A stretch of DNA of 64,000 nt. Source: Acinetobacter nosocomialis (lineage in GTDB: Bacteria > Pseudomonadota > Gammaproteobacteria > Pseudomonadales > Moraxellaceae). The stretch is from positions 930,001 to 994,000 of the forward strand of contig CP107049.1 in the NCBI GenBank assembly GCA_025736915.1, in the 5' to 3' direction. The translations under genes and the position numbers were made by a program. Positions 1 through 64,000 of this stretch are shown piece by piece. Numbering within the stretch: position 1 is the stretch's first letter; every line of letters starts with the position of its first letter. The notes under the pieces were generated by a model. That model was not told the origin of the DNA. It saw only the letters and a program-made list of their open reading frames with translations, and did not search any database.

Positions 1-1233
1 AGCAGATGAAATAAAGCCTGCTTCAAATGCTGAAGGTGCTAAGTTTACACCACGCTTTAACATGCCATGGAAGAACTTTTTGAAAGCTTCAATATCACAT
101 GCCAACATAGAGTCAAAGCTTGTAATGTCTTCTTGGTCAGTAAAATACAAACCGAACATTGCACCAGCTTGCTGAGTTTTAAATGGAATACCCGCTTCAT
201 CTGCTGCTGCTTGTAAGCCTGCAAGTAACTTTTCAAGTTGAGCAGATAATTTGCTGTAAAAGTCCGGTTGACGTAAATGTTTAAACATTTCGATACCAGC
301 GCGCATAGCAAGTGGGTTACCAGATAAAGTCCCCGCTTGGTATACACCCCCTAAAGGTGCGATGCACTCCATGATTTCACGCTTACCGCCAAAGGCACCT
401 ACAGGTAAACCAGCACCAATAATTTTACCTAAAGTCGTTAAGTCAGGTTTAACGTTATAAACTGACTGAGCACCGCCTAATGCAACGCGGAAACCTGTCA
501 TTACTTCGTCAATAATAAATACAGATTTGTATTCATCACACACATCACGAATCGCTTGTAAGAAACCATCAATTGGTTTCACCATATTCATGTTACCTGC
601 GACAGGTTCAATAATGACGCCTGCAATTTCATGACCAAATTTAGCAAAGCATTCTTTTAATGCTGCAATATCATTATATGGCAGCGTTAAAGTGTGTTTA
701 GCGAAGTCAGCTGGCACACCTTTTGATGTTGGTTCGCCCTCACCTTTAGTTAATAAACCAGAACCTGCTTTTACTAACAATGAGTCAGAGTGTCCGTGGT
801 AACAACCTTCAAACTTCACGATCTTGTCACGGCCAGTATAACCACGTGCTAAACGAATAGCAGTCATGGTCGCTTCTGTACCAGAGTTGGTCATACGTAC
901 CAATTCAATTGATGGCATGATTTCACAAATGATATCTGCCAATGTTGTTTCATGTACGGTTGGTGCGCCAAAACTTAAGCCATCTTCTGCTGCTGTTTGC
1001 ACAGCCTTAATAATATCCGGATGAGCATGGCCCAAAATCATTGGTCCCCAAGAGCCAACATAATCTACATAGCGCTTACCATCTACATCCCACAAATATG
1101 CACCTTTGGCTTTCTCAATGAAAACCGGTGTGCCTCCAACGCCATTAAAGGCACGTACCGGAGAGTTAACACCACCTGGAATGTGTTTGCTGGCTTGTTT
1201 AAATAACTGTTCTTGCTTTGGAGATAAACTCAT
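1..1233 (-). CDS. hemL: Glutamate-1-semialdehyde 2,1-aminomutase (partial, 3' end outside window)
   Basis: This PLP enzyme converts glutamate-1-semialdehyde to 5-aminolevulinate in the C5 route of tetrapyrrole synthesis in the cytoplasm. The frame is open from the ATG at 1233 to the window edge (411 codons), so only about the last 20 residues of a roughly 430-residue protein are missing. The N-terminus ([20 protein letters not shown]) and the stretches [25 protein letters not shown] and [13 protein letters not shown] are typical. The PLP lysine lies in [10 protein letters not shown] at about residue 270. thiE lies 42 bases upstream on the same strand, so the two may be co-transcribed. The assignment is firm; truncation is only due to the window edge. 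Confidence 0.97.
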
Positions 1234-1275
1234 GGAAATGCTCGTCTTAAATATCTAAAAAATAATTTTGAAAGC

Positions 1276-1887
1276 TTAAGAAAATAATTGTGCCCACGCT
1301 TGTACACGGGCAGGAATTTCAGCAGTTGATCGACCTAATATATCACTAATGACTGCACAGAGGTCAGCTCCAGCCTCAATCACAGGTTTTGAATTTTCAA
1401 CAGTCAAACCACCAATTGCACAAATAGGTAAATCATATTGAGCTGCTGCTTGCTTAATCACTTCTATACCTACATTGCCAGCCTCCGGTTTAGTGGCAGT
1501 TGCATAAACCGCACCAAAGGCAACATAAGTTGCACCATCGGCAATAGCTTTTTGGGCAAGTTCTAATGAGTTTAAGCAAGTACGGCCAATAATGACACCT
1601 TCTGGTAACTGCGATTTTGCATCGGTGATTTCACCATCGCTCTGACCTAAATGCACACCTAAACCAAACTGAGCAGCCAGTTTTAGGTCATCATTAATGA
1701 CAAAAGGAACCTGATATTTTTCACATAACTGTTTAATCTGTTCGACTTCAGCAGGCTGGTCGGCTTTGTCTACTTTTTTACGGCGGTACTGTAAAATTGC
1801 GATTTGACGGGTTGCGAGTGCGGCGTCTAATTTTTCTAATAATAATTGGATTGGGTCATCATTGGTAATGAGGTATAAACCGCGCAT
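1276..1887 (-). CDS. thiE: Thiamine-phosphate synthase
   Basis: A 203-residue TIM-barrel enzyme of usual family length. It condenses the thiazole phosphate with hydroxymethylpyrimidine diphosphate to give thiamine phosphate. The start MRGLYLITNDD, the QYRRK stretch, the diphosphate/Mg region (FVINDDLKLA, GVHLGQSDG), IGRTCLNSLELAQKA and the C-terminal GGLTVENSKPVIEAGADLCAV phosphate-binding part fit ThiE. It is followed 42 bases later by hemL on the same strand. No other thi gene is in the window. An inverted repeat upstream (1947-1982) could be a control site. Confidence 0.95.
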   Translation of the reverse strand: MRGLYLITNDDPIQLLLEKLDAALATRQIAILQYRRKKVDKADQPAEVEQIKQLCEKYQVPFVINDDLKLAAQFGLGVHLGQSDGEITDAKSQLPEGVIIGRTCLNSLELAQKAIADGATYVAFGAVYATATKPEAGNVGIEVIKQAAAQYDLPICAIGGLTVENSKPVIEAGADLCAVISDILGRSTAEIPARVQAWAQLFS

Positions 1888-1946
1888 ACTCTACTCTCGC
1901 TTTTTAAAAACTTCGCTAGTATAACGGATTTATAAGTCATCATAAG

Positions 1947-1982
1947 TACCGATTGATATAGGCTTATCAGTACCAATCGGTA
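1947..1982. promoter_or_regulatory. Inverted repeat upstream of thiE
   Basis: TACCGATTG (1947-1955) and CAATCGGTA (1974-1982) are perfect 9-base inverted copies separated by 18 bases. They lie 60-95 bases upstream of the thiE start, between thiE and the preceding minus-strand gene. The right copy extends to TACC-AATC-GGTA, itself a dyad, and the left is a similar half (TACC-GATT-GATA), as in sites bound by dimeric repressors. No U-tract follows, so it is not a terminator. The binding factor is unknown. Confidence 0.45.
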
Positions 1983-2003
1983 TATTAAAAATAGAAATAA
2001 AAA

Positions 2004-2387
2004 TCAACTTGGAATTTTATCGTGCTTGCGATCAATTAAACTTAACCGACCAGTCGCAACATCAGAGAGCATTCGCCAATCAGAAATAAAGCTATAAAGC
2101 GGTTGTTTAAAACTGGCAGGTTTATTTTTCTCAAACATAAAATGTCCAACCCATGCACATGCATAGCCAGAAACTAAACCATAGAGTGCGTATTTGGCCT
2201 GTTTCTTACGAATAGCTTTTGAAAAAAAGTATAGACCAATACTACTTCCCACCGCATGTAAGCGTCTGCTCATAATGTTACGGTGTTCAGTTAAATAAAA
2301 ACGATAAAATTCCTGATAGTTTTTAATAGGTAATTCAAACTCTGGCTGAGTTTCATGATTAAAATTTACGGGTGCATTCACGATCAT
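2004..2387 (-). CDS. DUF962 / Mpo1-like membrane protein
   Basis: A 127-residue protein with the DUF962/Mpo1 pattern: FYRFYLTEHRNIMSRRLHAVG at about residues 28-48, a hydrophobic central segment, then ACAWVGHFMFEKNKPASF and YSFISDWRML. The conserved His residues (EHRN, RRLHAVG, GHFMFEKN) are present. The yeast member Mpo1 is an Fe-dependent dioxygenase acting on 2-hydroxy fatty acids; the bacterial role is not established. An AGGA sits only 2 bases before the ATG at 2387 but 8 bases before an in-frame GTG at 2381, so the GTG may be the true start (125 residues). It stands alone on the minus strand. Confidence 0.8.
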   Translation of the reverse strand: MIVNAPVNFNHETQPEFELPIKNYQEFYRFYLTEHRNIMSRRLHAVGSSIGLYFFSKAIRKKQAKYALYGLVSGYACAWVGHFMFEKNKPASFKQPLYSFISDWRMLSDVATGRLSLIDRKHDKIPS

Positions 2388-2552
2388 CTTCCTGATTTTT
2401 ATTTGATCAAAACATCACCTGATTGTACACCTAAATAAAAGTGTAGCGTCATATGTTTGATTGTAACTTTCTCTATCAAAAACATTATTTTTAGCGCTAA
2501 GCTATTATACTTATTCAAGATAGTTTAAATACCTGATTCAGGGAGATCTGTT

Positions 2553-4016
2553 ATGGTTGAAGTTGAGCTTAAGTTTCAGTTACCTGAATCGAAGAAAAAA
2601 ACCGTCCAGCAATATTTAAAAAAACATAAAGCACAGCATATTCATTTACAAGCCAAGTATTACGATACGCCAGATCGCCTACTTGCAAAAAATGGTATGG
2701 CCTTACGCTTACGTAAAGAAAATGATCTGTGGGTACAAACCTTTAAGGCTGCCGGCCAAAGTCATTTACATCGTGTCGAAGAAGAAGTTTTTTTAGGAAA
2801 ATGCGATCAAGAACCTGACTTAAACCTTGAGTTATATAAAGACAATAAAGCCGTCACAGATTTGATTACTCAAGCTTTAGGCTCTGAAGTCGAAAAGCTA
2901 AGCTTACAGTTTGAGACTGATGTACAACGTACCTATCATGTTTTTGAAGCAGATGACACGGCAATTGAAGTCTGTCTTGATGACGGCGCCGTAAAAACAG
3001 CAACAGCACAAAGCAAAATTTGCGAAGTTGAGTTCGAACTTAAACAAGGTGCAGTTAAAACACTTATTCAATTTGCTCAGCAATGGATTAATCGTTATGA
3101 ACTTTGGCTCGATGTGAGAAGTAAAGCCGAGCGCGGTAATTTACTCGCATTGGGGCAAGCTGCTTCACCGGCTGTTCACGCAAAAAATCTGAACTTAGAT
3201 AAAGACATTTCAGCAGAACAGGCACTCAAAAAGATTGTAGAAAACTGTTTGGGACAATTCTTGCCTAACATGGCCGCAATTGCCGATGGAGTTGCCGAGG
3301 CTGAGCACATTCATCAGGCACGTGTAAGCTTACGCCGTTTACGTAGTGCACTAAAACATTTTTCAGTATGGTCAGACGAGTTAAACCCTGTGTGGGAAGA
3401 GCAAATTGCCGAACTGTTCCGTCAGCTTGGGGACACGCGAGATGAAGATGCCATTCGTACCGAAATTTTACCTATGATTGTGCAGCATGGTTCACCTGAG
3501 CTTTTACTTCCGCTCTCTGAACAGCCATTAAAAGACCTTGCCACACTGTTTAAATCAGCAGACACCATTAAGCTTATACTTGCCTTATTAGCATTTGCCT
3601 ATTCAGAAGAAGAAGATCAAAACGCCAAAGGAAAATTGAAAAAATATATAGGAAAAAGCTTAGATAAGTTACATCATCAAGTGGTGAGTAATGCCGATCA
3701 TTTCACTGAACTTGAAGTCACCGAACAACACAGAACGCGCAAGAAAGCCAAACAGCTTCGTTACTGCATTGAGTTTATATCGAGCTTATATCCTCGTAAA
3801 AATGTTCAGCAGTTTTTAAAACAATTACAGCCTGTGCAAAATACTTTAGGATTTTATAACGACTTATTTATTGCCGAAGATCTATTTAATAAAGCGATTG
3901 AACACGACCCACATTTTTGGTTTGCATTAGGATGGGTTAAAGCCAAACAACCTTATTTACAAAATCAGTCTGCCGAAGCTTTGCAAAAATTTAAACAGGC
4001 AAAAACATTTTGGTAA
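2553..4016 (+). CDS. CYTH-CHAD domain protein (inorganic triphosphatase-like)
   Basis: A 487-residue two-domain protein. The N-terminal CYTH domain (about 1-200) opens with the ExExK signature VEVELKFQL and carries the basic and acidic strands of the triphosphate tunnel (MALRLRKEND, KAAGQSHLHRVEEE, EVCLDDGAVK). The C-terminal CHAD domain (about 220-480) is helical with conserved His/Arg-rich helices (IHQARVSLRRLRSALKHF, TEQHRTRKKAKQLRY) expected to bind polyphosphate. E. coli YgiF has the same architecture and hydrolyses inorganic triphosphate. The start is supported by GGGAGA 8 bases upstream. It is monocistronic and ends in a strong hairpin shared with the convergent gene. Confidence 0.9.
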   Translation: MVEVELKFQLPESKKKTVQQYLKKHKAQHIHLQAKYYDTPDRLLAKNGMALRLRKENDLWVQTFKAAGQSHLHRVEEEVFLGKCDQEPDLNLELYKDNKAVTDLITQALGSEVEKLSLQFETDVQRTYHVFEADDTAIEVCLDDGAVKTATAQSKICEVEFELKQGAVKTLIQFAQQWINRYELWLDVRSKAERGNLLALGQAASPAVHAKNLNLDKDISAEQALKKIVENCLGQFLPNMAAIADGVAEAEHIHQARVSLRRLRSALKHFSVWSDELNPVWEEQIAELFRQLGDTRDEDAIRTEILPMIVQHGSPELLLPLSEQPLKDLATLFKSADTIKLILALLAFAYSEEEDQNAKGKLKKYIGKSLDKLHHQVVSNADHFTELEVTEQHRTRKKAKQLRYCIEFISSLYPRKNVQQFLKQLQPVQNTLGFYNDLFIAEDLFNKAIEHDPHFWFALGWVKAKQPYLQNQSAEALQKFKQAKTFW

Positions 4017-4024
4017 GAATCTTG

Positions 4025-4053
4025 AAGTCGCGGCAAATATGCCGCGACTTTTT
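4025..4053 (+). terminator. Rho-independent terminator after the CYTH-CHAD gene
   Basis: AAGTCGCGGCA (4025-4035) and TGCCGCGACTT (4040-4050) form a perfect 11-bp stem with an AATA loop, followed by a T-run. It lies between convergent genes. Confidence 0.85.
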
Positions 4054-4684
4054 ATCTATATTTACCAAATACTTTCCATACACCGTTATCTGCTAATGGA
4101 TCGCTATAGCTATCACTACGCTGTTTTCTTGGTTTATCGCGAGCATCGACGAGTTTAAAGTGTGGCTCTACCCCTAACACAATACCATTGGTATAAAACC
4201 GTGAACGCGTATATTCACTTTGACCATGCTGGAATACATAAGTCCGTAAATCAATAAATTCACGGTGTGCAACTAGCGCTGCTGTATCATCACTTTGCAA
4301 CCATTCTTGCATGGTAAATATCTGATCTGTTTCAAACTGCCCACATTTTTCAATAAGACTCGCAACACCTCGGAAAGTTTTTGATTCTTTTGCGCGTGTT
4401 TTATTAATACGAATACGGTCTACATGGAAAAAGAATAAGGGTAAGTTTAGATGGCTTGGTAAATGAATTGCATCTGGTAATTCATCTTCCATAAAAGGTT
4501 GAAAAAGCTCTTGTGCCCTTTCTATTAAATCTTTCCATTGCTGATAATAGGCCACAACTTCTTCTTGCAAACCATAATAAATTGGCAGCCCTTCTACATG
4601 CTCCAAATATTGGGGTGGAAAAATATGCTGGCGTAATAAAGCAATGTCTGTTTTTAGACTTTGAACGGCAATTGCATCTTGCAT
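4052..4684 (-). CDS. Conserved hypothetical protein (210 aa)
   Basis: I do not recognise a family. The 210-residue protein is soluble-looking, rich in aromatic and charged residues, with no signal peptide or membrane segment. It has an N-terminal helical part (about 1-75), a central LPLFFFHVDRIRINKTRAKES stretch and a C-terminal part with FYTNGIVLGVEPHFKLVDARD. The start is well supported: GGGAG lies 7 bases before the ATG. It is flanked by its own terminator region and a divergent gene (4788), so it is probably monocistronic. Composition matches its neighbours and gives no sign of recent transfer. Confidence 0.75.
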   Translation of the reverse strand: MQDAIAVQSLKTDIALLRQHIFPPQYLEHVEGLPIYYGLQEEVVAYYQQWKDLIERAQELFQPFMEDELPDAIHLPSHLNLPLFFFHVDRIRINKTRAKESKTFRGVASLIEKCGQFETDQIFTMQEWLQSDDTAALVAHREFIDLRTYVFQHGQSEYTRSRFYTNGIVLGVEPHFKLVDARDKPRKQRSDSYSDPLADNGVWKVFGKYR

Positions 4685-4787
4685 ATTAAAACTCCCAATA
4701 CTTAGGCTATTTACAGACTAAGGCAAAGGTTTTGTTTCCGCAAGGCTTTGCCTATAATAAGCAGCTCTATTTTTGCGGGAATAAGTC

Positions 4788-5171
4788 ATGTCTCAAAAGA
4801 TTAATGCAACAGATATTACTGAAGAAGAAGCGTTAAATGCTGTTTTCTTTGAGCGTGCGGATGAATTCATTAAACAAGCAAATGATTTTTGTCGCCCGCC
4901 AAAAGGCCAAAAGCCAGACCCGGCCGAGCTTCGTGGTCAAGTGAGCGCAGCCATGTTATTTGCAACTGCTCGTTTTAATACATGGGTGGCTGCCAATAAT
5001 TTTAAAGATGGTAATGAAATGCGTGATGCAAAAGATCAGGTGATGTCTTACCTTCTTCAACAGTTCCAAATGATGCTTGAAGATAACTTTGATGAGTATT
5101 GTGAACAGTTCGATAACTACTTACGTTTCCGTAAGAATGAAGATTTTCATACTCACAAACACGACCATTAA
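4788..5171 (+). CDS. DUF3144-like conserved protein (127 aa)
   Basis: A small acidic soluble protein. FFERADEFIKQANDFC at about residues 20-35, then RGQVSAAMLFATARFNTWVAA and a C-terminal FDEYCEQFDNYLRFRKNEDF fit my recollection of the DUF3144 family of proteobacterial proteins, whose function is unknown. It ends in His-rich HTHKHDH, which could bind metal, but this is a guess. The start has GCGGGA about 8 bases upstream. A TATAAT at 4753-4758 is a possible -10 box, with only a weak -35. Confidence 0.75.
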   Translation: MSQKINATDITEEEALNAVFFERADEFIKQANDFCRPPKGQKPDPAELRGQVSAAMLFATARFNTWVAANNFKDGNEMRDAKDQVMSYLLQQFQMMLEDNFDEYCEQFDNYLRFRKNEDFHTHKHDH

Positions 5172-5190
5172 AATATTTTACCACTCAAAT

Positions 5191-5215
5191 AAAAAGCCAC
5201 ATGAAGTGGCTTTTT
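5191..5215. terminator. Bidirectional terminator
   Basis: AAAAAGCCAC (5191-5200) and GTGGCTTTTT (5206-5215) form a 10-bp stem around a 5-base loop, with A- and T-tracts on either side. It serves both the 4788-5171 gene and the convergent M16 peptidase gene. Confidence 0.85.
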
Positions 5216-5228
5216 ATTTGGCAATTAT

Positions 5229-7991
5229 TTACTGCTTTTGTGCTTGACCATACTGGTCAGCCATAACTTCAACAAGATTTGAAGGTTTAATATATTTTTT
5301 AATAACTGCGTTCACATCAGCAACCGTTAACTTTGTTAACTCTTGGTCATGTTTAACACGGTCAAGTAATGTTTTACCTGACTCAAGCTCTAGATTTAAC
5401 ATACCGTGGATATTACGTTCATCTTCTAAGGCAGTAACACGTTTCTTCATGATATCCGCCTTCGCTGCTGCAAGCTCCTGCTCTGTAATACCATGAGTAA
5501 TTAAGTCATTTAGAACCTTATGAACTGAAGCAGAAACTTGTGCCGAGCGACCAGCCGTATAATTTGCACTAATGCTTAACGCACCTACATTCGTGTCTCG
5601 ATCTAATTGCAAACCAGTACCAAAACCATATACCAATGCATTTTTTTCACGAAGCTCTTGAGCCAAACGTGAAGAAATTTGAGATTCACCCAAAATGTAA
5701 TTCATTAAAATTAATGCAGAAGCATCAGGATGGTTTTTCCCAACTGGTAAGGCAAGTACGCTTTGATAACTACCAAACTCACGTTGTTCAGATAAAGCAT
5801 GTACTTGTTGAGCAGGGAAATCAACGTGCTGAATCAAGATTTTTTCATACGGTTGTTTGCTATTCCAGCTTCCGAACTCTTGATTCAATAGCTTTTTCAT
5901 TTTTTGGGCATCAAATGCACCTGTAATCGCAATTTGCGCATGATTCATGGCAAAGAAATGCTGATAAAGCTCTTTGACTTGTTCTTGAGTCACATTCTTT
6001 AATTGTTTTTTAGCCAGCTCCGGTTCAAAGTGATAACGCAAATCACCCGGCTGGTATTCTTCTACCAAGCGAGATAATGTTAGACCTGCTACCACATCCG
6101 GTTCTGTATAAGGACGATCAAGACTAGATAAGCTTTGAGATTTAATTAAGTCAAATTGAGATTGTTCAAATTTAGGATTTTTCATGACCTCTAGAACAAA
6201 CTTGAAAAACTCATCGAACTTCTCAGTTTTAGATTGAATATTAATGGTCATGCCATTGCCATCGGCACTCGCATAAGCTGCGCCACCTGCATCAATCGAT
6301 TTATCGGCAATATCTTGCAAGCTATATTTATCAGAACCGCGAAGTAATAAATATGAAGTTAAATCAACAACCGTACCTTTATCGAATAAAGATTTTTCAG
6401 TACCAAAATCCATAGTAATGGTGGCATAGGTACGATCATCACGGGTTTCTACAGGGAATAAAGCATACTTCATCCCATTTTTAAGTTTTCCGCGAATGAT
6501 CTTTTTCTCATTACTCTCGGCATATTGCTTAGACGTTTTTAAAAACTCGGCAACTTCTTGTTGATAAACTTTCGGATCTTTTAAAGGCTCTGCTTTAACA
6601 TCTGTTTGATCTAATGTTTTAGGCTTATCTTTTGCGTCGAGTTGTAATGCTTTCTTTTGGTCTTCTGGTGTTGGCAAAATATCGCCATCAATACGATGAC
6701 CTGCAACAAGGAACTGTTTTAAGGTTTGATTTACCTCATTGAGCTTCACTTTATCAATTGAATCTAAATCTTTAAAATATTGGTCCCATTGCCCATCCGC
6801 TACAGTGTAATCACTTAAACGGGAACCCAAAGCAACGGCATCTTTATTGACTAACTCACCTTGCGTTTTCATTAAGCTTTTTACACGATTTAGCTCAGTC
6901 TCTGTAAAAGGTTTACCCTTTTCAATTCCAGAGAGCAAAGCGCTTTCAACTTTTTTAGGGTCATTTTTTGGTGAATAAATAGCACCTAAAAATACGACGT
7001 TAAAATCTTGATCTAGCCATGTTGATGCCTGAACGTCTGTACTAACACCTGTTTCAACCATATTTTGGTACAAATGACCACTTGGCTGCATGGTATACAA
7101 CATAGGTGCGAAAGCCAGTTCCGGTTGAATTTTTGTGTTTTTACCATCCATATAGATATGGAATTTGGCCAAATCACTACCCTTTTTCACCACAAACTCA
7201 CGGTTTTTGAGTTTTGTAGAATCTAACACAGGCACTTGAACAGGCTTAGGCACAGCTCTTGCAGGAATTGGGCTAAAATATTGATCTATCGTTTTTAAAA
7301 CATCAGTTTTATCAAACTTGCCTGAAATCACCATAACCGCATTATTAGGCGCATACCAACTGCGATAGAACTGGTTCAACTCAGGCATTTTAATTGACTT
7401 AAGCTCAGGTAAATCACCAATCGGTAATCGACCTAGATATTGATTACCATAAGCCGACTTCCACATTTGATCCATCAAGACAGCAAAAGGCTGATCCATA
7501 CGGACTTCACGTTCACGCTTTACGATTTCAATTTCAGAAGGCACAAATTTTTCTTGTAGAACTAATTTGTCCATGCGCTCAGATTCAAGGTACAGCACTT
7601 GATCGAGTGCTGTTTTTTCTGGACGGACAATATTGGTGTATTTGGTTGAATAGTAATCCGTGCTCGCATTCGTCATTAACGTATATTGATCTAAACGGCG
7701 TTGGAATTCTTCACCTTTTACATTTTGCGTGCCTTTAAATGCTAAATGTTCGAGTAAATGTGCTAAACCACTTTTACCCTGTGGATCATTTAAAGAACCC
7801 GTTAAATAAATGGTATTAATAAAGATTTTATTTTCTTTGTCATTCGGCGCAAGCACTACCCGAAAACCATTATCTAATTTATATTCCTCAACATTTTGCT
7901 TACTTTTTACTAATGTTGTTTGTGCAAAAGAGGCAGCACTTAAACCAAAAATACATAGGGAGAGAGTCAGTTGTTTAAACTGCATAAACAT
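5229..7991 (-). CDS. M16 family zinc metallopeptidase, exported (PqqL-like, 920 aa)
   Basis: A full-length two-module M16 peptidase expected in the periplasm. Residues 1-23 form a signal peptide (hydrophobic LTLSLCIFGLSAASFAQ). The inverted zinc motif HLLEH is at residues 78-82, with the further glutamate in the IEIVKRERE stretch at about 155-160. The second half (from about 490) repeats the fold without an HxxEH, as expected for an inactive half that closes the chamber. The size (about 920) matches PqqL/YddC-type enzymes rather than the 450-residue processing peptidases. ATGs at 7991 and 7985 are both possible; neither has a clear ribosome site. It stands alone with a shared terminator. The substrate is unknown. 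Confidence 0.93.
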   Translation of the reverse strand: MFMQFKQLTLSLCIFGLSAASFAQTTLVKSKQNVEEYKLDNGFRVVLAPNDKENKIFINTIYLTGSLNDPQGKSGLAHLLEHLAFKGTQNVKGEEFQRRLDQYTLMTNASTDYYSTKYTNIVRPEKTALDQVLYLESERMDKLVLQEKFVPSEIEIVKREREVRMDQPFAVLMDQMWKSAYGNQYLGRLPIGDLPELKSIKMPELNQFYRSWYAPNNAVMVISGKFDKTDVLKTIDQYFSPIPARAVPKPVQVPVLDSTKLKNREFVVKKGSDLAKFHIYMDGKNTKIQPELAFAPMLYTMQPSGHLYQNMVETGVSTDVQASTWLDQDFNVVFLGAIYSPKNDPKKVESALLSGIEKGKPFTETELNRVKSLMKTQGELVNKDAVALGSRLSDYTVADGQWDQYFKDLDSIDKVKLNEVNQTLKQFLVAGHRIDGDILPTPEDQKKALQLDAKDKPKTLDQTDVKAEPLKDPKVYQQEVAEFLKTSKQYAESNEKKIIRGKLKNGMKYALFPVETRDDRTYATITMDFGTEKSLFDKGTVVDLTSYLLLRGSDKYSLQDIADKSIDAGGAAYASADGNGMTINIQSKTEKFDEFFKFVLEVMKNPKFEQSQFDLIKSQSLSSLDRPYTEPDVVAGLTLSRLVEEYQPGDLRYHFEPELAKKQLKNVTQEQVKELYQHFFAMNHAQIAITGAFDAQKMKKLLNQEFGSWNSKQPYEKILIQHVDFPAQQVHALSEQREFGSYQSVLALPVGKNHPDASALILMNYILGESQISSRLAQELREKNALVYGFGTGLQLDRDTNVGALSISANYTAGRSAQVSASVHKVLNDLITHGITEQELAAAKADIMKKRVTALEDERNIHGMLNLELESGKTLLDRVKHDQELTKLTVADVNAVIKKYIKPSNLVEVMADQYGQAQKQ

Positions 7992-8078
7992 ATAAATACC
8001 AATTAATTTGAATAATAAAAAATCAATAGTTGTGTGACTATAGTAGGAAATTTGAGCTGACTTTCATAGTAAAGATTT

Positions 8079-8106
8079 GAAAAAAAAGCCGTTTATTTAA
8101 ACGGCC
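8079..8106 (-). terminator. Terminator after the PhzF-family gene
   Basis: GCCGTTTA (8088-8095) and TAAACGGC (8098-8105) form the stem. The A-run at 8079-8087 is read as the U-tract on the minus strand, immediately downstream of the gene ending at 8114. Confidence 0.8.
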
Positions 8107-8113
8107 TTATATT

Positions 8114-8929
8114 TTAAGGAAAAATTTCGGCTTGCATATAAAGTTTGCCATATCCCGAAATTTCAATACGTTCCTGATTTAAGACATTACAATACAATAC
8201 GCCTCCACGGCTAGAAGCCTGATAGGCCACAATATTATTTTTAGCGAGTTTCTCTGCCCATAGTGGCGCTATTGCGGTATGAATTGAACCAGTAACCGGG
8301 TCTTCATCAATGCCTGCGACAGGTGCAAAATAACGAGAAACACAGTCATATTGATCGTCAGCTTTTGAGGTGATTGCAACATCCATTGCTGTAGTTGTAA
8401 TTGCAGTCCGCTTACCTAAGGCTTTAAGTAAGTTCATGTCAGGTTGCTCATCTAACACATCTTGCACTGACTCATATTCAACAATGTAGGCTTGAATATT
8501 TTGATAAACCGCTTTAAAAGGTTTTGTTAATGCTTGACGTAAAATAGCCGGATAATCTTCAACTTGCTGAGCTTTACGAATTGGAAAATCCATTCTGATT
8601 TTGCCGTCTTCATCTTGATGAACTACAAACAAACCTAAGTTTCGTACATGAAAATTAAGAGTCTTTTTCTCAGTAAAATCTTTAAATAATACGAAAGCAC
8701 TCGCAAGAGTCGCATGCCCGCAAAAATCCACCTCAACCGTTGGAGTAAACCAACGTATTTCATAATTTTCAGAGTCTATAATTTTTACAAAAGCAGTCTC
8801 AGATAAGTTATTTTCAAGTGCTATCTTTTGCATTAAATCTGCATCTGGCCACTCTTTTCCAACAATCACAGCAGCCGGATTTCCACGAAATAGCTCTTTG
8901 GTAAAAGCATCGACTTGATACATTTTCAT
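8114..8929 (-). CDS. PhzF family isomerase/epimerase
   Basis: A 271-residue member of the PhzF/YddE family (diaminopimelate-epimerase fold, two matching halves). Family marks are YQVDAFTKELFRGNPAAVI at the N-terminus, NNLSETAFV with the catalytic-type Glu at about 46, WFTPTVEVDFCGHATLASA, and DEDPVTGSIHTAIAPLW in the second half. PhzF itself isomerises a phenazine precursor, but no other phz genes are present, so the substrate is unknown and a phenazine role should not be assumed. MKM offers two ATGs (8929 and 8923). The gene is monocistronic. Confidence 0.92.
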   Translation of the reverse strand: MKMYQVDAFTKELFRGNPAAVIVGKEWPDADLMQKIALENNLSETAFVKIIDSENYEIRWFTPTVEVDFCGHATLASAFVLFKDFTEKKTLNFHVRNLGLFVVHQDEDGKIRMDFPIRKAQQVEDYPAILRQALTKPFKAVYQNIQAYIVEYESVQDVLDEQPDMNLLKALGKRTAITTTAMDVAITSKADDQYDCVSRYFAPVAGIDEDPVTGSIHTAIAPLWAEKLAKNNIVAYQASSRGGVLYCNVLNQERIEISGYGKLYMQAEIFP

Positions 8930-9032
8930 GTTAGTGCTCTCTTTCTTAATAGGCTCATTTTCGAAAATTATTTAAAAGAAAAATAGATACAGTTTTTTAA
9001 AAATTAACATCACAGTTGCAAGTTACACATAT

Positions 9033-9066
9033 AAAAAAACGGCTCATCCAGAGTGGAGAGCCGTTT
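9033..9066 (-). terminator. Terminator after tcyP
   Basis: AAACGGCTC (9037-9045) pairs with GAGCCGTTT (9058-9066). The A-run from 9033 gives a U-tract on the minus strand. Confidence 0.8.
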
Positions 9067-9077
9067 AATATTAACTC

Positions 9078-10472
9078 TTAATGATGTTGAGTTAATTCAA
9101 TTTCATCTTCGCTATTCATTATAGCTTTGTCGGTCTGCCCCATAAATTGGCTTGTAACTACACCAGCAGTCATCGAACCATTTACGTTTAACGCAGTACG
9201 TCCCATATCAATGAGTGGTTCAATTGAAATAAGAAGAGCAACCAATGTTACAGGTAAGCCCATAGCAGGAAGTACGATCAATGCTGCGAAAGTTGCACCA
9301 CCACCAACACCTGCTACGCCAATTGAACTTAAAGTCACAATACCCACTAACGAAGCAATCCACATTGGGTCTAGGGTGTTAATACCCATAGTTGGCGCAA
9401 CCATGACTGCGAGCATGGCTGGATATAAACCCGCACAACCATTTTGTCCAATAGTGGCACCAAAAGAAGCAGAGAAACTTGCAATAGACTCAGGCACACC
9501 CAAACGACGAGTTTGCGCTTCAATGCTCAGTGGAATACTTGCAGCACTTGAACGACTCGTAAACGCGAATGTTAGAACCGGAGCAACTTTCTTGAAGAAC
9601 TTAAGTGGAGAAACACCGGTCAGAGTCAAAATAATGGCATGCACGACGAACATAATCGCCAAACCTAAATAAGACGCCACCAAGAAACCACCTAGGTTCA
9701 AGATATCTGCGACATTTGAACTTGCCACAACTTTCGTCATAAGGGCAAAAACACCATATGGTGTAAGCGTCATCACTAAACGAACAAGCTTCATTACCCA
9801 AGACTGTAATGTTTGAATAGCCGTCAGAATACGTTGACCTTTTTCTGCGTCATCTTTCATTAGGTTGAGTGCTGCTATCCCTAAAAAGACAGCAAAGATA
9901 ACCACGCTAATAATTGAAGTCGGATTTGCACCCGTTAACTCAGCAAAAGGGTTACTCGGAATAAAAGAAAGAATAAATTGCGATACACTTAAGTCTGTTA
10001 CTTTACCCACATAGTCAGTCTGAATTGCAGTAAGTCGAGCTGTTTCAGCCGCCCCTTGTACCAAACCTTTGGCAGTTAAACCAAACAAGTTCGTCACAAA
10101 TACCCCAACCAGCGCAGCGATGAGTGTGGTAAATAACAAAGTCCCGATGGTGTAGAAGCTGATTTTTCCTAAAGAAGAAGCTTGGTGTAGCTTCGCTACC
10201 GCACCTAAAATCGAAACAAAGACCAAAGGCATCACGACCATTTGTAAAAGTTTTACATAGCCATTACCAACAATATTAAACCAGCTAATAGATTCAGCAA
10301 GAATCGGATGGCCACCGCCATAAATCAAATGTAGTCCTAAACCAAACACTACACCTAAAATTAAGCCAGCTAGAACTTTTTTAGATAAGCTCCAGTCCGT
10401 TTTACGTGTTTGGGCGAGTAAAAATATTAACCCGACAAAAACCACAATATTGATGATTAAGGGTATATTCAT
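9078..10472 (-). CDS. tcyP: L-cystine/cysteine symporter TcyP
   Basis: A sodium:dicarboxylate-fold (DAACS) inner-membrane carrier of 464 residues that matches E. coli TcyP (YdjN) nearly end to end from memory: [20 protein letters not shown] at the start, [34 protein letters not shown] (the serine-rich re-entrant loop), [20 protein letters not shown] and the tail [15 protein letters not shown] chose the ATG at 10472 because GGAG lies 7 bases upstream and the E. coli protein starts at the same place. The frame stays open ten codons further (ATG at 10502), but no ribosome site precedes that ATG. It imports L-cystine as a sulfur source. It is monocistronic with its own terminator. Confidence 0.95.
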
Positions 10473-10669
10473 TCCCAAACTCCAAATTATTGCTTGTGTC
10501 ATCTTTTAAGGGGGCATATTTGACCATAGCCGGCCTATATAAACTACCCTTTTCAACAATTTTCTAGCATGCAGATCATTACCGATCTGAATGAGAATAT
10601 AAAATGACTTTTAAATACATATATATCACTTTTAAAACATAAGTTACGTTAGATATTTATGTATAAAAA

Positions 10670-11551
10670 TTAAGCGCATTTCTGTATAAATTGTTGCTCA
10701 ATAAAACAAATAAACTGCTTTAAATTACTGCCCCATGTTTCAGGAGGCTGAGCGACCAAATAAGTAGTGAAATGTGCAGATTCAGTGTTAATTTCAAAAC
10801 AACTTAATGAGACTTTATCGGCTACTTTATTCAGATATGACTTTGGCAATAAAGCAAAACCGACACCTAATTCCACACAGCTTACAATGCCATCCAGACT
10901 GCCCATTTCCATAATTTGCGAAGGTGGCACACTGTGATCATTTAAAAACAACTCAATTGCATGCCGATAGGAACATCCTTGTCGAAATGCAATAAATCGA
11001 GTCTTTGCGAGGGTGGCAATGTCGGGAAAATCAATTTGTTGTTTTGGGCAAACCAAAACCAGTTGTTCTTGCCACACCGGAAAACTATATAGCTCTGGAA
11101 TCACATATTTAGAAGCAACAAAAGCACAATCGATTTCTCCTTGTTGCACAGCATTTAACAAATATCCTGTCGGGTGAGTTTGAAGTTCAAGCGGCAAATT
11201 CGGATGTTGCTGCATACATTCATTAAGCAATTGCGGAAGTCGTATTGCTGCTGTCGTTTCCATACTGCCCAAACGAATAGTTTCATTCGGGTCAATATCA
11301 CCTTCTCGGAAGATTGTCTTCGCTTTATTATGCAGTGCGATCATTTGCACAGCATAACCATGTAGCTGGTGTCCTGCATTGGTTAATGTAACGGGGTTAT
11401 GACGATTTAATAAAATCACACCTAACTCTTCTTCAAGCTTTTTCACGTGGCTCGTGATATTGGATTGAACCGTACACATTTTTTGTGCAGCCAATGAAAA
11501 ACTTCCACTCTCTGCAACCGCTAAAAAAAACTCTAAAGACTTAAGCAACAT
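10670..11551 (-). CDS. LysR-type transcriptional regulator
   Basis: A 293-residue LTTR. The N-terminal winged helix (about 1-60) reads LKSLEFFLAVAESGSFSLAA then VQSNITSHVKKLEEELGVILLNR, and the remaining part is the two-lobed periplasmic-binding-like effector domain (IRLGSMETTAAIRLPQLL; GCSYRHAIELFL; SLDGIVSCVELGVGFALLP). It diverges from the MFS gene at 11648, with 96 bases between the two starts holding a LysR-type dyad, so it most likely controls that exporter and itself. The effector is unknown. Confidence 0.95.
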   Translation of the reverse strand: MLLKSLEFFLAVAESGSFSLAAQKMCTVQSNITSHVKKLEEELGVILLNRHNPVTLTNAGHQLHGYAVQMIALHNKAKTIFREGDIDPNETIRLGSMETTAAIRLPQLLNECMQQHPNLPLELQTHPTGYLLNAVQQGEIDCAFVASKYVIPELYSFPVWQEQLVLVCPKQQIDFPDIATLAKTRFIAFRQGCSYRHAIELFLNDHSVPPSQIMEMGSLDGIVSCVELGVGFALLPKSYLNKVADKVSLSCFEINTESAHFTTYLVAQPPETWGSNLKQFICFIEQQFIQKCA

Positions 11552-11556
11552 GCCAC

Positions 11557-11573
11557 TATCTCAAAACAAGATA
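11557..11573. promoter_or_regulatory. LysR-type operator candidate between LysR and MFS genes
   Basis: TATCT (11557-11561) and AGATA (11569-11573) are perfect inverted arms with 7 bases between them. They contain the T-N11-A spacing (T at 11559, A at 11571) typical of LysR recognition sites. The site is 6 bases before the regulator's start codon in the divergent intergenic region. Assignment is by position and symmetry only. Confidence 0.5.
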
Positions 11574-11647
11574 ATTAATATCATATTAAATCATTTCTAA
11601 TGATAAATAAACTCGCTTTTAATAATAAAAAAATTGAGAGATTTCTC

Positions 11648-12826
11648 ATGTCTACATTCTATCGAATGAGCCTGCTTGTCTTTTTAGCGACTTGCCTAGG
11701 AATTGGTATTTTTAGATTTTCCTATACCGCACTCATGCCTATTATGATTGTGCAATATGGATGGACTCATGATTTTGCAAGCTATTTAGGAAGTGCAAAT
11801 TTATTGGGCTATCTGGTTGGCGCATTATTGGCACTGTTTAGCATTAAAGAAAAATCTATACCCGCTTTGATTATAACTTCGGCGGTTTTAGGTAGCTTAA
11901 GCCTACTCTGCTGTTCTTTTATACACATGCCTTTGGCTTGGTTTGTTCTCTGGCGCACCATTTCAGGTATCGCAGGTGGCCTACTCATGATTTTGGCACC
12001 TAGCTTTGCCATGAAAAATATTGCAATTAGCCAAAGGCTCAAAGTCAATTTTTTAGGGTTTAGTGGTATTGGCGCAGGCGTGTTATCTGCCACTCTCATT
12101 ATTCCTGCACTTAAAAATATGCCTGTTCAATATGTCTGGGAAATTTTTGCCGCCATTTCCATTATTGGCAGTTTGGTACTTTTTCAGTTATTAAGGCACC
12201 CACCTACCGAGTCCGTTCAAACGGCCAATCACGCTCCTCAAAACTTCAAACATTCACGTTTAGGACTGGTCATTATTATTGCTTATATGTGCAGTGCTTT
12301 TGCATATATCCCTCACTCTTTGTTTTGGATGGACTATTTATCGGGAACCCTACATTTTCCATTGCAACAACGAAACTTATTTTGGGTTCTTTATGGGGTT
12401 GGAAGTTGTATTGGCGCCTTTGTGGCGTATTGTTTAAGCCGCCTTATTGGATATTTGCAGGCAATTAAATGTCTATACGGTGTCTATTGCTTGGCAGTTG
12501 CCCTACCTTTTTTTTCACATGCTACTGCTTTGCTCACTTTATCGTCCTTTCTTACAGGTTTACTCACACCTGCCACCGTATTTATTAGCTCTTATAGCCT
12601 GCTACAGATTTATGAACAGCGTTATCAAAAAATCTGGAGCCTTGCCACCATTGGGTTTGCCAGCACTCAGTTATTAGGTGGCGTAGTGATTAGTACCTTG
12701 CATCACTTGCATTGGTCTTATGCACACCTGTTCTTAATGGGTGGCATTGTTTTGCTATTCGCTTTAATCCTTTTAGTTCGCACCCGTTCTTCCATACCCA
12801 CCACTCTCGGAGAAACCAAATCATGA
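11648..12826 (+). CDS. YbfB/YjiJ-type MFS transporter
   Basis: A 12-helix major facilitator (392 residues from the chosen start). The N-terminus LVFLATCLGIGIFRFSYTALMPIMI with a GWTHDFASYLGSANLLGYLVGA loop is characteristic of the YbfB/YjiJ group. I chose the ATG at 11648 because GAGAG lies 7 bases upstream. An in-frame ATG at 11600 (16 codons earlier) has no ribosome site and would place a polar AT-encoded tail before helix 1. It probably belongs to the regulon of the divergent LysR gene. The substrate is unknown; the group is usually called export or sugar-like carriers without proof. Its TGA overlaps the ATG of a 41-codon ORF. Confidence 0.88.
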   Translation: MSTFYRMSLLVFLATCLGIGIFRFSYTALMPIMIVQYGWTHDFASYLGSANLLGYLVGALLALFSIKEKSIPALIITSAVLGSLSLLCCSFIHMPLAWFVLWRTISGIAGGLLMILAPSFAMKNIAISQRLKVNFLGFSGIGAGVLSATLIIPALKNMPVQYVWEIFAAISIIGSLVLFQLLRHPPTESVQTANHAPQNFKHSRLGLVIIIAYMCSAFAYIPHSLFWMDYLSGTLHFPLQQRNLFWVLYGVGSCIGAFVAYCLSRLIGYLQAIKCLYGVYCLAVALPFFSHATALLTLSSFLTGLLTPATVFISSYSLLQIYEQRYQKIWSLATIGFASTQLLGGVVISTLHHLHWSYAHLFLMGGIVLLFALILLVRTRSSIPTTLGETKS

Positions 12827-12948
12827 AAACTCTGCTCTTTCCTTTATTTCTAGTTGCTTTCGTTCTTATTATTCAAGCCCTAGACCAGAGTTATCAAAAG
12901 AAAATTGGTATCTCTAAGCCCCAGAAGCATCCAGAATTTATGCAATAA
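12823..12948 (+). CDS. Small single-pass membrane protein coupled to the MFS gene (41 aa)
   Basis: The ATG (12823-12825) overlaps the MFS stop in an ATGA junction, which suggests translational coupling. GGAG (12809-12812) lies about 10 bases upstream within the end of the MFS gene. The product starts MKTLLFPLFLVAFVLIIQAL, a single hydrophobic helix, and continues with a short basic/polar tail (QKKIGISKPQKHPEF). A hairpin terminator begins right at its stop codon, as expected for the last gene of an operon. Family unknown; it could be a small accessory subunit of the transporter. Existence is inferred from junction, terminator and hydrophobicity. Confidence 0.6.
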   Translation: MKTLLFPLFLVAFVLIIQALDQSYQKKIGISKPQKHPEFMQ

Positions 12949-12949
12949 A

Positions 12950-12976
12950 AAAAGCCCCTATATATAAGGGGCTTTT
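12950..12976 (+). terminator. Terminator of the MFS/small ORF operon
   Basis: AAAAGCCCCT (12950-12959) pairs with AGGGGCTTTT (12967-12976) around a 7-base loop. It starts 2 bases after the stop of the small ORF. Confidence 0.88.
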
Positions 12977-13174
12977 CCATTGAATAATCGTATATTGTCA
13001 AAATGAAAATTAATGAATAGATCAGTAGAACAAACCGCATAACAGCTATTTTAGTACGCTTATTAAAAACGCTTAACTGACAAAAAATGTCATATTATGT
13101 CAATGTAGAGAGCTATTTTCTGATCTATATTCAGTCAAAATTTATAATTTTTAATACTTAAAATTGAGCAAAAC

Positions 13175-13585
13175 ATGAGCAATAACAATTATATTGATGA
13201 GCTTTTAAAGCTCTTGGCGATGTTCGCTTTTATCGGTGTTTTATTACTGGCATTTAAATGTCAGACCATCTTTGCACTGGATATGACCACATCATACGAA
13301 GTCTCGGTAAGGATTGTTATCTATATTGTCACAGCAGCTATTTTGGGCTTTTTAACACGCAATCATATTGAGTTTACAACACAATTTTTAATTGCCGTTC
13401 CATTTGCCTACTTTTGGCTAGAGCCAATTCTTGACTACAAGGCCATTCAAACTATCCCAGATGTTCCGTTTTATCTCTCAGGTCATGGTCAAAGTTTAGG
13501 GCTACTCATCGTGATCATATTTTGTTTTGCCCTATGGGTATTTAAAGAAACAAGCTCAATTTCGCCTGAGTCTCAAAATGTCTAA
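13175..13585 (+). CDS. Small multi-pass membrane protein, paralogue A (136 aa)
   Basis: Unrecognised family. It has four predicted membrane helices (about residues 12-30, 43-60, 66-84 and 107-125). Between helices 3 and 4 lies a conserved loop EPILDYKAIQTIPDVPFYLSGHGQ. The next gene encodes a protein with the same topology and the matching loop PILNYKMTHTMGNIPLY, so the two are tandem duplicates that have diverged. The start has only a weak TTGAG before it. The 226-base region upstream (12949-13174) holds only the preceding terminator. Confidence 0.7.
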   Translation: MSNNNYIDELLKLLAMFAFIGVLLLAFKCQTIFALDMTTSYEVSVRIVIYIVTAAILGFLTRNHIEFTTQFLIAVPFAYFWLEPILDYKAIQTIPDVPFYLSGHGQSLGLLIVIIFCFALWVFKETSSISPESQNV

Positions 13586-13694
13586 ATAGGTTTTTTTTAG
13601 GAGTTTTATAAAGTTAAAAATAGTCACTGTACTCTATGTTTTTATAATATATATTTTAAACAAATTACTTTATACCAATTAAAAACTTTTAAAA

Positions 13695-14078
13695 ATGTTT
13701 AATGTATCAAACCCAGCAAATGCCGTTGTTATAGGTATTATCACAATAATTGCTACAGTTAGCCTTCTTATATGGAAGTTTAATTTTTATCTTGGCATAG
13801 ATATATATACCAGTGGAGAAGTACTTTTTAAAACGCTGCTATATGCAGCCACAATAGGTCTATTTAGTTACTATTTTCGCTATACCATTAAAATTAGTAA
13901 TACGGTGATCTTATCATTACCTCTTTTTTTCTTTTGTATCAGACCCATTCTGAACTACAAAATGACGCATACGATGGGCAATATTCCACTGTATGCAACT
14001 CAGCATGGTCAGGGTGGAATCTTATTAAGTTTAACAATATTGGCTTGTATGCTATGGGCATTTACCGCTCACTCTTAG
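13695..14078 (+). CDS. Small multi-pass membrane protein, paralogue B (127 aa)
   Basis: Unrecognised family, four membrane helices. It is a paralogue of the gene at 13175: both carry P-I-L-(D/N)-Y-K, a short loop with (V/I)P-(F/L)-Y and then HGQ, and end with (A/M)LW-(V/A)-F. No Shine-Dalgarno sequence is visible before the ATG at 13695, so an internal start is possible, although the first helix begins about ten residues in. The 109 bases separating the pair are very AT-rich and have no hairpin, so the two may form one transcript ending at the bidirectional terminator at 14165. Confidence 0.68.
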   Translation: MFNVSNPANAVVIGIITIIATVSLLIWKFNFYLGIDIYTSGEVLFKTLLYAATIGLFSYYFRYTIKISNTVILSLPLFFFCIRPILNYKMTHTMGNIPLYATQHGQGGILLSLTILACMLWAFTAHS

Positions 14079-14164
14079 CTTAAATTCTACTATTCCATAA
14101 ACTTATTTTTATTCATTTCAATACTATAAAAAATCTATAAATAATAATTCTTCAAAGTAATTTA

Positions 14165-14188
14165 AAAAGCCCTCAATTGAGGGCTTTT
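14165..14188. terminator. Bidirectional terminator
   Basis: AAAAGCCCTC (14165-14174), loop AATT, GAGGGCTTTT (14179-14188) form a perfect 10-bp stem between the tandem membrane genes and convergent icd. Confidence 0.88.
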
Positions 14189-14198
14189 CTATAAAAGA

Positions 14199-15455
14199 TT
14201 AATCTTCCATGTGCTTAATAATGGCATCACCAAATTCAGAGCAACGCAATAAGGTTGCGCCTGGCATTAAACGCTCAAAATCGTAAGTCACCGTTTTAGC
14301 TGAAATCGCTCCTGAAATACCTTTAATAATCAGGTCAGCTGCTTCAGTCCATCCCATGTCTCGAAGCATCATTTCAGCAGATAGAATAATTGATCCCGGA
14401 TTTACTTTATCTTGCCCGGCATATTTAGGTGCCGTACCATGCGTTGCTTCATAAACTGCGATTGCACCACCAATATTTGCACCAGGTGCAATACCAATCC
14501 CCCCTACTTCTGCTGCTAATGCATCTGAAATATAGTCACCATTTAAATTAAGGGTTGCAATCACAGAGTAATCGGCAGGACGCATCAAGATTTGCTGTAA
14601 AAAAGCGTCCGCAATCACATCTTTAATAATGATGTCCTTACCATTTTTAGGGTTCTTAATTTTAACCCAAGGGCCACCATCCATGAGTTCACCACCAAAA
14701 CGATCTAGCGCTAACTCGTATCCCCATTCTTTAAATGCACCTTCGGTATATTTCATAATATTTCCCTTATGAACAAGGGTTACCGATGGTTTGTCATTAT
14801 CTATCGCGAATTGAATAGCTTTACGAACTAAACGTTGTGATCCTTCTTTAGATACAGGTTTGATTCCAATACCACATCCTTCTGGAAAGCGAATTTTTGT
14901 GACGCCCATTTCCTCTTGAAGGAATTTAATCACTTTTTTCGCTTCTTCAGAGTCTGCTTTCCATTCAATACCTGCATAAATATCTTCCGAGTTTTCACGG
15001 AAAATCACCATGTCGGTTAGCTCAGGGTGCTGAACAGGTGATGGAACGCCTTTAAACCAACGTACTGGACGCACGCATACATACAAATCTAATTCTTGAC
15101 GTAATGCCACATTAAGTGAGCGAATACCACCACCGACTGGAGTGGTTAAAGGGCCTTTAATTGAAACAACAAACTCACGCAGGGCTTCAAAAGTTTCTTC
15201 TGGCATATAGGTGCCATAAATTTTATTGGCCTTTTCACCGCAATAGACTTCCATCCACTCGATGGAACGTTTACCGCCATAAGCTTTTAAAATAGCCGCA
15301 TCGACGACTGTTTTCATTGTCGGTGTAATATCTACACCAATACCATCACCCTCAATAAAAGGAATAATTGGATGATTTGGTACATTCAGTGACAGGTCTG
15401 CTTTTACTTTAATTTTATCACCGTCGGCAGGAACCACGATCTTCTGATAACCCAT
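14199..15455 (-). CDS. icd: NADP-dependent isocitrate dehydrogenase (dimeric, IDH-I)
   Basis: A 418-residue homodimeric TCA-cycle enzyme that decarboxylates isocitrate to 2-oxoglutarate with NADP. Seen: [11 protein letters not shown], the substrate/phosphorylation loop [17 protein letters not shown] (the Ser in IRSLN is the AceK target in E. coli), [26 protein letters not shown], and the cofactor-binding [12 protein letters not shown] with the K-Y pattern of NADP enzymes. It ends at a shared terminator. A second, unrelated isocitrate dehydrogenase is encoded 1.1 kb away on the same strand (16562). Confidence 0.97.
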
Positions 15456-15655
15456 TGTGTAGATTCTCCCTTTTATAATATTTAACTAACCAAACAAAAA
15501 TAATTATCGATAAACAATACTTTCAACTTTTATTAACGCATAATAGCTTAATCGAATTTAATCCTTTTTGAGATTTATGTGGGAAATAAGCAAATTTCAC
15601 ACTTAAATATAGCTCAATGTTTTTACCGCTTATTTGAAAGAAGAAGCCATTTTTT

Positions 15656-16444
15656 ATGAAAATTGTCATTCTCAACAAACCATATGACGTCCTCTCCCAG
15701 TTTCGTAAAGACGAAGCACATATGACGGTCTCTGACTTTGTAGATGACCCGACTTTACGCATAGCAGGCCGTCTTGATATGGACTCTGAGGGTTTAGTTT
15801 TCTTAACTGATCATGGTGGTTTGAATCAGTTCATTACCAACCCTGCGAATAAAAAATACAAAACGTATTTAGTTCAAGTTGATGGCGATGTAACCGAAGA
15901 AGCGCTTGAGCAACTTCGTAAAGGTGTAGAGCTTAATGATGGTATGACTTTACCAGCTAAAGCGATTAAGGTAAGTGAACCTGAATGGTTATGGGACCGT
16001 GACCCTCCTGTACGTTACCGTGCCAACATTCCAACGTCTTGGATTGAAATCTCTATTTGTGAAGGTCGTAACCGTCAAGTTCGTCGCATGACCTCTGCGG
16101 TAGGTTTCCCGACTTTACGTCTCATTCGTACTAAAATTGGTTCGATTGATTTAGTCCAATTAGGATTACAGCCGGGCGACACCAAAGAAATCGAACCTCT
16201 ACTCTACCCAGACTTTAAAGATGTTCCAGCTGAACAACCTTATCGTTCACGTTCTTACGTGAAAAAACCGGGTGGTACAGGTGGCAAACCAATGGTTCGT
16301 AAGAATAAAGATGGTTCTGTTAAAAAGTCTGGTACAAAACGTATTTGGCAAATGGATGAAAGTGAAAAACCACGTCGTAAGACCAATGGTACAACTCGTC
16401 CAAATACCAAGGCACCACGTGGGCGTGGCCGCAATGGTCGATAA
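15656..16444 (+). CDS. rluE: 23S rRNA pseudouridine synthase, RluE-like
   Basis: An RsuA-family pseudouridine synthase without the S4 RNA-binding domain, as in RluE (modifies U2457 of 23S rRNA in E. coli). Residues 1-190 match: ILNKPYDVLSQF, the catalytic Asp in AGRLDMDSEGLVFLT at about residue 41, GVELNDGMTLPA, WDRDPPVRYR and CEGRNRQVRRMTSAVGFPTLRL. After about residue 195 there is a basic, Gly/Lys/Arg-rich tail of some 65 residues (ending APRGRGRNGR) absent from the E. coli enzyme, presumably an RNA-binding extension. It lies between the two isocitrate dehydrogenase genes, on the opposite strand. Confidence 0.9.
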   Translation: MKIVILNKPYDVLSQFRKDEAHMTVSDFVDDPTLRIAGRLDMDSEGLVFLTDHGGLNQFITNPANKKYKTYLVQVDGDVTEEALEQLRKGVELNDGMTLPAKAIKVSEPEWLWDRDPPVRYRANIPTSWIEISICEGRNRQVRRMTSAVGFPTLRLIRTKIGSIDLVQLGLQPGDTKEIEPLLYPDFKDVPAEQPYRSRSYVKKPGGTGGKPMVRKNKDGSVKKSGTKRIWQMDESEKPRRKTNGTTRPNTKAPRGRGRNGR

Positions 16445-16457
16445 GATTTAATCTTTT

Positions 16458-16484
16458 AAAAGCTCACGTCAGTGGGCTTTTTTA
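16458..16484 (+). terminator. Terminator after rluE
   Basis: AAAGCTCAC (16459-16467) pairs, with one G-T, with GTGGGCTTT (16472-16480), loop GTCA, followed by TTTT. Confidence 0.75.
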
Positions 16485-16510
16485 ATGACTTTTATTTTTT
16501 TGAAAATAAA

Positions 16511-16536
16511 AAAACCGGTGCATAGGCACCGGTTTT
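16511..16536 (-). terminator. Terminator after monomeric icd
   Basis: AAAACCGGTGC (16511-16521), loop ATAG, GCACCGGTTTT (16526-16536) form a perfect 11-bp stem. It faces the rluE terminator 30 bases away and serves the minus-strand gene. Confidence 0.85.
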
Positions 16537-16561
16537 AAGCTATTTACTAACGAATCGGTAA

Positions 16562-18799
16562 TTAAGCTTGAACACTTGAAAGTGCTGCATTAAATGTAGC
16601 GCTTGGACGCATTACAGCGTTTACTTTTGCAGGATCAACTGCATAGTAACCACCGATGTCAGCAGCTTTACCTTGTACTTGAGCAAGCTCAGCAACAATC
16701 TTCTCTTCATTTTCAGCTAAAGCTTTCGCAAGTGGAGCAAACTTCGCTTTCAACTCAGCATCTTCGTCTTGAGCAGCAAGTGCTTCAGCCCAGTAAAGTG
16801 ACAAGTAGAAATGGCTACCACGGTTGTCAAGCTCACCTGTACGACGTGATGGAGACTTGTCATTGTCAAGCAATTTACCAGTCGCTTCGTCAAGTGTCTT
16901 CGCAAGTAACTTCGCACGAGCATTGTTTTCTTTAATGCCCATTTCTTCTAACGAAACTGCAAGTGCAAGGAACTCACCAAGCGAATCCCAACGTAAGTGG
17001 TTTTCTTCAACAAGTTGTTGTACGTGTTTAGGTGCTGAACCGCCTGCACCAGTTTCGTACATTCCACCACCCGCCATAAGCGGAACGATAGACAACATCT
17101 TCGCAGAAGTACCAAGTTCCATAATTGGGAACAAGTCTGTTAAGTAGTCACGTAAAATGTTACCAGTTACAGAAATCGTGTCTAGGCCACGTACTACGCG
17201 CTCAAGTGTGTAACGCATTGCACGTACTTGAGACATGATTTGGATGTCAAGACCAGTCGTGTCATGATCTTTCAAGTACTTTTGTACTTTCTTGATCAAT
17301 TCGTTTTCGTGTGGACGGTATGGGTCAAGCCAGAAGATCGCAGGCATGCCTGAGTTACGTGCACGAGTTACTGCAAGTTTTACCCAGTCACGAATCGGAG
17401 CGTCTTTCACCTGACACATACGCCAGATATCGCCTTCTTCAACATTTTGAGTCAATAACACTTCACCAGTGTCAAGATCGGTAATGTTTGCAATACCAGC
17501 TTCTGAAATCTCAAAAGTCTTGTCGTGAGAACCGTATTCTTCAGCTTTTTGAGCCATCAAACCAACGTTTGGTACTGTACCCATAGTCTTCGGATCGAAG
17601 TTACCATGCCATTTACAGAAATTGATCATTTCTTGGTAAATACGGGCAAATGTTGATTCTGGCATTACTGCTTTAGCATCGTATTGCTTACCATCAGCAC
17701 CCCACATTTTACCACCAGCACGGATCATTGCAGGCATAGAAGCATCTACGATGATGTCGTTAGGTGAATGGAAGTTAGTGATGCCTTTTGCCGAGTCAAC
17801 CATTGCAAGAGCAGGACGGTGTTCTTGGCAAGCATGTAAGTCTTCAATGATTTCTTCACGTAATGAAGTAGGAAGAGTTTCGATTTTCTCGTATAACCCA
17901 GCCATACCGTTATTAACGTTAATACCTAATTCGTCAAATAACTTACCGTGTTTTTCGAAAGCTTCTTTGTAGTAGATTTTCACACAGTGACCGAAAACGA
18001 TCGGGTGTGAAACTTTCATCATTGTCGCTTTTACGTGTAAAGAGAATAAAATTCCAGCTTCTTTACAATCATCAAGTTCTTTTTCATAGAAATCACAAAG
18101 TGCTTTCTTGCTCATGAACATTGAGTCGATGATTTCGCCTTCTTGAAGCGCAACTTTTGGCTTAAGAACAATGCTCTTACCACTGTTTGTGATAAGTTCC
18201 ATTTTTACATTGCGTGCACGGTCAAGTGTCATTGATTTTTCACCGTGGTAGAAGTCACCTTCTTCCATGTGTGAAACGTGAGTTTGTGACCACTGTTTCC
18301 ACTCGCTCATTGAGTGAGGGTGTTTCTTAGCGTAATTTTTAACGGCAGCAGGAGCACGACGGTCAGAGTTACCCTCACGAAGAACTGGGTTTACTGCTGA
18401 ACCTAGGCATTTGCCATAACGAGCTTTAATAGTTTTTTCTTCTTCAGTCGCTGGGTTTTCCGGATAGTCAGGAATTGCAAAACCTTTAGATTGAAGTTCT
18501 TTAATACATGCTGTCAATTGCGCAACAGAGGCACTAATATTTGGGAGTTTGATAATGTTAGTATCTGGATCTTGTGTAAGACGACCTAGCTCAGCAAGGT
18601 TGTCGGATACCTTTTGCTCTTCACTTAGGTAGTCAGCGAATTCTGCGAGCACACGTGCAGCTACAGAGATGTCACTTTTAACAATCTCGATACCTGCTGG
18701 CTTAGTAAAGGTCTCAATGATCGGCAGTAGCGAATAAGTCGCCAATAATGGCGCCTCGTCAGTCAGTGTGTAAATGATAGTTGACTTTTCACCAGCCAT
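16562..18799 (-). CDS. icd: NADP-dependent isocitrate dehydrogenase (monomeric, IDH-II)
   Basis: A 745-residue monomeric-type isocitrate dehydrogenase, unrelated in sequence length and fold arrangement to the dimeric enzyme at 14199. Family marks: [22 protein letters not shown] at the N-terminus, [23 protein letters not shown] (substrate binding), [49 protein letters not shown]-type end replaced here by [23 protein letters not shown], and [18 protein letters not shown]. The start is supported by a strong GGAAGGGG about 6 bases upstream. A promoter and a palindrome lie in the 400-base upstream gap. Confidence 0.96.
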
Positions 18800-18886
18800 A
18801 TATAGCCCCTTCCGTTGAATTGAGTTTTGAGGACCGAGCTTTTGGCCCAGTGCCTACGAACCGATATGCTTAAATAAAACCCTGAG

Positions 18887-18915
18887 AGTATCGGCTCTCA
18901 TTGGCTTTCAGTCAA
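18887..18915 (-). promoter_or_regulatory. Candidate promoter of monomeric icd
   Basis: On the minus strand TTGACT (18915-18910) is followed after 17 bases by GATACT (18892-18887). This would give a leader of about 80 bases. The -10 overlaps a short hairpin TGAGAG/CTCTCA (18883-18900). Assigned by eye only. Confidence 0.45.
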
Positions 18916-18937
18916 CGAAATATCCAGTGATAACGAC

Positions 18938-18952
18938 ATTTCGCAGCGAAAT
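18938..18952. promoter_or_regulatory. Palindromic operator candidate upstream of monomeric icd
   Basis: ATTTCGC-A-GCGAAAT is a perfect 15-base palindrome placed about 22 bases upstream of the proposed -35 box. The rest of the 18800-19200 gap holds the promoter, the convergent-side terminator (19151) and AT-rich sequence with no visible gene. Confidence 0.45.
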
Positions 18953-19150
18953 AATACATAATTTAAATCTATTGATAATAATCTTATACCTAACTTATGG
19001 TAATACATGTACGTTTACCAACTTTTTAGGTATAGGACATTGTTAAATTACATGAGATATCTTTCAGAGTTCTGACAAATATTATACTTTTCATTCAAAA
19101 TAAACTCAAAGATAACACCTGTTTCAATTTTCAAAATCTACTAAAAAGTA

Positions 19151-19180
19151 AAAAACCGATGTACGAAACATCGGTTTTTT
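19151..19180 (-). terminator. Terminator after the M61 peptidase gene
   Basis: AAAAACCGATGT (19151-19162) pairs with ACATCGGTTTTT (19168-19179) around a 5-base loop. The A-run gives the U-tract on the minus strand. Confidence 0.87.
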
Positions 19181-19200
19181 ATAAATTAATTCACTGTTAT

Positions 19201-20904
19201 TTAGGCTTTTAACCATTTATCAGCTTTACTTTGATCTTCAATAATAAGTTCAACTTCAGTTAAGTTTATGCTGTCACCTGTCACTTCAAACGACAATAAC
19301 TCATCACGGCGGAAAGCTAAGACTTGGTAACTACCCTTTTGTTTAGCATATTTCTCAATAAGTTTTGTGGTCGCTTTTAATCCATCAATTGCAATAATGA
19401 CATCATTGGCAGAAATACCAGCTTTTGCACCCGCTCCCTCACGGTGAGCATTTTGTACTAACACACCTTCAGGTTTATCAGTCAGCTTTAAACCATAAGC
19501 CAATGTCTTATCATTTTTAAACGTATAACTTAAACCAAACTCAGGGAATAACTGATCTAGCGGTAACTCTTCAGTCGTGTTAATCAAATGATTGATTTGC
19601 TCAACCCAACTATCACCTGTTAACTCTTCACACAAATCAAAAACAGTACGTTCATTAACCTGAATACCGTTTTGGGTGTTTTCATACAAACGACGCATTA
19701 AGGCATCAAGACTAGAACCACGTAAACGTAAGCCTAAATCTAAACATAGGGCAACTAATGCGCCTTTGTTGTAATAGCTGGTGGCCGCATTATTGGTGTT
19801 CTCATCTGGACGATAAAACTTAATCCATGCATCAAAGCTTGACTCTGCGACTGTTTGAACAAAGCGACCGGGATTTTGTAAATAACGATCAAGCTGTGAC
19901 TTCAACAAATCTAGATAAGACTTTTGAGAGATCACACCACTACGTAATAAAATGAGGTCATCATAATATGAAGTAAAACCTTCAAAAATCCACAGTAGCG
20001 AGGTATAGCCTTCTTTATGAAGATTATAATTTGCAAAATTTTCTGGGCGGATAAACTTCACCAACCAAGAATGAAAATACTCGTGGCTACATAAACCTAA
20101 GAAACGTTGATAGTCTTTTGATGGTTCAGTAGGTTCATTCGATTTTGGTAAATCATCACGTGGTGTAATCAGACTAGTACTGTTGCAATGCTCTAAGCCA
20201 CCATAACTATTGCCTGTTGCCATCGTCATAAAGGTATAGTTTTTAAATGGCGCTGAACCAAACATTTCAATTTCAGCTGCACAGATTTTTTCAATGTCCG
20301 CTTTTAAACGGTCCACATTGGTACTGTGCTGTCCAGAAATTGCAAATTCATGTTCGATTCCATGAGCTTCGAAGCTAAAACGTGTTTGATCAGCCAATTC
20401 AAACGGGCTATCAATCAATTGATCATAATCATCGGCTTTTAATGTAAAACGTCCCTTAACTAAGCTTTTTGAAGCTAAGCCGGTTGCTAATTGAAAGTGT
20501 TTTAACTCATCAGGCAAAAAGATTTCTAATTCACAAGCAGATTGTTCTTGGCCTTCTAAACCTAAGCATACGCAGGCTGGGTTAATGTATAGACGTGTTT
20601 GATCTACATAAGCACCACGTACTGATAAATCGTAAGCATAGACATCGTATTCAACAGTAATTAACTCATGATCGGTGTTAAATAAACGCCAGCGATTTTT
20701 TTCAGTTTTTTTAATATTGAGCATGCGCCCAGCTTCATCGTAAGCTTTTACAGCTTCAATATGCTTAGAAAATTCACGAATTAAATAACTGCCTGGAATC
20801 CACGTTGGTAACCATAGTTCCTGATTTGGATTCGCTAAAAAACGAATTGTTACGTGAACAAGGTGCTGTTTGTAATCATCGAACTCTATTTGATAATGCA
20901 ACAT
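19201..20904 (-). CDS. M61 family peptidase with PDZ domain (glycyl aminopeptidase-like)
   Basis: A 567-residue M61 metallopeptidase. An N-terminal beta domain (about 1-170) starts MLHYQIEFDDYKQHLVHVTI with LPTWIPGSYLIREFSKHI. The thermolysin-like catalytic part has HEYFH at residues 274-278 and the third zinc ligand Glu at about 308 in WIFEGFTSYYDD. A C-terminal PDZ domain (about 470-550) contains GLKLTDKPEGVLVQNAHREGAGAKAG. No signal peptide is visible, so it appears cytoplasmic, as in many M61 members. The family prefers N-terminal glycine or alanine. It is a single-gene unit. Confidence 0.92.
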   Translation of the reverse strand: MLHYQIEFDDYKQHLVHVTIRFLANPNQELWLPTWIPGSYLIREFSKHIEAVKAYDEAGRMLNIKKTEKNRWRLFNTDHELITVEYDVYAYDLSVRGAYVDQTRLYINPACVCLGLEGQEQSACELEIFLPDELKHFQLATGLASKSLVKGRFTLKADDYDQLIDSPFELADQTRFSFEAHGIEHEFAISGQHSTNVDRLKADIEKICAAEIEMFGSAPFKNYTFMTMATGNSYGGLEHCNSTSLITPRDDLPKSNEPTEPSKDYQRFLGLCSHEYFHSWLVKFIRPENFANYNLHKEGYTSLLWIFEGFTSYYDDLILLRSGVISQKSYLDLLKSQLDRYLQNPGRFVQTVAESSFDAWIKFYRPDENTNNAATSYYNKGALVALCLDLGLRLRGSSLDALMRRLYENTQNGIQVNERTVFDLCEELTGDSWVEQINHLINTTEELPLDQLFPEFGLSYTFKNDKTLAYGLKLTDKPEGVLVQNAHREGAGAKAGISANDVIIAIDGLKATTKLIEKYAKQKGSYQVLAFRRDELLSFEVTGDSINLTEVELIIEDQSKADKWLKA

Positions 20905-21075
20905 AAATTCTTCAATTTAAAATAAGAACGGTTTCACCTTAGATTATCACTTTTTTGTATCGACTTGCGTAGATGTATTTTTTGGCAACAATTCAGACTA
21001 GCCTTCTACAAAAAAAAGGCATAGCATGCTGGGCATCTGTGTTCCGTATTTGCCAGTAAACGTCAAGGTCACCTA

Positions 21076-22395
21076 GTGAAATTCTTCCTATCTCTTTTTA
21101 CGCTGTTTAGTATTTTCTGTACTACTCTTACCAATGCTGCTCTACTTAATATTGCTCCTGAAAGTGTTGAAGCCGCTGCATGGACAATTGTAGACACTCA
21201 ATCTGGACAAATCATTGCTGAGCATAATAGTCATGTACAACGTGCACCAGCATCCCTAACCAAAATGATGGTTGCCTACATTGCATTAAAAGAGATTAAG
21301 GCTGGAAAATTAAAGCTAGATCAAGTCATTACTGCAACCCCTGTCGTAGGTGTGGTTCAGTGGGACGAATCACAAATGTACCTCAAAGCAGGTGAACAAA
21401 TTTCAGTTGATCAGCTTTTGGCTGGTTTAATTGTGATGTCGGCAAATGATGCCGCGGTGACTTTGGCAGAAAAAATTTCTGGTGACGTGCCTCATTTCGT
21501 ACAACGTATGAACCAAGAAGCTCAAGCTTTAGGCATGAAAGACACGCATTTTAGTAACCCTGCCGGGATTACAATGCCAGACCATTACACTACAGCTCAT
21601 GATTTGAGCTTATTAAGTCAGGCAGTGATTCACCAAACACCTGAATATTTACATTATTCAAAAATGCCAAGCTTTAGCTACAATCAACGTTTTCACCATG
21701 CGACTAACCTTGCTTTGAAATATGATCCATCTGTAGATGGTTTAAAAACTGGCTATACCAAAGCAGCTGGTTATAACTTGGCTCTCACAGCTTCGCGTCC
21801 TTCGTTTTCACCAAACTTACCGCAAAGACGTTTATTGGTTATTGTTTTAGGTACACCAAGTGCCGTGAAACGCGCTGAAATTGCCGATAAGTTAATGAAT
21901 CTTGCTTATGCGTATACACGTGATGAAGTGGTTATTCCAGAGCAAAAACTAATTGCTGAGCTACCTGTGATTAAATCAACTTTAAAAATGTTTAAAGTAG
22001 AAACTAAGCAGCCGACCATTGTTACGACTTCTTTATATGCTGAGCCAGCTGCAATCGATTTAAATACGTTTGATTATGCTACGCAGCGTATTCAAGTTCT
22101 TGATAGTAACAAGCAGCCTAAAACTATTGCTCCACTTGAAACCACTCAAACACGTGTAAACATTGAGTTAAATGAACAAAAGTTAACTGCACCGTTAATG
22201 AAAGCGATGAATTTGGCAACTGTTTCAATTTATCAAAACAACCAGCTGATTCGCAGCCTACAAATTGAAAATGATGTGCATATTGAAGAAGCGAACATTT
22301 TCCAAAGAATCATGATGTGGTTCTCTAATCTTTTCTCTATTTTTTCATCGAGTAACCATAGTGCAGCAAAACTCTACCCAGTAGATTCGCACTAA
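21076..22395 (+). CDS. dacC: D-alanyl-D-alanine carboxypeptidase (PBP5/6 type)
   Basis: A class A low-molecular-weight penicillin-binding protein that trims the pentapeptide of peptidoglycan in the periplasm. A signal peptide spans residues 1-21 (FFLSLFTLFSIFCTTLTNA). The S11 motifs are in order: SLTK at 60-63, SAN at 122-124 and KTG at 224-226. After the catalytic domain comes the beta-rich PBP5 C-terminal domain and an amphipathic anchor helix (IFQRIMMWFSNLFSIFSS). The start is GTG at 21076 with AAGG 9 bases upstream. Monocistronic, with its own terminator. The precise symbol (dacC versus dacA) is by convention in the genus. Confidence 0.94.
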   Translation: MKFFLSLFTLFSIFCTTLTNAALLNIAPESVEAAAWTIVDTQSGQIIAEHNSHVQRAPASLTKMMVAYIALKEIKAGKLKLDQVITATPVVGVVQWDESQMYLKAGEQISVDQLLAGLIVMSANDAAVTLAEKISGDVPHFVQRMNQEAQALGMKDTHFSNPAGITMPDHYTTAHDLSLLSQAVIHQTPEYLHYSKMPSFSYNQRFHHATNLALKYDPSVDGLKTGYTKAAGYNLALTASRPSFSPNLPQRRLLVIVLGTPSAVKRAEIADKLMNLAYAYTRDEVVIPEQKLIAELPVIKSTLKMFKVETKQPTIVTTSLYAEPAAIDLNTFDYATQRIQVLDSNKQPKTIAPLETTQTRVNIELNEQKLTAPLMKAMNLATVSIYQNNQLIRSLQIENDVHIEEANIFQRIMMWFSNLFSIFSSSNHSAAKLYPVDSH

Positions 22396-22437
22396 AAACA
22401 TCAAATTGTGCACAGAGGCACAATAAATTTTATAAAT

Positions 22438-22468
22438 AAAAGATGGCATAATTTAGCCATCTTTTTTT
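22438..22468 (+). terminator. Terminator after dacC
   Basis: AGATGGC (22440-22446) pairs with GCCATCT (22456-22462) and is followed by a T-run to 22468. Confidence 0.85.
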
Positions 22469-22493
22469 ATAGAAAAATAATTAGGTGATAAAA

Positions 22494-23780
22494 ATGGCCC
22501 AAAGTTTACATCATATTGTTATTGTCGGTGGTGGTGCGGGTGGTTTAGAACTTGCCACACAACTCGGTGAAACGTTTGGGAAAAGTGGTAAAGCTAAAAT
22601 TACATTAGTCGACCAAAATTTGACTCATATCTGGAAGCCTCTACTGCATGAAATTGCTGCAGGTTCTTTAAATCCTCACGAAGAACAAACCAATTATTTT
22701 GCCCATGCAGAAAAACATCATTACGAATTTGTATTAGGAACGCTTGTTGCAATTGATAAAGAGAAAAAAATAATAGATTTAGTGCCCCCTCAAGTGTCTA
22801 AAGAACAAAACAATCATGTTCAACAACTGAGTTATGACACGCTTATTTTGGCGCTTGGTTCTGTATCAAACGACTTTAATACACCGGGGGTACGTGAAAA
22901 CTGTCATTTTCTCGATAGTCGAAAACAAGCTGATATTTTCCAACAAGATCTTTTGCATTTGTACATTGAAGCGCAAAATCAACCAGATCAACGTACCTTA
23001 AATATTGGAATCATTGGCGCGGGTGCAACTGGCGTCGAACTTGCAGCTGAACTTATCGAAACAACCAAAAACTTTTATCGCTATGGTTTGAAAAAAATCC
23101 ATCCTAAACAAGTCCAAATTACACTGATTGAAGCATCAGGACGAATTCTTCCTGCCCTAAATGAGAAAACGGCTGAGCATAGTGCAAAACAGCTCCAAAA
23201 AATGGGCATCGAAATTTTAACTCAACACCGCGTTGAAAAAGTTGATAAGCATTGCATCTATTTCAGTAATGGTAATCAGCTCAAAAGTGATATTACGGTA
23301 TGGGCAGCTGGGGTAAAAGCCCCCAAAGTTCTTGAAAGTTTTACCGATTTCGAACGTGACAACATTAACCGTTTAATGGTCTATGCAACCCTGCAAACTT
23401 ATTCTGACCCAAATGTTTTCGCTTTCGGTGACTGTGCACATTGCCAGCTTGATGCACGAAACCCGCCTCTTGGACCACGCGCTCAAGTTGCCAGTCAACA
23501 AGCAAGCTTTTTAGTAGATGCAATGGCTGCTAGGCTAAATGGCCGTTCACAGCCGATGTTCACTTTTAATGACAAAGGTTCACTTGTGTCTTTAAGTCGT
23601 AATAAAGCCGTTGGAGAATTGCTTGGGGATGTTAGTGTACAAGGATATATTGCTAAAACGATGTATGTATCTTTATACCGTTTACATCAAGCAACAATTC
23701 ACGGATACACTCAAGCTGGACTACTCACAGTGAAAGATTTACTTACAAGACGAGTACGTCCAAAAATTAAGCTGTATTGA
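22494..23780 (+). CDS. ndh: Type II NADH:quinone oxidoreductase family protein
   Basis: A 428-residue two-dinucleotide-binding-domain flavoprotein. The FAD site is HIVIVGGGAGGLELATQLG near the N-terminus, the NADH site is IGIIGAGATGVELAAELIE at about residue 175, and the second FAD segment is VFAFGDCAHC with the quinone-type region RAQVASQQASFL. The C-terminal segment contains amphipathic helices for membrane association. It would feed electrons from NADH to quinone without pumping protons. I chose ATG at 22494 because AGG (22483-22485) lies 8 bases upstream; the in-frame GTG at 22485 is part of that ribosome site. Confidence 0.9.
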   Translation: MAQSLHHIVIVGGGAGGLELATQLGETFGKSGKAKITLVDQNLTHIWKPLLHEIAAGSLNPHEEQTNYFAHAEKHHYEFVLGTLVAIDKEKKIIDLVPPQVSKEQNNHVQQLSYDTLILALGSVSNDFNTPGVRENCHFLDSRKQADIFQQDLLHLYIEAQNQPDQRTLNIGIIGAGATGVELAAELIETTKNFYRYGLKKIHPKQVQITLIEASGRILPALNEKTAEHSAKQLQKMGIEILTQHRVEKVDKHCIYFSNGNQLKSDITVWAAGVKAPKVLESFTDFERDNINRLMVYATLQTYSDPNVFAFGDCAHCQLDARNPPLGPRAQVASQQASFLVDAMAARLNGRSQPMFTFNDKGSLVSLSRNKAVGELLGDVSVQGYIAKTMYVSLYRLHQATIHGYTQAGLLTVKDLLTRRVRPKIKLY

Positions 23781-23845
23781 GTTGAATTTTTTAAGTTCAT
23801 CCCTATATAGACAAAAACGCATTAGAAAAAGTGTTAAAGATTGAG

Positions 23846-23864
23846 ATTTTGTAGTCTACAAAAT
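23846..23864. promoter_or_regulatory. Perfect 19-bp palindrome in the slyD promoter region
   Basis: ATTTTGTAG-T-CTACAAAAT has 9-base perfect arms. A TTGAGA (23841-23846) sits directly before it, and TTTATT (23864-23869) at 17-base spacing directly after, so the dyad would fill the promoter spacer. An alternative -10, TATGAT, is at 23878-23883. No T-run follows, so it does not look like the ndh terminator. It is most likely a repressor or activator site for slyD. Confidence 0.55.
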
Positions 23865-23915
23865 TTATTTTTCACTTTATGATGTACGCTTTAATTGATT
23901 GAATGGATCAAAAAC

Positions 23916-24398
23916 ATGACTGCAATTGCAAATAACCACGTGGTTTCATTCCACTATAAACTAACAAACGCTGAGGGTGAAACACTTGATCAATCTCAAG
24001 GTGAACCACTTGCCTATTTGCATGGCGCAGGCAATATCATTCCTGGTTTAGAAAATGCATTAACTGGTAAGACTGTTGGTGAGAAATTCACTGTAAACGT
24101 ACCAGCTGCTGAAGGTTATGGCGAATACAACCCAGACCTAGTACAAGAAGTTCCAGCTCAAATGTTCCAAGGTGTTGATAATATTCAACCTGGTATGCAA
24201 TTCCAAGCTCAAACAGATGACGGCGTTCAAATCGTTACTGTTAAAGCGGTTGAAGGCGACAACGTTGTAGTTGATGCTAACTTCCCACTTGCTGGTCAAG
24301 ATTTAACTTTTGAAGTTGAAATCGTAGAAATCCGTGAAGCTTCTCAAGAAGAATTAGATCACGGTCACGTACACGGTGCAGGTGGTCACCACCACTAA
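23916..24398 (+). CDS. slyD: FKBP-type peptidyl-prolyl isomerase SlyD
   Basis: A 160-residue SlyD. The FKBP core (about 1-70 and 125-145) is split by the IF chaperone insert (about 70-125). Seen: VVSFHYKLTNAEGETLDQS, PLAYLHGAGNIIPGLENALTG, and the metal-binding His-rich tail HGHVHGAGGHHH, which binds nickel in E. coli SlyD. I chose the ATG at 23916, with GGA 8 bases upstream, rather than an in-frame TTG seven codons earlier. The tail is shorter than in enterobacteria and lacks Cys. It acts as a folding helper and metallochaperone in the cytosol. Confidence 0.93.
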   Translation: MTAIANNHVVSFHYKLTNAEGETLDQSQGEPLAYLHGAGNIIPGLENALTGKTVGEKFTVNVPAAEGYGEYNPDLVQEVPAQMFQGVDNIQPGMQFQAQTDDGVQIVTVKAVEGDNVVVDANFPLAGQDLTFEVEIVEIREASQEELDHGHVHGAGGHHH

Positions 24399-24418
24399 TT
24401 CATCTTTCACAAGATGAT

Positions 24419-24448
24419 AAAAAGCAAAGCTTCGGCTTTGCTTTTTTT
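24419..24448 (+). terminator. Terminator after slyD
   Basis: AAAAAGCAAAGC (24419-24430), a TTCG tetraloop, and GCTTTGCTTTTTTT (24435-24448). This is a very stable hairpin with a long T-run. Confidence 0.92.
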
Positions 24449-24500
24449 ATGCCTTTATTTTATATAATATTCAGAGAGTTAATTTATTATTGGACGATGC

Positions 24501-25943
24501 ATGTCAAATACTTATCAGTTGATTTGGTTCCGACAAGATTTACGAGTACGCGATCATGCAGCTTTATGGCATGCCTGTCAGCAAGGACCTTCAATTGGAT
24601 TAGTCATCTTATCGCCAGAGCAATGGAAACAACACGACGATGCTCCAATAAAAATTAATTTTTATTTACGACAACTCAGAGAGCTTCAAAAAGAATTAGC
24701 AGCACTTCATATTCCACTTGTTATCCAAGTCATTCCCAATTGGAAAGATATCGCCAAGTTTATTTCTGATTTCAGCCAGAAATATAATATTGAAAATGTT
24801 TATGCCAATATTGAAATGGGTGTAAATGAATTAAAAAGAGATAAAACAGTACAAGACTCTTTAAATAAAGACAGTAAAGAACTTTTTTTATTTCATGACC
24901 GCACGATTTTTCCTCTGCGTTCAATTCGCAACAAATCAGAACAACCGTATCAAGTTTTTAGTGCATTCAAAAAAGCATGTTATGCAAAACTAGATACCAA
25001 CGGTTTACCACAATGTTACCCTTTACCAAATAAACAAACTAAAGTTCCAACTGATTTCTTAAATGTGGAAAATGCAGACTTAGCTGAAATTGAAAAGCTA
25101 TTCTGCTCATCCATTAGAACAGAACAGCAAGATTTATGGCCTGTTGGCGAATCATATGCATTAGAACAGTTAGATAAATTTATTAAAGACGCTGTGTCCC
25201 ACTATAAAGTCGAGCGAGATTTTCCTCACGTAGAAGGTACAAGCAAACTTTCGCCTTATTTAAACATTGGCATTTTATCTATTCGACAGTGTTTACAAGC
25301 ACTCTTTCGTGCTCAACACGGCAACTTTCACTTAGTCAATGAAGGCCAACAAACATGGTTGGATGAACTTCTTTGGCGAGAGTTCTACCAGCACATTTTA
25401 TTTGATTTTCCGTATGTGTCTAAACACATCCCATTTAAAAAAGATACTCAAAAAATTCAATGGAATTATAATCCAGCACACCTGAAAGCATGGCAAACTG
25501 GCCAAACGGGTATCCCTATCGTTGATGCTGGAATGCGCCAACTTTTAGAGACAGGTTGGATGCATAACCGAGTACGAATGATTACCGCCATGTTTTTATG
25601 CAAAAACTTATTGATTGATTGGCGCATTGGTGAGCAATGGTTTATGCAGCATTTAATTGATGGGGACTTAGCGGCGAATAATGGTGGCTGGCAGTGGTGT
25701 GCCTCAACTGGAACAGATGCTGTACCTTATTTCCGGATTTTTAACCCCGTTAGCCAATCACAAAAATTTGATCCGAATGGAGACTATATTCGCAAGTGGG
25801 TGAAAGAATTAGCTCATCTGGACAATAAATCTATTCATGAACCTTATTTAAGTAAAACGAGTCTTCGCTTAAATTATCCAAAACCAATTGTAGATTTAAA
25901 AGAATCACGTATTAAAGCAATTGAAACATTCAAGAGTATTTAG
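24501..25943 (+). CDS. phrB: Deoxyribodipyrimidine photolyase
   Basis: A 480-residue class I CPD photolyase that reverses cyclobutane pyrimidine dimers in light. The N-terminal antenna domain begins YQLIWFRQDLRVRDHAAL. The C-terminal FAD domain has EGTSKLSPYLNIGILSIRQCL, WLDELLWREFYQHIL, the flavin-binding VDAGMRQLLETGWMHNRVRM and WMHNR, and GDLAANNGGWQWCASTGTDA PYFRIFNP-type sequence near residue 400, including the conserved Trp chain. Full length for the family. It has its own transcript; the following 193 bases hold a possible promoter for the polysaccharide operon. Confidence 0.95.
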   Translation: MSNTYQLIWFRQDLRVRDHAALWHACQQGPSIGLVILSPEQWKQHDDAPIKINFYLRQLRELQKELAALHIPLVIQVIPNWKDIAKFISDFSQKYNIENVYANIEMGVNELKRDKTVQDSLNKDSKELFLFHDRTIFPLRSIRNKSEQPYQVFSAFKKACYAKLDTNGLPQCYPLPNKQTKVPTDFLNVENADLAEIEKLFCSSIRTEQQDLWPVGESYALEQLDKFIKDAVSHYKVERDFPHVEGTSKLSPYLNIGILSIRQCLQALFRAQHGNFHLVNEGQQTWLDELLWREFYQHILFDFPYVSKHIPFKKDTQKIQWNYNPAHLKAWQTGQTGIPIVDAGMRQLLETGWMHNRVRMITAMFLCKNLLIDWRIGEQWFMQHLIDGDLAANNGGWQWCASTGTDAVPYFRIFNPVSQSQKFDPNGDYIRKWVKELAHLDNKSIHEPYLSKTSLRLNYPKPIVDLKESRIKAIETFKSI

Positions 25944-25995
25944 ATAAGAATTGAGTCTTATCTGTTTATTTTTGATTAACAATTAACAACAGGAT

Positions 25996-26024
25996 TTGAC
26001 TATAAAGGGACTTTCAACTACAAA
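25996..26024 (+). promoter_or_regulatory. Candidate promoter of the exopolysaccharide operon
   Basis: TTGACT (25996-26001) and TACAAA (26019-26024) are 17 bases apart, leaving a leader of about 105 bases before 26137. The -35 is good and the -10 is weak; assigned by eye. Confidence 0.35.
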
Positions 26025-26136
26025 TAAATATATTAGATACTTAAAAAGGACATAAACAACAACAACTTCCAAAATCACGACCTTTCATTATAAAAGTATA
26101 AAAAAATTAACATTACAAAAAGGTAGCATAACCCGC

Positions 26137-26877
26137 ATGCAACAAAAAAACCCAGGTAGAACACTCGTCTTATGGATTATCGCAGCTCACCTATTTATGG
26201 GAATGGTTGCATATGAGTGGTTGCCTGTGAGTTTTAGAGGAAGCTGGATTTTTATTCTTCTTCTTTTAATTTCTGGTGCTTTTTTAGAAGTTGGCTTGTC
26301 TTTAATTGTCGGTTTACTCGCATTTATTGGAGTTGCCGTATATTTTCTACTCGACTTAGGGGCTCAAACGCACATTGAACGGCAACTTCTTTTACTTTTT
26401 ATTATTCCTCTTATTCCGCTCTTTTTAAGTGCTGTACGCCATAATATTGAAATTAATGTTCAAAAATATCGAGATATTCAAAGCTATGACCGAAATTATC
26501 GCCGTGATATTTTCCCGATCAGTGCTTTGAAATACTTCCAACGCAGCTTTTTTAAACTACTTGATCGCCATAATGTACAAGACTATGAAGTCTTTGCGAT
26601 CAAGATTCTTAATCGTAGTTTAATCAAAGAAATGCTCGGTGATGATGTTTGGAAAACCACTCAAAATGAAATGATTAAGATTTTGAGCCAACATGAACCT
26701 AATGAGATTATTTTCCAGTTTGCTGATGATGACTTGGAAAATATATACAGTATTGTCATTCGCCAGCAAAAAACAGAAGAAGAACCAGACTTTATTAAAA
26801 AGTTAAGAGAAATTATGACATTACGCCTTGAGGTGGAATATAAAATTATTCCAATTCCACCTGAGGAGATGAGCTAA
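26137..26877 (+). CDS. Membrane protein with GGDEF-like remnant, first gene of exopolysaccharide operon
   Basis: A 246-residue protein with four membrane helices (about 9-27, 36-53, 55-72, 83-100) and a cytosolic domain (about 125-240). The cytosolic part reads like a worn GGDEF domain: VFAIKILNRSLIKEMLGDDVW lies where active cyclases have the D-I/L-D-xFK-xIND region, and IIFQFADDDLENIYSIVI where R-x-GGDEF is expected. Neither the catalytic GGDEF nor an RxxD I-site is present. This layout resembles PelD and the receptor subunits of other synthase-dependent polysaccharide systems, which sense cyclic di-GMP. Binding here is inference. No clear ribosome site precedes the ATG; the next gene starts in a TAATG overlap. 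Confidence 0.7.
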   Translation: MQQKNPGRTLVLWIIAAHLFMGMVAYEWLPVSFRGSWIFILLLLISGAFLEVGLSLIVGLLAFIGVAVYFLLDLGAQTHIERQLLLLFIIPLIPLFLSAVRHNIEINVQKYRDIQSYDRNYRRDIFPISALKYFQRSFFKLLDRHNVQDYEVFAIKILNRSLIKEMLGDDVWKTTQNEMIKILSQHEPNEIIFQFADDDLENIYSIVIRQQKTEEEPDFIKKLREIMTLRLEVEYKIIPIPPEEMS

Positions 26878-27773
26878 TGTCTAATCTTCTTAATATTTGT
26901 GGAATTGTGATTGCTTCTAGCCAATATCCAGACGCTACTCTACAGCAGTTCTATCGGCAATATTATCATTGTGAAATTAAAGCTGAACAAACAAAAGCCG
27001 AAATACAAAGTTCTAATGATCTTTCCATGTTTTTTCCTTATCAAGATACATGGTGGCCAGTCTTTACCATTGATCAGATTAGTTCAGAAAGCTTTCAAAA
27101 GTTTGTTCATAATGGAATTCGACCCGGCATTATCTTGCCAGATGAAGTCTTTGGTTTCCCCCACTATTTTTTATTAAAAGAAGCAGTAAGCCAAGGCGCT
27201 ATTCCGATCGTACTTTTTAAAACTGAACAGCCTCAATATTTTGCTGCTAAGGCAACATTTTCAACAGCTATTGGTTTACGGCCAATGGCTGCGTTTGTGA
27301 GTACAGGGTGGGATGAAAATTTAATTTCACAACCAGCGGGTAGTTATATTATCCAGTTAAATTCGGCAAACTTACCCATACCCTCAAGAGAGGTTAAACA
27401 AGGTAAACATTTATTTTATTCGGCCAAAGGTTTTAACGGTCATGTTTCAGGTTATGAAATTATTATCAATCCTCCTGCCGATTTACCCCTCTCTAATATT
27501 CGCTATCCGCAACTCGGTATTTCGTGGAAATTTAATAATATTGATTATTTAAGCACCCCTGAACATGTCAGTACCAATCTTATTGGTTATATATTTATTG
27601 GTTTAAGTATAGTTGTTGTCCCTCTTGATCTGATTTTAACAACAACCTATCCAGATCTACTCGGTACATTTGGTAGTTACATTTCATGGATCTCCTTAGT
27701 AGTGGGATTAATTCTATTATTACTACTCATCTCTTCTATTATTAGGAGGGTCCGTAAAAATGGCTCCAATTGA
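26877..27773 (+). CDS. Unrecognised protein of exopolysaccharide operon (298 aa, C-terminal membrane anchor)
   Basis: I do not recognise a family. Residues 1-225 are soluble, with strand/helix alternation, including GIVIASSQYPDATLQQFY at the start and PDEVFGFPHYFLLKEAVSQGAIPIVLF in the middle. Two hydrophobic helices follow (about 237-257 and 265-285), then a basic end IIRRVRKNG. The start codon shares an A with the stop of the previous gene (TAATG), with GAGGAG 9 bases upstream, and its end overlaps the glycosyltransferase start by 14 bases. So it is made in step with the synthase. The anchor near the C-terminus suggests the main domain faces the cytosol, but the side is not proven. Confidence 0.7.
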   Translation: MSNLLNICGIVIASSQYPDATLQQFYRQYYHCEIKAEQTKAEIQSSNDLSMFFPYQDTWWPVFTIDQISSESFQKFVHNGIRPGIILPDEVFGFPHYFLLKEAVSQGAIPIVLFKTEQPQYFAAKATFSTAIGLRPMAAFVSTGWDENLISQPAGSYIIQLNSANLPIPSREVKQGKHLFYSAKGFNGHVSGYEIIINPPADLPLSNIRYPQLGISWKFNNIDYLSTPEHVSTNLIGYIFIGLSIVVVPLDLILTTTYPDLLGTFGSYISWISLVVGLILLLLLISSIIRRVRKNGSN

Positions 27774-29010
27774 TATTCTGTTTTTATTTGGCTTTCTAGG
27801 TATTTGGATTCCACAGGCATTTTGGGCTTGGTTAAGCTATCAAGCGTGGAAGTATTCCAAAACTGCTGAAAAAGAACTGCAAAACTTACCAATACCAGAG
27901 AGATGGCCTGTATTAAGTGTTTTAATTCCCGCCTATAACGAAGGCGTGGTAATTGAAGATACTTTACATGCCATTGCCCAACAGGACTATCCAACAGAGT
28001 CTTATGAAGTACTGCTTATTAATGATGGCTCAAAAGACAACACCCTTGAAATTGCAGAAAACCTCGCAAAAATTTATCCGTGCATAAAGATCGTTAATGT
28101 CCCCAAAGGTATGGGTGGTAAAGGTAAATCAAGAACACTCAATAACGGCCTTCCTCATGCTAAAGGTGAGTTAATCGTTGTTTACGATGCCGATAGTACT
28201 CCTGAACCTGATTGCGTTCGTTTACTTGCACAGACCTTACTAGCAGATAAAAAGTTAGTCGCAGTAAATGGCAAAGTAAGAACCCGTAACTGGCAAGATA
28301 GTATTTTGACTCGTTTTATTGCGATTGAGTTCATCTTTTTTCAGTGGATTTTTCAAGGCGGACGCTGGCAACGCTTTGAACTATCAACATTAATGGGGAC
28401 TAACTACGTTATCTGGCGCGATGCATTAGAAACTTTAGGTGGTTTTGATGAAAAGTCGCTAGTCGATGATACAGAAATGAGTTTCCGAATTTTTATCGGA
28501 CAAAAACGAATTAAATGGGTTCCCTATGCAATTGGGTGGCAGCAGGACCCGCCTTCCTTAAGTGTATTTGTTAAACAGCGCTCACGTTGGACACAAGGTA
28601 ATTTTTATGTGACACGTAAATATTTACCTGTAGCACTCAGAACACCATTTCCCATCGGAATTGAAATTCTGAATAACATTATGTGCTACATCCTTTTCGT
28701 ACCAGCTCTGTTTTGGAGTCATATCACCTTAACACTTGGCTTACTTGATATTGCAGGTATTTCAGTTCCAGGACCATTTACGCTCCTGTGGGGTCTTTCA
28801 TTTTGCCTATATGTGGCACAAATGTGGTTTACGCTATCTTTAGAAAAAGTTAAACCAGAACTCTATTTTTACTCTGTTTTATCTTATGTAAGCTACTCGC
28901 AAATCTTCTTATTTATTGTATTTAAAGCCGCATTCGACATGCTAAAAAATAAAATACAGGGTAATTCCCTTCAATGGTACAAAACAGAACGCAGCAAGGA
29001 GAAAAAATAA
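27760..29010 (+). CDS. Processive family 2 glycosyltransferase (polysaccharide synthase)
   Basis: A 416-residue inner-membrane GT2 synthase of the cellulose/PgaC/NfrB class. One helix at about 5-25 is followed by the GT-A domain and three or four C-terminal helices (about 300-395). The residues of inverting processive enzymes are present: PAYNEG, Asp89 in INDGSKDN, DAD at 143-145, Asp236-237 in LVDDTEMSF and Q273-x-x-R276-W277 (QRSRWTQGN). It has no C-terminal PilZ domain, so any cyclic di-GMP control would have to come from a partner. It is translationally overlapped with the genes on both sides (14-base overlap upstream, adjacent downstream). A UDP-activated sugar donor is expected. Confidence 0.9.
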   Translation: MAPIDILFLFGFLGIWIPQAFWAWLSYQAWKYSKTAEKELQNLPIPERWPVLSVLIPAYNEGVVIEDTLHAIAQQDYPTESYEVLLINDGSKDNTLEIAENLAKIYPCIKIVNVPKGMGGKGKSRTLNNGLPHAKGELIVVYDADSTPEPDCVRLLAQTLLADKKLVAVNGKVRTRNWQDSILTRFIAIEFIFFQWIFQGGRWQRFELSTLMGTNYVIWRDALETLGGFDEKSLVDDTEMSFRIFIGQKRIKWVPYAIGWQQDPPSLSVFVKQRSRWTQGNFYVTRKYLPVALRTPFPIGIEILNNIMCYILFVPALFWSHITLTLGLLDIAGISVPGPFTLLWGLSFCLYVAQMWFTLSLEKVKPELYFYSVLSYVSYSQIFLFIVFKAAFDMLKNKIQGNSLQWYKTERSKEKK

Positions 29011-30855
29011 ATGAAAAAGACTTTCGATCTTTACCAAACAGCTCAAGTGCTCCTTGCCAGCACCAGTTTTTTACTCGCCATGTCTGCTCATGCATATACA
29101 TGGAAACTGGATGATATTAGTACCTCGACTAAATATACTGTCGAGCCTCATTTTTTCTATGTGGGAAAAGGTGCTGAATGGCAAAATATCCAGTTTTCTA
29201 CTGACTATTCCACTGAAAACGACACAACATTACTGGTGAAGTATGACGATAAACTCATCTATAACACGACCTTAAATGGTGATGGCCAATTTAAATTTAA
29301 TATTCCTGCCAGCCCAAGTGGTTTTCACCGTTTAGATTTTATTATTCAACAATATGCTAAACCTACAACTCTAAACCAGACAAAAGAAACCTTCTGTACC
29401 GAAGATATCGATCATTTAACTTATTTGAGTAATTCCCAACTCGACTTTACGCCTATTCGTAATGTTTATCGTTTAAAAGATTTACCAGATGCTCTATTTA
29501 ATCCACAAACTAGACGTCCTACGCCATTTGTTGGAATTTTAAAATATAACCGTAAGGAAATTACCGAAGCATCCATGCTAGCTCGGTTAGCAAGCTCTTG
29601 GAGTTCTGTAACTCCTATTGAATGGGTCGACTCAGGACAAACTAATTTAAATGCTGAAACAAACTTTATTATTGAAGTGATTCATTCAGCCAATCCCCTT
29701 AAAGGCGGTGCTTTAGTACAAATTGCGAAACCGGCAGAAGGTGTTCCGACACTATCAATAACTTACCACACACCACAAGAGCTCACTTCTGCTATTAATG
29801 GGCTGATTAACCCAGCCTATGTACAACAGCTTGATACTGATAGTGCAATTTTCCCAACCACAATTTCAGCACCTGCTTGGGCACAATTTAGAAAAATTGA
29901 CACGCTTGCAGATTTGGGTATTAGCGACTTCAGACTCAACCATGCTGAAAAGAATCTCTTTCTTGATTTCCCAGCAGTCTGGCAACCAACTGATATCCTC
30001 CAGGGACAAATCGCACTTCGTATTCAAAGTGGCTTATTACAAGGCTCGAGTATCACTGCATGGCTGGATGGCGGCCTCGCTGGTAGTATGAAAACGGCGG
30101 ATCTTGCTTCTGACCCCGTGAACCGACAGTTCAACATCTTTGCCAAGGAAATTTCAAATACAACAAACTTTAGCTTAAAACTTGAAAACTCGGTCATTGC
30201 CAACTCACAGTGTTTACCAAATGCTCACGGTTCACTTTGGGTTGATACCGCCAAGTCAACAGTAAAACTTCCGCATAAACTCAAAAATGGTGTGGCAGCG
30301 CTTTCAATGACGTTAGCAACTAAGCCAACGATTGCAATTGATGACCAATCAGGGGCACTAAATATGGCTATTATTTTAGGGCAAGTTGCTAAAAATATGT
30401 TGCTTACACAAGCACCTATGCCATTAAACTTAGTACGGTTTTCACCAAACGCTCCACAAGCAGTTAATGTGAGAGTCAATAAAGAGATTTATCAGCAACA
30501 AGTATCAATGCATCAAAACATTATTTATGCACCAGCAGCAACAAATGGTTTTATTGTGAGTTATAACAATAACCGCTTTGATGTGATTACTGACTCTGAA
30601 AATGGTGCACAAACATTCATGCATTTATGGGGAACGATTCAACATAAAATTCCAAACAATGTCACCAAAATGCTGGTTTCTGAAAATGGCAATATTTATG
30701 TTCTCCAGAAATTAATTGTAGGTAACCAAAAAGCACCACTAGTTCAGCAATCATCATTCTTTTTACTAGTTGTGATTATCTCTGCAATTATGATAATAGT
30801 GATCTTCTTGTGGTATTGGTTACGACGAAATAATGAGAAAACAGATACCAATTAA
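29011..30855 (+). CDS. BcsB-like periplasmic polysaccharide synthase subunit
   Basis: A 614-residue protein with a signal peptide (about 1-28, ending AMSAHA), a long beta-rich periplasmic part and one C-terminal membrane helix (about 582-605, FFLLVVIISAIMIIVIFLWYW) followed by RR. The order, and stretches such as DTTLLVKYDDKLIYNTTLNGDG and AINGLINPAYVQQL, match the BcsB family, the partner that guides cellulose out of the synthase; it is shorter than the approximately 780-residue BcsB. The ATG directly follows the synthase stop, with AAGGAGAAAA before it. The final 23 bases overlap the next gene. Polymer identity cannot be read from this protein. Confidence 0.85.
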   Translation: MKKTFDLYQTAQVLLASTSFLLAMSAHAYTWKLDDISTSTKYTVEPHFFYVGKGAEWQNIQFSTDYSTENDTTLLVKYDDKLIYNTTLNGDGQFKFNIPASPSGFHRLDFIIQQYAKPTTLNQTKETFCTEDIDHLTYLSNSQLDFTPIRNVYRLKDLPDALFNPQTRRPTPFVGILKYNRKEITEASMLARLASSWSSVTPIEWVDSGQTNLNAETNFIIEVIHSANPLKGGALVQIAKPAEGVPTLSITYHTPQELTSAINGLINPAYVQQLDTDSAIFPTTISAPAWAQFRKIDTLADLGISDFRLNHAEKNLFLDFPAVWQPTDILQGQIALRIQSGLLQGSSITAWLDGGLAGSMKTADLASDPVNRQFNIFAKEISNTTNFSLKLENSVIANSQCLPNAHGSLWVDTAKSTVKLPHKLKNGVAALSMTLATKPTIAIDDQSGALNMAIILGQVAKNMLLTQAPMPLNLVRFSPNAPQAVNVRVNKEIYQQQVSMHQNIIYAPAATNGFIVSYNNNRFDVITDSENGAQTFMHLWGTIQHKIPNNVTKMLVSENGNIYVLQKLIVGNQKAPLVQQSSFFLLVVIISAIMIIVIFLWYWLRRNNEKTDTN

Positions 30856-31738
30856 AATAACTGCTTTTATTATTTTAATTATATGTAGTGTAGTGGCGTA
30901 TGCGGGGTTGTTCAAAAATCATGGACAACCTCCAATTATTGAAGGTATTTTCTGGCAACCCGATAATAATACCACTCCTCCTAAAGGAAACTGGCATTAC
31001 TTAGGAGTGAACACTTTTGTTCCCCAATGGTCAGTCGTCGAATCTAAATCTTGGTGGAAAAACTCTAATCTTCCTCAATGGGAAAATGCCATTGATATAC
31101 AAAAAATTAAACAACAACCTTGGGCCAAAAATCTCATCTTGGGTTTAGCAGGTGAATATAACGAACGTGAAGCACGTGCAAATGTCGTTGCTTTAGGAGA
31201 AAAATCTGCGCAAATTATTCAAGAACAAAAAGATGCACCATTAAAAGGTTATTATTTTCCAGTAGAAGCCGATCCAACATGGCTAAGAGTCAGTACATTA
31301 GGACATGTTTTAGAAAAATTGCCCTCACCTATCTGGGTTAGTATTTACAGTGGTGAAAGCGAACCTGAAAACTATGATTTGTGGGTTAAAAGTTGGTTGC
31401 CTCAACAAGCGGGTATCTTTTTTCAAGACGGCGTAGGTGTGGGAGTAAGGACTCCCCAACAAGCTCGACGTATTTTAGATCAACTTGAGCAAACTCTTGG
31501 AAAAGATAAAACGGTGATTGTGCTCGAAGCCTTTCGAACCAAGAAAAATGGACAATTTCGAGCAGCATACCCTTGGGAAATTATTTCTCAGATTAAAGCT
31601 TATGAAGGCAAGAAAATTTATATTTTTGATGGTCCACATTACATGGGACGTTGGTCGGTTTACATCGTCGGTTTGTGGTATCGTCTCGCTTATGGCGGCA
31701 CATCTACCGCCATAAACGAATCGGAAATTTCAAAATAA
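30833..31738 (+). CDS. DUF4434-like, glycosidase-fold protein of exopolysaccharide operon
   Basis: A 301-residue protein with an N-terminal signal anchor (about 5-25) and a periplasmic domain resembling the DUF4434/TIM-barrel glycosidase group: GIFWQPDNN, YYFPVEADPTWLR with a candidate acidic residue, SIYSGESEP and GIFFQDGVGVGVRTPQQA. Proteins of this type accompany synthase-dependent polysaccharide operons and may cut or length-control the polymer. The start lies 23 bases inside the BcsB-like gene. The gene ends 7 bases from the convergent epimerase gene with no hairpin between them. The family call is from memory of the motif and is moderate. Confidence 0.7.
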   Translation: MRKQIPIKITAFIILIICSVVAYAGLFKNHGQPPIIEGIFWQPDNNTTPPKGNWHYLGVNTFVPQWSVVESKSWWKNSNLPQWENAIDIQKIKQQPWAKNLILGLAGEYNEREARANVVALGEKSAQIIQEQKDAPLKGYYFPVEADPTWLRVSTLGHVLEKLPSPIWVSIYSGESEPENYDLWVKSWLPQQAGIFFQDGVGVGVRTPQQARRILDQLEQTLGKDKTVIVLEAFRTKKNGQFRAAYPWEIISQIKAYEGKKIYIFDGPHYMGRWSVYIVGLWYRLAYGGTSTAINESEISK

Positions 31739-31745
31739 ATGACTT

Positions 31746-32882
31746 CTATTCATAAGTTTTAGCAATTTCATTTAATATTCGCTGAGCAGCACGCCCATCA
31801 CCAAACGGATTTTCAACATTTGCCATTTTTTGATAATGCTGTGAATCCGTTAAAAGTTTCTCAGCCTCTTCAATAATTTTCTGCTGATTTGTTCCAACCA
31901 ATACCCCTGCTCCCACCTCTACTACTTCCGGACGTTCAGTCGTGTCTCTTAAAATTAAGACAGGCTTATTAAATGATGGGCTTTCTTCTTGTAAACCACC
32001 AGAGTCCGTTAAAATAAAACTGGAACGATCTATAACGGCCAATAAACTTGGGTAATCGAGTGGCTTAACCAAATGAATTTGAGCATGATTTTTAAACTTA
32101 TCATGTACTACATCATGTACAGCCGGGTTTAAATGCACAGGCCAAATAAAATGTAAATCAGGATGATGATTAGTTAAATGCTCAACTGCATTACAAATAT
32201 TTTGAATTCCCTCACCGAAATTCTCACGGCGGTGAGCAGTTATAAGTACAACTTTATCGTTTTGTTTTAATTCAATTCCGTAAGGCTCAAGTTGATTTTT
32301 CAAACCCGTCTTTTCAGCTATGAGTTTCCTTCCTAAATATACAGCATCGACTACCGTATTCCCTGTCACTGTAATCAACGAAGGTGGAATCTGCTCATTT
32401 AACAAGTTACGCTTTGATTGTTCTGTAGGGGCAAAATGCCATTTGGTAATACGAGAAACTAACTGGCGGTTACCTTCTTCAGGAAACGGATGATCTAAAT
32501 CATAAGAACGTAAACCTGCTTCGACATGGGCAACAGGTATCTTCATTGAAAATGCGACTAACCCAGCAGCTAACACAGTCGTAGTATCACCCTGAATGAC
32601 AATCGCATCTCTTTTTTGTCCATCGGTGTAGACATGTTCAAGTTGTGTCAAACCATGAATTAACAGCTGATTTAGGCTTTGTCCTGCATTCATAATTTTG
32701 AGTCGGTGGTCAATTTCGACCCCAAAGAAATCTATGGCATCTCGCACTAATTCATCATGCTGCCCCGTGAAAATAACTTCTACCTGAAATCGTGAGTCTT
32801 GTTTTGCCAATAGAATTACTGGAGCCAACTTTATAAGCTCTGGACGGGTACCAAAAACAATCGAAATAAAAATTTTTTTCAT
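31746..32882 (-). CDS. wecB: UDP-N-acetylglucosamine 2-epimerase (non-hydrolysing)
   Basis: A 378-residue epimerase that interconverts UDP-GlcNAc and UDP-ManNAc. Seen: IVFGTRPELIKLAPVILLA at the N-terminus, IVQGDTTTVLAAGL, HVEAGLRSYDLDHPFPEEGNRQLV, ITAHRRENFGEG and LTDSGGLQEESPSF, all marks of WecB/MnaA with the UDP and allosteric UDP-GlcNAc sites. It is the second gene of a two-gene operon with the outer-membrane protein gene, 2 bases apart. Placed opposite the synthase operon, it is likely dedicated to supplying UDP-ManNAc for the polymer. No other enterobacterial common antigen gene is in the window. Confidence 0.93.
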   Translation of the reverse strand: MKKIFISIVFGTRPELIKLAPVILLAKQDSRFQVEVIFTGQHDELVRDAIDFFGVEIDHRLKIMNAGQSLNQLLIHGLTQLEHVYTDGQKRDAIVIQGDTTTVLAAGLVAFSMKIPVAHVEAGLRSYDLDHPFPEEGNRQLVSRITKWHFAPTEQSKRNLLNEQIPPSLITVTGNTVVDAVYLGRKLIAEKTGLKNQLEPYGIELKQNDKVVLITAHRRENFGEGIQNICNAVEHLTNHHPDLHFIWPVHLNPAVHDVVHDKFKNHAQIHLVKPLDYPSLLAVIDRSSFILTDSGGLQEESPSFNKPVLILRDTTERPEVVEVGAGVLVGTNQQKIIEEAEKLLTDSQHYQKMANVENPFGDGRAAQRILNEIAKTYE

Positions 32883-32884
32883 TA

Positions 32885-34111
32885 TTAGAAATCCTTATAA
32901 AAAACAAATTCTACTCGGGTATTGTTGTAATGATCTTTTGTATTAACAGGCACGTCTTTAAAATAGTTGCCATATAGACGTTCAACACGTAGTTTTATTG
33001 GTTGATAGTTAAAAGGCTGCCATGAAATCCCTGGGCCATATTCAAATAAATTATTGTAATATTCATTTTTACTGTCTGCTAAGCCATGCAATTTCACATA
33101 ACCCTGCACAGTTCCCTCGTCTCCTTTATATAAATTTAAACCTGTGCGTAAGCGTAAATCTCCAATAACGTTATAGTCTTCTCTTGAATAAGTCGCGACA
33201 TTACCATAGAGATCCGTAAAGTAATTATCTAAACAAAGTGTATGATTACATTTAGACTGCGAATACCATTCCTGATAACCCGTTACACCGCCTACAACAC
33301 TTTCACGAAATTTTTTTCTATTTCGATCAATCAAGTCATAACTTCCACCCACTTCGACATAAGCTCGAACAGGAATTGAAGTCCATGGTTGATAATTTGC
33401 ACCTACCCCAAGAGTAACCGCATTTTCATCAATAATTTCAGGTCGTACTCCACCTTGAGATTTAGTATCACGGTTTAAATTAAGAAAGCCATATACTTGA
33501 GCTCGTCCGTTATCGATGTTTTTACCGTACCGAACTTTTAAGGGAAAAATAACATCGTCATAACGTGACTCATAAGAGGGTGCAAAATAAATATCACCAA
33601 AATATGGTTTAACCTCACCCCCACTTAAATTTTTAACCGCTTGAGTTGCCTTTGCTGCAATTGCTGGATCTGAAGATGAAGTTAATTCTTTAAATAAAAC
33701 CAATGCATCACGATCTTTTTTCTGCTGATTCAGCAAATATGCTTCTTGTAATTTTAAATTGTCGTCTTGAGGAGCTAAAGCTCTTGCTTGTCTTAAACTT
33801 TGTAAAGCCTCATCTCTTTTTTCGAGCCGAATTTGTAAATAAGTAAGGCTTTTCCAGACTTTAATATCTGTAGGGGTCAACTTACTCAGCTCAACTAATA
33901 TTTTTTCTGCTTCTTGAGGTTGAGACTGCTCTATTTTATAAAATCTGTCCCACTTATCATAAATGAGGTTTCCAGGTTTATAGTCTGAAGCTACTTGGTC
34001 CTGTGCATAAACACAGCCCATGCTAACTAACGTTAAAGAAGAGATCACTGCTCCCATAAGTAATATTGAATGCGTTATAGAATTTATTGTTTTGCTATTT
34101 TTCATTTTCAC
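32885..34111 (-). CDS. TPR plus beta-barrel outer-membrane protein (NfrA/PgaA-like exporter)
   Basis: A 408-residue protein with signal peptide (about 1-37, ending GCVYAQ), three or so TPR units (about 50-160; AEKILVELSKLTPTDIKVWKSLTYLQIRLEKR, EALQSLRQARALAPQDDNLKL) and a C-terminal barrel (about 170-408) with alternating strands, ending in Phe as outer-membrane proteins do. The last part (GPGISWQPFNYQPIKLRVERLYGNYF) resembles the C-terminal domain of NfrA, the N4 phage receptor and glycan exporter of E. coli. A Cys occurs at residue 33 but the lipobox is poor. It is probably the secretion channel for the adjacent exopolysaccharide system; promoter likely within 34112-34355. Confidence 0.82.
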   Translation of the reverse strand: MKMKNSKTINSITHSILLMGAVISSLTLVSMGCVYAQDQVASDYKPGNLIYDKWDRFYKIEQSQPQEAEKILVELSKLTPTDIKVWKSLTYLQIRLEKRDEALQSLRQARALAPQDDNLKLQEAYLLNQQKKDRDALVLFKELTSSSDPAIAAKATQAVKNLSGGEVKPYFGDIYFAPSYESRYDDVIFPLKVRYGKNIDNGRAQVYGFLNLNRDTKSQGGVRPEIIDENAVTLGVGANYQPWTSIPVRAYVEVGGSYDLIDRNRKKFRESVVGGVTGYQEWYSQSKCNHTLCLDNYFTDLYGNVATYSREDYNVIGDLRLRTGLNLYKGDEGTVQGYVKLHGLADSKNEYYNNLFEYGPGISWQPFNYQPIKLRVERLYGNYFKDVPVNTKDHYNNTRVEFVFYKDF

Positions 34112-34355
34112 CTCTACAGTAAATTAGAGTTATTAGGGGGAAATTTTTGGAATAATCAATAAATATCATAATTAAAAATAATGATTTACATCGTTAAGTT
34201 AGGTTAAGGATGGTTTAATATAAATAATTTAGTCTCCATTCTTATTATTGATCTATTCTTTAGTATCCCTAAATTTCCTATAATGATGACATATTTTTTG
34301 ATCAATAAATTGTAAAATTTCATAGCATCTATAAAACATTTATAAGGCAAAACAC

Positions 34356-35057
34356 ATGGCTTTTCCACATCATACAGAGCATCATGCAATTCACCGTTCA
34401 GGTTGGTTAAGAGCTTCGGTATTAGGAGCCAATGATGGAATTATTTCTGTCACTAGCTTAATTATGGGCATGGCAGCAAGTGGAGCCAACTCACATACTC
34501 TATTAATTACATGCATTGCTGGACTAATTTCTGGGGCTACATCAATGGCCGCCGGCGAATATATTTCCGTGAAATCTCAGGAAGATATTGAAAAAGCTGA
34601 TCTAGCTATTGAAGCAAAAGAACTCTCAAAGCACCCGCAAAAAGAGTTAGATGAATTAACTCAAATTTATATTTCTAGAGGCTTATCTAAAGAACTAGCT
34701 CAAGAAGTTGCTTTGCAGCTAACCACTCATGATGCATTGGGTGCACATGCCCGTGATGAAATAGGTATCCATGAAAATACGGCAGCCAATCCTGTACAAG
34801 CTGCATTATCATCTGCTGCATCATTTTCTTTTGGGGCTTTTTTCCCCATGCTCGCTATATTACTGAGCCCGAATCAATGGATTATGCCTGTGGTTTTGGC
34901 TACCGGTATTCTTTCATTGGCGATTTTAGGCGCACTTTCTAGTTATTTTGCAGGTACATCAAAACTTAAAGGTAGTTTACGTATTACGTTATGGGGAATT
35001 TTAGCAATGGCTTTTTCAAGCTGGATCGGTTCTTTATTTAACGTCACTCCTTTATAA
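34356..35057 (+). CDS. VIT1/CCC1 family metal transporter
   Basis: A 233-residue membrane protein of the vacuolar iron transporter family. Helix 1-2 region RASVLGANDGIISVTSLIMGMAASG, then SGATSMAAGEYISVKSQEDIEKADL, a charged cytosolic part (about 80-145) with paired Glu residues, and three C-terminal helices, as in VIT1. It is expected to move Fe or Mn across the inner membrane. AAGG lies 9 bases before the ATG. It is divergent from the outer-membrane protein gene; the 244-base gap between them is AT-rich with no gene seen. Confidence 0.92.
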   Translation: MAFPHHTEHHAIHRSGWLRASVLGANDGIISVTSLIMGMAASGANSHTLLITCIAGLISGATSMAAGEYISVKSQEDIEKADLAIEAKELSKHPQKELDELTQIYISRGLSKELAQEVALQLTTHDALGAHARDEIGIHENTAANPVQAALSSAASFSFGAFFPMLAILLSPNQWIMPVVLATGILSLAILGALSSYFAGTSKLKGSLRITLWGILAMAFSSWIGSLFNVTPL

Positions 35058-35168
35058 AAAGATTTTTAAAATAGTCCTCTAGAATATTTAAAAATTAAAT
35101 AGCCAATATTATTTGCTCTTCATTCTATTTTCACGTTATGGTGAAGTGAAAGAAGTGAGGTGAATAAA

Positions 35169-36215
35169 ATGAGCCTATTACAACAACTTGCAATTAAACA
35201 TCCAATTTTTCTGGCTCCCATGGCAGGAGTTTCTACTCCAGAACTAGCGGCCGAGGTTTCAAATCAAGGAGGTCTTGGATCATTAGGCTTGGGAGCCAAT
35301 ACTCCGCAAAGTGCACGTGAACAAATTTTAAGAACTCAAGCACTCACTGAAAACTCATTTCAGGTTAATTTTTTCTGTCATCAATCTACAGAACTTAACC
35401 TAGAAAAAGCAAAACAATGGATTGAATATCTGCGTCCTCATTTCGAAAAATTTGGTGTTCAACCACCTCAAGAGTTGCACTGTATTTATCCAAGTTTTTT
35501 AGACAATGATGACTTTTTAAATGTTGTTTTAGAAACTAAACCTAAAGCGGTGAGCTTCCATTTTGGTATTCCGCATCCGTATCAAATTAAAGCTTTGAAA
35601 GAAGCTGGTATTTTGACTATGGTTTCGGCCACCAACCTGATTGAAGCCCAAGCGATTGAGGCAGCAGATATCGATATTATTATTGCTCAAGGTATTGAAG
35701 CAGGTGGACATCGAGGAATTTTCAATCAGACTTTTGATGCAGCGATTAAAACCAGTGACTTGGTCCAATTGATTGTGAAGCATTGTAAGCTTCCTGTTGT
35801 AGCTGCAGGTGGTATCATGACTGGTTTACAAGCCAAACATATGTTGGGCTTAGGAGCAACTGCAGTCCAGCTAGGTACAGCATTTGTTCAATGCCAAACT
35901 TCAAATGCTTCTGCTGAATATCGCAAAGCATTATTTACTGAACCTGTAACGCAAATTAGCGCTAGCCTTTCTGGGCGTCCTGCTCGCGGTTTATTCAACC
36001 ATTGGCATACCAAAATCGATTCACCTACTCGACCTGCCCAACCAGAATATCCATACGCTTACGATTTAGCAAAGCAACTCAATGCTCTTGCGAGTAAACA
36101 CCATGACTATGGTTTTGGTGCTTTTTGGGCAGGAAGTAATGTTGCACAAATACGTGAATTAGGCGCATCTGATCTGGTCAATCAACTCGTTGTTGAAATG
36201 CTAGATAATGAATAG
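35169..36215 (+). CDS. NAD(P)H-dependent flavin oxidoreductase / nitronate monooxygenase family
   Basis: A 348-residue FMN TIM-barrel enzyme. Seen: HPIFLAPMAGVSTPELAAEVSNQGGLGSLG at the N-terminus, QGIEAGGHRG with the catalytic-type His, PVVAAGGIMTG and GLGATAVQLGTAFVQC at the phosphate end. This is the class I nitronate monooxygenase/2-nitropropane dioxygenase group; some members have other substrates. I chose ATG 35169 because GAGG ends 8 bases upstream; an in-frame GTG at 35160 is part of that ribosome site. A hairpin terminator follows. Confidence 0.9.
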   Translation: MSLLQQLAIKHPIFLAPMAGVSTPELAAEVSNQGGLGSLGLGANTPQSAREQILRTQALTENSFQVNFFCHQSTELNLEKAKQWIEYLRPHFEKFGVQPPQELHCIYPSFLDNDDFLNVVLETKPKAVSFHFGIPHPYQIKALKEAGILTMVSATNLIEAQAIEAADIDIIIAQGIEAGGHRGIFNQTFDAAIKTSDLVQLIVKHCKLPVVAAGGIMTGLQAKHMLGLGATAVQLGTAFVQCQTSNASAEYRKALFTEPVTQISASLSGRPARGLFNHWHTKIDSPTRPAQPEYPYAYDLAKQLNALASKHHDYGFGAFWAGSNVAQIRELGASDLVNQLVVEMLDNE

Positions 36216-36226
36216 ATAAAGATTTT

Positions 36227-36254
36227 AAGCAACCAGCCTGTGTACTGGTTGCTT
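36227..36254. terminator. Bidirectional terminator
   Basis: AAGCAACCAG (36227-36236) pairs perfectly with CTGGTTGCTT (36245-36254) around an 8-base loop, between the flavin oxidoreductase gene and dusB. Confidence 0.75.
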
Positions 36255-36258
36255 TATT

Positions 36259-37284
36259 TTAGTGAGTAGCTAATAAATTAACTTGTTCAACCTGAACATC
36301 ACTCATCAAATTACCTTCTGCAAGCAATTGATTAAAATAACTCTCGACCACTAACGCTTGTTCAGCAGTGGTTTCAACTTTATACATATTTTGTCGGAAC
36401 TCGTTACTTGAACGTAAGCCTTTGGTGTACCAAGCAATATGCTTACGAGCAATACGACATCCGGAATATTCACCATAAAATTGATATAACTCAGACAAAT
36501 GTCCTAAAAGTACATCTTTGACTTCTTCAATATTGGGAGCAGCCAAATGCTCACCAGTTTTTAAATAATGAGCAATTTCACGGAAAATCCATGGACGACC
36601 TTGTGCGGCCCGCCCAATCATAATTGCATCGGCGCCAGTATAGTCCAGTACATATTTTGCTTTCTCAGGACTATCAATGTCACCATTGGCAATTACTGGA
36701 ATATTGATTAACTCCTTAACATGTTTGATTAATTCATAACGTGCTGTATTTAAATACATGTCTTCACGTGTACGTCCATGCAATGCTAACGCAGCAATCC
36801 CCGCCTCTTCAGCACGTTTAGCCACGCGTAAAATATTTTCTTGGCCATTTAAAAATCCCAAACGGGTTTTTAACGTCACAGGAACATCAACTGCTGCAAC
36901 AACAGCATCTAGTATTCGAGCTACCAAGTCCTCATCTTGTAATAATGCTGAACCTGCTAATTTATTACATACTTTTTTTGCAGGACATCCCATATTGATG
37001 TCAACAATTTGCGCCCCATTTGCAACTTGATAACGGGCAGCCTCAGCTAACTGTTCTGGATCAGAACCTGCAATTTGTGCAGAAATAGGAGCTAGCTCTC
37101 CATCAAAATTCGCACGATAAAGACTTTTTTTAGTCATCCGCAAAGTTTTGTCAGCAGTCATCATTTCGCTCACCGCATGACCCGCACCAAAATACTTACA
37201 CAGTGTTCTAAATGGACGGTCTGTGACGCCGGCCATAGGGGCAACAATTAAATTATTTGACAGTTGATAGGGACCAATATACAT
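36259..37284 (-). CDS. dusB: tRNA-dihydrouridine synthase B
   Basis: A 341-residue flavoenzyme that reduces uridine in the tRNA D-loop (U17 in E. coli DusB). Motifs: IVAPMAGVTDRPFRTLCK, VDINMGCPAKKVCNKLAGSALL with the catalytic Cys, LKTRLGF, LALHGRTREDMY, VIANGDIDSPEKA and DAIMIGRAAQGRPWIF. In many gammaproteobacteria dusB precedes fis; here its downstream neighbour is the terminator and no fis is present. The divergent start region (37285-37366) is short. Confidence 0.95.
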   Translation of the reverse strand: MYIGPYQLSNNLIVAPMAGVTDRPFRTLCKYFGAGHAVSEMMTADKTLRMTKKSLYRANFDGELAPISAQIAGSDPEQLAEAARYQVANGAQIVDINMGCPAKKVCNKLAGSALLQDEDLVARILDAVVAAVDVPVTLKTRLGFLNGQENILRVAKRAEEAGIAALALHGRTREDMYLNTARYELIKHVKELINIPVIANGDIDSPEKAKYVLDYTGADAIMIGRAAQGRPWIFREIAHYLKTGEHLAAPNIEEVKDVLLGHLSELYQFYGEYSGCRIARKHIAWYTKGLRSSNEFRQNMYKVETTAEQALVVESYFNQLLAEGNLMSDVQVEQVNLLATH

Positions 37285-37366
37285 ATATATTCATACAATT
37301 GATGATCAACATAGTATACTTCATCCGCTTGATCAGCTCATCTTTTTTGCAGGTGCTTTCCTCTCC

Positions 37367-38575
37367 ATGAACAAACCGTTGTCTTCCCGTTTTTTATTAA
37401 AATCATTCGGTGTAGTCACCGTATGCATGAGTTTAGCTGCTTGTGGAGATAAAGCCTGGTGGTCAAAAAATGATGAGCCCGATTTAGAAAGCCAGCAAAT
37501 TAAAAAGTTAATTCCATCGCGCGTGCATGATCGTGAGTCATGGGCCAAAGATATTGAAGATATTATGCAGGAATTAAAAATTCCTAAAACCAAGCAAAAT
37601 GTCTGCAGTATTGTTGCAATTGTAGATCAGGAATCTAACTTTGTTGCCAATCCTGTGGTACCGGGTCTTGGTAAAAAAGCGGTTGATGAAGTCAGTACCC
37701 GTTTAAATGAAAAGTTTGAAGACAAACTTGGTGAGAAAGTTGGCGGTACTGTCGCAGGCTACTTCGAAGAAGTATTAAAAACCCAGCCTTCCCCTGACAA
37801 TAACTACATGAGTCAGATGCGTAAAGTCAAAACTGAAAAAGATCTCGACTTACTTTATCGTCAAATTTTTGATTTTATGACTCAACATTATCATGTCAGT
37901 GCATTAACTGGTGCAGCTAAATTGGTTGGACAAGATATTGGCGAGAAAATGAACCCTATTACGACTTTGGGTTCAATGCAAGTTCACATTAATTATGCCA
38001 AAGCCCATAAGCGTTCTAGCATGAATATTGCAGACCTTAGAAATGATCTTTATACGCAATATGGTGGCCTATATTATGGTATTCACCGCTTGATGGTATA
38101 TCCAGCAGACTATGATAAGGCGATTTACCGTTTTGCCGATTATAACTCAGGTATGTACTCTAGCCGTAATGCTGCTTTTCAAAGCATGCTCGATGCCCTT
38201 ACTGATACTAAACTTACTTTAGATGGTGATTTATTACTTTACAATAAATCTGGTGATCCACTCGCAGTTCAGAGTCAGTCAGAAAAAGAGTTAATGAAAT
38301 TATTTACTGCAAATAATGTTTTAATTACTCCAAGACAACTTCGCGATGACCTGAAGTTGGAAAAAGAGAAAAAGTTTGAAAGTACAACAACTTATATTGC
38401 ATTAACTAAACTTTATAAGGCTAAAACTGGCAAAGAACCGATCTATGCCATTATGCCTCAAGTGGTAATTTCTGGGCCTAAATTAAGTCGTGACTATAAT
38501 ACTAACTGGTATGCAACCCGCGTAAACGGACGATATGAATCATGTATGCAACGAGCGAAACGAATAAGACAATAA
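37367..38575 (+). CDS. DUF1615 lipoprotein (lysozyme-like)
   Basis: A 402-residue exported lipoprotein with signal peptide and lipobox SLAAC (Cys at about residue 26). The middle part has IVAIVDQESNFVANPVVPGLG, like the catalytic-Glu segment of lytic transglycosylases, followed by GSMQVHINYA and FADYNSGMYSSRNAAFQ, the equivalents of the family's second and third motifs. This matches DUF1615, which is distantly lysozyme-like. A peptidoglycan-cleaving role is likely but unproven. The gene overlaps the start of the next by 34 bases, so both are one operon. Confidence 0.85.
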   Translation: MNKPLSSRFLLKSFGVVTVCMSLAACGDKAWWSKNDEPDLESQQIKKLIPSRVHDRESWAKDIEDIMQELKIPKTKQNVCSIVAIVDQESNFVANPVVPGLGKKAVDEVSTRLNEKFEDKLGEKVGGTVAGYFEEVLKTQPSPDNNYMSQMRKVKTEKDLDLLYRQIFDFMTQHYHVSALTGAAKLVGQDIGEKMNPITTLGSMQVHINYAKAHKRSSMNIADLRNDLYTQYGGLYYGIHRLMVYPADYDKAIYRFADYNSGMYSSRNAAFQSMLDALTDTKLTLDGDLLLYNKSGDPLAVQSQSEKELMKLFTANNVLITPRQLRDDLKLEKEKKFESTTTYIALTKLYKAKTGKEPIYAIMPQVVISGPKLSRDYNTNWYATRVNGRYESCMQRAKRIRQ

Positions 38576-39198
38576 AAAATCTCGCCCTGTTCGATTTTGA
38601 TGGGACCTTGTGTAGTAAAGACAGCTTTACAGGGTTCATCTTTTATGCGTTATCTAAGCGCCACATCGTTAAGCAAGGCTTGAAAATCCTGCCATGGATT
38701 CAAGCCTACTACCTTAATTTTTATCCTGCCCATGCGATGCGAGCTAAGCTGTTCCGAAGCATGTTCCGTAATACCCCGGCAATTGAGCTACAAAGGTTAG
38801 GTGAAGAATATGCACAAGAGCTCGTATCGACGCTTTCACCTGAAATGTTTGCACAATTACAACAACATCAATTACTTGGTGACCAAGTGGTATTAGTTTC
38901 GGCTTCAATTGATATCTATCTTGCTCCACTTTGCAAATTACTTGATATCGAATTAATTTGTACTGAAACTCAAGTTAAAAATGGCATCATGACGGGCTAC
39001 TATTCAACACCGGATTGTAGTAATGAACAAAAGAAGTTAAGAATACATGAACAATATTCTTTGCAGGATTATTATCAAATTTATGCTTATGGGAATACTT
39101 CAGAAGATTTAGACATGTTGAGCCTTGCCACCCACCCTTTTATGGTCGGTGAAGATCGAATCTTGCCCTCATTAACACCACAAAAAAAGCTCGCATAA
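38542..39198 (+). CDS. HAD-IB family phosphatase (SerB/PGPase-like)
   Basis: A 218-residue haloacid dehalogenase-fold hydrolase. Motif I is LFDFDGTLCSKDSF (DxDxT), the cap is helical (about 25-85), motif II is VVLVSASIDIYL and motif IV is YGNTSEDLDMLSLA. It resembles HAD-IB hydrolases annotated as phosphoserine phosphatase or phosphatidylglycerophosphatase C; the substrate is not clear. It starts inside the end of the DUF1615 gene (34-base overlap). Its last codons are the rising arm of the terminator hairpin. Confidence 0.88.
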   Translation: MYATSETNKTIKNLALFDFDGTLCSKDSFTGFIFYALSKRHIVKQGLKILPWIQAYYLNFYPAHAMRAKLFRSMFRNTPAIELQRLGEEYAQELVSTLSPEMFAQLQQHQLLGDQVVLVSASIDIYLAPLCKLLDIELICTETQVKNGIMTGYYSTPDCSNEQKKLRIHEQYSLQDYYQIYAYGNTSEDLDMLSLATHPFMVGEDRILPSLTPQKKLA

Positions 39199-39210
39199 AG
39201 CGAGCTTTTT
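39184..39210. terminator. Bidirectional terminator overlapping HAD stop
   Basis: AAAAAGCTCGC (39184-39194) and GCGAGCTTTTT (39200-39210) form a perfect 11-bp stem. The 5-base loop contains the stop codon region (TAA at 39196-39198). It also serves proB from the other side. Confidence 0.88.
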
Positions 39211-39223
39211 AATTGATCACAAC

Positions 39224-40357
39224 TTAATAAATTGCCATATGGTCACGATGGATCATTTCAAGCGAACGGGCTTCTCCAAGTACTTGGTAAACCTTGTCTG
39301 AAGAAAGGCCTTTAATAATTTCAGCTGAACGAGAACTAAAGTTTACTCGTCCAACCGCAATACGTTTGCCTTGTTTATCCACACATTCAACCACATCACC
39401 ACGATCAAAATGTCCTTCAACAGTTTTGACCCCAACAGGGAGTAAACTGCGATGTTTTGATTTAATCGCGTCAACCGCGCCATCATCAATGACCAAGCGA
39501 CCTGCTGTTTGTAAATGTGCAGCAAGCCACTGTTGATGCGCTGTCATACGGTCTTTATCTGTTGTGAATAATGTACCTAACATTTCACCAGCCATTACTC
39601 GTGACAATACATTGTCACTTTCACCACTAGCAATCAGTGTTGGACAACCTGACTTGGCAGCTAGACGTGCGGCACGAACTTTAGTGACCATGCCACCTCG
39701 TCCAAGAAGCCCACCACCGCCAGCCATTTCAAATAAGACATCATCCATAGCACGTACAGTTGATAACAACTTTGCATCTGGGTTATGGCGAGGATCTGAG
39801 TCAAACATGCCTTGCTGATCTGTTAAAATGATCAATAAATCAGCATGCACTTGACCAGCAACCATTGCTGCTAAGGTATCGTTATCACCAAAACGAATCT
39901 CGTCAGTAGAGACTGTATCGTTTTCATTGATAACCGGAATAACACGCCAGTCAATCAAGTTCTGCAACGCATCGCATGAGTTCAAATAACGACGGCGATC
40001 TGCCAAATCGTCATGTGTTAATAACACTTGCGCTGTTCGAATACTATGATTTTCAAGCACGCTAGACCATGTGTGAATTAGGCCCATCTGCCCAATTGCG
40101 GCACATGCTTGTAAACTGGGTAGATCGGTGGGTCGACTCGCAAGCTTCATACGAACCATACCTTCTGCTACAGCTCCTGAAGACACTAAAATAATTTCGT
40201 GTCCAGCATTGTGTAAATCTGCAATCTGTTTCGCCCAATGCGAAATAGCTTCCAGATCTAGCCCCTGCCCATTTGCTGTGAGTAAAGATGATCCGATTTT
40301 AACAACGATTCGTTTACACTCACTGAGCTTACGTTGCCCATCGACCACTTCTATCAT
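39224..40357 (-). CDS. proB: Glutamate 5-kinase
   Basis: A 377-residue kinase for the first step of proline synthesis. The amino-acid-kinase domain (about 1-265) has [43 protein letters not shown] and a Gly-rich [15 protein letters not shown]. The C-terminal PUA domain (about 285-375) contains [21 protein letters not shown]. It follows obgE by 15 bases on the same strand. proA is not in the window, so the proline genes are split. Confidence 0.96.
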
Positions 40358-40372
40358 GTTTTCCTCGGTTTT

Positions 40373-41623
<1,251 letters not shown>

Positions 41624-41757
41624 CTATTCTGCCATATTTTCATAAAATTCTCGAATAGAAAATCGAGAGAATTCTACTTTCATAGGTCTTATTTTATTTC
41701 TTTTGATATTGATAAAAATTTACAGCAGATCATCGCCTCTCTTTATGTGTTTATCCC

Positions 41758-42432
41758 TTAAGGATGAACATTACGTAAAGGCAAATCCATCTTCATATCT
41801 AAATTAGCTTTGGTGTGCTGTACCGAGTTATACATAATCGCATTAAAGCTTGAGATATTACCCATTTCCATTGCATCGTTAATTTTTAAACTTGGATTAA
41901 ACTGGTGTTTAATTGGTAAGTTTACCGACTCATCAAACTCAAAATAAACCGGACCATTAAAAGCAATTTTAACCGGAATGGTATAACTACGTTTTAACTG
42001 AAATGGAATATCAAGATTGATGGGAATATTTAATTTTAATGGAAATCTAGGAAGTAATTTATTTTGGTATATTAAATCGGTGGTTGTTTCCAAAGGCATC
42101 ACCTGATCAACTTTCAGCGTGGTGGTATAATCAACACTTACTGTAATTGGAGTCTCAACTTCAAACGCTAAATCAGCCAAATATCTCCCCTTTAATGGCA
42201 CCGAAATCTGACGATCAATATCAATTGATGTATCTAGTTTACCTATAGACTGTACCTGTAAGTTATTGCCAACATGGATTTTAGTTTCTAATGACTCTGG
42301 TAATCGAATATCTGACTCGTGTGCAGAAACAACCACTGAAGCTTGTATGTTTAAATAGAGCCAAAATAAAATTGCCGTGAGTACCATAATCAGAAAGAAA
42401 CTGATGAGCATACTTTTTATTGAACCCAACAT
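41758..42432 (-). CDS. Single-pass beta-repeat protein, paralogue B (224 aa)
   Basis: Unrecognised. An N-terminal membrane helix (about 8-27) is followed by about 190 residues of regularly alternating hydrophobic and polar positions with spaced prolines (for example FPLKLNIPINLDIPFQL). It shares TLKVDQ-x-(M/L)P with the upstream neighbour at a matching place, so the two are diverged copies. The body should be extracytoplasmic. The 11-base gap from the upstream gene means one operon. The 164 bases after it toward obgE have no strong hairpin. Confidence 0.72.
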   Translation of the reverse strand: MLGSIKSMLISFFLIMVLTAILFWLYLNIQASVVVSAHESDIRLPESLETKIHVGNNLQVQSIGKLDTSIDIDRQISVPLKGRYLADLAFEVETPITVSVDYTTTLKVDQVMPLETTTDLIYQNKLLPRFPLKLNIPINLDIPFQLKRSYTIPVKIAFNGPVYFEFDESVNLPIKHQFNPSLKINDAMEMGNISSFNAIMYNSVQHTKANLDMKMDLPLRNVHP

Positions 42433-42443
42433 AAGCCACCCAC

Positions 42444-43226
42444 CTACTTTTTCTGGTTCTGAGCAGGTAAAGATGTAGCATTATCATCTTTAACACGATT
42501 AAGGCTCATGCTCGACAGCGGTATTTTTAACTCACCATGCTCAATTCTAACTGGCAACGTATTCTTCACATCTACCGAAGCATTTAAAGCAGTTTTTACA
42601 GGTACATTCAAACTCCCCTGAATTGGAATGTTTGTTTTTAACTGAGCATTTAATGGAATATGAAGATTTTCTTTTAAAACAGTTTTTACCGGAGCATCAA
42701 ATTTCAAATGAACTTTTTGATCGAGCGGGACTTGAATATCAATAGGTACATCAAGCTTTAACGGGATATTACCTTTTAATGGCAAAGTAATATCCCTACC
42801 TAATACTCTGACTTGAACTTTAGTATCTATTGGGAGGCTTTGATCAACTTTTAACGTTTCTTTAACTGGAATAACGGTACTAATTGGCACCATATTATCG
42901 AAATAGACACGTGGAGTTAATGTCTGTGTTAAAGGGATGGTTAACTTTTCATTAATAGGAATATTCGCATTTACTCGGCCTTTTACATCGACATTTAAAG
43001 CATCTTTGACTTTAACTTGTACCTGCAATGGTTCTTGTAAATCAATCGCTACAGCTTGATTTTTCAGCGGAATATAAATATTAAAATGCTTAAAAACCCA
43101 AATGGCGATGAGCACACCACATATATTCGCGATGATGATAAAAAAGAAGACGATTAATAATCTTTTAAACTGCTGCAATTCCAATCCCTTTACTATTTCT
43201 TTTTGTTCCTTAAGTCCTATTCTCAT
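42444..43226 (-). CDS. Single-pass beta-repeat protein, paralogue A (260 aa)
   Basis: Unrecognised. A short basic N-terminus, one membrane helix (about 21-44) and about 200 residues made of repeated strand-like units of the type (I/V)P-(L/I/V)-x-x-x-L-x-(V/I)-x-(V/I), for example NIPLKLDVPIDIQVPLDQ and LNVPVKTALNASVDV. The pattern predicts an elongated beta structure outside the membrane. It is a paralogue of the next gene. The first ATG has only a weak ribosome site; a TTG about 15 codons in has AAGGGA before it, so the start is uncertain. Function unknown. Confidence 0.72.
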   Translation of the reverse strand: MRIGLKEQKEIVKGLELQQFKRLLIVFFFIIIANICGVLIAIWVFKHFNIYIPLKNQAVAIDLQEPLQVQVKVKDALNVDVKGRVNANIPINEKLTIPLTQTLTPRVYFDNMVPISTVIPVKETLKVDQSLPIDTKVQVRVLGRDITLPLKGNIPLKLDVPIDIQVPLDQKVHLKFDAPVKTVLKENLHIPLNAQLKTNIPIQGSLNVPVKTALNASVDVKNTLPVRIEHGELKIPLSSMSLNRVKDDNATSLPAQNQKK

Positions 43227-43267
43227 TGATTTCTAAAAAATAATCAGCATATATTTTGTACGGTTGT

Positions 43268-43297
43268 AAAAAAACCCAGTCTAAACTGGGTCTTTTT
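43268..43297 (-). terminator. Hairpin downstream of the GAPDH-to-repeat-protein boundary
   Basis: ACCCAGT (43274-43280) and ACTGGGT (43285-43291) with A-run before and T-run after. It lies between the end of the GAPDH gene (43329, minus) and the start of the repeat gene (43226), so it terminates the GAPDH transcript. Confidence 0.8.
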
Positions 43298-43328
43298 GTC
43301 ACATACTTTTATCTAACATTAAATGGAA

Positions 43329-44786
43329 TTAAGCGTTAGTTTCTGCAGGAATTTTTGTATAGCTTACGCCACACATTTGTTCAGCGATACGTAATACTTG
43401 GCAGCTATAACCTACTTCGTTATCGTACCAAACATAAGCAGTTAAGCGGTTACCAGAAGTAATCGTTGCTTGAGCATCATATACACCAGCTGTACGAGAA
43501 CCGATAAAGTCGCTTGATACCACTTCTGTAGAGTTGGTATAACCGATTTGACCTTGAAGGTTAGAGTTAATCGAGATTTGACGAATGTATTCGTTCACTT
43601 CTTCACGATCAACTTCTTTATCAAGCGTTAAGTTTAAAATTGCAAGAGATACGTTTGGTGTAGGAACACGTACAGAGTTACCAGTTAACTTACCTTTTAA
43701 TGCAGGTAATGCTTTAGCAACAGCTTTAGCAGCACCAGTTTCAGTAATAACCATATTCAATGTAGCTGCACGACCACGACGATCAGCTTTGTGGTAGTTA
43801 TCGATTAAGTTCTGGTCATTTGTAAATGAGTGAACTGTCTCAACGTGACCGTTAAGAACTTTATATTTGTCATCCAATACTTTAAGAATTGGAGTGATTG
43901 CATTTGTTGTACAACTTGCAGCAGAGATGATTTTGTCTTCATCTAAGATGTCAGTGTTATTTACACCAAATACAACGTTTTTCATTTCGCCTTTACTTGG
44001 TGCAGTTAATACAACACGTGCAACGCCTGGGCATTTCAAGTGTTGGCTTAAGCCTTCAGCATCACGCCATTTACCAGTGTTGTCGATTAAAAGCGCGTTT
44101 TCAATACCGTATTGAGTATAGTCTACTTCGCTTGGGCTAGATGCATAGATCACTTTAATGAAGTTACCATTCGCAATGATTGCTTCGTTTTCTTCATCAA
44201 CAGAGATTGTACCAGCGAAAGTACCGTGAATTGAGTCACGACGAAGTAAAGAAGCACGTTTTGCCAAGTCACCGTCAGAAGACTTACGAACAACAATCGC
44301 TTTAAGGCTTAAACCACGACCTAAACCTGATTGGCTAATGATTAAACGAGCTAAGATACGACCGATACGACCAAAACCGTAAAGAACTACGTCTTTAGGT
44401 TGTTCAGAAGTTGCGCTACCTTTAATTGACTCAACTGCTTGAGCAACAAAAGCATCAACATCACCGCCTTTTTCTTTATATTCAACCGCAAGTTTACCGA
44501 TATCAACTTCTGCAGAACCAATGTTTTCAACTTTTGCTAAAGCTTCTAAAATTGGGAATGTATTTACAACAGAAAGCTCAACATCTACAACACGTGTACG
44601 ACGGTGAGTTTTCAAAATTTGAATAACAGAACGGTTAATTAAAGAGCGACCGTAAACAGATACGACAATATTTTTTTCACGGTATAATTGACCGATTACT
44701 GCAATCATACGTTCCGCGATTTCTTCACGGTTTTTCCAACGGCCTTGGTGTTCAGCGTGCAGGGCGATGATAGTGTCTTTGCTCAC
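43329..44786 (-). CDS. gap: Glyceraldehyde-3-phosphate dehydrogenase, long form (485 aa)
   Basis: A GAPDH with an extra 130-residue N-terminal domain (MSKDTIIALHAEHQGRWKN..., helical) before the Rossmann domain YGFGRIGRILARLI. The catalytic Cys is in ISAASCTTNAITPILK and the phosphate-binding residues are in TGNSVRVPTPNVS; the end WYDNEVGYSCQVLRIAE is normal. The approximately 335-residue glycolytic enzyme lacks the extension. Long forms occur in Pseudomonas, Acinetobacter and relatives and are thought to serve gluconeogenesis. Monocistronic; not beside pgk or tkt. The 216-base upstream region is AT-rich with no gene. Confidence 0.93.
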   Translation of the reverse strand: MSKDTIIALHAEHQGRWKNREEIAERMIAVIGQLYREKNIVVSVYGRSLINRSVIQILKTHRRTRVVDVELSVVNTFPILEALAKVENIGSAEVDIGKLAVEYKEKGGDVDAFVAQAVESIKGSATSEQPKDVVLYGFGRIGRILARLIISQSGLGRGLSLKAIVVRKSSDGDLAKRASLLRRDSIHGTFAGTISVDEENEAIIANGNFIKVIYASSPSEVDYTQYGIENALLIDNTGKWRDAEGLSQHLKCPGVARVVLTAPSKGEMKNVVFGVNNTDILDEDKIISAASCTTNAITPILKVLDDKYKVLNGHVETVHSFTNDQNLIDNYHKADRRGRAATLNMVITETGAAKAVAKALPALKGKLTGNSVRVPTPNVSLAILNLTLDKEVDREEVNEYIRQISINSNLQGQIGYTNSTEVVSSDFIGSRTAGVYDAQATITSGNRLTAYVWYDNEVGYSCQVLRIAEQMCGVSYTKIPAETNA

Positions 44787-45002
44787 AGATACGTCCTCTA
44801 ATTAATTATATCTAGGCGTGATTTTTAAAACCCCGTAATTGTAATGGAATTATTAGCAAGAATGAATCAAAAGCTGACGTTAGTGGCTAGATTTTCCTAA
44901 AATTCATCATAAATTCATAAAATACCTATAATTATTTTTTATTATCTTATTGTTTAAAGCAGCTAAATTTTTGCTTTTTCTTACTTTTTAGATTCTGATG
45001 CT

Positions 45003-45947
45003 CTAATCGTGAGCATCATTTTTTAATCTTTTTTGATATTTTTCGATATTTAACTGCAAATTTTTGGCTTTTTGCTGCTGTTGATATAGATGGAATGCGC
45101 CTTCTAACACCAATACCAAAACGGCACACCAAATTGGAAGATAAGTAAACCATTCTTCTTTACCAATGCTTTCCCCTAGAACTAAAGATGCTAAAGCAAG
45201 TAACACTGGTTCAAGATATCCAAGAAGACCAAACATAACCAAAGGTAAATAACGGCTTGCCAATATATAACATCCCAAGCCTATAGCACTAAGCACACCT
45301 AATCCTGCAATAACCAACCCGAGTGTCGGCTGATCGAAAAACTTACTATATGGCAATAACCCTGTATGTGTCAGATAGATTGCAACTGGCATAATAATCA
45401 GAAGATCCCACCAAAAGCCCCCTAAATTATCCGTTTTAATTTTCTTACGTAACAAGAAATAAGCTGAATAACCAATGGCTACCAAAGCAGTTTCCCAAGC
45501 AATGCTTCCTAGACGAAAAATCTCATGACCTACACCAACTATGGCCAGAACAATAGCGACCCATTGAAATTTTGATATTTTTTCGCCATATAAGACACTG
45601 CCAGCTAACACTAAAACAAGCGGTAGAAGGAAATATCCCAAAGAAACTTGTAAACCACGCCCATGCATTGGTCCCCATAAAAAGAGCCATAACTGTACCG
45701 ACGTTAAAATGGAGGTTGTGATGAGTAATAAGAGAAAAGAAGGTTTTGCCAAAATACGCTGATAGATATTTTTAATATGACTTAAGTCACCACTCCACCA
45801 CATAAACACAGTTAAAAATGGCAAAGTCGCAATAATACGCCACCCAAACGTCTGCTCACTATCAAGCTGGCCGAGTAGTTGAGTATAGAAATAAAGCACA
45901 CCGAAAGTTAATGATGCCATGACAGAGAAAATCACGCCTTTTAACAT
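45003..45947 (-). CDS. rarD: EamA/RarD-type membrane transporter
   Basis: A ten-helix drug/metabolite superfamily carrier of 314 residues. The start LKGVIFSVMASLTFGVLYFYTQLLG and the internal QWLFLWGPMHGRGLQVSLGYFLLPLVLVL match the RarD subgroup (chloramphenicol-sensitive protein in E. coli). I chose ATG 45947 because AGAGG lies 6 bases upstream; the in-frame TTG at 45953 is part of the leader. The C-terminus is a charged tail of about 35 residues. Substrate unknown. Confidence 0.85.
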   Translation of the reverse strand: MLKGVIFSVMASLTFGVLYFYTQLLGQLDSEQTFGWRIIATLPFLTVFMWWSGDLSHIKNIYQRILAKPSFLLLLITTSILTSVQLWLFLWGPMHGRGLQVSLGYFLLPLVLVLAGSVLYGEKISKFQWVAIVLAIVGVGHEIFRLGSIAWETALVAIGYSAYFLLRKKIKTDNLGGFWWDLLIIMPVAIYLTHTGLLPYSKFFDQPTLGLVIAGLGVLSAIGLGCYILASRYLPLVMFGLLGYLEPVLLALASLVLGESIGKEEWFTYLPIWCAVLVLVLEGAFHLYQQQQKAKNLQLNIEKYQKRLKNDAHD

Positions 45948-46014
45948 CACCAACCTCTTTATACTTTAATAAAAATGAAGCGATACAATACTTGATTTAT
46001 CCACTATACAAAAG

Positions 46015-46042
46015 AAAAAACCATGTGAAGACATGGTTTTTT
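46015..46042 (-). terminator. Terminator between lipocalin and EamA genes
   Basis: AAAAAACCATGT (46015-46026), loop GAAG, ACATGGTTTTTT (46031-46042) form a perfect 12-bp stem just after the lipocalin gene ends (46057). Confidence 0.9.
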
Positions 46043-46056
46043 CTTAAGCAAATTTT

Positions 46057-46644
46057 TTATTCTTTGTGCTCAGAGTGGATAATATCTCGAATATCAAATC
46101 CTAATGTTTTTGCATAATTGAGATATTCATCAACTACTTCTTTTTTAGGATGTGGCGTTCGAGATAATACCCAAAGATATTTACGAGAAGGCTCTCCAAC
46201 TAAAACCGTCTGATAGTCTTCATCCAGTTTTAAGATCCAATAATCACCACGAATTACGGGTATCCATCTCACAGCTTCAGGTAAAAAACTTACTTTTAGT
46301 TTAGTGTTATATGGTGGATTCACCACAAATGCTTCACCAATAGATTGCTGTAATTGTTTTTGATTATCATAACAACGGTTATCTACAACAATATTTCCAT
46401 TTTCATTTAAGGTATATGTTGCAGATACGTTGTAAGCACATTTTTTTTGAAAAAAAGCTGGTTTACGTGCGACTTCATACCACACACCTAAATAACGGTC
46501 TAATTCAACTTTATCGACAGTTGGTAACGGTTTTTGCTGAGCATAGGCATATGTTCCAACGGCTAAACCAGTCAGAACAATCCCGCCCAATGCAATTTTT
46601 GCCAAGCGCCAACTGGCTTGCGGAACATTTTTTCGAAATGCCAT
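46057..46644 (-). CDS. blc: Bacterial lipocalin (Blc-like)
   Basis: A 195-residue lipocalin. A membrane-targeting segment (about 20-37, ALGGIVLTGLAVGTYAYA) precedes the barrel, which opens with the family motif LDRYLGVWYEVARKPAFFQKKC and includes FLPEAVRWIPVIRGDYWIL and GEPSRKYLWVLSRTP. Unlike E. coli Blc there is no lipobox Cys at the signal cleavage site, so it is probably anchored by its N-terminal helix or released to the periplasm. GAGGG lies 6 bases before ATG 46644; a TTG four codons earlier is in-frame but part of that site. Lipid binding is expected from the family. Confidence 0.87.
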   Translation of the reverse strand: MAFRKNVPQASWRLAKIALGGIVLTGLAVGTYAYAQQKPLPTVDKVELDRYLGVWYEVARKPAFFQKKCAYNVSATYTLNENGNIVVDNRCYDNQKQLQQSIGEAFVVNPPYNTKLKVSFLPEAVRWIPVIRGDYWILKLDEDYQTVLVGEPSRKYLWVLSRTPHPKKEVVDEYLNYAKTLGFDIRDIIHSEHKE

Positions 46645-46738
46645 TGTTGCCCTCAACTATTAGTTGCGAATACAAAAATAACTTAAACATCTACAGTAGC
46701 TTGTTTTTTAAACAAATCATGTAGTGTTATGTATCCAT

Positions 46739-48760
46739 TTATTGCAACATTTGCGCTTTTAAACGAACAATTTCATCACGAATACGTGCCGCTTGCTCAA
46801 ACTGTAAGTCTTTAGATGCTTTTAACATTTCTTTCTCAAGCTTAGTAATATGCTTACTAAACAATTTAGGATCAGAAAGAATATGTCGATCATCGGCACT
46901 TAAAGCTTGTGCCTGCTCTAATACCTTCTCATCAATTTGATCATCTGAAAGCACTTCACCTGCATCAATTTCTTTGATGACCTGACGAACAGCACTACGA
47001 GGTGTAATACCATGTAGTTCGTTAAACTCAATTTGTTTGGCTCTACGGCGCTCAGTCTCATCAATTGCTTTTTGCATAGAATCGGTAATTCTATCTGCAT
47101 ATAAAATTGCTTTACCTTTCACATTTCGCGCAGCACGACCAATGGTCTGAATAAGCGAACGCTCAGAACGTAAAAAGCCCTCTTTATCTGCATCTAAAAT
47201 AGCAACTAAAGAAACCTCAGGCATATCCAAACCTTCACGAAGCAAGTTAATACCGACTAAAACGTCGAATACACCTGTACGTAACTCATGAATAATTTTG
47301 ACACGCTCAACTGTATCGATATCTGAGTGCAAATAAGCAACCTTAACGCCATATTCTTTTAAGTAAGACGTTAAATCTTCTGCCATACGTTTAGTTAAAG
47401 TGGTCACCAATACACGTTCATTTAAATTCTTACGAATATTAATTTCAGAAAGAACATCATCAACTTGAGTAAGTACTGGGCGAACTTCAATTTCTGGATC
47501 AATCAAACCTGTCGGTCGAACAACTTGCTCAACCACTTGTTCTGACTTTTCCAATTCGTATTTAGCGGGCGTTGCGCTCACAAATATAGTGGTCGGAACA
47601 ATACGCTCCCACTCTTCAAATTTCATAGGGCGATTATCAAGCGCACTTGGTAAACGGAAACCATAATTCACTAAGTTTTCTTTACGTGAACGGTCACCTT
47701 TATACATTGCGCCAATTTGAGGAACCGTTACATGCGACTCATCAATAATCAGTAAAGCATCGTCTGGTACATAATCAAATAATGTTGGTGGGGCTTCGCC
47801 TGCAGGACGGCCCGATAAATGACGAGAGTAGTTTTCAATACCATTGGTATAGCCTAACTGCTGCATCATTTCCAAATCATAGCGAGTACGTTGCTCGATA
47901 CGCTGAGCTTCAAGTAACTTGTCATGTTCACGGAAAAACTTAAGCTGGTCTTGAAGTTCGTCCTTAATGGTATCAATCGCACGTGTTAAGTTGTCTTTTG
48001 GCGTTACATAATGGCTTTTTGGATAAATCGTGACACGCGGTACTTTTCGCACCATTTTACCGGTGAGTGGATCAAACCAGCGAATTGAGTCTACTTCATC
48101 ATCAAAAAGTTCAATACGAATTGCATGTTGATCAGATTCAGCTGGGAAAATGTCAATAATTTCGCCACGAATTCGGTAGGTACCACGTAAGAACTCAAGC
48201 TCATTACGTGTATATTGCATTTCAACCAAACGACGAATAATTTCGTCTCGACTCACGCGATCACCCTGCACCACATGCAATAACATTTGCATATAGGCAT
48301 TAGGGTCACCCAAACCATAAATAGCAGATACAGAAGCAACAATAATTGCATCACGGCGCTCTAATAAAGCACGTGTTGCCGATAATCGCATCTGGTCAAT
48401 GTGGTCATTAATTGCTGCGTCTTTTTCAATAAATGTATCTGAAGACGGAACATAAGCTTCTGGTTGATAGTAGTCGTAATAACTTACGAAGTATTCAACC
48501 GCATTATTTGGGAAGAAGGCTTTAAATTCACCATAAAGCTGAGCTGCCAACGTCTTATTATGCGCCATCACAATGGTTGGTCGCTGTGTTTGGGCAATAA
48601 CATTTGCCATGGTGTAGGTCTTACCAGAACCAGTCACACCCAACAGTAACTGATTACGAAAACCTTTTTCGACACCATTCACCAGCTTTTCGATTGCCTG
48701 TGGCTGATCACCCGCTGGCTGGTAGTGAGTGACCAAATCGAAAGGTTGATTTTCGTTCAC
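46739..48760 (-). CDS. uvrB: Excinuclease ABC subunit B
   Basis: The 673-residue damage-verifying helicase of nucleotide excision repair. Walker [19 protein letters not shown], beta-hairpin [12 protein letters not shown], Walker [14 protein letters not shown], motif V/VI region [13 protein letters not shown] and [14 protein letters not shown]. The C-terminal UVR coiled domain is [25 protein letters not shown]. Monocistronic. The 179-base upstream region contains no gene I can support. Confidence 0.97.
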
Positions 48761-48939
48761 AGTTCTCTCTCTTTATAAAAAATTTGAATTTATCGTCTAG
48801 CAACTTAATGGGGACTTTTTCCCTAATTTAAAGTCTGTAGCCAGATTAATCTACAGCAAAAATATTAAGCATCTTGATACTTGACCAATGCTTTAAACGG
48901 TTGCAACATGGACTTATCCATTAGATAAAAAGCATAACC

Positions 48940-49731
48940 ATGACCTATCAATATCATGATGAAAGTATTGTAACTGAACTCCCTGAAGATACAGTGTTTG
49001 TCTTCGGTAGTAATATGGCTGGACAACATGGTAGTGGAGCCGCACGTGTTGCCAGTCAGCATTTCGGGGCTGTAGAAGGTGTGGGACGTGGCTGGGCTGG
49101 ACAAAGCTTTGCAATTCCAACTTTAAATGAACATATTCAACAAATGCCACTCTCCCAAATCGAGCATTATGTTGAAGACTTTAAAATTTATGCAAAAAAT
49201 CACCCTAAGATGAAATACTTTGTGACTGCTTTAGGATGTGGGATCGCAGGTTATAAAGTTTCCGAAATTGCTCCGCTTTTTAAAGGCATATATCACAACG
49301 TGATTTTTCCAGAATCATTTAAACCGTATGTTGAAGATAATGCTGTTTCACAGTTTCCGACACTCACTCAAAAAATGGTTCAAAGTTTCATTAACGATGA
49401 AGTTATTTTTTACTTTAATCATGGCAGTGACTCTTTTGAAGACGCTTTAGATAAAACTGATTTATCAAATGCTGAAAAAGCGATAGCACTGATTGTTTTA
49501 AATGAAGAGTTATACCCTCGTGACCGCTATGGCAGAGGCCGAGATCATGAATTGAGTGATATTTTAGGTAAGCTCAATGGCAAAATTTTTAATATTCATG
49601 GTAACTCAGAAGGCGCAATGATTTTTGTCAGTGTCATTGTGGCACTGATGGAACTTTACGATTTCGATGAACAAGACTTCATTAAATTATGGCGCGGCGA
49701 GAAAAATATCGACCACCCGATTAACCGTTAA
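48940..49731 (+). CDS. Macro-domain-like protein with C-terminal extension (263 aa)
   Basis: The first 120 residues carry VFVFGSNMAGQHGSGAARVA (about 19-38), GRGWAGQSFAIPT and FVTALGCGIAGYKVSEIAPLF, the pattern of the small macro-domain-like family called A1S_2505 phage-related after an Acinetobacter protein, which is expected to bind ADP-ribose-like ligands. Residues 150-263 form a separate helical part (LSNAEKAIALIVLNEELYPRDRYGRGRDHE) that I do not recognise. The start has no clear ribosome site. It is followed by a perfect hairpin terminator and so is a single-gene unit. Function unknown; no phage genes are nearby. Confidence 0.72.
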   Translation: MTYQYHDESIVTELPEDTVFVFGSNMAGQHGSGAARVASQHFGAVEGVGRGWAGQSFAIPTLNEHIQQMPLSQIEHYVEDFKIYAKNHPKMKYFVTALGCGIAGYKVSEIAPLFKGIYHNVIFPESFKPYVEDNAVSQFPTLTQKMVQSFINDEVIFYFNHGSDSFEDALDKTDLSNAEKAIALIVLNEELYPRDRYGRGRDHELSDILGKLNGKIFNIHGNSEGAMIFVSVIVALMELYDFDEQDFIKLWRGEKNIDHPINR

Positions 49732-49748
49732 TTTATTTTGATATTTTA

Positions 49749-49785
49749 TGAGAAAGCAGATAAATTCTGCTTTCTCATTATTTTA
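49749..49785 (+). terminator. Terminator after the macro-like gene
   Basis: TGAGAAAGCAGA (49749-49760) pairs perfectly with TCTGCTTTCTCA (49766-49777) around a 5-base loop; a T-rich stretch follows. Confidence 0.75.
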
Positions 49786-49873
49786 ATTATTCTAAAGATT
49801 TAAACTGATTATTTTCCAAAATCCTAATTTTTCTCATTATACTTTAAGGCAAACTGAATACTTAAAGAAACAT

Positions 49874-51310
49874 ATGGAAACTTTAGATTCTTCAATTTTT
49901 GACTTAATCCCAATTCCAATGTGGATTGAGGACTTCAGTGAAGTAAAGCAGTTATTTGACCTATGGAGAAATCAGGGGGTCGAAGACCTATATGAATTTC
50001 TAAGTCAAAATGAAAATTTGATTGTCGAATGTGCCCATAAAATTAAAATTATTAAGGTCAACCAAAAAGCATTAGAACTTTTTGAAGCAAAAAACCAAGA
50101 AGAATTATGCGCCAACTTAAATCTTATTTTTAAAAAAGAAATGTTTGAAGCTCATATTCATGAACTCAAAGCGTTATGGAATGGCAAAACTCATTTCTCG
50201 AGTACTACTATAAATTACACGCTCTCTGGTAAACGTATTGATGTACAACTGCGTGGAGCAATTTTACCGGGTTCTGAAACTACATTTGACCGTATTTTAA
50301 TTACCACCGAAGACATTACGCCTTATCAAAATGCACTTCGTCAGGAAGAGAAAAATCGACGCCTAGCAGAGTCAATGTTTATCTACTCCCCGACTTCGCT
50401 TTGGGTTGAAGATTTTAGCCGTATTAAAAATAGAATTGATCAGCTTAGGCTATTAGGTATTGAAGACTTTAGGACTTTTCTAGATGTACATCCTGAGTTT
50501 GTGCGTCAATGTATAGAAGATATTCTAATTTTAGATGTTAACCAGTCGACTCTCGATTTATTTAAAGCCCCTGACAAAACGACTCTCTTAAAAAATACCC
50601 ATAAAGTTTTTGCTGAAGAAATGGTGGAAACTTTTAGAGAGCAACTGATTGAACTGTGGCAAGGAAATATTCACCACAAGCGTGAAGCCATTAACTATGC
50701 TTTAGACGGACAAATTAGAAATGTCTTACTGCAATTTACCGTATTCCCCGGCTATGAAGAGACTTGGGGATTGGTACAAGTAGCACTTACAGATATTACT
50801 GCACGAAAGAAAGCTGAAAATTATTTAGAATATTTAGGCCAGCATGATGTGCTGACTAAGCTTTATAACCGTGCTTTCTTTACAGAAGAGCTTAATCGCT
50901 TAAATCGCAGCATTATTCGCCCTGTTTCTTCAATTTTTTTAGACATGAACGGTTTAAAAGAAACCAATGATCAACTTGGTCACGATATTGGCGATGGTTT
51001 ATTGCGGCGTGTAGGTAATATTTTAAATCAGGCAATCACAAATACTGCATATACAGCTTCTCGAATCGGTGGCGACGAGTTTGTGATTTTAATGCCTGGT
51101 GCTGATGAAGCGAATGTTTTAATGATGCTGCAAACTATTCAGGAGCTTTTCAATATAGATAATCAATATTACTCAAGCCATCCAATTAGTATTGCTATTG
51201 GACATGCAACCACAAAAGAAAATGAACAAGTGGAAGATATGCTAAAACGCGCAGATCACAGCATGTATCAAAAGAAAAAAAGTTATTATCAAGAAGTGCC
51301 ACAACAATAA
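49874..51310 (+). CDS. PAS-PAS-GGDEF protein (probable diguanylate cyclase)
   Basis: A 478-residue soluble regulator. Two tandem sensory units of about 150 residues (7-150 and 168-310) are visibly duplicated: each opens P-x-x-(M/L)W(I/V)EDFS and then has a (V/I)ED-x-x-x-FL segment, a VNQ-x-(A/T)L-(E/D)LF core and an ITAR/ITPY end like PAS domains. The GGDEF domain follows (about 320-475) with HDVLTKLYNRAFF, FLDMNGLKETND and an intact SRIGGDEF (399-403), so it can make cyclic di-GMP. No RxxD inhibition site lies five residues before GGDEF. No membrane helix or signal peptide. It ends in a strong terminator. Confidence 0.88.
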   Translation: METLDSSIFDLIPIPMWIEDFSEVKQLFDLWRNQGVEDLYEFLSQNENLIVECAHKIKIIKVNQKALELFEAKNQEELCANLNLIFKKEMFEAHIHELKALWNGKTHFSSTTINYTLSGKRIDVQLRGAILPGSETTFDRILITTEDITPYQNALRQEEKNRRLAESMFIYSPTSLWVEDFSRIKNRIDQLRLLGIEDFRTFLDVHPEFVRQCIEDILILDVNQSTLDLFKAPDKTTLLKNTHKVFAEEMVETFREQLIELWQGNIHHKREAINYALDGQIRNVLLQFTVFPGYEETWGLVQVALTDITARKKAENYLEYLGQHDVLTKLYNRAFFTEELNRLNRSIIRPVSSIFLDMNGLKETNDQLGHDIGDGLLRRVGNILNQAITNTAYTASRIGGDEFVILMPGADEANVLMMLQTIQELFNIDNQYYSSHPISIAIGHATTKENEQVEDMLKRADHSMYQKKKSYYQEVPQQ

Positions 51311-51337
51311 AAAAACAGGCATATTGCCTGTTTTTTT
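51311..51337. terminator. Terminator after the GGDEF gene
   Basis: AAAAACAGGC (51311-51320) pairs with GCCTGTTTTT (51326-51335...) around ATATT, with a T-run. It lies between that gene and the convergent small ORF. Confidence 0.88.
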
Positions 51338-51340
51338 AAA

Positions 51341-51520
51341 TTAACGTTTACCCATAGAACGGCGCGTACCACGAGGTGGCATCCAAGTTCTATCTGCATA
51401 TTGCTCTGGCTTCGGACGCACTTGGTTGTGTACAGCATCATCTGCTTGATTGCTTTCATTCGGCATTGGGAATGGCAATTTCACCAAAGCCTTTTTCTGT
51501 TTTGGCTGTTGCTCAGTCAT
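51341..51520 (-). CDS. Small basic protein (59 aa), hypothetical
   Basis: An open frame of 59 codons from ATG 51520 to TAA 51341, with GAGA about 8 bases before the start. The product begins MTEQQPKQKKALVKLPFPMP and ends with an Arg/Pro-rich DRTWMPPRGTRRSMGKR. It sits snugly between the shared terminator (51311) and the upstream promoter region, and the TTA stop follows the hairpin by 4 bases, as for a real gene. Composition (Pro, Lys, Arg rich, no membrane segment) suggests a nucleic-acid or protein-binding peptide. No family recognised; existence is likely rather than certain. Confidence 0.6.
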   Translation of the reverse strand: MTEQQPKQKKALVKLPFPMPNESNQADDAVHNQVRPKPEQYADRTWMPPRGTRRSMGKR

Positions 51521-51728
51521 GATTCAGTCTCGATATTTCGATTGCGACTTATTATAAAGGATTTTTCTCATTTCTTTCGAAAAAAGCTTCAATTGAGTAA
51601 AACCACAACAAGATCTTTCTTAAATTAAACTTTTTTACATCTAAAAATACCCACATCCGCAAATTGTCTAATTTTTGCGATAAGATAGTATGCTTTTTAT
51701 TTTTTAATCCCATAAGAGGAATATTGCC

Positions 51729-52964
51729 GTGGACGTACGTCTTTCTGATCGTGTCAATGCTATCAAACCGTCCCCTACACTTGCTGTAACTAACAAAGCT
51801 GCTGAGCTTAAAGCTGCTGGCAAGAATGTGATTGGTTTAGGTGCTGGCGAGCCAGATTTTGATACCCCTCAACACATTAAAGATGCTGCAATTGAAGCAA
51901 TTAATAATGGTTTCACCAAATATACGGCTGTAGATGGTACTCCTGGGTTAAAAAAAGCAATTATTGCTAAGTTTAAGCGTGATAATAATCTTGATTATCA
52001 GCCAAACCAGATTTTGGTTTCATGTGGTGGTAAGCAAAGCTTCTTTAACTTGGCACTTGCATTATTAAACAAAGGTGATGAAGTGATCATCCCTGCTCCA
52101 TTCTGGGTAAGCTATCCAGATATGGTGATTATTGCTGAAGGTACGCCAGTTATTGTGAAATGTGGTGAAGACCAACGTTTCAAAATTACACCTGAACAAT
52201 TAGAAGCTGCAATTACGCCAAACACTCGTTTAGTGGTATTAAACAGCCCATCTAACCCAACAGGTATGATTTATAGCAAAGCTGAATTAGAAGCTTTAGC
52301 AGAAGTTTTACGTCGTCATCCACAAGTATTTGTTGCTTCTGATGACATGTATGAACCAATTCGTTGGGAAGATGAGTTCTACAATATTGCAACTGTTGCA
52401 CCTGATTTATATGACCGCACGATTGTTTTAAATGGTGTTTCTAAAGCATATGCAATGACAGGTTGGCGTATTGGCTATGCAGCCGGCCCAGCAAAAATCA
52501 TTGGTGCAATGAAAAAAATCCAGTCTCAATCAACTTCTAACCCAACTTCAATTTCACAAGTTGCTGCTGAAGCTGCATTAAATGGTCCACAAGATGTTTT
52601 AGAGCCAATGATTGAAGCGTTTAAACGTCGTCATGACTTAGTTGTAAACGGCTTAAACGACATCAAAGGTATCTCTTGTTTACCTGCTGATGGTGCATTC
52701 TATGCGTATGCAAACATTCGCCCTCTTATTCGTGCAAAAGGCTTAAAGTCTTGCACAGAATTCTCTGAATGGTTACTAGAAGAAACTGGCGTAGCAGTTG
52801 TTCCTGGTGATGCATTTGGTTTAGGCGGCTTCATGCGTATTTCATATGCAACAGCTGATGAAATACTTGTTGATGCGTTAGCACGTATCAAAAAAGCTGC
52901 TGAATCAATCGAAGGTGTTGATGCTGCAATTGCATCTATCGAAGCTGAAAAAGCTGCTAAATAA
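51729..52964 (+). CDS. aspC: Aspartate/aromatic aminotransferase family (class I, PLP)
   Basis: A 411-residue fold-type I aminotransferase of the subgroup Igamma bacterial AspC/AspB. Seen: SDRVNAIKPSPTLAVTNKAAELKAAGKNVIGLGAGEPDFDTP, GGKQSFFNLALAL, NSPSNPTGMIYS, ASDDMYEPIRWE, and the PLP lysine in VLNGVSKAYAMTGWRIGY (about residue 240). The start is GTG at 51729 with AGAGGA 9 bases upstream. A TTGTCT (51664) and TAGTAT (51686) pair at 16-base spacing may be the promoter. Ends in a terminator. Confidence 0.92.
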   Translation: MDVRLSDRVNAIKPSPTLAVTNKAAELKAAGKNVIGLGAGEPDFDTPQHIKDAAIEAINNGFTKYTAVDGTPGLKKAIIAKFKRDNNLDYQPNQILVSCGGKQSFFNLALALLNKGDEVIIPAPFWVSYPDMVIIAEGTPVIVKCGEDQRFKITPEQLEAAITPNTRLVVLNSPSNPTGMIYSKAELEALAEVLRRHPQVFVASDDMYEPIRWEDEFYNIATVAPDLYDRTIVLNGVSKAYAMTGWRIGYAAGPAKIIGAMKKIQSQSTSNPTSISQVAAEAALNGPQDVLEPMIEAFKRRHDLVVNGLNDIKGISCLPADGAFYAYANIRPLIRAKGLKSCTEFSEWLLEETGVAVVPGDAFGLGGFMRISYATADEILVDALARIKKAAESIEGVDAAIASIEAEKAAK

Positions 52965-52975
52965 TTTGTAAAATT

Positions 52976-53011
52976 AAAAAAGGAAGTTTCTATCTGAGAC
53001 TTCCTTTTTTA
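52976..53011 (+). terminator. Terminator after the aminotransferase gene
   Basis: AAAAAAGGAAGT (52975-52987 region) pairs with ACTTCCTTTTTT (52999-53010) with the inner TTC/GAG region, loop TATCT. Confidence 0.85.
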
Positions 53012-53185
53012 TCATATTGATTTATAAAATCTTTATAATAATTATTATAAGAAGAAAATACGATATTTTTAGTCAGTACACTAATTTCAACCTTTCTATT
53101 TTTATAGTAAAATAATAAGTCAAGATAAAATGTCTCATTCATTTAAATAAATCTTCCGTTATTAAAAGTATTTTGAGTAAAAGAA

Positions 53186-55147
53186 ATGACCGCTTGGCAA
53201 AGATTAGGAATAGAACCAACAGATAACCAGAGAGAAATAAAAAAGGCTTATGCCAAACAACTAAAATTAATCGATCAAGATACCCAGCCAGAAGAATTTA
53301 TTCGTCTCAGAGAGGCGTTAGAAATCGCACAATTCGAAGCAGAACATTTAACATATGAAAATGAGGATTCGGATAATTCATTTTCTATATTTGAAGAAAA
53401 TGCTTCATTTAATCAGCAAAATTCAAATCCAGATGACTTAAATGATCAAACACTTGAAAATAAACTTAAGAGATTAAAACATCATATTTTTATTCAAGAC
53501 ATTAACTTCAATATACGCGATGAATTAATTCATTTTAATAATGAAATTGAAGCATATGAAGATAAAAGTATTAGCAGCCATTTCAGAAATCAAGTTTTAG
53601 ATTTATTAAAAGAAAATGATCTTGATGATTTTTATTATATCTTTACAGAAAAAGATATCGAAAATGTTGATACAAACTATCAGAAAATAATTGAAAAAGA
53701 AAAAATCGAATATTCCGTTTCCAATAACGAATGTATTCAACCAGATGCACTTAGTATTCCAGTAATTCTTGAGGAAGTTAGCAATGCACTATGGAATAAA
53801 GATATTAGTGATATAACATTCAATAAATTCAATTATTTACTTAGTCAACAATATGATATTCCTCTCAGTCAACAAATAGAAATAAAAGATCAACTCCAAG
53901 CCCCTTTAGCAGAAATTGAAATTTATGATTTACAGCCTGAATATTTTCGGTTTCTAGAATTGTGGCATGAAACTTATCCTGATGATATTCATCAATATAA
54001 TCCATCTTATTACTCAAGCTTATTACAGGAAAAATTAAATAGCTTTTTATCTCAATACAAACTCTTAAAAAAATTACCTAATGAGCATTTTGCACTATTA
54101 AATGAACTGTCTGGTGAAAAAAAATTTCATCCATTGAAAATGCTCAAGTTAAGAAAAAGTTTAAATAAAATTTCAAAAAACTATAGCACAGTTGAAATTA
54201 TTGATAAATTTCAGCTTTCTAATACCCAAACTAACTCTAATTACTTATTTCTAAAAAGTTTAAGCAGTTTTTGGAAATTTACCATTATAAATATACTATT
54301 TATAACTATAACCTTTCTATTTTTTAATTCCCTTATAGCTCCAGATAATCAAATTATAGTAAATTTATTAATTACGGCCTGCATTAGCCTCTTATATATA
54401 TTTATACTACAACCTATATTAAATACTAAAATTTTAGGTCACCCTGATTATGAAAGAACATTGGGCTATTATCTTAAATATTGGTGTTTAAGTGGATTTA
54501 TTCTCTGTAGTTTGACCCCTTGGCTTCCAGATTTACCCCATCAACTTCTAAGTTATGGATGGTTTATATCTACAATTATACTACTGAGTGCATTGCTGCT
54601 AGATGCAACACCATATATGAATAGATTAGAGCAAAGTGCATTTATTAATGTCGATAAATGGATAATCAATATCGGCTTAATCTCTCTTAGTATTTTTCTT
54701 ATTTCTGTCTTTCTTATTATTGGTGAACCTGATCATATCTGGTTCATAATTTATAGTCTGATCCCGATCTGTTTCTTATTTTACCCAGAATCTTTCCGCC
54801 CTCTCTTCTATATTTTTGGATACAATAAAGAAGATACCAACTTAACAGATAAACAAATAATGTATAGAAGTATTGGTATTATCTTCTTTAGGCTATTTTG
54901 GATTTTTGGCTTTAGCTATTTATTTATAAAATCTTCCTCACAACCTTTTATGTATGCTGCAGGCTTGATTTTAGGAAGTATATTAACAACCGGATTTAGT
55001 GCCAAGAATCTCTCTTCTACACTTAAATATTTAACCTACATCGCCTTATGTATAGCAACGTTATACACCATACTCATCCCTTTGATATTAATTTATTATT
55101 TATATCAAAGCTATCAAGCAAAAAAAATCATTTTATCTAGCTGCTAA
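53186..55147 (+). CDS. J-domain-like membrane protein (653 aa), partner candidate for HscC
   Basis: The N-terminus TAWQRLGIEPTDNQREIKKAYAKQLKLI is the helix I-II part of a J domain, but the HPD loop is replaced by IDQDTQPEEF, so the residues needed to stimulate Hsp70 are absent or altered; RLREALEIAQFEAEHL is the helix III equivalent. Residues 60-340 are polar and acidic/helical, and from about 364 to the end there are several hydrophobic membrane segments. It converges on hscC (55199), and E. coli hscC is also paired with J-like proteins (DjlB, DjlC) of this kind. The gene is very AT-rich. Function unknown; link to HscC is inferred from position and family. Confidence 0.78.
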   Translation: MTAWQRLGIEPTDNQREIKKAYAKQLKLIDQDTQPEEFIRLREALEIAQFEAEHLTYENEDSDNSFSIFEENASFNQQNSNPDDLNDQTLENKLKRLKHHIFIQDINFNIRDELIHFNNEIEAYEDKSISSHFRNQVLDLLKENDLDDFYYIFTEKDIENVDTNYQKIIEKEKIEYSVSNNECIQPDALSIPVILEEVSNALWNKDISDITFNKFNYLLSQQYDIPLSQQIEIKDQLQAPLAEIEIYDLQPEYFRFLELWHETYPDDIHQYNPSYYSSLLQEKLNSFLSQYKLLKKLPNEHFALLNELSGEKKFHPLKMLKLRKSLNKISKNYSTVEIIDKFQLSNTQTNSNYLFLKSLSSFWKFTIINILFITITFLFFNSLIAPDNQIIVNLLITACISLLYIFILQPILNTKILGHPDYERTLGYYLKYWCLSGFILCSLTPWLPDLPHQLLSYGWFISTIILLSALLLDATPYMNRLEQSAFINVDKWIINIGLISLSIFLISVFLIIGEPDHIWFIIYSLIPICFLFYPESFRPLFYIFGYNKEDTNLTDKQIMYRSIGIIFFRLFWIFGFSYLFIKSSSQPFMYAAGLILGSILTTGFSAKNLSSTLKYLTYIALCIATLYTILIPLILIYYLYQSYQAKKIILSSC

Positions 55148-55194
55148 AAATATCCCCTTGTATGTATCTAACAAAGAATTCATACAAAGGGATA
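55146..55194 (-). terminator. Terminator after hscC
   Basis: TATCCCCTTGTATG (55151-55164) pairs with CATACAAAGGGATA (55181-55194), one mismatch, loop 16. AAAAA at 55146-55150 gives the U-tract on the minus strand. Confidence 0.6.
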
Positions 55195-55198
55195 TAAA

Positions 55199-56899
55199 TT
55201 AATACTCTTCAAACAAACTTAAATCTTCAATTTCATTAAGAAAAGCTTCGAAATGTTGTTGTGCCTCACGTATTTGTCTTGGATCCTGCAAATTTAAAAT
55301 ATAATTAAATTGTTGTGTTCGCTCCCCAATCTGTAAACGTAAATCTCCTATATATTCACTAAATAAACGCTCTGCTCGTAATAATAAGCTCTTATTCATT
55401 AAAGTATCACGAGGATGTATTTTCAATTCCTGCAACTGTTGACGCGCTTGCTCTATTTGTTCCGCACTCATCACATTTTGATGATTAACAATCACTTTTT
55501 GAAGCTTTTCCCCCGTGCTTGGAACTTCTATATCAACCTCTAAAATACCATTTGGATTGTAAGAGAATCGTACCTCAATAGATAAATAGTCATTATTTGG
55601 AGGTAAAGGCACATTGAGCTCACCTAAAAAAATGTTTTCCTTACATAGACGATGTTCGCCTTGGTAAATCTTAACAATAATTTCTCTCTGTCCTTTATTC
55701 ATAGCAGTATATGTATTCACCTTACTGGCTGGAATTACAATATTGCGCTCTAAGATAGGTGAAAACTGTCCATCATTTCCCACCGCTATCCCCAAACTAA
55801 ATGGACAAACATCTGTTAAAACAATCTCTTTTAATGATACGTCTTTCGCTTTTAAACCTGCTTGTACACATGCACCTCGTACAATTGCTTCATCAGGTTG
55901 GACACTTGTCGAGGGAAAACGGCCAAATAATTTTGTTACCAATTTGCGAACTACCGGAATACGTGTTGCACCACCTACCATAATAATTTGGTCAACCTGT
56001 TGAGGCAGAACCCTAGCATCTCTTAAGGCACGCTCTAATGGACGGCGCAATCTAAGCAGTAATGGCTCAGCCAATACTGCGAATTCTTCTTGGGTAATTT
56101 CTAAAGTTGCTTCCTTATCTTTCCATTTAAATATTAACTCTGTTTTTGCTTCTTTACTTAAAACATGGAGACTATGTTGTGCTCTAGCTCTTAATGCTGT
56201 TTCAATATCAAATGGAATAGTATTTTCAGTATAGCCAAAAATAGTTGCATACTGTTTCCAGTATTGCTTCATTAGCAACTGGACAAAGTCATCTCCACCT
56301 AAATAATTATCTCCTGCACTAGCTCTCACTTCAGTAATACCATCAAACAACTCAACAATTGAGACATCAAAGGTTCCCCCCCCTAAATCAAAAATTAGGA
56401 AACAACTATCCTGTGTTTGACCTAGTCCATATGCTAAAGCCGCAGCCGTAGGTTCATTAATGAGTCGACTAACTTTTAAACCAGCAAGTTCTGCAGCAGA
56501 TATAGTTGCTTGACGTTGGATATCATTAAAGTAAGCAGGCACTGTAATCACAGCATCCTCTACTTCACATTGCAAAGCCTGCTCTACGTCCTCTTTAAGA
56601 GATTTTAATATCAATGAAGACAATTCAACTGCTGAAAAGCTCTGTTGACCTAATTTTAATCTTTTTGAAGTCCCCATTAATCGCTTAAAACTAGTTAATA
56701 CCTCTTTACCACGGCTTCTTAACTCCAATGCAGCTTGCCCAATTAATATTTGCCCCTGCTCATCCAGTGCAATAGCTGAAGGTGTAGTTTTCATACCATA
56801 AGGATTATTAATAAGTCTGGACTGACCATTTTCAAAAATACCAACAAGTGAATTACTGGTTCCAAGATCAATTGCTATAAGAGGTTTAGTATCTATCAT
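55199..56899 (-). CDS. hscC: Hsp70 family chaperone HscC
   Basis: A 566-residue Hsp70 that resembles E. coli HscC (556 residues) more than DnaK (about 640). The ATPase domain has [18 protein letters not shown], the linker-side [18 protein letters not shown] and [14 protein letters not shown], and [23 protein letters not shown]. The substrate domain is shorter, with [24 protein letters not shown], and lacks the DnaK lid length and EEVD-like tail. HscC is a specialised chaperone using J-like membrane partners; the convergent gene at 53186 is a candidate. Upstream, 56900-57157 is AT-rich with no gene seen. Confidence 0.92.
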
Positions 56900-57157
56900 T
56901 TTCTATCAATAATTTAGAAATATTCATTTTAAAATTATTTTATTCGATTTAATAAATATTGGCGAGTTTTAGTTACTATTAAAACTTATTAATTCAATTT
57001 TATTAGAATATTTAATTTTTTATTTTCATAATCTTCTATACTCAAAGATTCTCTCATTAGTTTCAACTCCAATTTTTTTTATTGTAAAGCCTAATTTTAG
57101 CAATTAGGTCTATATAATTCTAATTTAATATTTCTTCATAAAATAATTTGTAAAATT

Positions 57158-57186
57158 AAAAAGGCCTCAAAATTGAGGCCTTTTTT
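57158..57186 (-). terminator. Terminator after the GFA-family gene
   Basis: AAAAAGGCCTCAA / TTGAGGCCTTTTT inverted repeat at 57158-57185 with AA loop. The A-run acts as U-tract on the minus strand for the gene ending at 57200. Confidence 0.85.
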
Positions 57187-57199
57187 ATAATTAAAATTA

Positions 57200-57607
57200 T
57201 TATAGGTTAAATAACGCAGCGACCTGTGCCTCAGTCAATTTCTTCGTATCATTTTGAAAAGTATAAAAATCGGGTTTTGAATCAATAAAAATTTCCATAT
57301 CCAAATTCAAGTCTTCTACTGGCTCATTTAAAGAAAATACATTGATATTACAGTAGCTTTGATCTTTCGTTCTCCAAAAAATTATCGTTCCACAAGCATT
57401 ACAAAAGCCTCGTTCTCCCCAGTCAGAAGAGTTAAATACACTAAGATGCTTTTGCTGAATAAACTTTAAACTGCCTTTGACCACATCAACTGTCATATTG
57501 ACACCACTAGTTTGTCTACGACACATCGAACAATGGCAAGCATGTACATCATGATTTTTTAATTCAACTTCAAAAGTTGTTTTACCGCATAAACACTGAC
57601 CGTTCAT
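57200..57607 (-). CDS. GFA family protein (glutathione-dependent formaldehyde-activating-like)
   Basis: A 135-residue zinc protein of the GFA/CENP-V fold. Zinc ligands are visible: QCLCG (C-x-C) at the start, CHCSMCRRQTSG and GFCNACGTIIFWR. Family members bind zinc; activity on S-hydroxymethylglutathione is proven only for some. I chose ATG 57607 because GTGGAA is 8 bases upstream and the first motif follows immediately; the in-frame ATG at 57667 adds 20 AT-encoded residues with no motif. Monocistronic. Confidence 0.9.
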   Translation of the reverse strand: MNGQCLCGKTTFEVELKNHDVHACHCSMCRRQTSGVNMTVDVVKGSLKFIQQKHLSVFNSSDWGERGFCNACGTIIFWRTKDQSYCNINVFSLNEPVEDLNLDMEIFIDSKPDFYTFQNDTKKLTEAQVAALFNL

Positions 57608-57793
57608 TATTATTTTCCACAAGAAGTTTATATTTTTAGGGTTATAAAATATTCTACTCAACCACATTTTACAAGTTTATAAACTATAAAATAGCCATAT
57701 TTCTTGTACTTGCCAACTTGACAATATGCATTTTAACGCCTAATTTAACATCAAGTTCCATTTTAGAACCTTAATTACTGAAGGACTCAAAAA

Positions 57794-58231
57794 ATGAAAA
57801 ATCCTATGGAAATGACAGGCCTCGAATTTTTACAAGCCATGATTGAAGGTCACATACCACCTGCCAGTATAAGCAAAACTATTCCAATGCAACCTACTGA
57901 AATTTCTGAAGGATGTGTAACTTTCAAAGCACAAGCAGATCATAATCACTTAAACCCATTAGGTGGCGTACATGGTGGTTTTGCAGCAACAGTTCTAGAC
58001 TCGGTGACTGGTTGTGCTGTCCATACGATGTTACCTGCTGGCGTGGGTTATGGCACCATCGACCTTAATGTAAAAATGTGCCGCCCTATTCCTCAAAATC
58101 AGGCTTTAATTGCCACTGGTAAAGTCATTAATTTAAGTAAAAACTTAGGTATTTCCGAAGGTAAAATTATTGATGAAGAAGGTAAACTTTATGCGTATGC
58201 AACAGCAACCTGCATGATCATTCGACCATAA
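57794..58231 (+). CDS. PaaI family thioesterase (hotdog fold)
   Basis: A 145-residue hotdog thioesterase of the PaaI/YdiI kind. The motif NPLGGVHGGFAATVLDSVTG (residues 55-75) with the catalytic Asp and GG-x-H is typical, followed by GTIDLNVKMCRPI and GKVINLSKNLGISEGKI. It should hydrolyse an acyl-CoA in the cytosol; the acyl group is unknown. AAGGA is 8 bases before the ATG. It ends at a hairpin shared with the convergent gene. Confidence 0.9.
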   Translation: MKNPMEMTGLEFLQAMIEGHIPPASISKTIPMQPTEISEGCVTFKAQADHNHLNPLGGVHGGFAATVLDSVTGCAVHTMLPAGVGYGTIDLNVKMCRPIPQNQALIATGKVINLSKNLGISEGKIIDEEGKLYAYATATCMIIRP

Positions 58232-58236
58232 AAACT

Positions 58237-58264
58237 AAGGCAGCTTTAAATTGCTGCCTTTTTT
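58237..58264. terminator. Terminator after the thioesterase gene
   Basis: AAGGCAGC (58237-58244) pairs with GCTGCCTT (58253-58260) around an 8-base loop, then TTTT. It overlaps the last codons of the convergent hypothetical gene. Confidence 0.8.
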
Positions 58265-58674
58265 ATTAAGTCAGGAAGATCTGGACGGTCACAAGTTTGT
58301 GCAACCACATAAGGTGCCCAAATATTCTTAAGTTGAAGCTCTATCACTTTATGACACTGAGTAGACCAAGCTAAAACTTTATTTTTACCTAGTAATAATT
58401 CGCCTTCGAGCTGGAAAATATAGAGGGGTTTAGATTGATCTAATATGTTGGAAGACTTTAAAACTTTCAGTGAAGTATGCACATCCCATTTTGAACTAAA
58501 CCAGAGTTGTAATAAGTCACCTAAGTACAAGTCCTGCTTTTTAAATGGAAAAGCATTGATCCATGCATCTTCTACAAGTGTGTAATAAGATTCTGGTTGA
58601 TTTAAAATATTGAGATAATTACGTTGATAAAAATCAACATTAGAAAAAATAGAAGCAACAGTAAGTGTTTTCAT
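58246..58674 (-). CDS. Conserved hypothetical protein (142 aa)
   Basis: Unrecognised. Soluble-looking, mixed alpha/beta, no signal peptide: TLTVASIFSNVDFYQRNYLNIL near the start, LYLGDLLQLWFSSKWDVHTSLKVL in the middle, ending with CDRPDLPDLIKKAA. I chose ATG 58674 because GGAG lies 6 bases upstream. The longer in-frame start at 58725 would put a stable GAAA-loop hairpin (58729-58746) right at the ribosome site. Its end overlaps the terminator hairpin of the thioesterase gene. Confidence 0.72.
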   Translation of the reverse strand: MKTLTVASIFSNVDFYQRNYLNILNQPESYYTLVEDAWINAFPFKKQDLYLGDLLQLWFSSKWDVHTSLKVLKSSNILDQSKPLYIFQLEGELLLGKNKVLAWSTQCHKVIELQLKNIWAPYVVAQTCDRPDLPDLIKKAAI

Positions 58675-58728
58675 ACTTATCTCCGATTTAGCCATTTTAG
58701 TGCTGGCAAGTTGGTTTAAATCCACACT

Positions 58729-58746
58729 GTTTGGATTTCTCCAAAC
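58729..58746 (-). other. GNRA-type hairpin upstream of the hypothetical gene
   Basis: On the minus strand GTTTGGA-GAAA-TCCAAAC is a perfect 7-bp stem with a GAAA tetraloop, 55 bases upstream of ATG 58674. It is in the leader if the transcript starts above it. No U-tract follows. Role unknown. Confidence 0.4.
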
Positions 58747-58870
58747 GCTTGTTCTTTTTTGAATCTAGCAATTCAGTTTTTAAAGTGCAAGTAATTTATG
58801 AGTTTGCCACCCAACCTGATCAAATAAAAAGCATACAACACAAAAATGAATGAAACATGACGATTTCCAC

Positions 58871-58898
58871 TTGACCCGTATCAAAATCTCCTTATAAT
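58871..58898 (+). promoter_or_regulatory. tRNA-Asn promoter
   Basis: TTGACC (58871-58876) and TATAAT (58893-58898) are 16 bases apart, 11 bases before the tRNA. This is near consensus, as expected for a strongly expressed tRNA gene. Confidence 0.8.
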
Positions 58899-58909
58899 CG
58901 CATGCAGAT

Positions 58910-58985
58910 TCTCCCATAGCTCAGTCGGTAGAGCGACGGACTGTTAATCCGCAGGTCCCTGGTTCGAGCCCAGGTGGGAGAGCCA
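58910..58985 (+). tRNA. tRNA-Asn (anticodon GTT)
   Basis: 76 bases including an encoded CCA. Acceptor arm TCTCCCA pairs with TGGGAGA; the discriminator is G. The anticodon GTT is at 58943-58945. The T-arm GGTTCGAGCC is standard. The promoter lies directly upstream and a terminator directly downstream, so it is a single-tRNA unit. No integrated element is attached to its 3' end. Confidence 0.97.
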
Positions 58986-58992
58986 AATACTA

Positions 58993-59025
58993 AAAAGCCC
59001 GCAGCATTAAAGCGGGCTTTTTTTT
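58993..59025 (+). terminator. Terminator after tRNA-Asn
   Basis: AAAAGCCCGC (58993-59002) pairs with GCGGGCTTTT (59012-59021) around a 9-base loop and runs into eight T residues. Confidence 0.9.
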
Positions 59026-59150
59026 GCCATAAATTTATCAATAACTACAAAAAATCCCCTATCTATTGATAGAGGATTTAATTTTTTCTTAGAGCATTTG
59101 TTAGGTTTAACGATACAACTTAACTCTAAACAACATATTTTCTTCTTAAA

Positions 59151-59912
59151 TCATTCTTCTACTTCAACCACTTTTAAAGGATTAAAAGACTGCGTTGTTG
59201 GCATCATTTCTATACGGTTAATATTAATATGGGCTGGTTGTGATGCAATCCACGCGACCGTATTTGCAATGTCTTCAGGCAAAATTGGATTTTTCTTATC
59301 ATAGAGACTACTCACTTTCTCTTGATCCCCTTTAAAACGCACAAGAGAAAACTCAGTTCCCCCACACAGCCCTGGTTCAACGTTAGTTACGCGCACACCA
59401 GTACCAGCTAAATCAGCACGAAGATTTAGACTAAACTGCTCTACAAAAGCCTTTGTTGCACCGTAAACATTACCACCAGGATATGGATATGTACCTGCAA
59501 TTGAACCCATATTAATGATTAAGCCTGATTTCTTCTTTACCATGCTTGGCAAAATTAGTCGGGTAACAGTAACAAGCCCCTTAACATTGGTATCAATCAT
59601 CGTGTACCAATCATCTAATTCAGCCTTGTCTGCCGATTCTAGGCCTAATGCCAAACCTGCATTATTTACGAGCAAATCAATTTGATCGATTTGAAATTCA
59701 TTTGGTAATTCTTTGAATATCTTATTTATATTTTCTGCTGTATCCGTCATATCAAATACTAATGGGTAGAATTTTTCACCAAGTTCTTGTTTTAGTTCTT
59801 CTAGTTTTTCTGCCCGTCTTCCACAACCAATAACTTTATAGCCTAACTCAATCAGCTTTTTTGAAATGCTATAACCAAAGCCCGCAGAGGCGCCTGTAAC
59901 TAATGCTAACAT
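59151..59912 (-). CDS. SDR family oxidoreductase (YdfG-like)
   Basis: A 253-residue short-chain dehydrogenase. Cofactor motif TGASAGFG at residues 6-13 with Arg residues nearby (GCGRRAEKLEEL) suggesting NADP, then NNAGLALG, catalytic Ser in INMGSIAG, and Tyr-Lys in YGATKAF. It resembles YdfG (3-hydroxy acid/serine dehydrogenase) in the end part VEPGLCGGTEFSLVRFKGD. I chose ATG 59912 because AAGGA lies 7 bases upstream; an ATG eight codons earlier lacks a site. Monocistronic; the 249-base gap upstream holds the miaE terminator and AT-rich sequence. Confidence 0.88.
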   Translation of the reverse strand: MLALVTGASAGFGYSISKKLIELGYKVIGCGRRAEKLEELKQELGEKFYPLVFDMTDTAENINKIFKELPNEFQIDQIDLLVNNAGLALGLESADKAELDDWYTMIDTNVKGLVTVTRLILPSMVKKKSGLIINMGSIAGTYPYPGGNVYGATKAFVEQFSLNLRADLAGTGVRVTNVEPGLCGGTEFSLVRFKGDQEKVSSLYDKKNPILPEDIANTVAWIASQPAHININRIEMMPTTQSFNPLKVVEVEE

Positions 59913-60136
59913 TCTTATATCCTTAGAAATGATCAACTATTTCAGTTGAACTCATGATGAACATATCAGCCTTTATATTTACACAATATTTATTATTAGC
60001 CTAAAAAAATAAAAGTTTTTTTAAAAATTTTAAGAGAAATTAAAATCTATAAAAAATATATTTATTAAATAATTATATGCATTTAAAAACTAAAAGCAGA
60101 ATATGTCTATAGCCAAAAAGATAACGCTCACCTAAT

Positions 60137-60168
60137 AAAAAAGTTTACCTTTCACGGTAAACTTTTTT
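60137..60168 (-). terminator. Terminator of the rnc-to-miaE run
   Basis: AAAAAAGTTTACC (60137-60149) pairs with GGTAAACTTTTTT (60156-60168) around a 6-base loop; the A-run gives the U-tract on the minus strand, 18 bases after miaE. Confidence 0.9.
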
Positions 60169-60185
60169 AACTGAAGCATTCAAAA

Positions 60186-60830
60186 CTATGCAGGAACACC
60201 ACTATGAAACCGGAAAGTATCATCCGGAGTCAAAATCAGATTTTTTTCAACTTCACGGATGTGTTCAATACGCTGCTGAATATCCTCTTCAGGATCTTTC
60301 ATTTTTGCAGTTTTTGCGACATCAAGCGCTAGTGCCAAATAGTCTTCAAAATGACGAGATTCAGACTTAAGCAGGTAACGATAATAGCGTCCCAGTTCGT
60401 CATCTACACGCGGAGCAAGTGCATAAAAACGTTCGCATGAACGTGCTTCTACAAAAGCTCCTATAACTAGTACGTCAATTAAAGCTTCTGGCTCATATGT
60501 GCGTATCTCTTTTCGTAAACCACCTGCATAGCGGCCTGCACTTAAACCTTTCCACTCTTGCCCACGTTTGGTCATAAATTCGAGGACTTGTTCATAATGA
60601 AGCATTTCTTCACGTACAAGTTGAGCAAGTTTAACTTGTAGATCTGTAAAAAAACTATAGCGGAACATTAAGTTCATTGCTGTACCAGCTGCTTTTTTCT
60701 CGCAATTGGCATGATCTTGCATCAAGATATCTAAATTATTAACGGCCTCATCTAACCATTCATTCGGAGTTTGACACCCCAAAAATACTAACACTGGCTG
60801 CATTAATTCATCGTAATTGATACTCGACAT
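60186..60830 (-). CDS. miaE: tRNA-(ms2io6A37) hydroxylase
   Basis: A 214-residue non-haem diiron monooxygenase that hydroxylates the isopentenyl group of ms2i6A at tRNA position 37. The ferritin-like four-helix core has REEMLHYEQVLEFM and SESRHFEDYLALAL as the two ExxH iron motifs, with further Glu in NCEKKAAG and FVEARSCERF. It is last in the minus-strand run, 6 bases after pdxJ, and the gene boundary is tight enough for coupling. Confidence 0.93.
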   Translation of the reverse strand: MSSINYDELMQPVLVFLGCQTPNEWLDEAVNNLDILMQDHANCEKKAAGTAMNLMFRYSFFTDLQVKLAQLVREEMLHYEQVLEFMTKRGQEWKGLSAGRYAGGLRKEIRTYEPEALIDVLVIGAFVEARSCERFYALAPRVDDELGRYYRYLLKSESRHFEDYLALALDVAKTAKMKDPEEDIQQRIEHIREVEKNLILTPDDTFRFHSGVPA

Positions 60831-60836
60831 TACTAA

Positions 60837-61562
60837 TTATCCTGCTGCCTGAATCGCTGTTTTCATATCTTTAACAGCTTGTGCCAGACCTACAAAAACA
60901 CTATCTGCAATAATTGAATGACCAATGTTTAATTCATGAATTTGGGGAATTGCTGCAATTGGTGCAATATTTTTTAGGTTAAGTCCATGACCTGCATTTA
61001 CAACTAAACCTTTTGCCGCTGCGTACTCAACACCTTTTACAATACGAGCAAGTTCTTCTTGCTGTTCTTGTTCTGTTGTCGCATCAGCATATGCGCCTGT
61101 ATGCAGCTCAATAGTAGGTGCTCCACATGCCACTGCAGCATCAATTTGAGCAAAATCCGCATCAATAAATAATGATACGTCACATCCGAGAGCAGCTAAG
61201 GCCTGAGTTGCAGCCTTAACTTTTTCAAAGTTAGTGACTACATCTAAGCCGCCTTCAGTTGTTACTTCTTGGCGTTTTTCAGGAACGAAGCATACATGTT
61301 GTGGCTGAATTTCTTTTGCAAACTCGACCATTTCATCAGTAACAGCCAACTCCAGATTCATACGTGTTTTTAACAATGGACGCATGCGGCGTACGTCATC
61401 ATCTTGAATATGGCGACGGTCTTCACGCAAATGCAAAGTGATACCCTCTGCACCAGCTTGTTCACAAATAAGAGCAGCTTCTACAGGGTCTGGGTAAGTA
61501 GTACCGCGCGCCTGTCTTAAAGTAGCAACATGGTCTATGTTTACACCAAGCAATGCAGCCAT
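60837..61562 (-). CDS. pdxJ: Pyridoxine 5'-phosphate synthase
   Basis: A 241-residue TIM-barrel enzyme forming pyridoxine 5'-phosphate from 1-deoxyxylulose 5-phosphate and amino-acetone phosphate. It opens [27 protein letters not shown] and has [44 protein letters not shown] and [13 protein letters not shown]. It follows recO by 13 bases, as in E. coli and Pseudomonas. Confidence 0.97.
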
Positions 61563-61575
61563 AAATAAATCCTAA

Positions 61576-62289
61576 TTACGATTGAGTTTGAGTATTTTGA
61601 ATCCACAATTGTCGACTTTTTAGGGGACGGTCACCTAAAAGCGATGTAATCATTTGACGGTATAGTTTACCTAATAATTGCAATTGTTCGTGAGAAAAAT
61701 CCTGCCCTTGCTCATAGTCCAGCATAGATAAAATTGCTTTTCCCGACAAAGATGAACGGCCTGCCTGAACCACTGGAGCAAAACCTTCAGTCACTTGAAA
61801 CTGATAAAACTGATGAGGCAAAATTTCTTTTTGTGCGCTATCAACTGAAAAATCAATCGCATAGCCTAGCTCTGGAAGTAAGACATGTTCAAACTGGCGC
61901 AAAATCTGTCTGAGAAAGAGATCTGGATTTTCGTGAGAAGATAATTGTTGTAACTGAAGCAAAGTTAACTGATATTGTTCAAAAGTTTGTGGCATTGCCT
62001 CTTCTAATGGGCAAAGTCTTAAAACAATTTCATTTAAATAAAAACCAGCAAAAAAAGCATCACCAAAAAAGAAAACTGGCTGATTTAATATTTCCAGCTT
62101 CGTAAAATTTTTAAGTTCACTTTTACCTGTGGCTTGCAACCGAATTGGTTGATATTGAGGAGGCGGAGTCTGTCTTAAAATACCATCGACCCGCCCGTAT
62201 TCCTGAGTGAAGAGATGCACAATATGGCTTTTTTCACGATATTTACGATGATGAATCATATATCCATGTAGGACTTCATTGCGCATCAT
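61576..62289 (-). CDS. recO: DNA repair protein RecO
   Basis: A 237-residue RecFOR-pathway protein that loads RecA onto SSB-coated single-stranded DNA. The N-terminal OB fold has MRNEVLHGYMIHHRKYREKSHIVHLFTQEYGRVDGI, followed by the helical domain (LLQLQQLSSHENPDLFLRQILRQFEHVLLPELGY) and a C-terminal part. It sits between a small lipoprotein gene and pdxJ, in the classic era-recO-pdxJ order. Confidence 0.93.
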   Translation of the reverse strand: MMRNEVLHGYMIHHRKYREKSHIVHLFTQEYGRVDGILRQTPPPQYQPIRLQATGKSELKNFTKLEILNQPVFFFGDAFFAGFYLNEIVLRLCPLEEAMPQTFEQYQLTLLQLQQLSSHENPDLFLRQILRQFEHVLLPELGYAIDFSVDSAQKEILPHQFYQFQVTEGFAPVVQAGRSSLSGKAILSMLDYEQGQDFSHEQLQLLGKLYRQMITSLLGDRPLKSRQLWIQNTQTQS

Positions 62290-62298
62290 AAAAAGAAA

Positions 62299-62499
62299 CT
62301 ATTCCTTAGATTCTTTTTCTTTCTTATCGTCATCATCACCATCAGGAATTACAGCTCCCACAACAGCAGCTGTACCCTTCACTACACCTTTCGTTGTTTT
62401 ATAAGCAATACCTACTGGTACGGTTACAAGCTTATATACACAACCTTGTAACATCAATGTACACCCAACAATAGCCAATATTGATGTAATTGCTTTCAT
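62299..62499 (-). CDS. Small lipoprotein between era and recO (66 aa)
   Basis: A short exported lipoprotein: signal peptide ITSILAIVGCTLMLQGC with lipobox LQGC (Cys at about 20), then a hydrophobic/Gly-Ala middle (VPVGIAYKTTKGVVKGTAAVVGAVIP) and a very acidic/charged tail (DGDDDDKKEKESKE). It is inserted in the otherwise conserved era-recO run, 18 bases after era and 9 before recO. Residue +2 after the Cys is Val, so outer-membrane sorting is likely. Function unknown. Confidence 0.78.
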   Translation of the reverse strand: MKAITSILAIVGCTLMLQGCVYKLVTVPVGIAYKTTKGVVKGTAAVVGAVIPDGDDDDKKEKESKE

Positions 62500-62517
62500 A
62501 CCAGTATTCCCTGCTTA

Positions 62518-63546
62518 TTAGATATCACTATATCCTAAACTTTTTAAAGCACGTTCATCATCAGACCAACCACCTTTAACCTTAACCCATAAGGTAAGCA
62601 TGATCTTTTGTTCGAACATTTTTTCCATGTCTTTACGAGCATCCATACCAATCGTTTTAAGCTTGGCACCTTTTTCACCAATCACAATTGCTTTTTGGCC
62701 AGGACGATCTACAAAAATAGTTGCATCAATATAGGTACAAGCTGGCTTTAATCGACCAGTTTTCTCATTAACAGTTGCCTCTTCCGTTTTGAAAGATTCA
62801 ATTTGCACTGTTAAATCGTATGGTAGCTCTTCACCCAACTGACGCATGATTTTTTCACGGATGATTTCACTTGCCAAGAAGCGTTCAGAACGGTCCGTAA
62901 TTTGATCGAATGAATACAGCGGTGGCTGATAAGGAAGATATTTTTCAATCGTTTCACTTAAATGTTCCAAGTTTGCTCCACGAAGGGCCGAAACAGGAAC
63001 AATCTCAGCAAAATTCATAAGCTTGGTACGCTCTTGAATCAAAGGAAGAATCTCTCTTTTATCTTCAAAAGTATCAGCTTTGTTAATTACCAAAATAACT
63101 GGCATTTCAGCGTTCTTGAGTTTCTCAAGCACTAAGTCGTCATTTTGAGTCCACTTATAAGCATCGATAACAAATAAAACTAAGTTAACGTCACGTAATG
63201 CAGAATGTGCAGCACGGTTCATCATTTTATTGATCGCACGCACTTCTTTCTTATGCATTCCCGGTGTATCTACATAGACCGCTTGCATTTTTTCACGTGA
63301 ATCAATGCCAATAATTTTATGGCGTGTCGTTTGAGGTTTACGTGAAGTAATTGAGAGTTTTTGACCCAATAAATGGTTCATGAGGGTAGATTTACCCACA
63401 TTTGGACGTCCCACAATCGCCACAAATCCGCTCTTAAAATCCGAAGGAATTGTAACGCCTTTGGAACTAAAAAATTGATCAATCAGATTGTTTGGATCTT
63501 GGTTTTCATTTGAATCTGGATTGATTTGATCAGAATGCATCGACAT
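62518..63546 (-). CDS. era: GTPase Era
   Basis: A 342-residue GTPase that binds 16S rRNA and assists 30S assembly. The N-terminal G domain has GRPNVGKST (G1), TTRHKI (G2), DTPGMHK (G3) and NKAD (G4). The C-terminal KH domain (about 240-330) has [16 protein letters not shown] 35-residue acidic N-terminal extension ([19 protein letters not shown]) precedes the usual start. Located 5 bases after rnc. ATG 63546 is used; a second ATG two codons in is equally possible. Confidence 0.95.
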
Positions 63547-63551
63547 GCAGG

Positions 63552-64000
63552 TTATTGCTCCAATAACTTTAAAATTTCCGCCGCTGCTGCCTGCTCGGCA
63601 AAACGACGACTTGACCCCTCACCATAAATCTTTGGTAAACCATCTACCAAACATTCGACTTTAAAGTGTTGATGAGGTGCATCACCCTGAATATCTACAA
63701 CCTCGTAAACAGGGAGAGGTTTTTTACGTGCTTGTAGATACTCTTGTAAACGTGATTTTGGATCTTTGAGTTGATCTGTTGGCTCAATATGATCTAAATA
63801 AGGTACGTACCATTTTAACACAATATCTTTGAGTAGGTTCAGATCACTACTATCAAGATAAATTGCACCAATAATCGCTTCTACCGTATCTGCTAATATT
63901 GACTCACGATGATGACCGCCAGATTTCAACTCGCCCGTGCTTAATATTAAACACCGACTAAGTTGCAAATCGGTTGCAATTTTACCTAATGCTTCTTGGC
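63552..64000 (-). CDS. rnc: Ribonuclease III (partial, 5' end outside window)
   Basis: The C-terminal approximately 150 residues of RNase III. The catalytic-domain end has [19 protein letters not shown] and the dsRNA-binding domain runs from [23 protein letters not shown] to [16 protein letters not shown]. The frame continues past the window edge (SRCLIL is preceded by [13 protein letters not shown]), so the ATG near 63968 is not the true start. The stop overlaps the leader of era, consistent with the conserved rnc-era pair. Confidence 0.95.

Follow-up and report, generated by a model that had tools for sequence, protein, structure and literature searches.

The gene at positions 26137 to 26877 of the window (+ strand), the window being the whole 64,000-nucleotide stretch of Acinetobacter nosocomialis DNA that was analysed, corresponds, judged by the content of its locus, to pgrA of the "phage glycan receptor" (PGR) locus published in PMC12507263. 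We hold with moderate confidence that its product serves a Pss-type polysaccharide synthase as a subunit for structure or assembly and not as its c-di-GMP gate. PgrA consists of four membrane helices followed by a domain with the fold of GGDEF proteins (residues 118–246), in which both the I-site and the GGDEF motif are absent. We propose that it acts as an obligate inner-membrane subunit of the synthase, which would probably make a poly-N-acetylmannosamine-like polymer. Its helices would anchor the protein beside the glycosyltransferase PgrC, with which it may be in contact, and the GGDEF-fold domain would dock on the cytosolic face and aid assembly or activity as a scaffold or co-polymerase. 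The fold may descend from a PssE-like c-di-GMP receptor that has lost its I-site, so that c-di-GMP would most likely not gate synthesis through PgrA. McCalla 2025 (PMC12507263) described the pgrA product as a diguanylate-cyclase-like structure without GGDEF and left its role open.

The content of the locus follows the published description. The pgrA reading frame starts with ATG, encodes 246 amino acids and ends with the stop codon at 26877; its product is 97% identical to an A. nosocomialis homologue. Overlapping or abutting genes for proteins of 298, 416 (GT2), 614 and 301 amino acids lie 3′ of it on the + strand, followed on the opposite strand by wecB and a TPR-type gene. These are a second gene at 26877–27773 (+), which is pgrB by position (the main text of PMC12507263 does not name it); pgrC at 27760–29010 (+), encoding the GT2 polysaccharide synthase, 99.5% identical to A. 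baumannii records; pgrD at 29011–30855 (+), which according to PMC12507263 encodes a BcsB-like subunit and whose product did not match the Pfam BcsB family at E 1; pgrE at 30833–31738 (+), with a weak DUF4434 match below the family cut-off; pgrF at 31746–32882 (−), encoding a WecB-type UDP-GlcNAc 2-epimerase, an enzyme that makes UDP-ManNAc (TIGR00236, 436 bits against a cut-off of 210); and pgrG at 32885–34111 (−), with weak TPR matches and described as a putative outer-membrane exporter in PMC12507263. The seven genes have the predicted roles given in the text of that paper, those of pgrD, pgrE and pgrG being assigned through weak matches or from the paper itself. No Rfam riboswitch match reached the gathering threshold between 24000 and 36000 of the window, and scans for promoters and terminators did no better than on shuffled sequence.

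The second gene product carries two C-terminal membrane helices after a part (about residues 51–214) for which the low-confidence model is deacetylase-like: the top eight VIA-align matches are deacetylases (Z 8.5–9.9). We do not call PgrB a deacetylase, because none of its histidines is invariant among nine sequences, the pLDDT of the model is 71, and Foldseek disagrees, giving no match at E ≤0.001 and placing different enzymes at the top, with many tryptophan synthases among them. With low confidence, the model suggests that PgrB is possibly a second pseudo-enzyme of the complex. Elsewhere in the genus, the 258-kb Acinetobacter plasmid pACI-df08, typed as mobilizable, has a seven-gene pgr-type arrangement by annotation (6356–14263 of L074), flanked by biotin-synthesis genes, and two A. 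variabilis plasmids carry the same synthase, 75.5% identical to PgrC.

The relationship of PgrA to GGDEF proteins is seen in its predicted structure. In an AlphaFold2 model built on 14 aligned sequences (mean pLDDT 78.8, pTM 0.59; 82–91 per 10-residue block over residues 151–240), residues 118–246 adopt the GGDEF tertiary fold: the domain aligns with the DosC GGDEF domain (4zvh_A) at a VIA-align Z of 10.6 and an rmsd of 2.9 over 121 residues, and all 50 VIA-align matches listed are GGDEF-domain or diguanylate-cyclase proteins by title, including DosP, which we take to carry a GGDEF domain. The best Foldseek match had an E of 1.8e-3 (prob 1.00), with none at or below 1e-3. The helices of the model (6–28, 31–49, 52–76 and 80–124) agree with the four hydrophobic segments above the cut of a segment scan (9–27, 35–53, 54–72 and 84–102). 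The ADDDL sequence of residues 196–200 (codons at 26722–26736, +) lies between strands 190–196 and 202–209, at the hairpin turn that holds GGDEF in active cyclases. The four membrane helices, the GGDEF-like layout and the placement of ADDDL, all of which an earlier sequence-only reading of this DNA had pointed out, are thus borne out by the model. Profile scans of PgrA returned no Pfam or NCBIfam family at E 1, its best sequence match in the PDB reached only E 0.55, and an hhalign comparison with the 10 GGDEF domains of its own genome was not significant (E 0.15, probability 0.4%), so the fold assignment rests on the model.

The residues of the domain argue for a structural role. We extracted 55 pgrA homologues, the window's own included, and aligned 54 of them, 43 being distinct; a stub (L053) was left out, and one reading frame (L055) starts late as extracted, so that its first ~20 residues are missing. 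RxxD occurs at the I-site in 0 of the 43 distinct Acinetobacter sequences (alignment of residues 178–196), compared with 5 of 10 among the GGDEF domains that the A. nosocomialis genome encodes, read by eye, so that the classical I-site, which the earlier reading had found lacking in this one protein, is missing from every PgrA homologue seen. The GG(D/E)EF active-site motif of active diguanylate cyclases was not found in any of the 43. The turn takes 10 different sequences (INEEL in 17/43, ADDDL in 15/43 and eight others in the remaining 11/43), and L200 is the sole invariant position among the five of the turn (196–200); ADDDL is therefore not a conserved remnant of a catalytic motif. The domain has no invariant arginine in this set. 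The commonest arginine column within residues 118–246 is R119 (35/43), that within residues 150–239 is position 164 (R in 25/43, K in 15/43), and position 230 holds R in 16/43 and K in 27/43. Because the RxxD of the I-site and the GGDEF residues are both missing, a structural role in the synthase is more probable for PgrA than a sensory one. The headline of the sequence-only reading, that this protein is a cyclic di-GMP sensor, is disfavoured by the missing RxxD, the unconserved turn and the lack of an invariant arginine in the domain; where that reading had allowed either a receptor or a purely structural subunit, its structural half fits these sequences better.

We regard it as rather unlikely that PgrA is nonetheless a c-di-GMP receptor that gates PGR synthesis through non-canonical residues or through a site shared with PgrC. 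Such an arrangement would have a model in the PNAG synthase of E. coli, where c-di-GMP binds PgaD together with PgaC and thereby activates the enzyme (PMC4125290); c-di-GMP can thus bind a synthase that lacks a classical I-site. It would also agree with the presence of GGDEF proteins in the genome, with the roles of PssE and PelD, which have the same kind of fold in synthase systems and are c-di-GMP receptors, and with PgrC itself, in which a Pfam scan found no MshEN match and, as the sequence-only reading had stated for the GT2, no PilZ match. K173 and Q176, each present in 42/43 homologues, are near-invariant and could belong to some c-di-GMP site. Apart from the missing RxxD and the lack of an invariant arginine, a receptor is disfavoured by the conservation of the domain, which in each of the five pairs computed is lower (by identity) than that of the membrane part.

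The (near-)invariant residues of the domain include Y150, N159, L162, M166, L167, L183, F195 and L200; nearer the N-terminus, YEW 26–28 and GSW 35–37 are invariant as well. The conservation of Y150, N159, K173 and Q176 in an otherwise variable domain would also suit an altered domain that senses some other small ligand, be it a different nucleotide or a nucleotide-activated sugar like UDP-ManNAc, and the degenerate GGDEF domain of GdpP, which has weak ATPase activity (PMC10243994), offers a precedent. We consider this unlikely: there is no direct sign of any ligand for PgrA, and in the hhalign register of PgrA against GGDEF domains, which is not significant, the active-site acidic and Asn positions land on different residues in PgrA, several of which vary. 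That same register, with the GGDEF domains of the own genome, did not bear out the idea that the former nucleotide pocket is filled by M166 and L167, both invariant.

That the domain has been retained and is not debris is indicated by the substitution pattern. Between PgrA and the homologues in L002, L003 and L004, dN/dS for the domain is 0.041, 0.054 and 0.055, respectively (dS 0.74–1.42), for the membrane part 0.000–0.046, and for PgrC 0.005–0.008; by this measure the pgrA domain is under purifying selection in close relatives. In two distant pairs (L011 and L054) the domain is 42–44% identical and gives a dN/dS of 0.32–0.35 at saturated dS; PgrC is saturated against L011, so it has no dN/dS value there. 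The greater variation of the domain, which against L011 is 42% identical whereas the membrane part is 73% identical, is what one would expect if the domain were a dispensable relic. We find that very improbable in view of the dN/dS of about 0.05 in the three close pairs, and also because 54 of the 55 extracted homologues, the window's own among them, span the domain in an open frame. In addition, of 149 Acinetobacter genomes searched, pgrC turned up in 45 and a near-full-length pgrA in those same 45, so that pgrA is found wherever the synthase is found. The one exception among the extracted homologues comes from a further Acinetobacter genome (L053, 7717–7947, −): a stub of 53 residues corresponding to the beginning of pgrA, in a 16-kb stretch where no other pgr gene was found, and probably the scar of a deletion of the pgr locus.

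The synthase to which we assign this subunit most resembles the Pss system of Listeria. Full-length PgrC and PssC of L. innocua are identical at 166 of 419 aligned columns (40%), and the best matches of PgrC outside Acinetobacter in a plasmid collection came from Listeria (39%, E 4e-79), Enterococcus faecalis (39%) and Priestia (35%), whereas its identity in shorter local alignments was 25–28% to PgaC, 23% to BcsA and 22% to NfrB. By these identities PgrC is closer to Listeria PssC than to NfrB or PgaC, which is new here. A small synthase tree of 12 rows, in which Pss-type proteins, PgrC, PgaC, BcsA and the Priestia protein arise from one fork where long branches meet, leaves the grouping of PgrC with PssC open. 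The likeness of PgrA to Listeria PssE, which the sequence-only reading had suspected, was recovered, with less certainty than that of PgrC to PssC, by profile–profile alignment to a four-row PssE-like set over 183 columns running from the membrane helices into the domain (E 4.5e-5, probability 68.8%), the probability being 26.9% when the PgrA profile was compared with L. innocua PssE alone. In the same kind of comparison, the PssE-like set matched the GGDEF domains of the A. nosocomialis genome at E 1e-8, an unrelated pair of profiles used as a control gave E 0.37, and PgrD matched PssD distantly (E 1.8e-4, probability 49%); no sequence match was found between PgrB and Listeria PssB (DUF2334; E 0.36). 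The identity between PgrC and PssC and the alignment of PgrA to PssE together make PGR resemble a diderm Listeria Pss system.

PssE and PgrA both consist of N-terminal membrane segments followed by a single degenerate GGDEF domain, with four hydrophobic segments in PgrA and three above the cut in L. innocua PssE (P0002), and in both the pss operon and the pgr locus a PssC-type GT2 and a BcsB-like subunit are encoded beside this protein. The two differ in that L. innocua PssE has RTSD at the I-site and scores above the Pfam GGDEF cut-off, whereas PgrA has neither RxxD nor a Pfam match, and in gene order, pssE being last in Listeria pssA–E and pgrA first in the pgr locus. PssE binds c-di-GMP with a Kd of 0.79 uM, and pssE mutants lose the polymer (Chen 2014, PMC4125290); Listeria Pss is reported to be induced by raising c-di-GMP. 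Among open-licence papers, we did not find the link between PGR and Pss in print, and the words "Listeria" and "Pss" are absent from the main text of PMC12507263.

A PssE-like protein without an I-site also occurs in E. faecalis. The hypothetical protein P0003, encoded at 9198–10058 of L072, is 28% identical to L. innocua PssE, has four hydrophobic segments like PgrA, has a PssC-like GT2 and a BcsB-family protein encoded nearby and, again like PgrA, lacks RxxD. The E. faecalis Pss-like operon as a whole (L072, 1551–10058), with its GT2, BcsB-family reading frame and PssE-like protein without an I-site, is mostly annotated as hypothetical; this stretch differs from the pgr locus in coming from a Gram-positive organism and in having no wecB annotated in its 13 kb. 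Neither the E. faecalis nor the Priestia protein encoded beside such a GT2 has RxxD at the aligned position, the Priestia protein having an Arg one position before it, and neither gave a Pfam GGDEF match at E 0.1. E. faecalis is not known to have diguanylate cyclases. We tentatively suggest, with less assurance than we attach to a structural role for PgrA, that PGR is a diderm Pss synthase of the poly-ManNAc type whose closest relatives found outside Acinetobacter are in Bacilli, that its receptor subunit has turned signal-blind, and that a like loss took place separately in Enterococcus.

Beyond the genus Acinetobacter, sampled genomes of its order, class and phylum gave few traces of the system. 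The PgrA profile matched only its own genome among 390 genomes of the order; among 369 of the class it matched its own genome and, weakly (E 0.0074), 47 residues within a frame of 908 amino acids. The PgrD profile matched only its own genome among 398 genomes of the phylum, and the same outcome was obtained for PgrC at E 1e-45 in samples of 248 class and 259 phylum genomes. Because these searches are samples, the link to Bacilli rests on the plasmid collection, through whose records alone Firmicutes were covered, and on pairwise comparisons.

Other synthase systems offer looser parallels. PelD of P. aeruginosa and B. cereus (PMC8461298, PMC7112168), to which the sequence-only reading had compared this protein, shares with PgrA four N-terminal membrane helices, a degenerate GGDEF domain and a place in a synthase system, whereas its GAF domain, its RxxD and its further Arg have no counterpart in PgrA. 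In the model, helix 80–124 leads directly into a single GGDEF-like domain; since this leaves no room for a GAF domain, PelD is a looser parallel than PssE. We do not count the absence of PelD entries among the 50 VIA-align matches listed against this likeness. A parallel for a synthase uncoupled from c-di-GMP may be seen in the streptococcal PelD, which lacks a GGDEF domain and occurs in species that are not known to use c-di-GMP (PMC7112168). In the NfrB/NGR system of E. coli, the receptor of phage N4, a phage likewise uses a ManNAc-based polysaccharide, as cited in PMC12507263; there MshEN sits on the NfrB synthase itself, unlike in PgrC, the two synthases are 22% identical over a part of their length (E 0.001), and the annotation of the E. 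coli stretch shown lists no PgrA-like gene on its nfrB side.

The nucleotide c-di-GMP is probably present, given the 10 GGDEF matches in the own genome, where one PilZ match was also found. One of the GGDEF domains (L064; 117 bits) is encoded in the window itself at 50840–51283 (+), ~24 kb from pgrA, with GGDEF intact and no I-site RxxD. An active c-di-GMP network with eleven GGDEF/EAL genes has been described in A. baumannii (PMC7005169); those genes came from a Pfam-based search, and PgrA has no Pfam match. Passages of a further paper on c-di-GMP in A. baumannii (PMC13243610) name pgaABCD and not the pgr genes. Phage StAb3 needs the PGR glycan in A. baumannii, and more than 75% of it adsorbs to the wild type in 10 minutes (PMC12507263); the sections of that paper covered here make no mention of c-di-GMP manipulation. 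Indirectly, adsorption under such conditions supports a loss of sensing, unlike the Listeria Pss system with its induction by c-di-GMP, although the basal c-di-GMP of A. baumannii could also suffice for it.

The resemblance of PGR to Listeria Pss predicts a poly-ManNAc-type polymer, as the Listeria polymer is cited in PMC5039582 as poly-β-(1,4)-ManNAc with α-1,6-galactose. Five pgr loci (L012, L013, L014, L015 and L052) have no pgrF in the stretch fetched, and in all four of these genomes that were searched (L012, L013, L014 and L052) another WecB-type epimerase, of 43–45% identity, was found elsewhere. The WecB-type PgrF and these other epimerases agree with a ManNAc polymer and do not prove it. 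The link to Listeria Pss thereby provides a concrete chemical prediction for PGR, a β-1,4-ManNAc backbone. If PgrA is indeed signal-blind, constitutive production of the polymer would be expected, and this would account for the ability of phages to rely on PGR as a broad receptor. Moreover, a GGDEF subunit that selection has maintained despite the loss of its known ligand site would separate the structural role of GGDEF domains from their sensing role in polysaccharide synthases.
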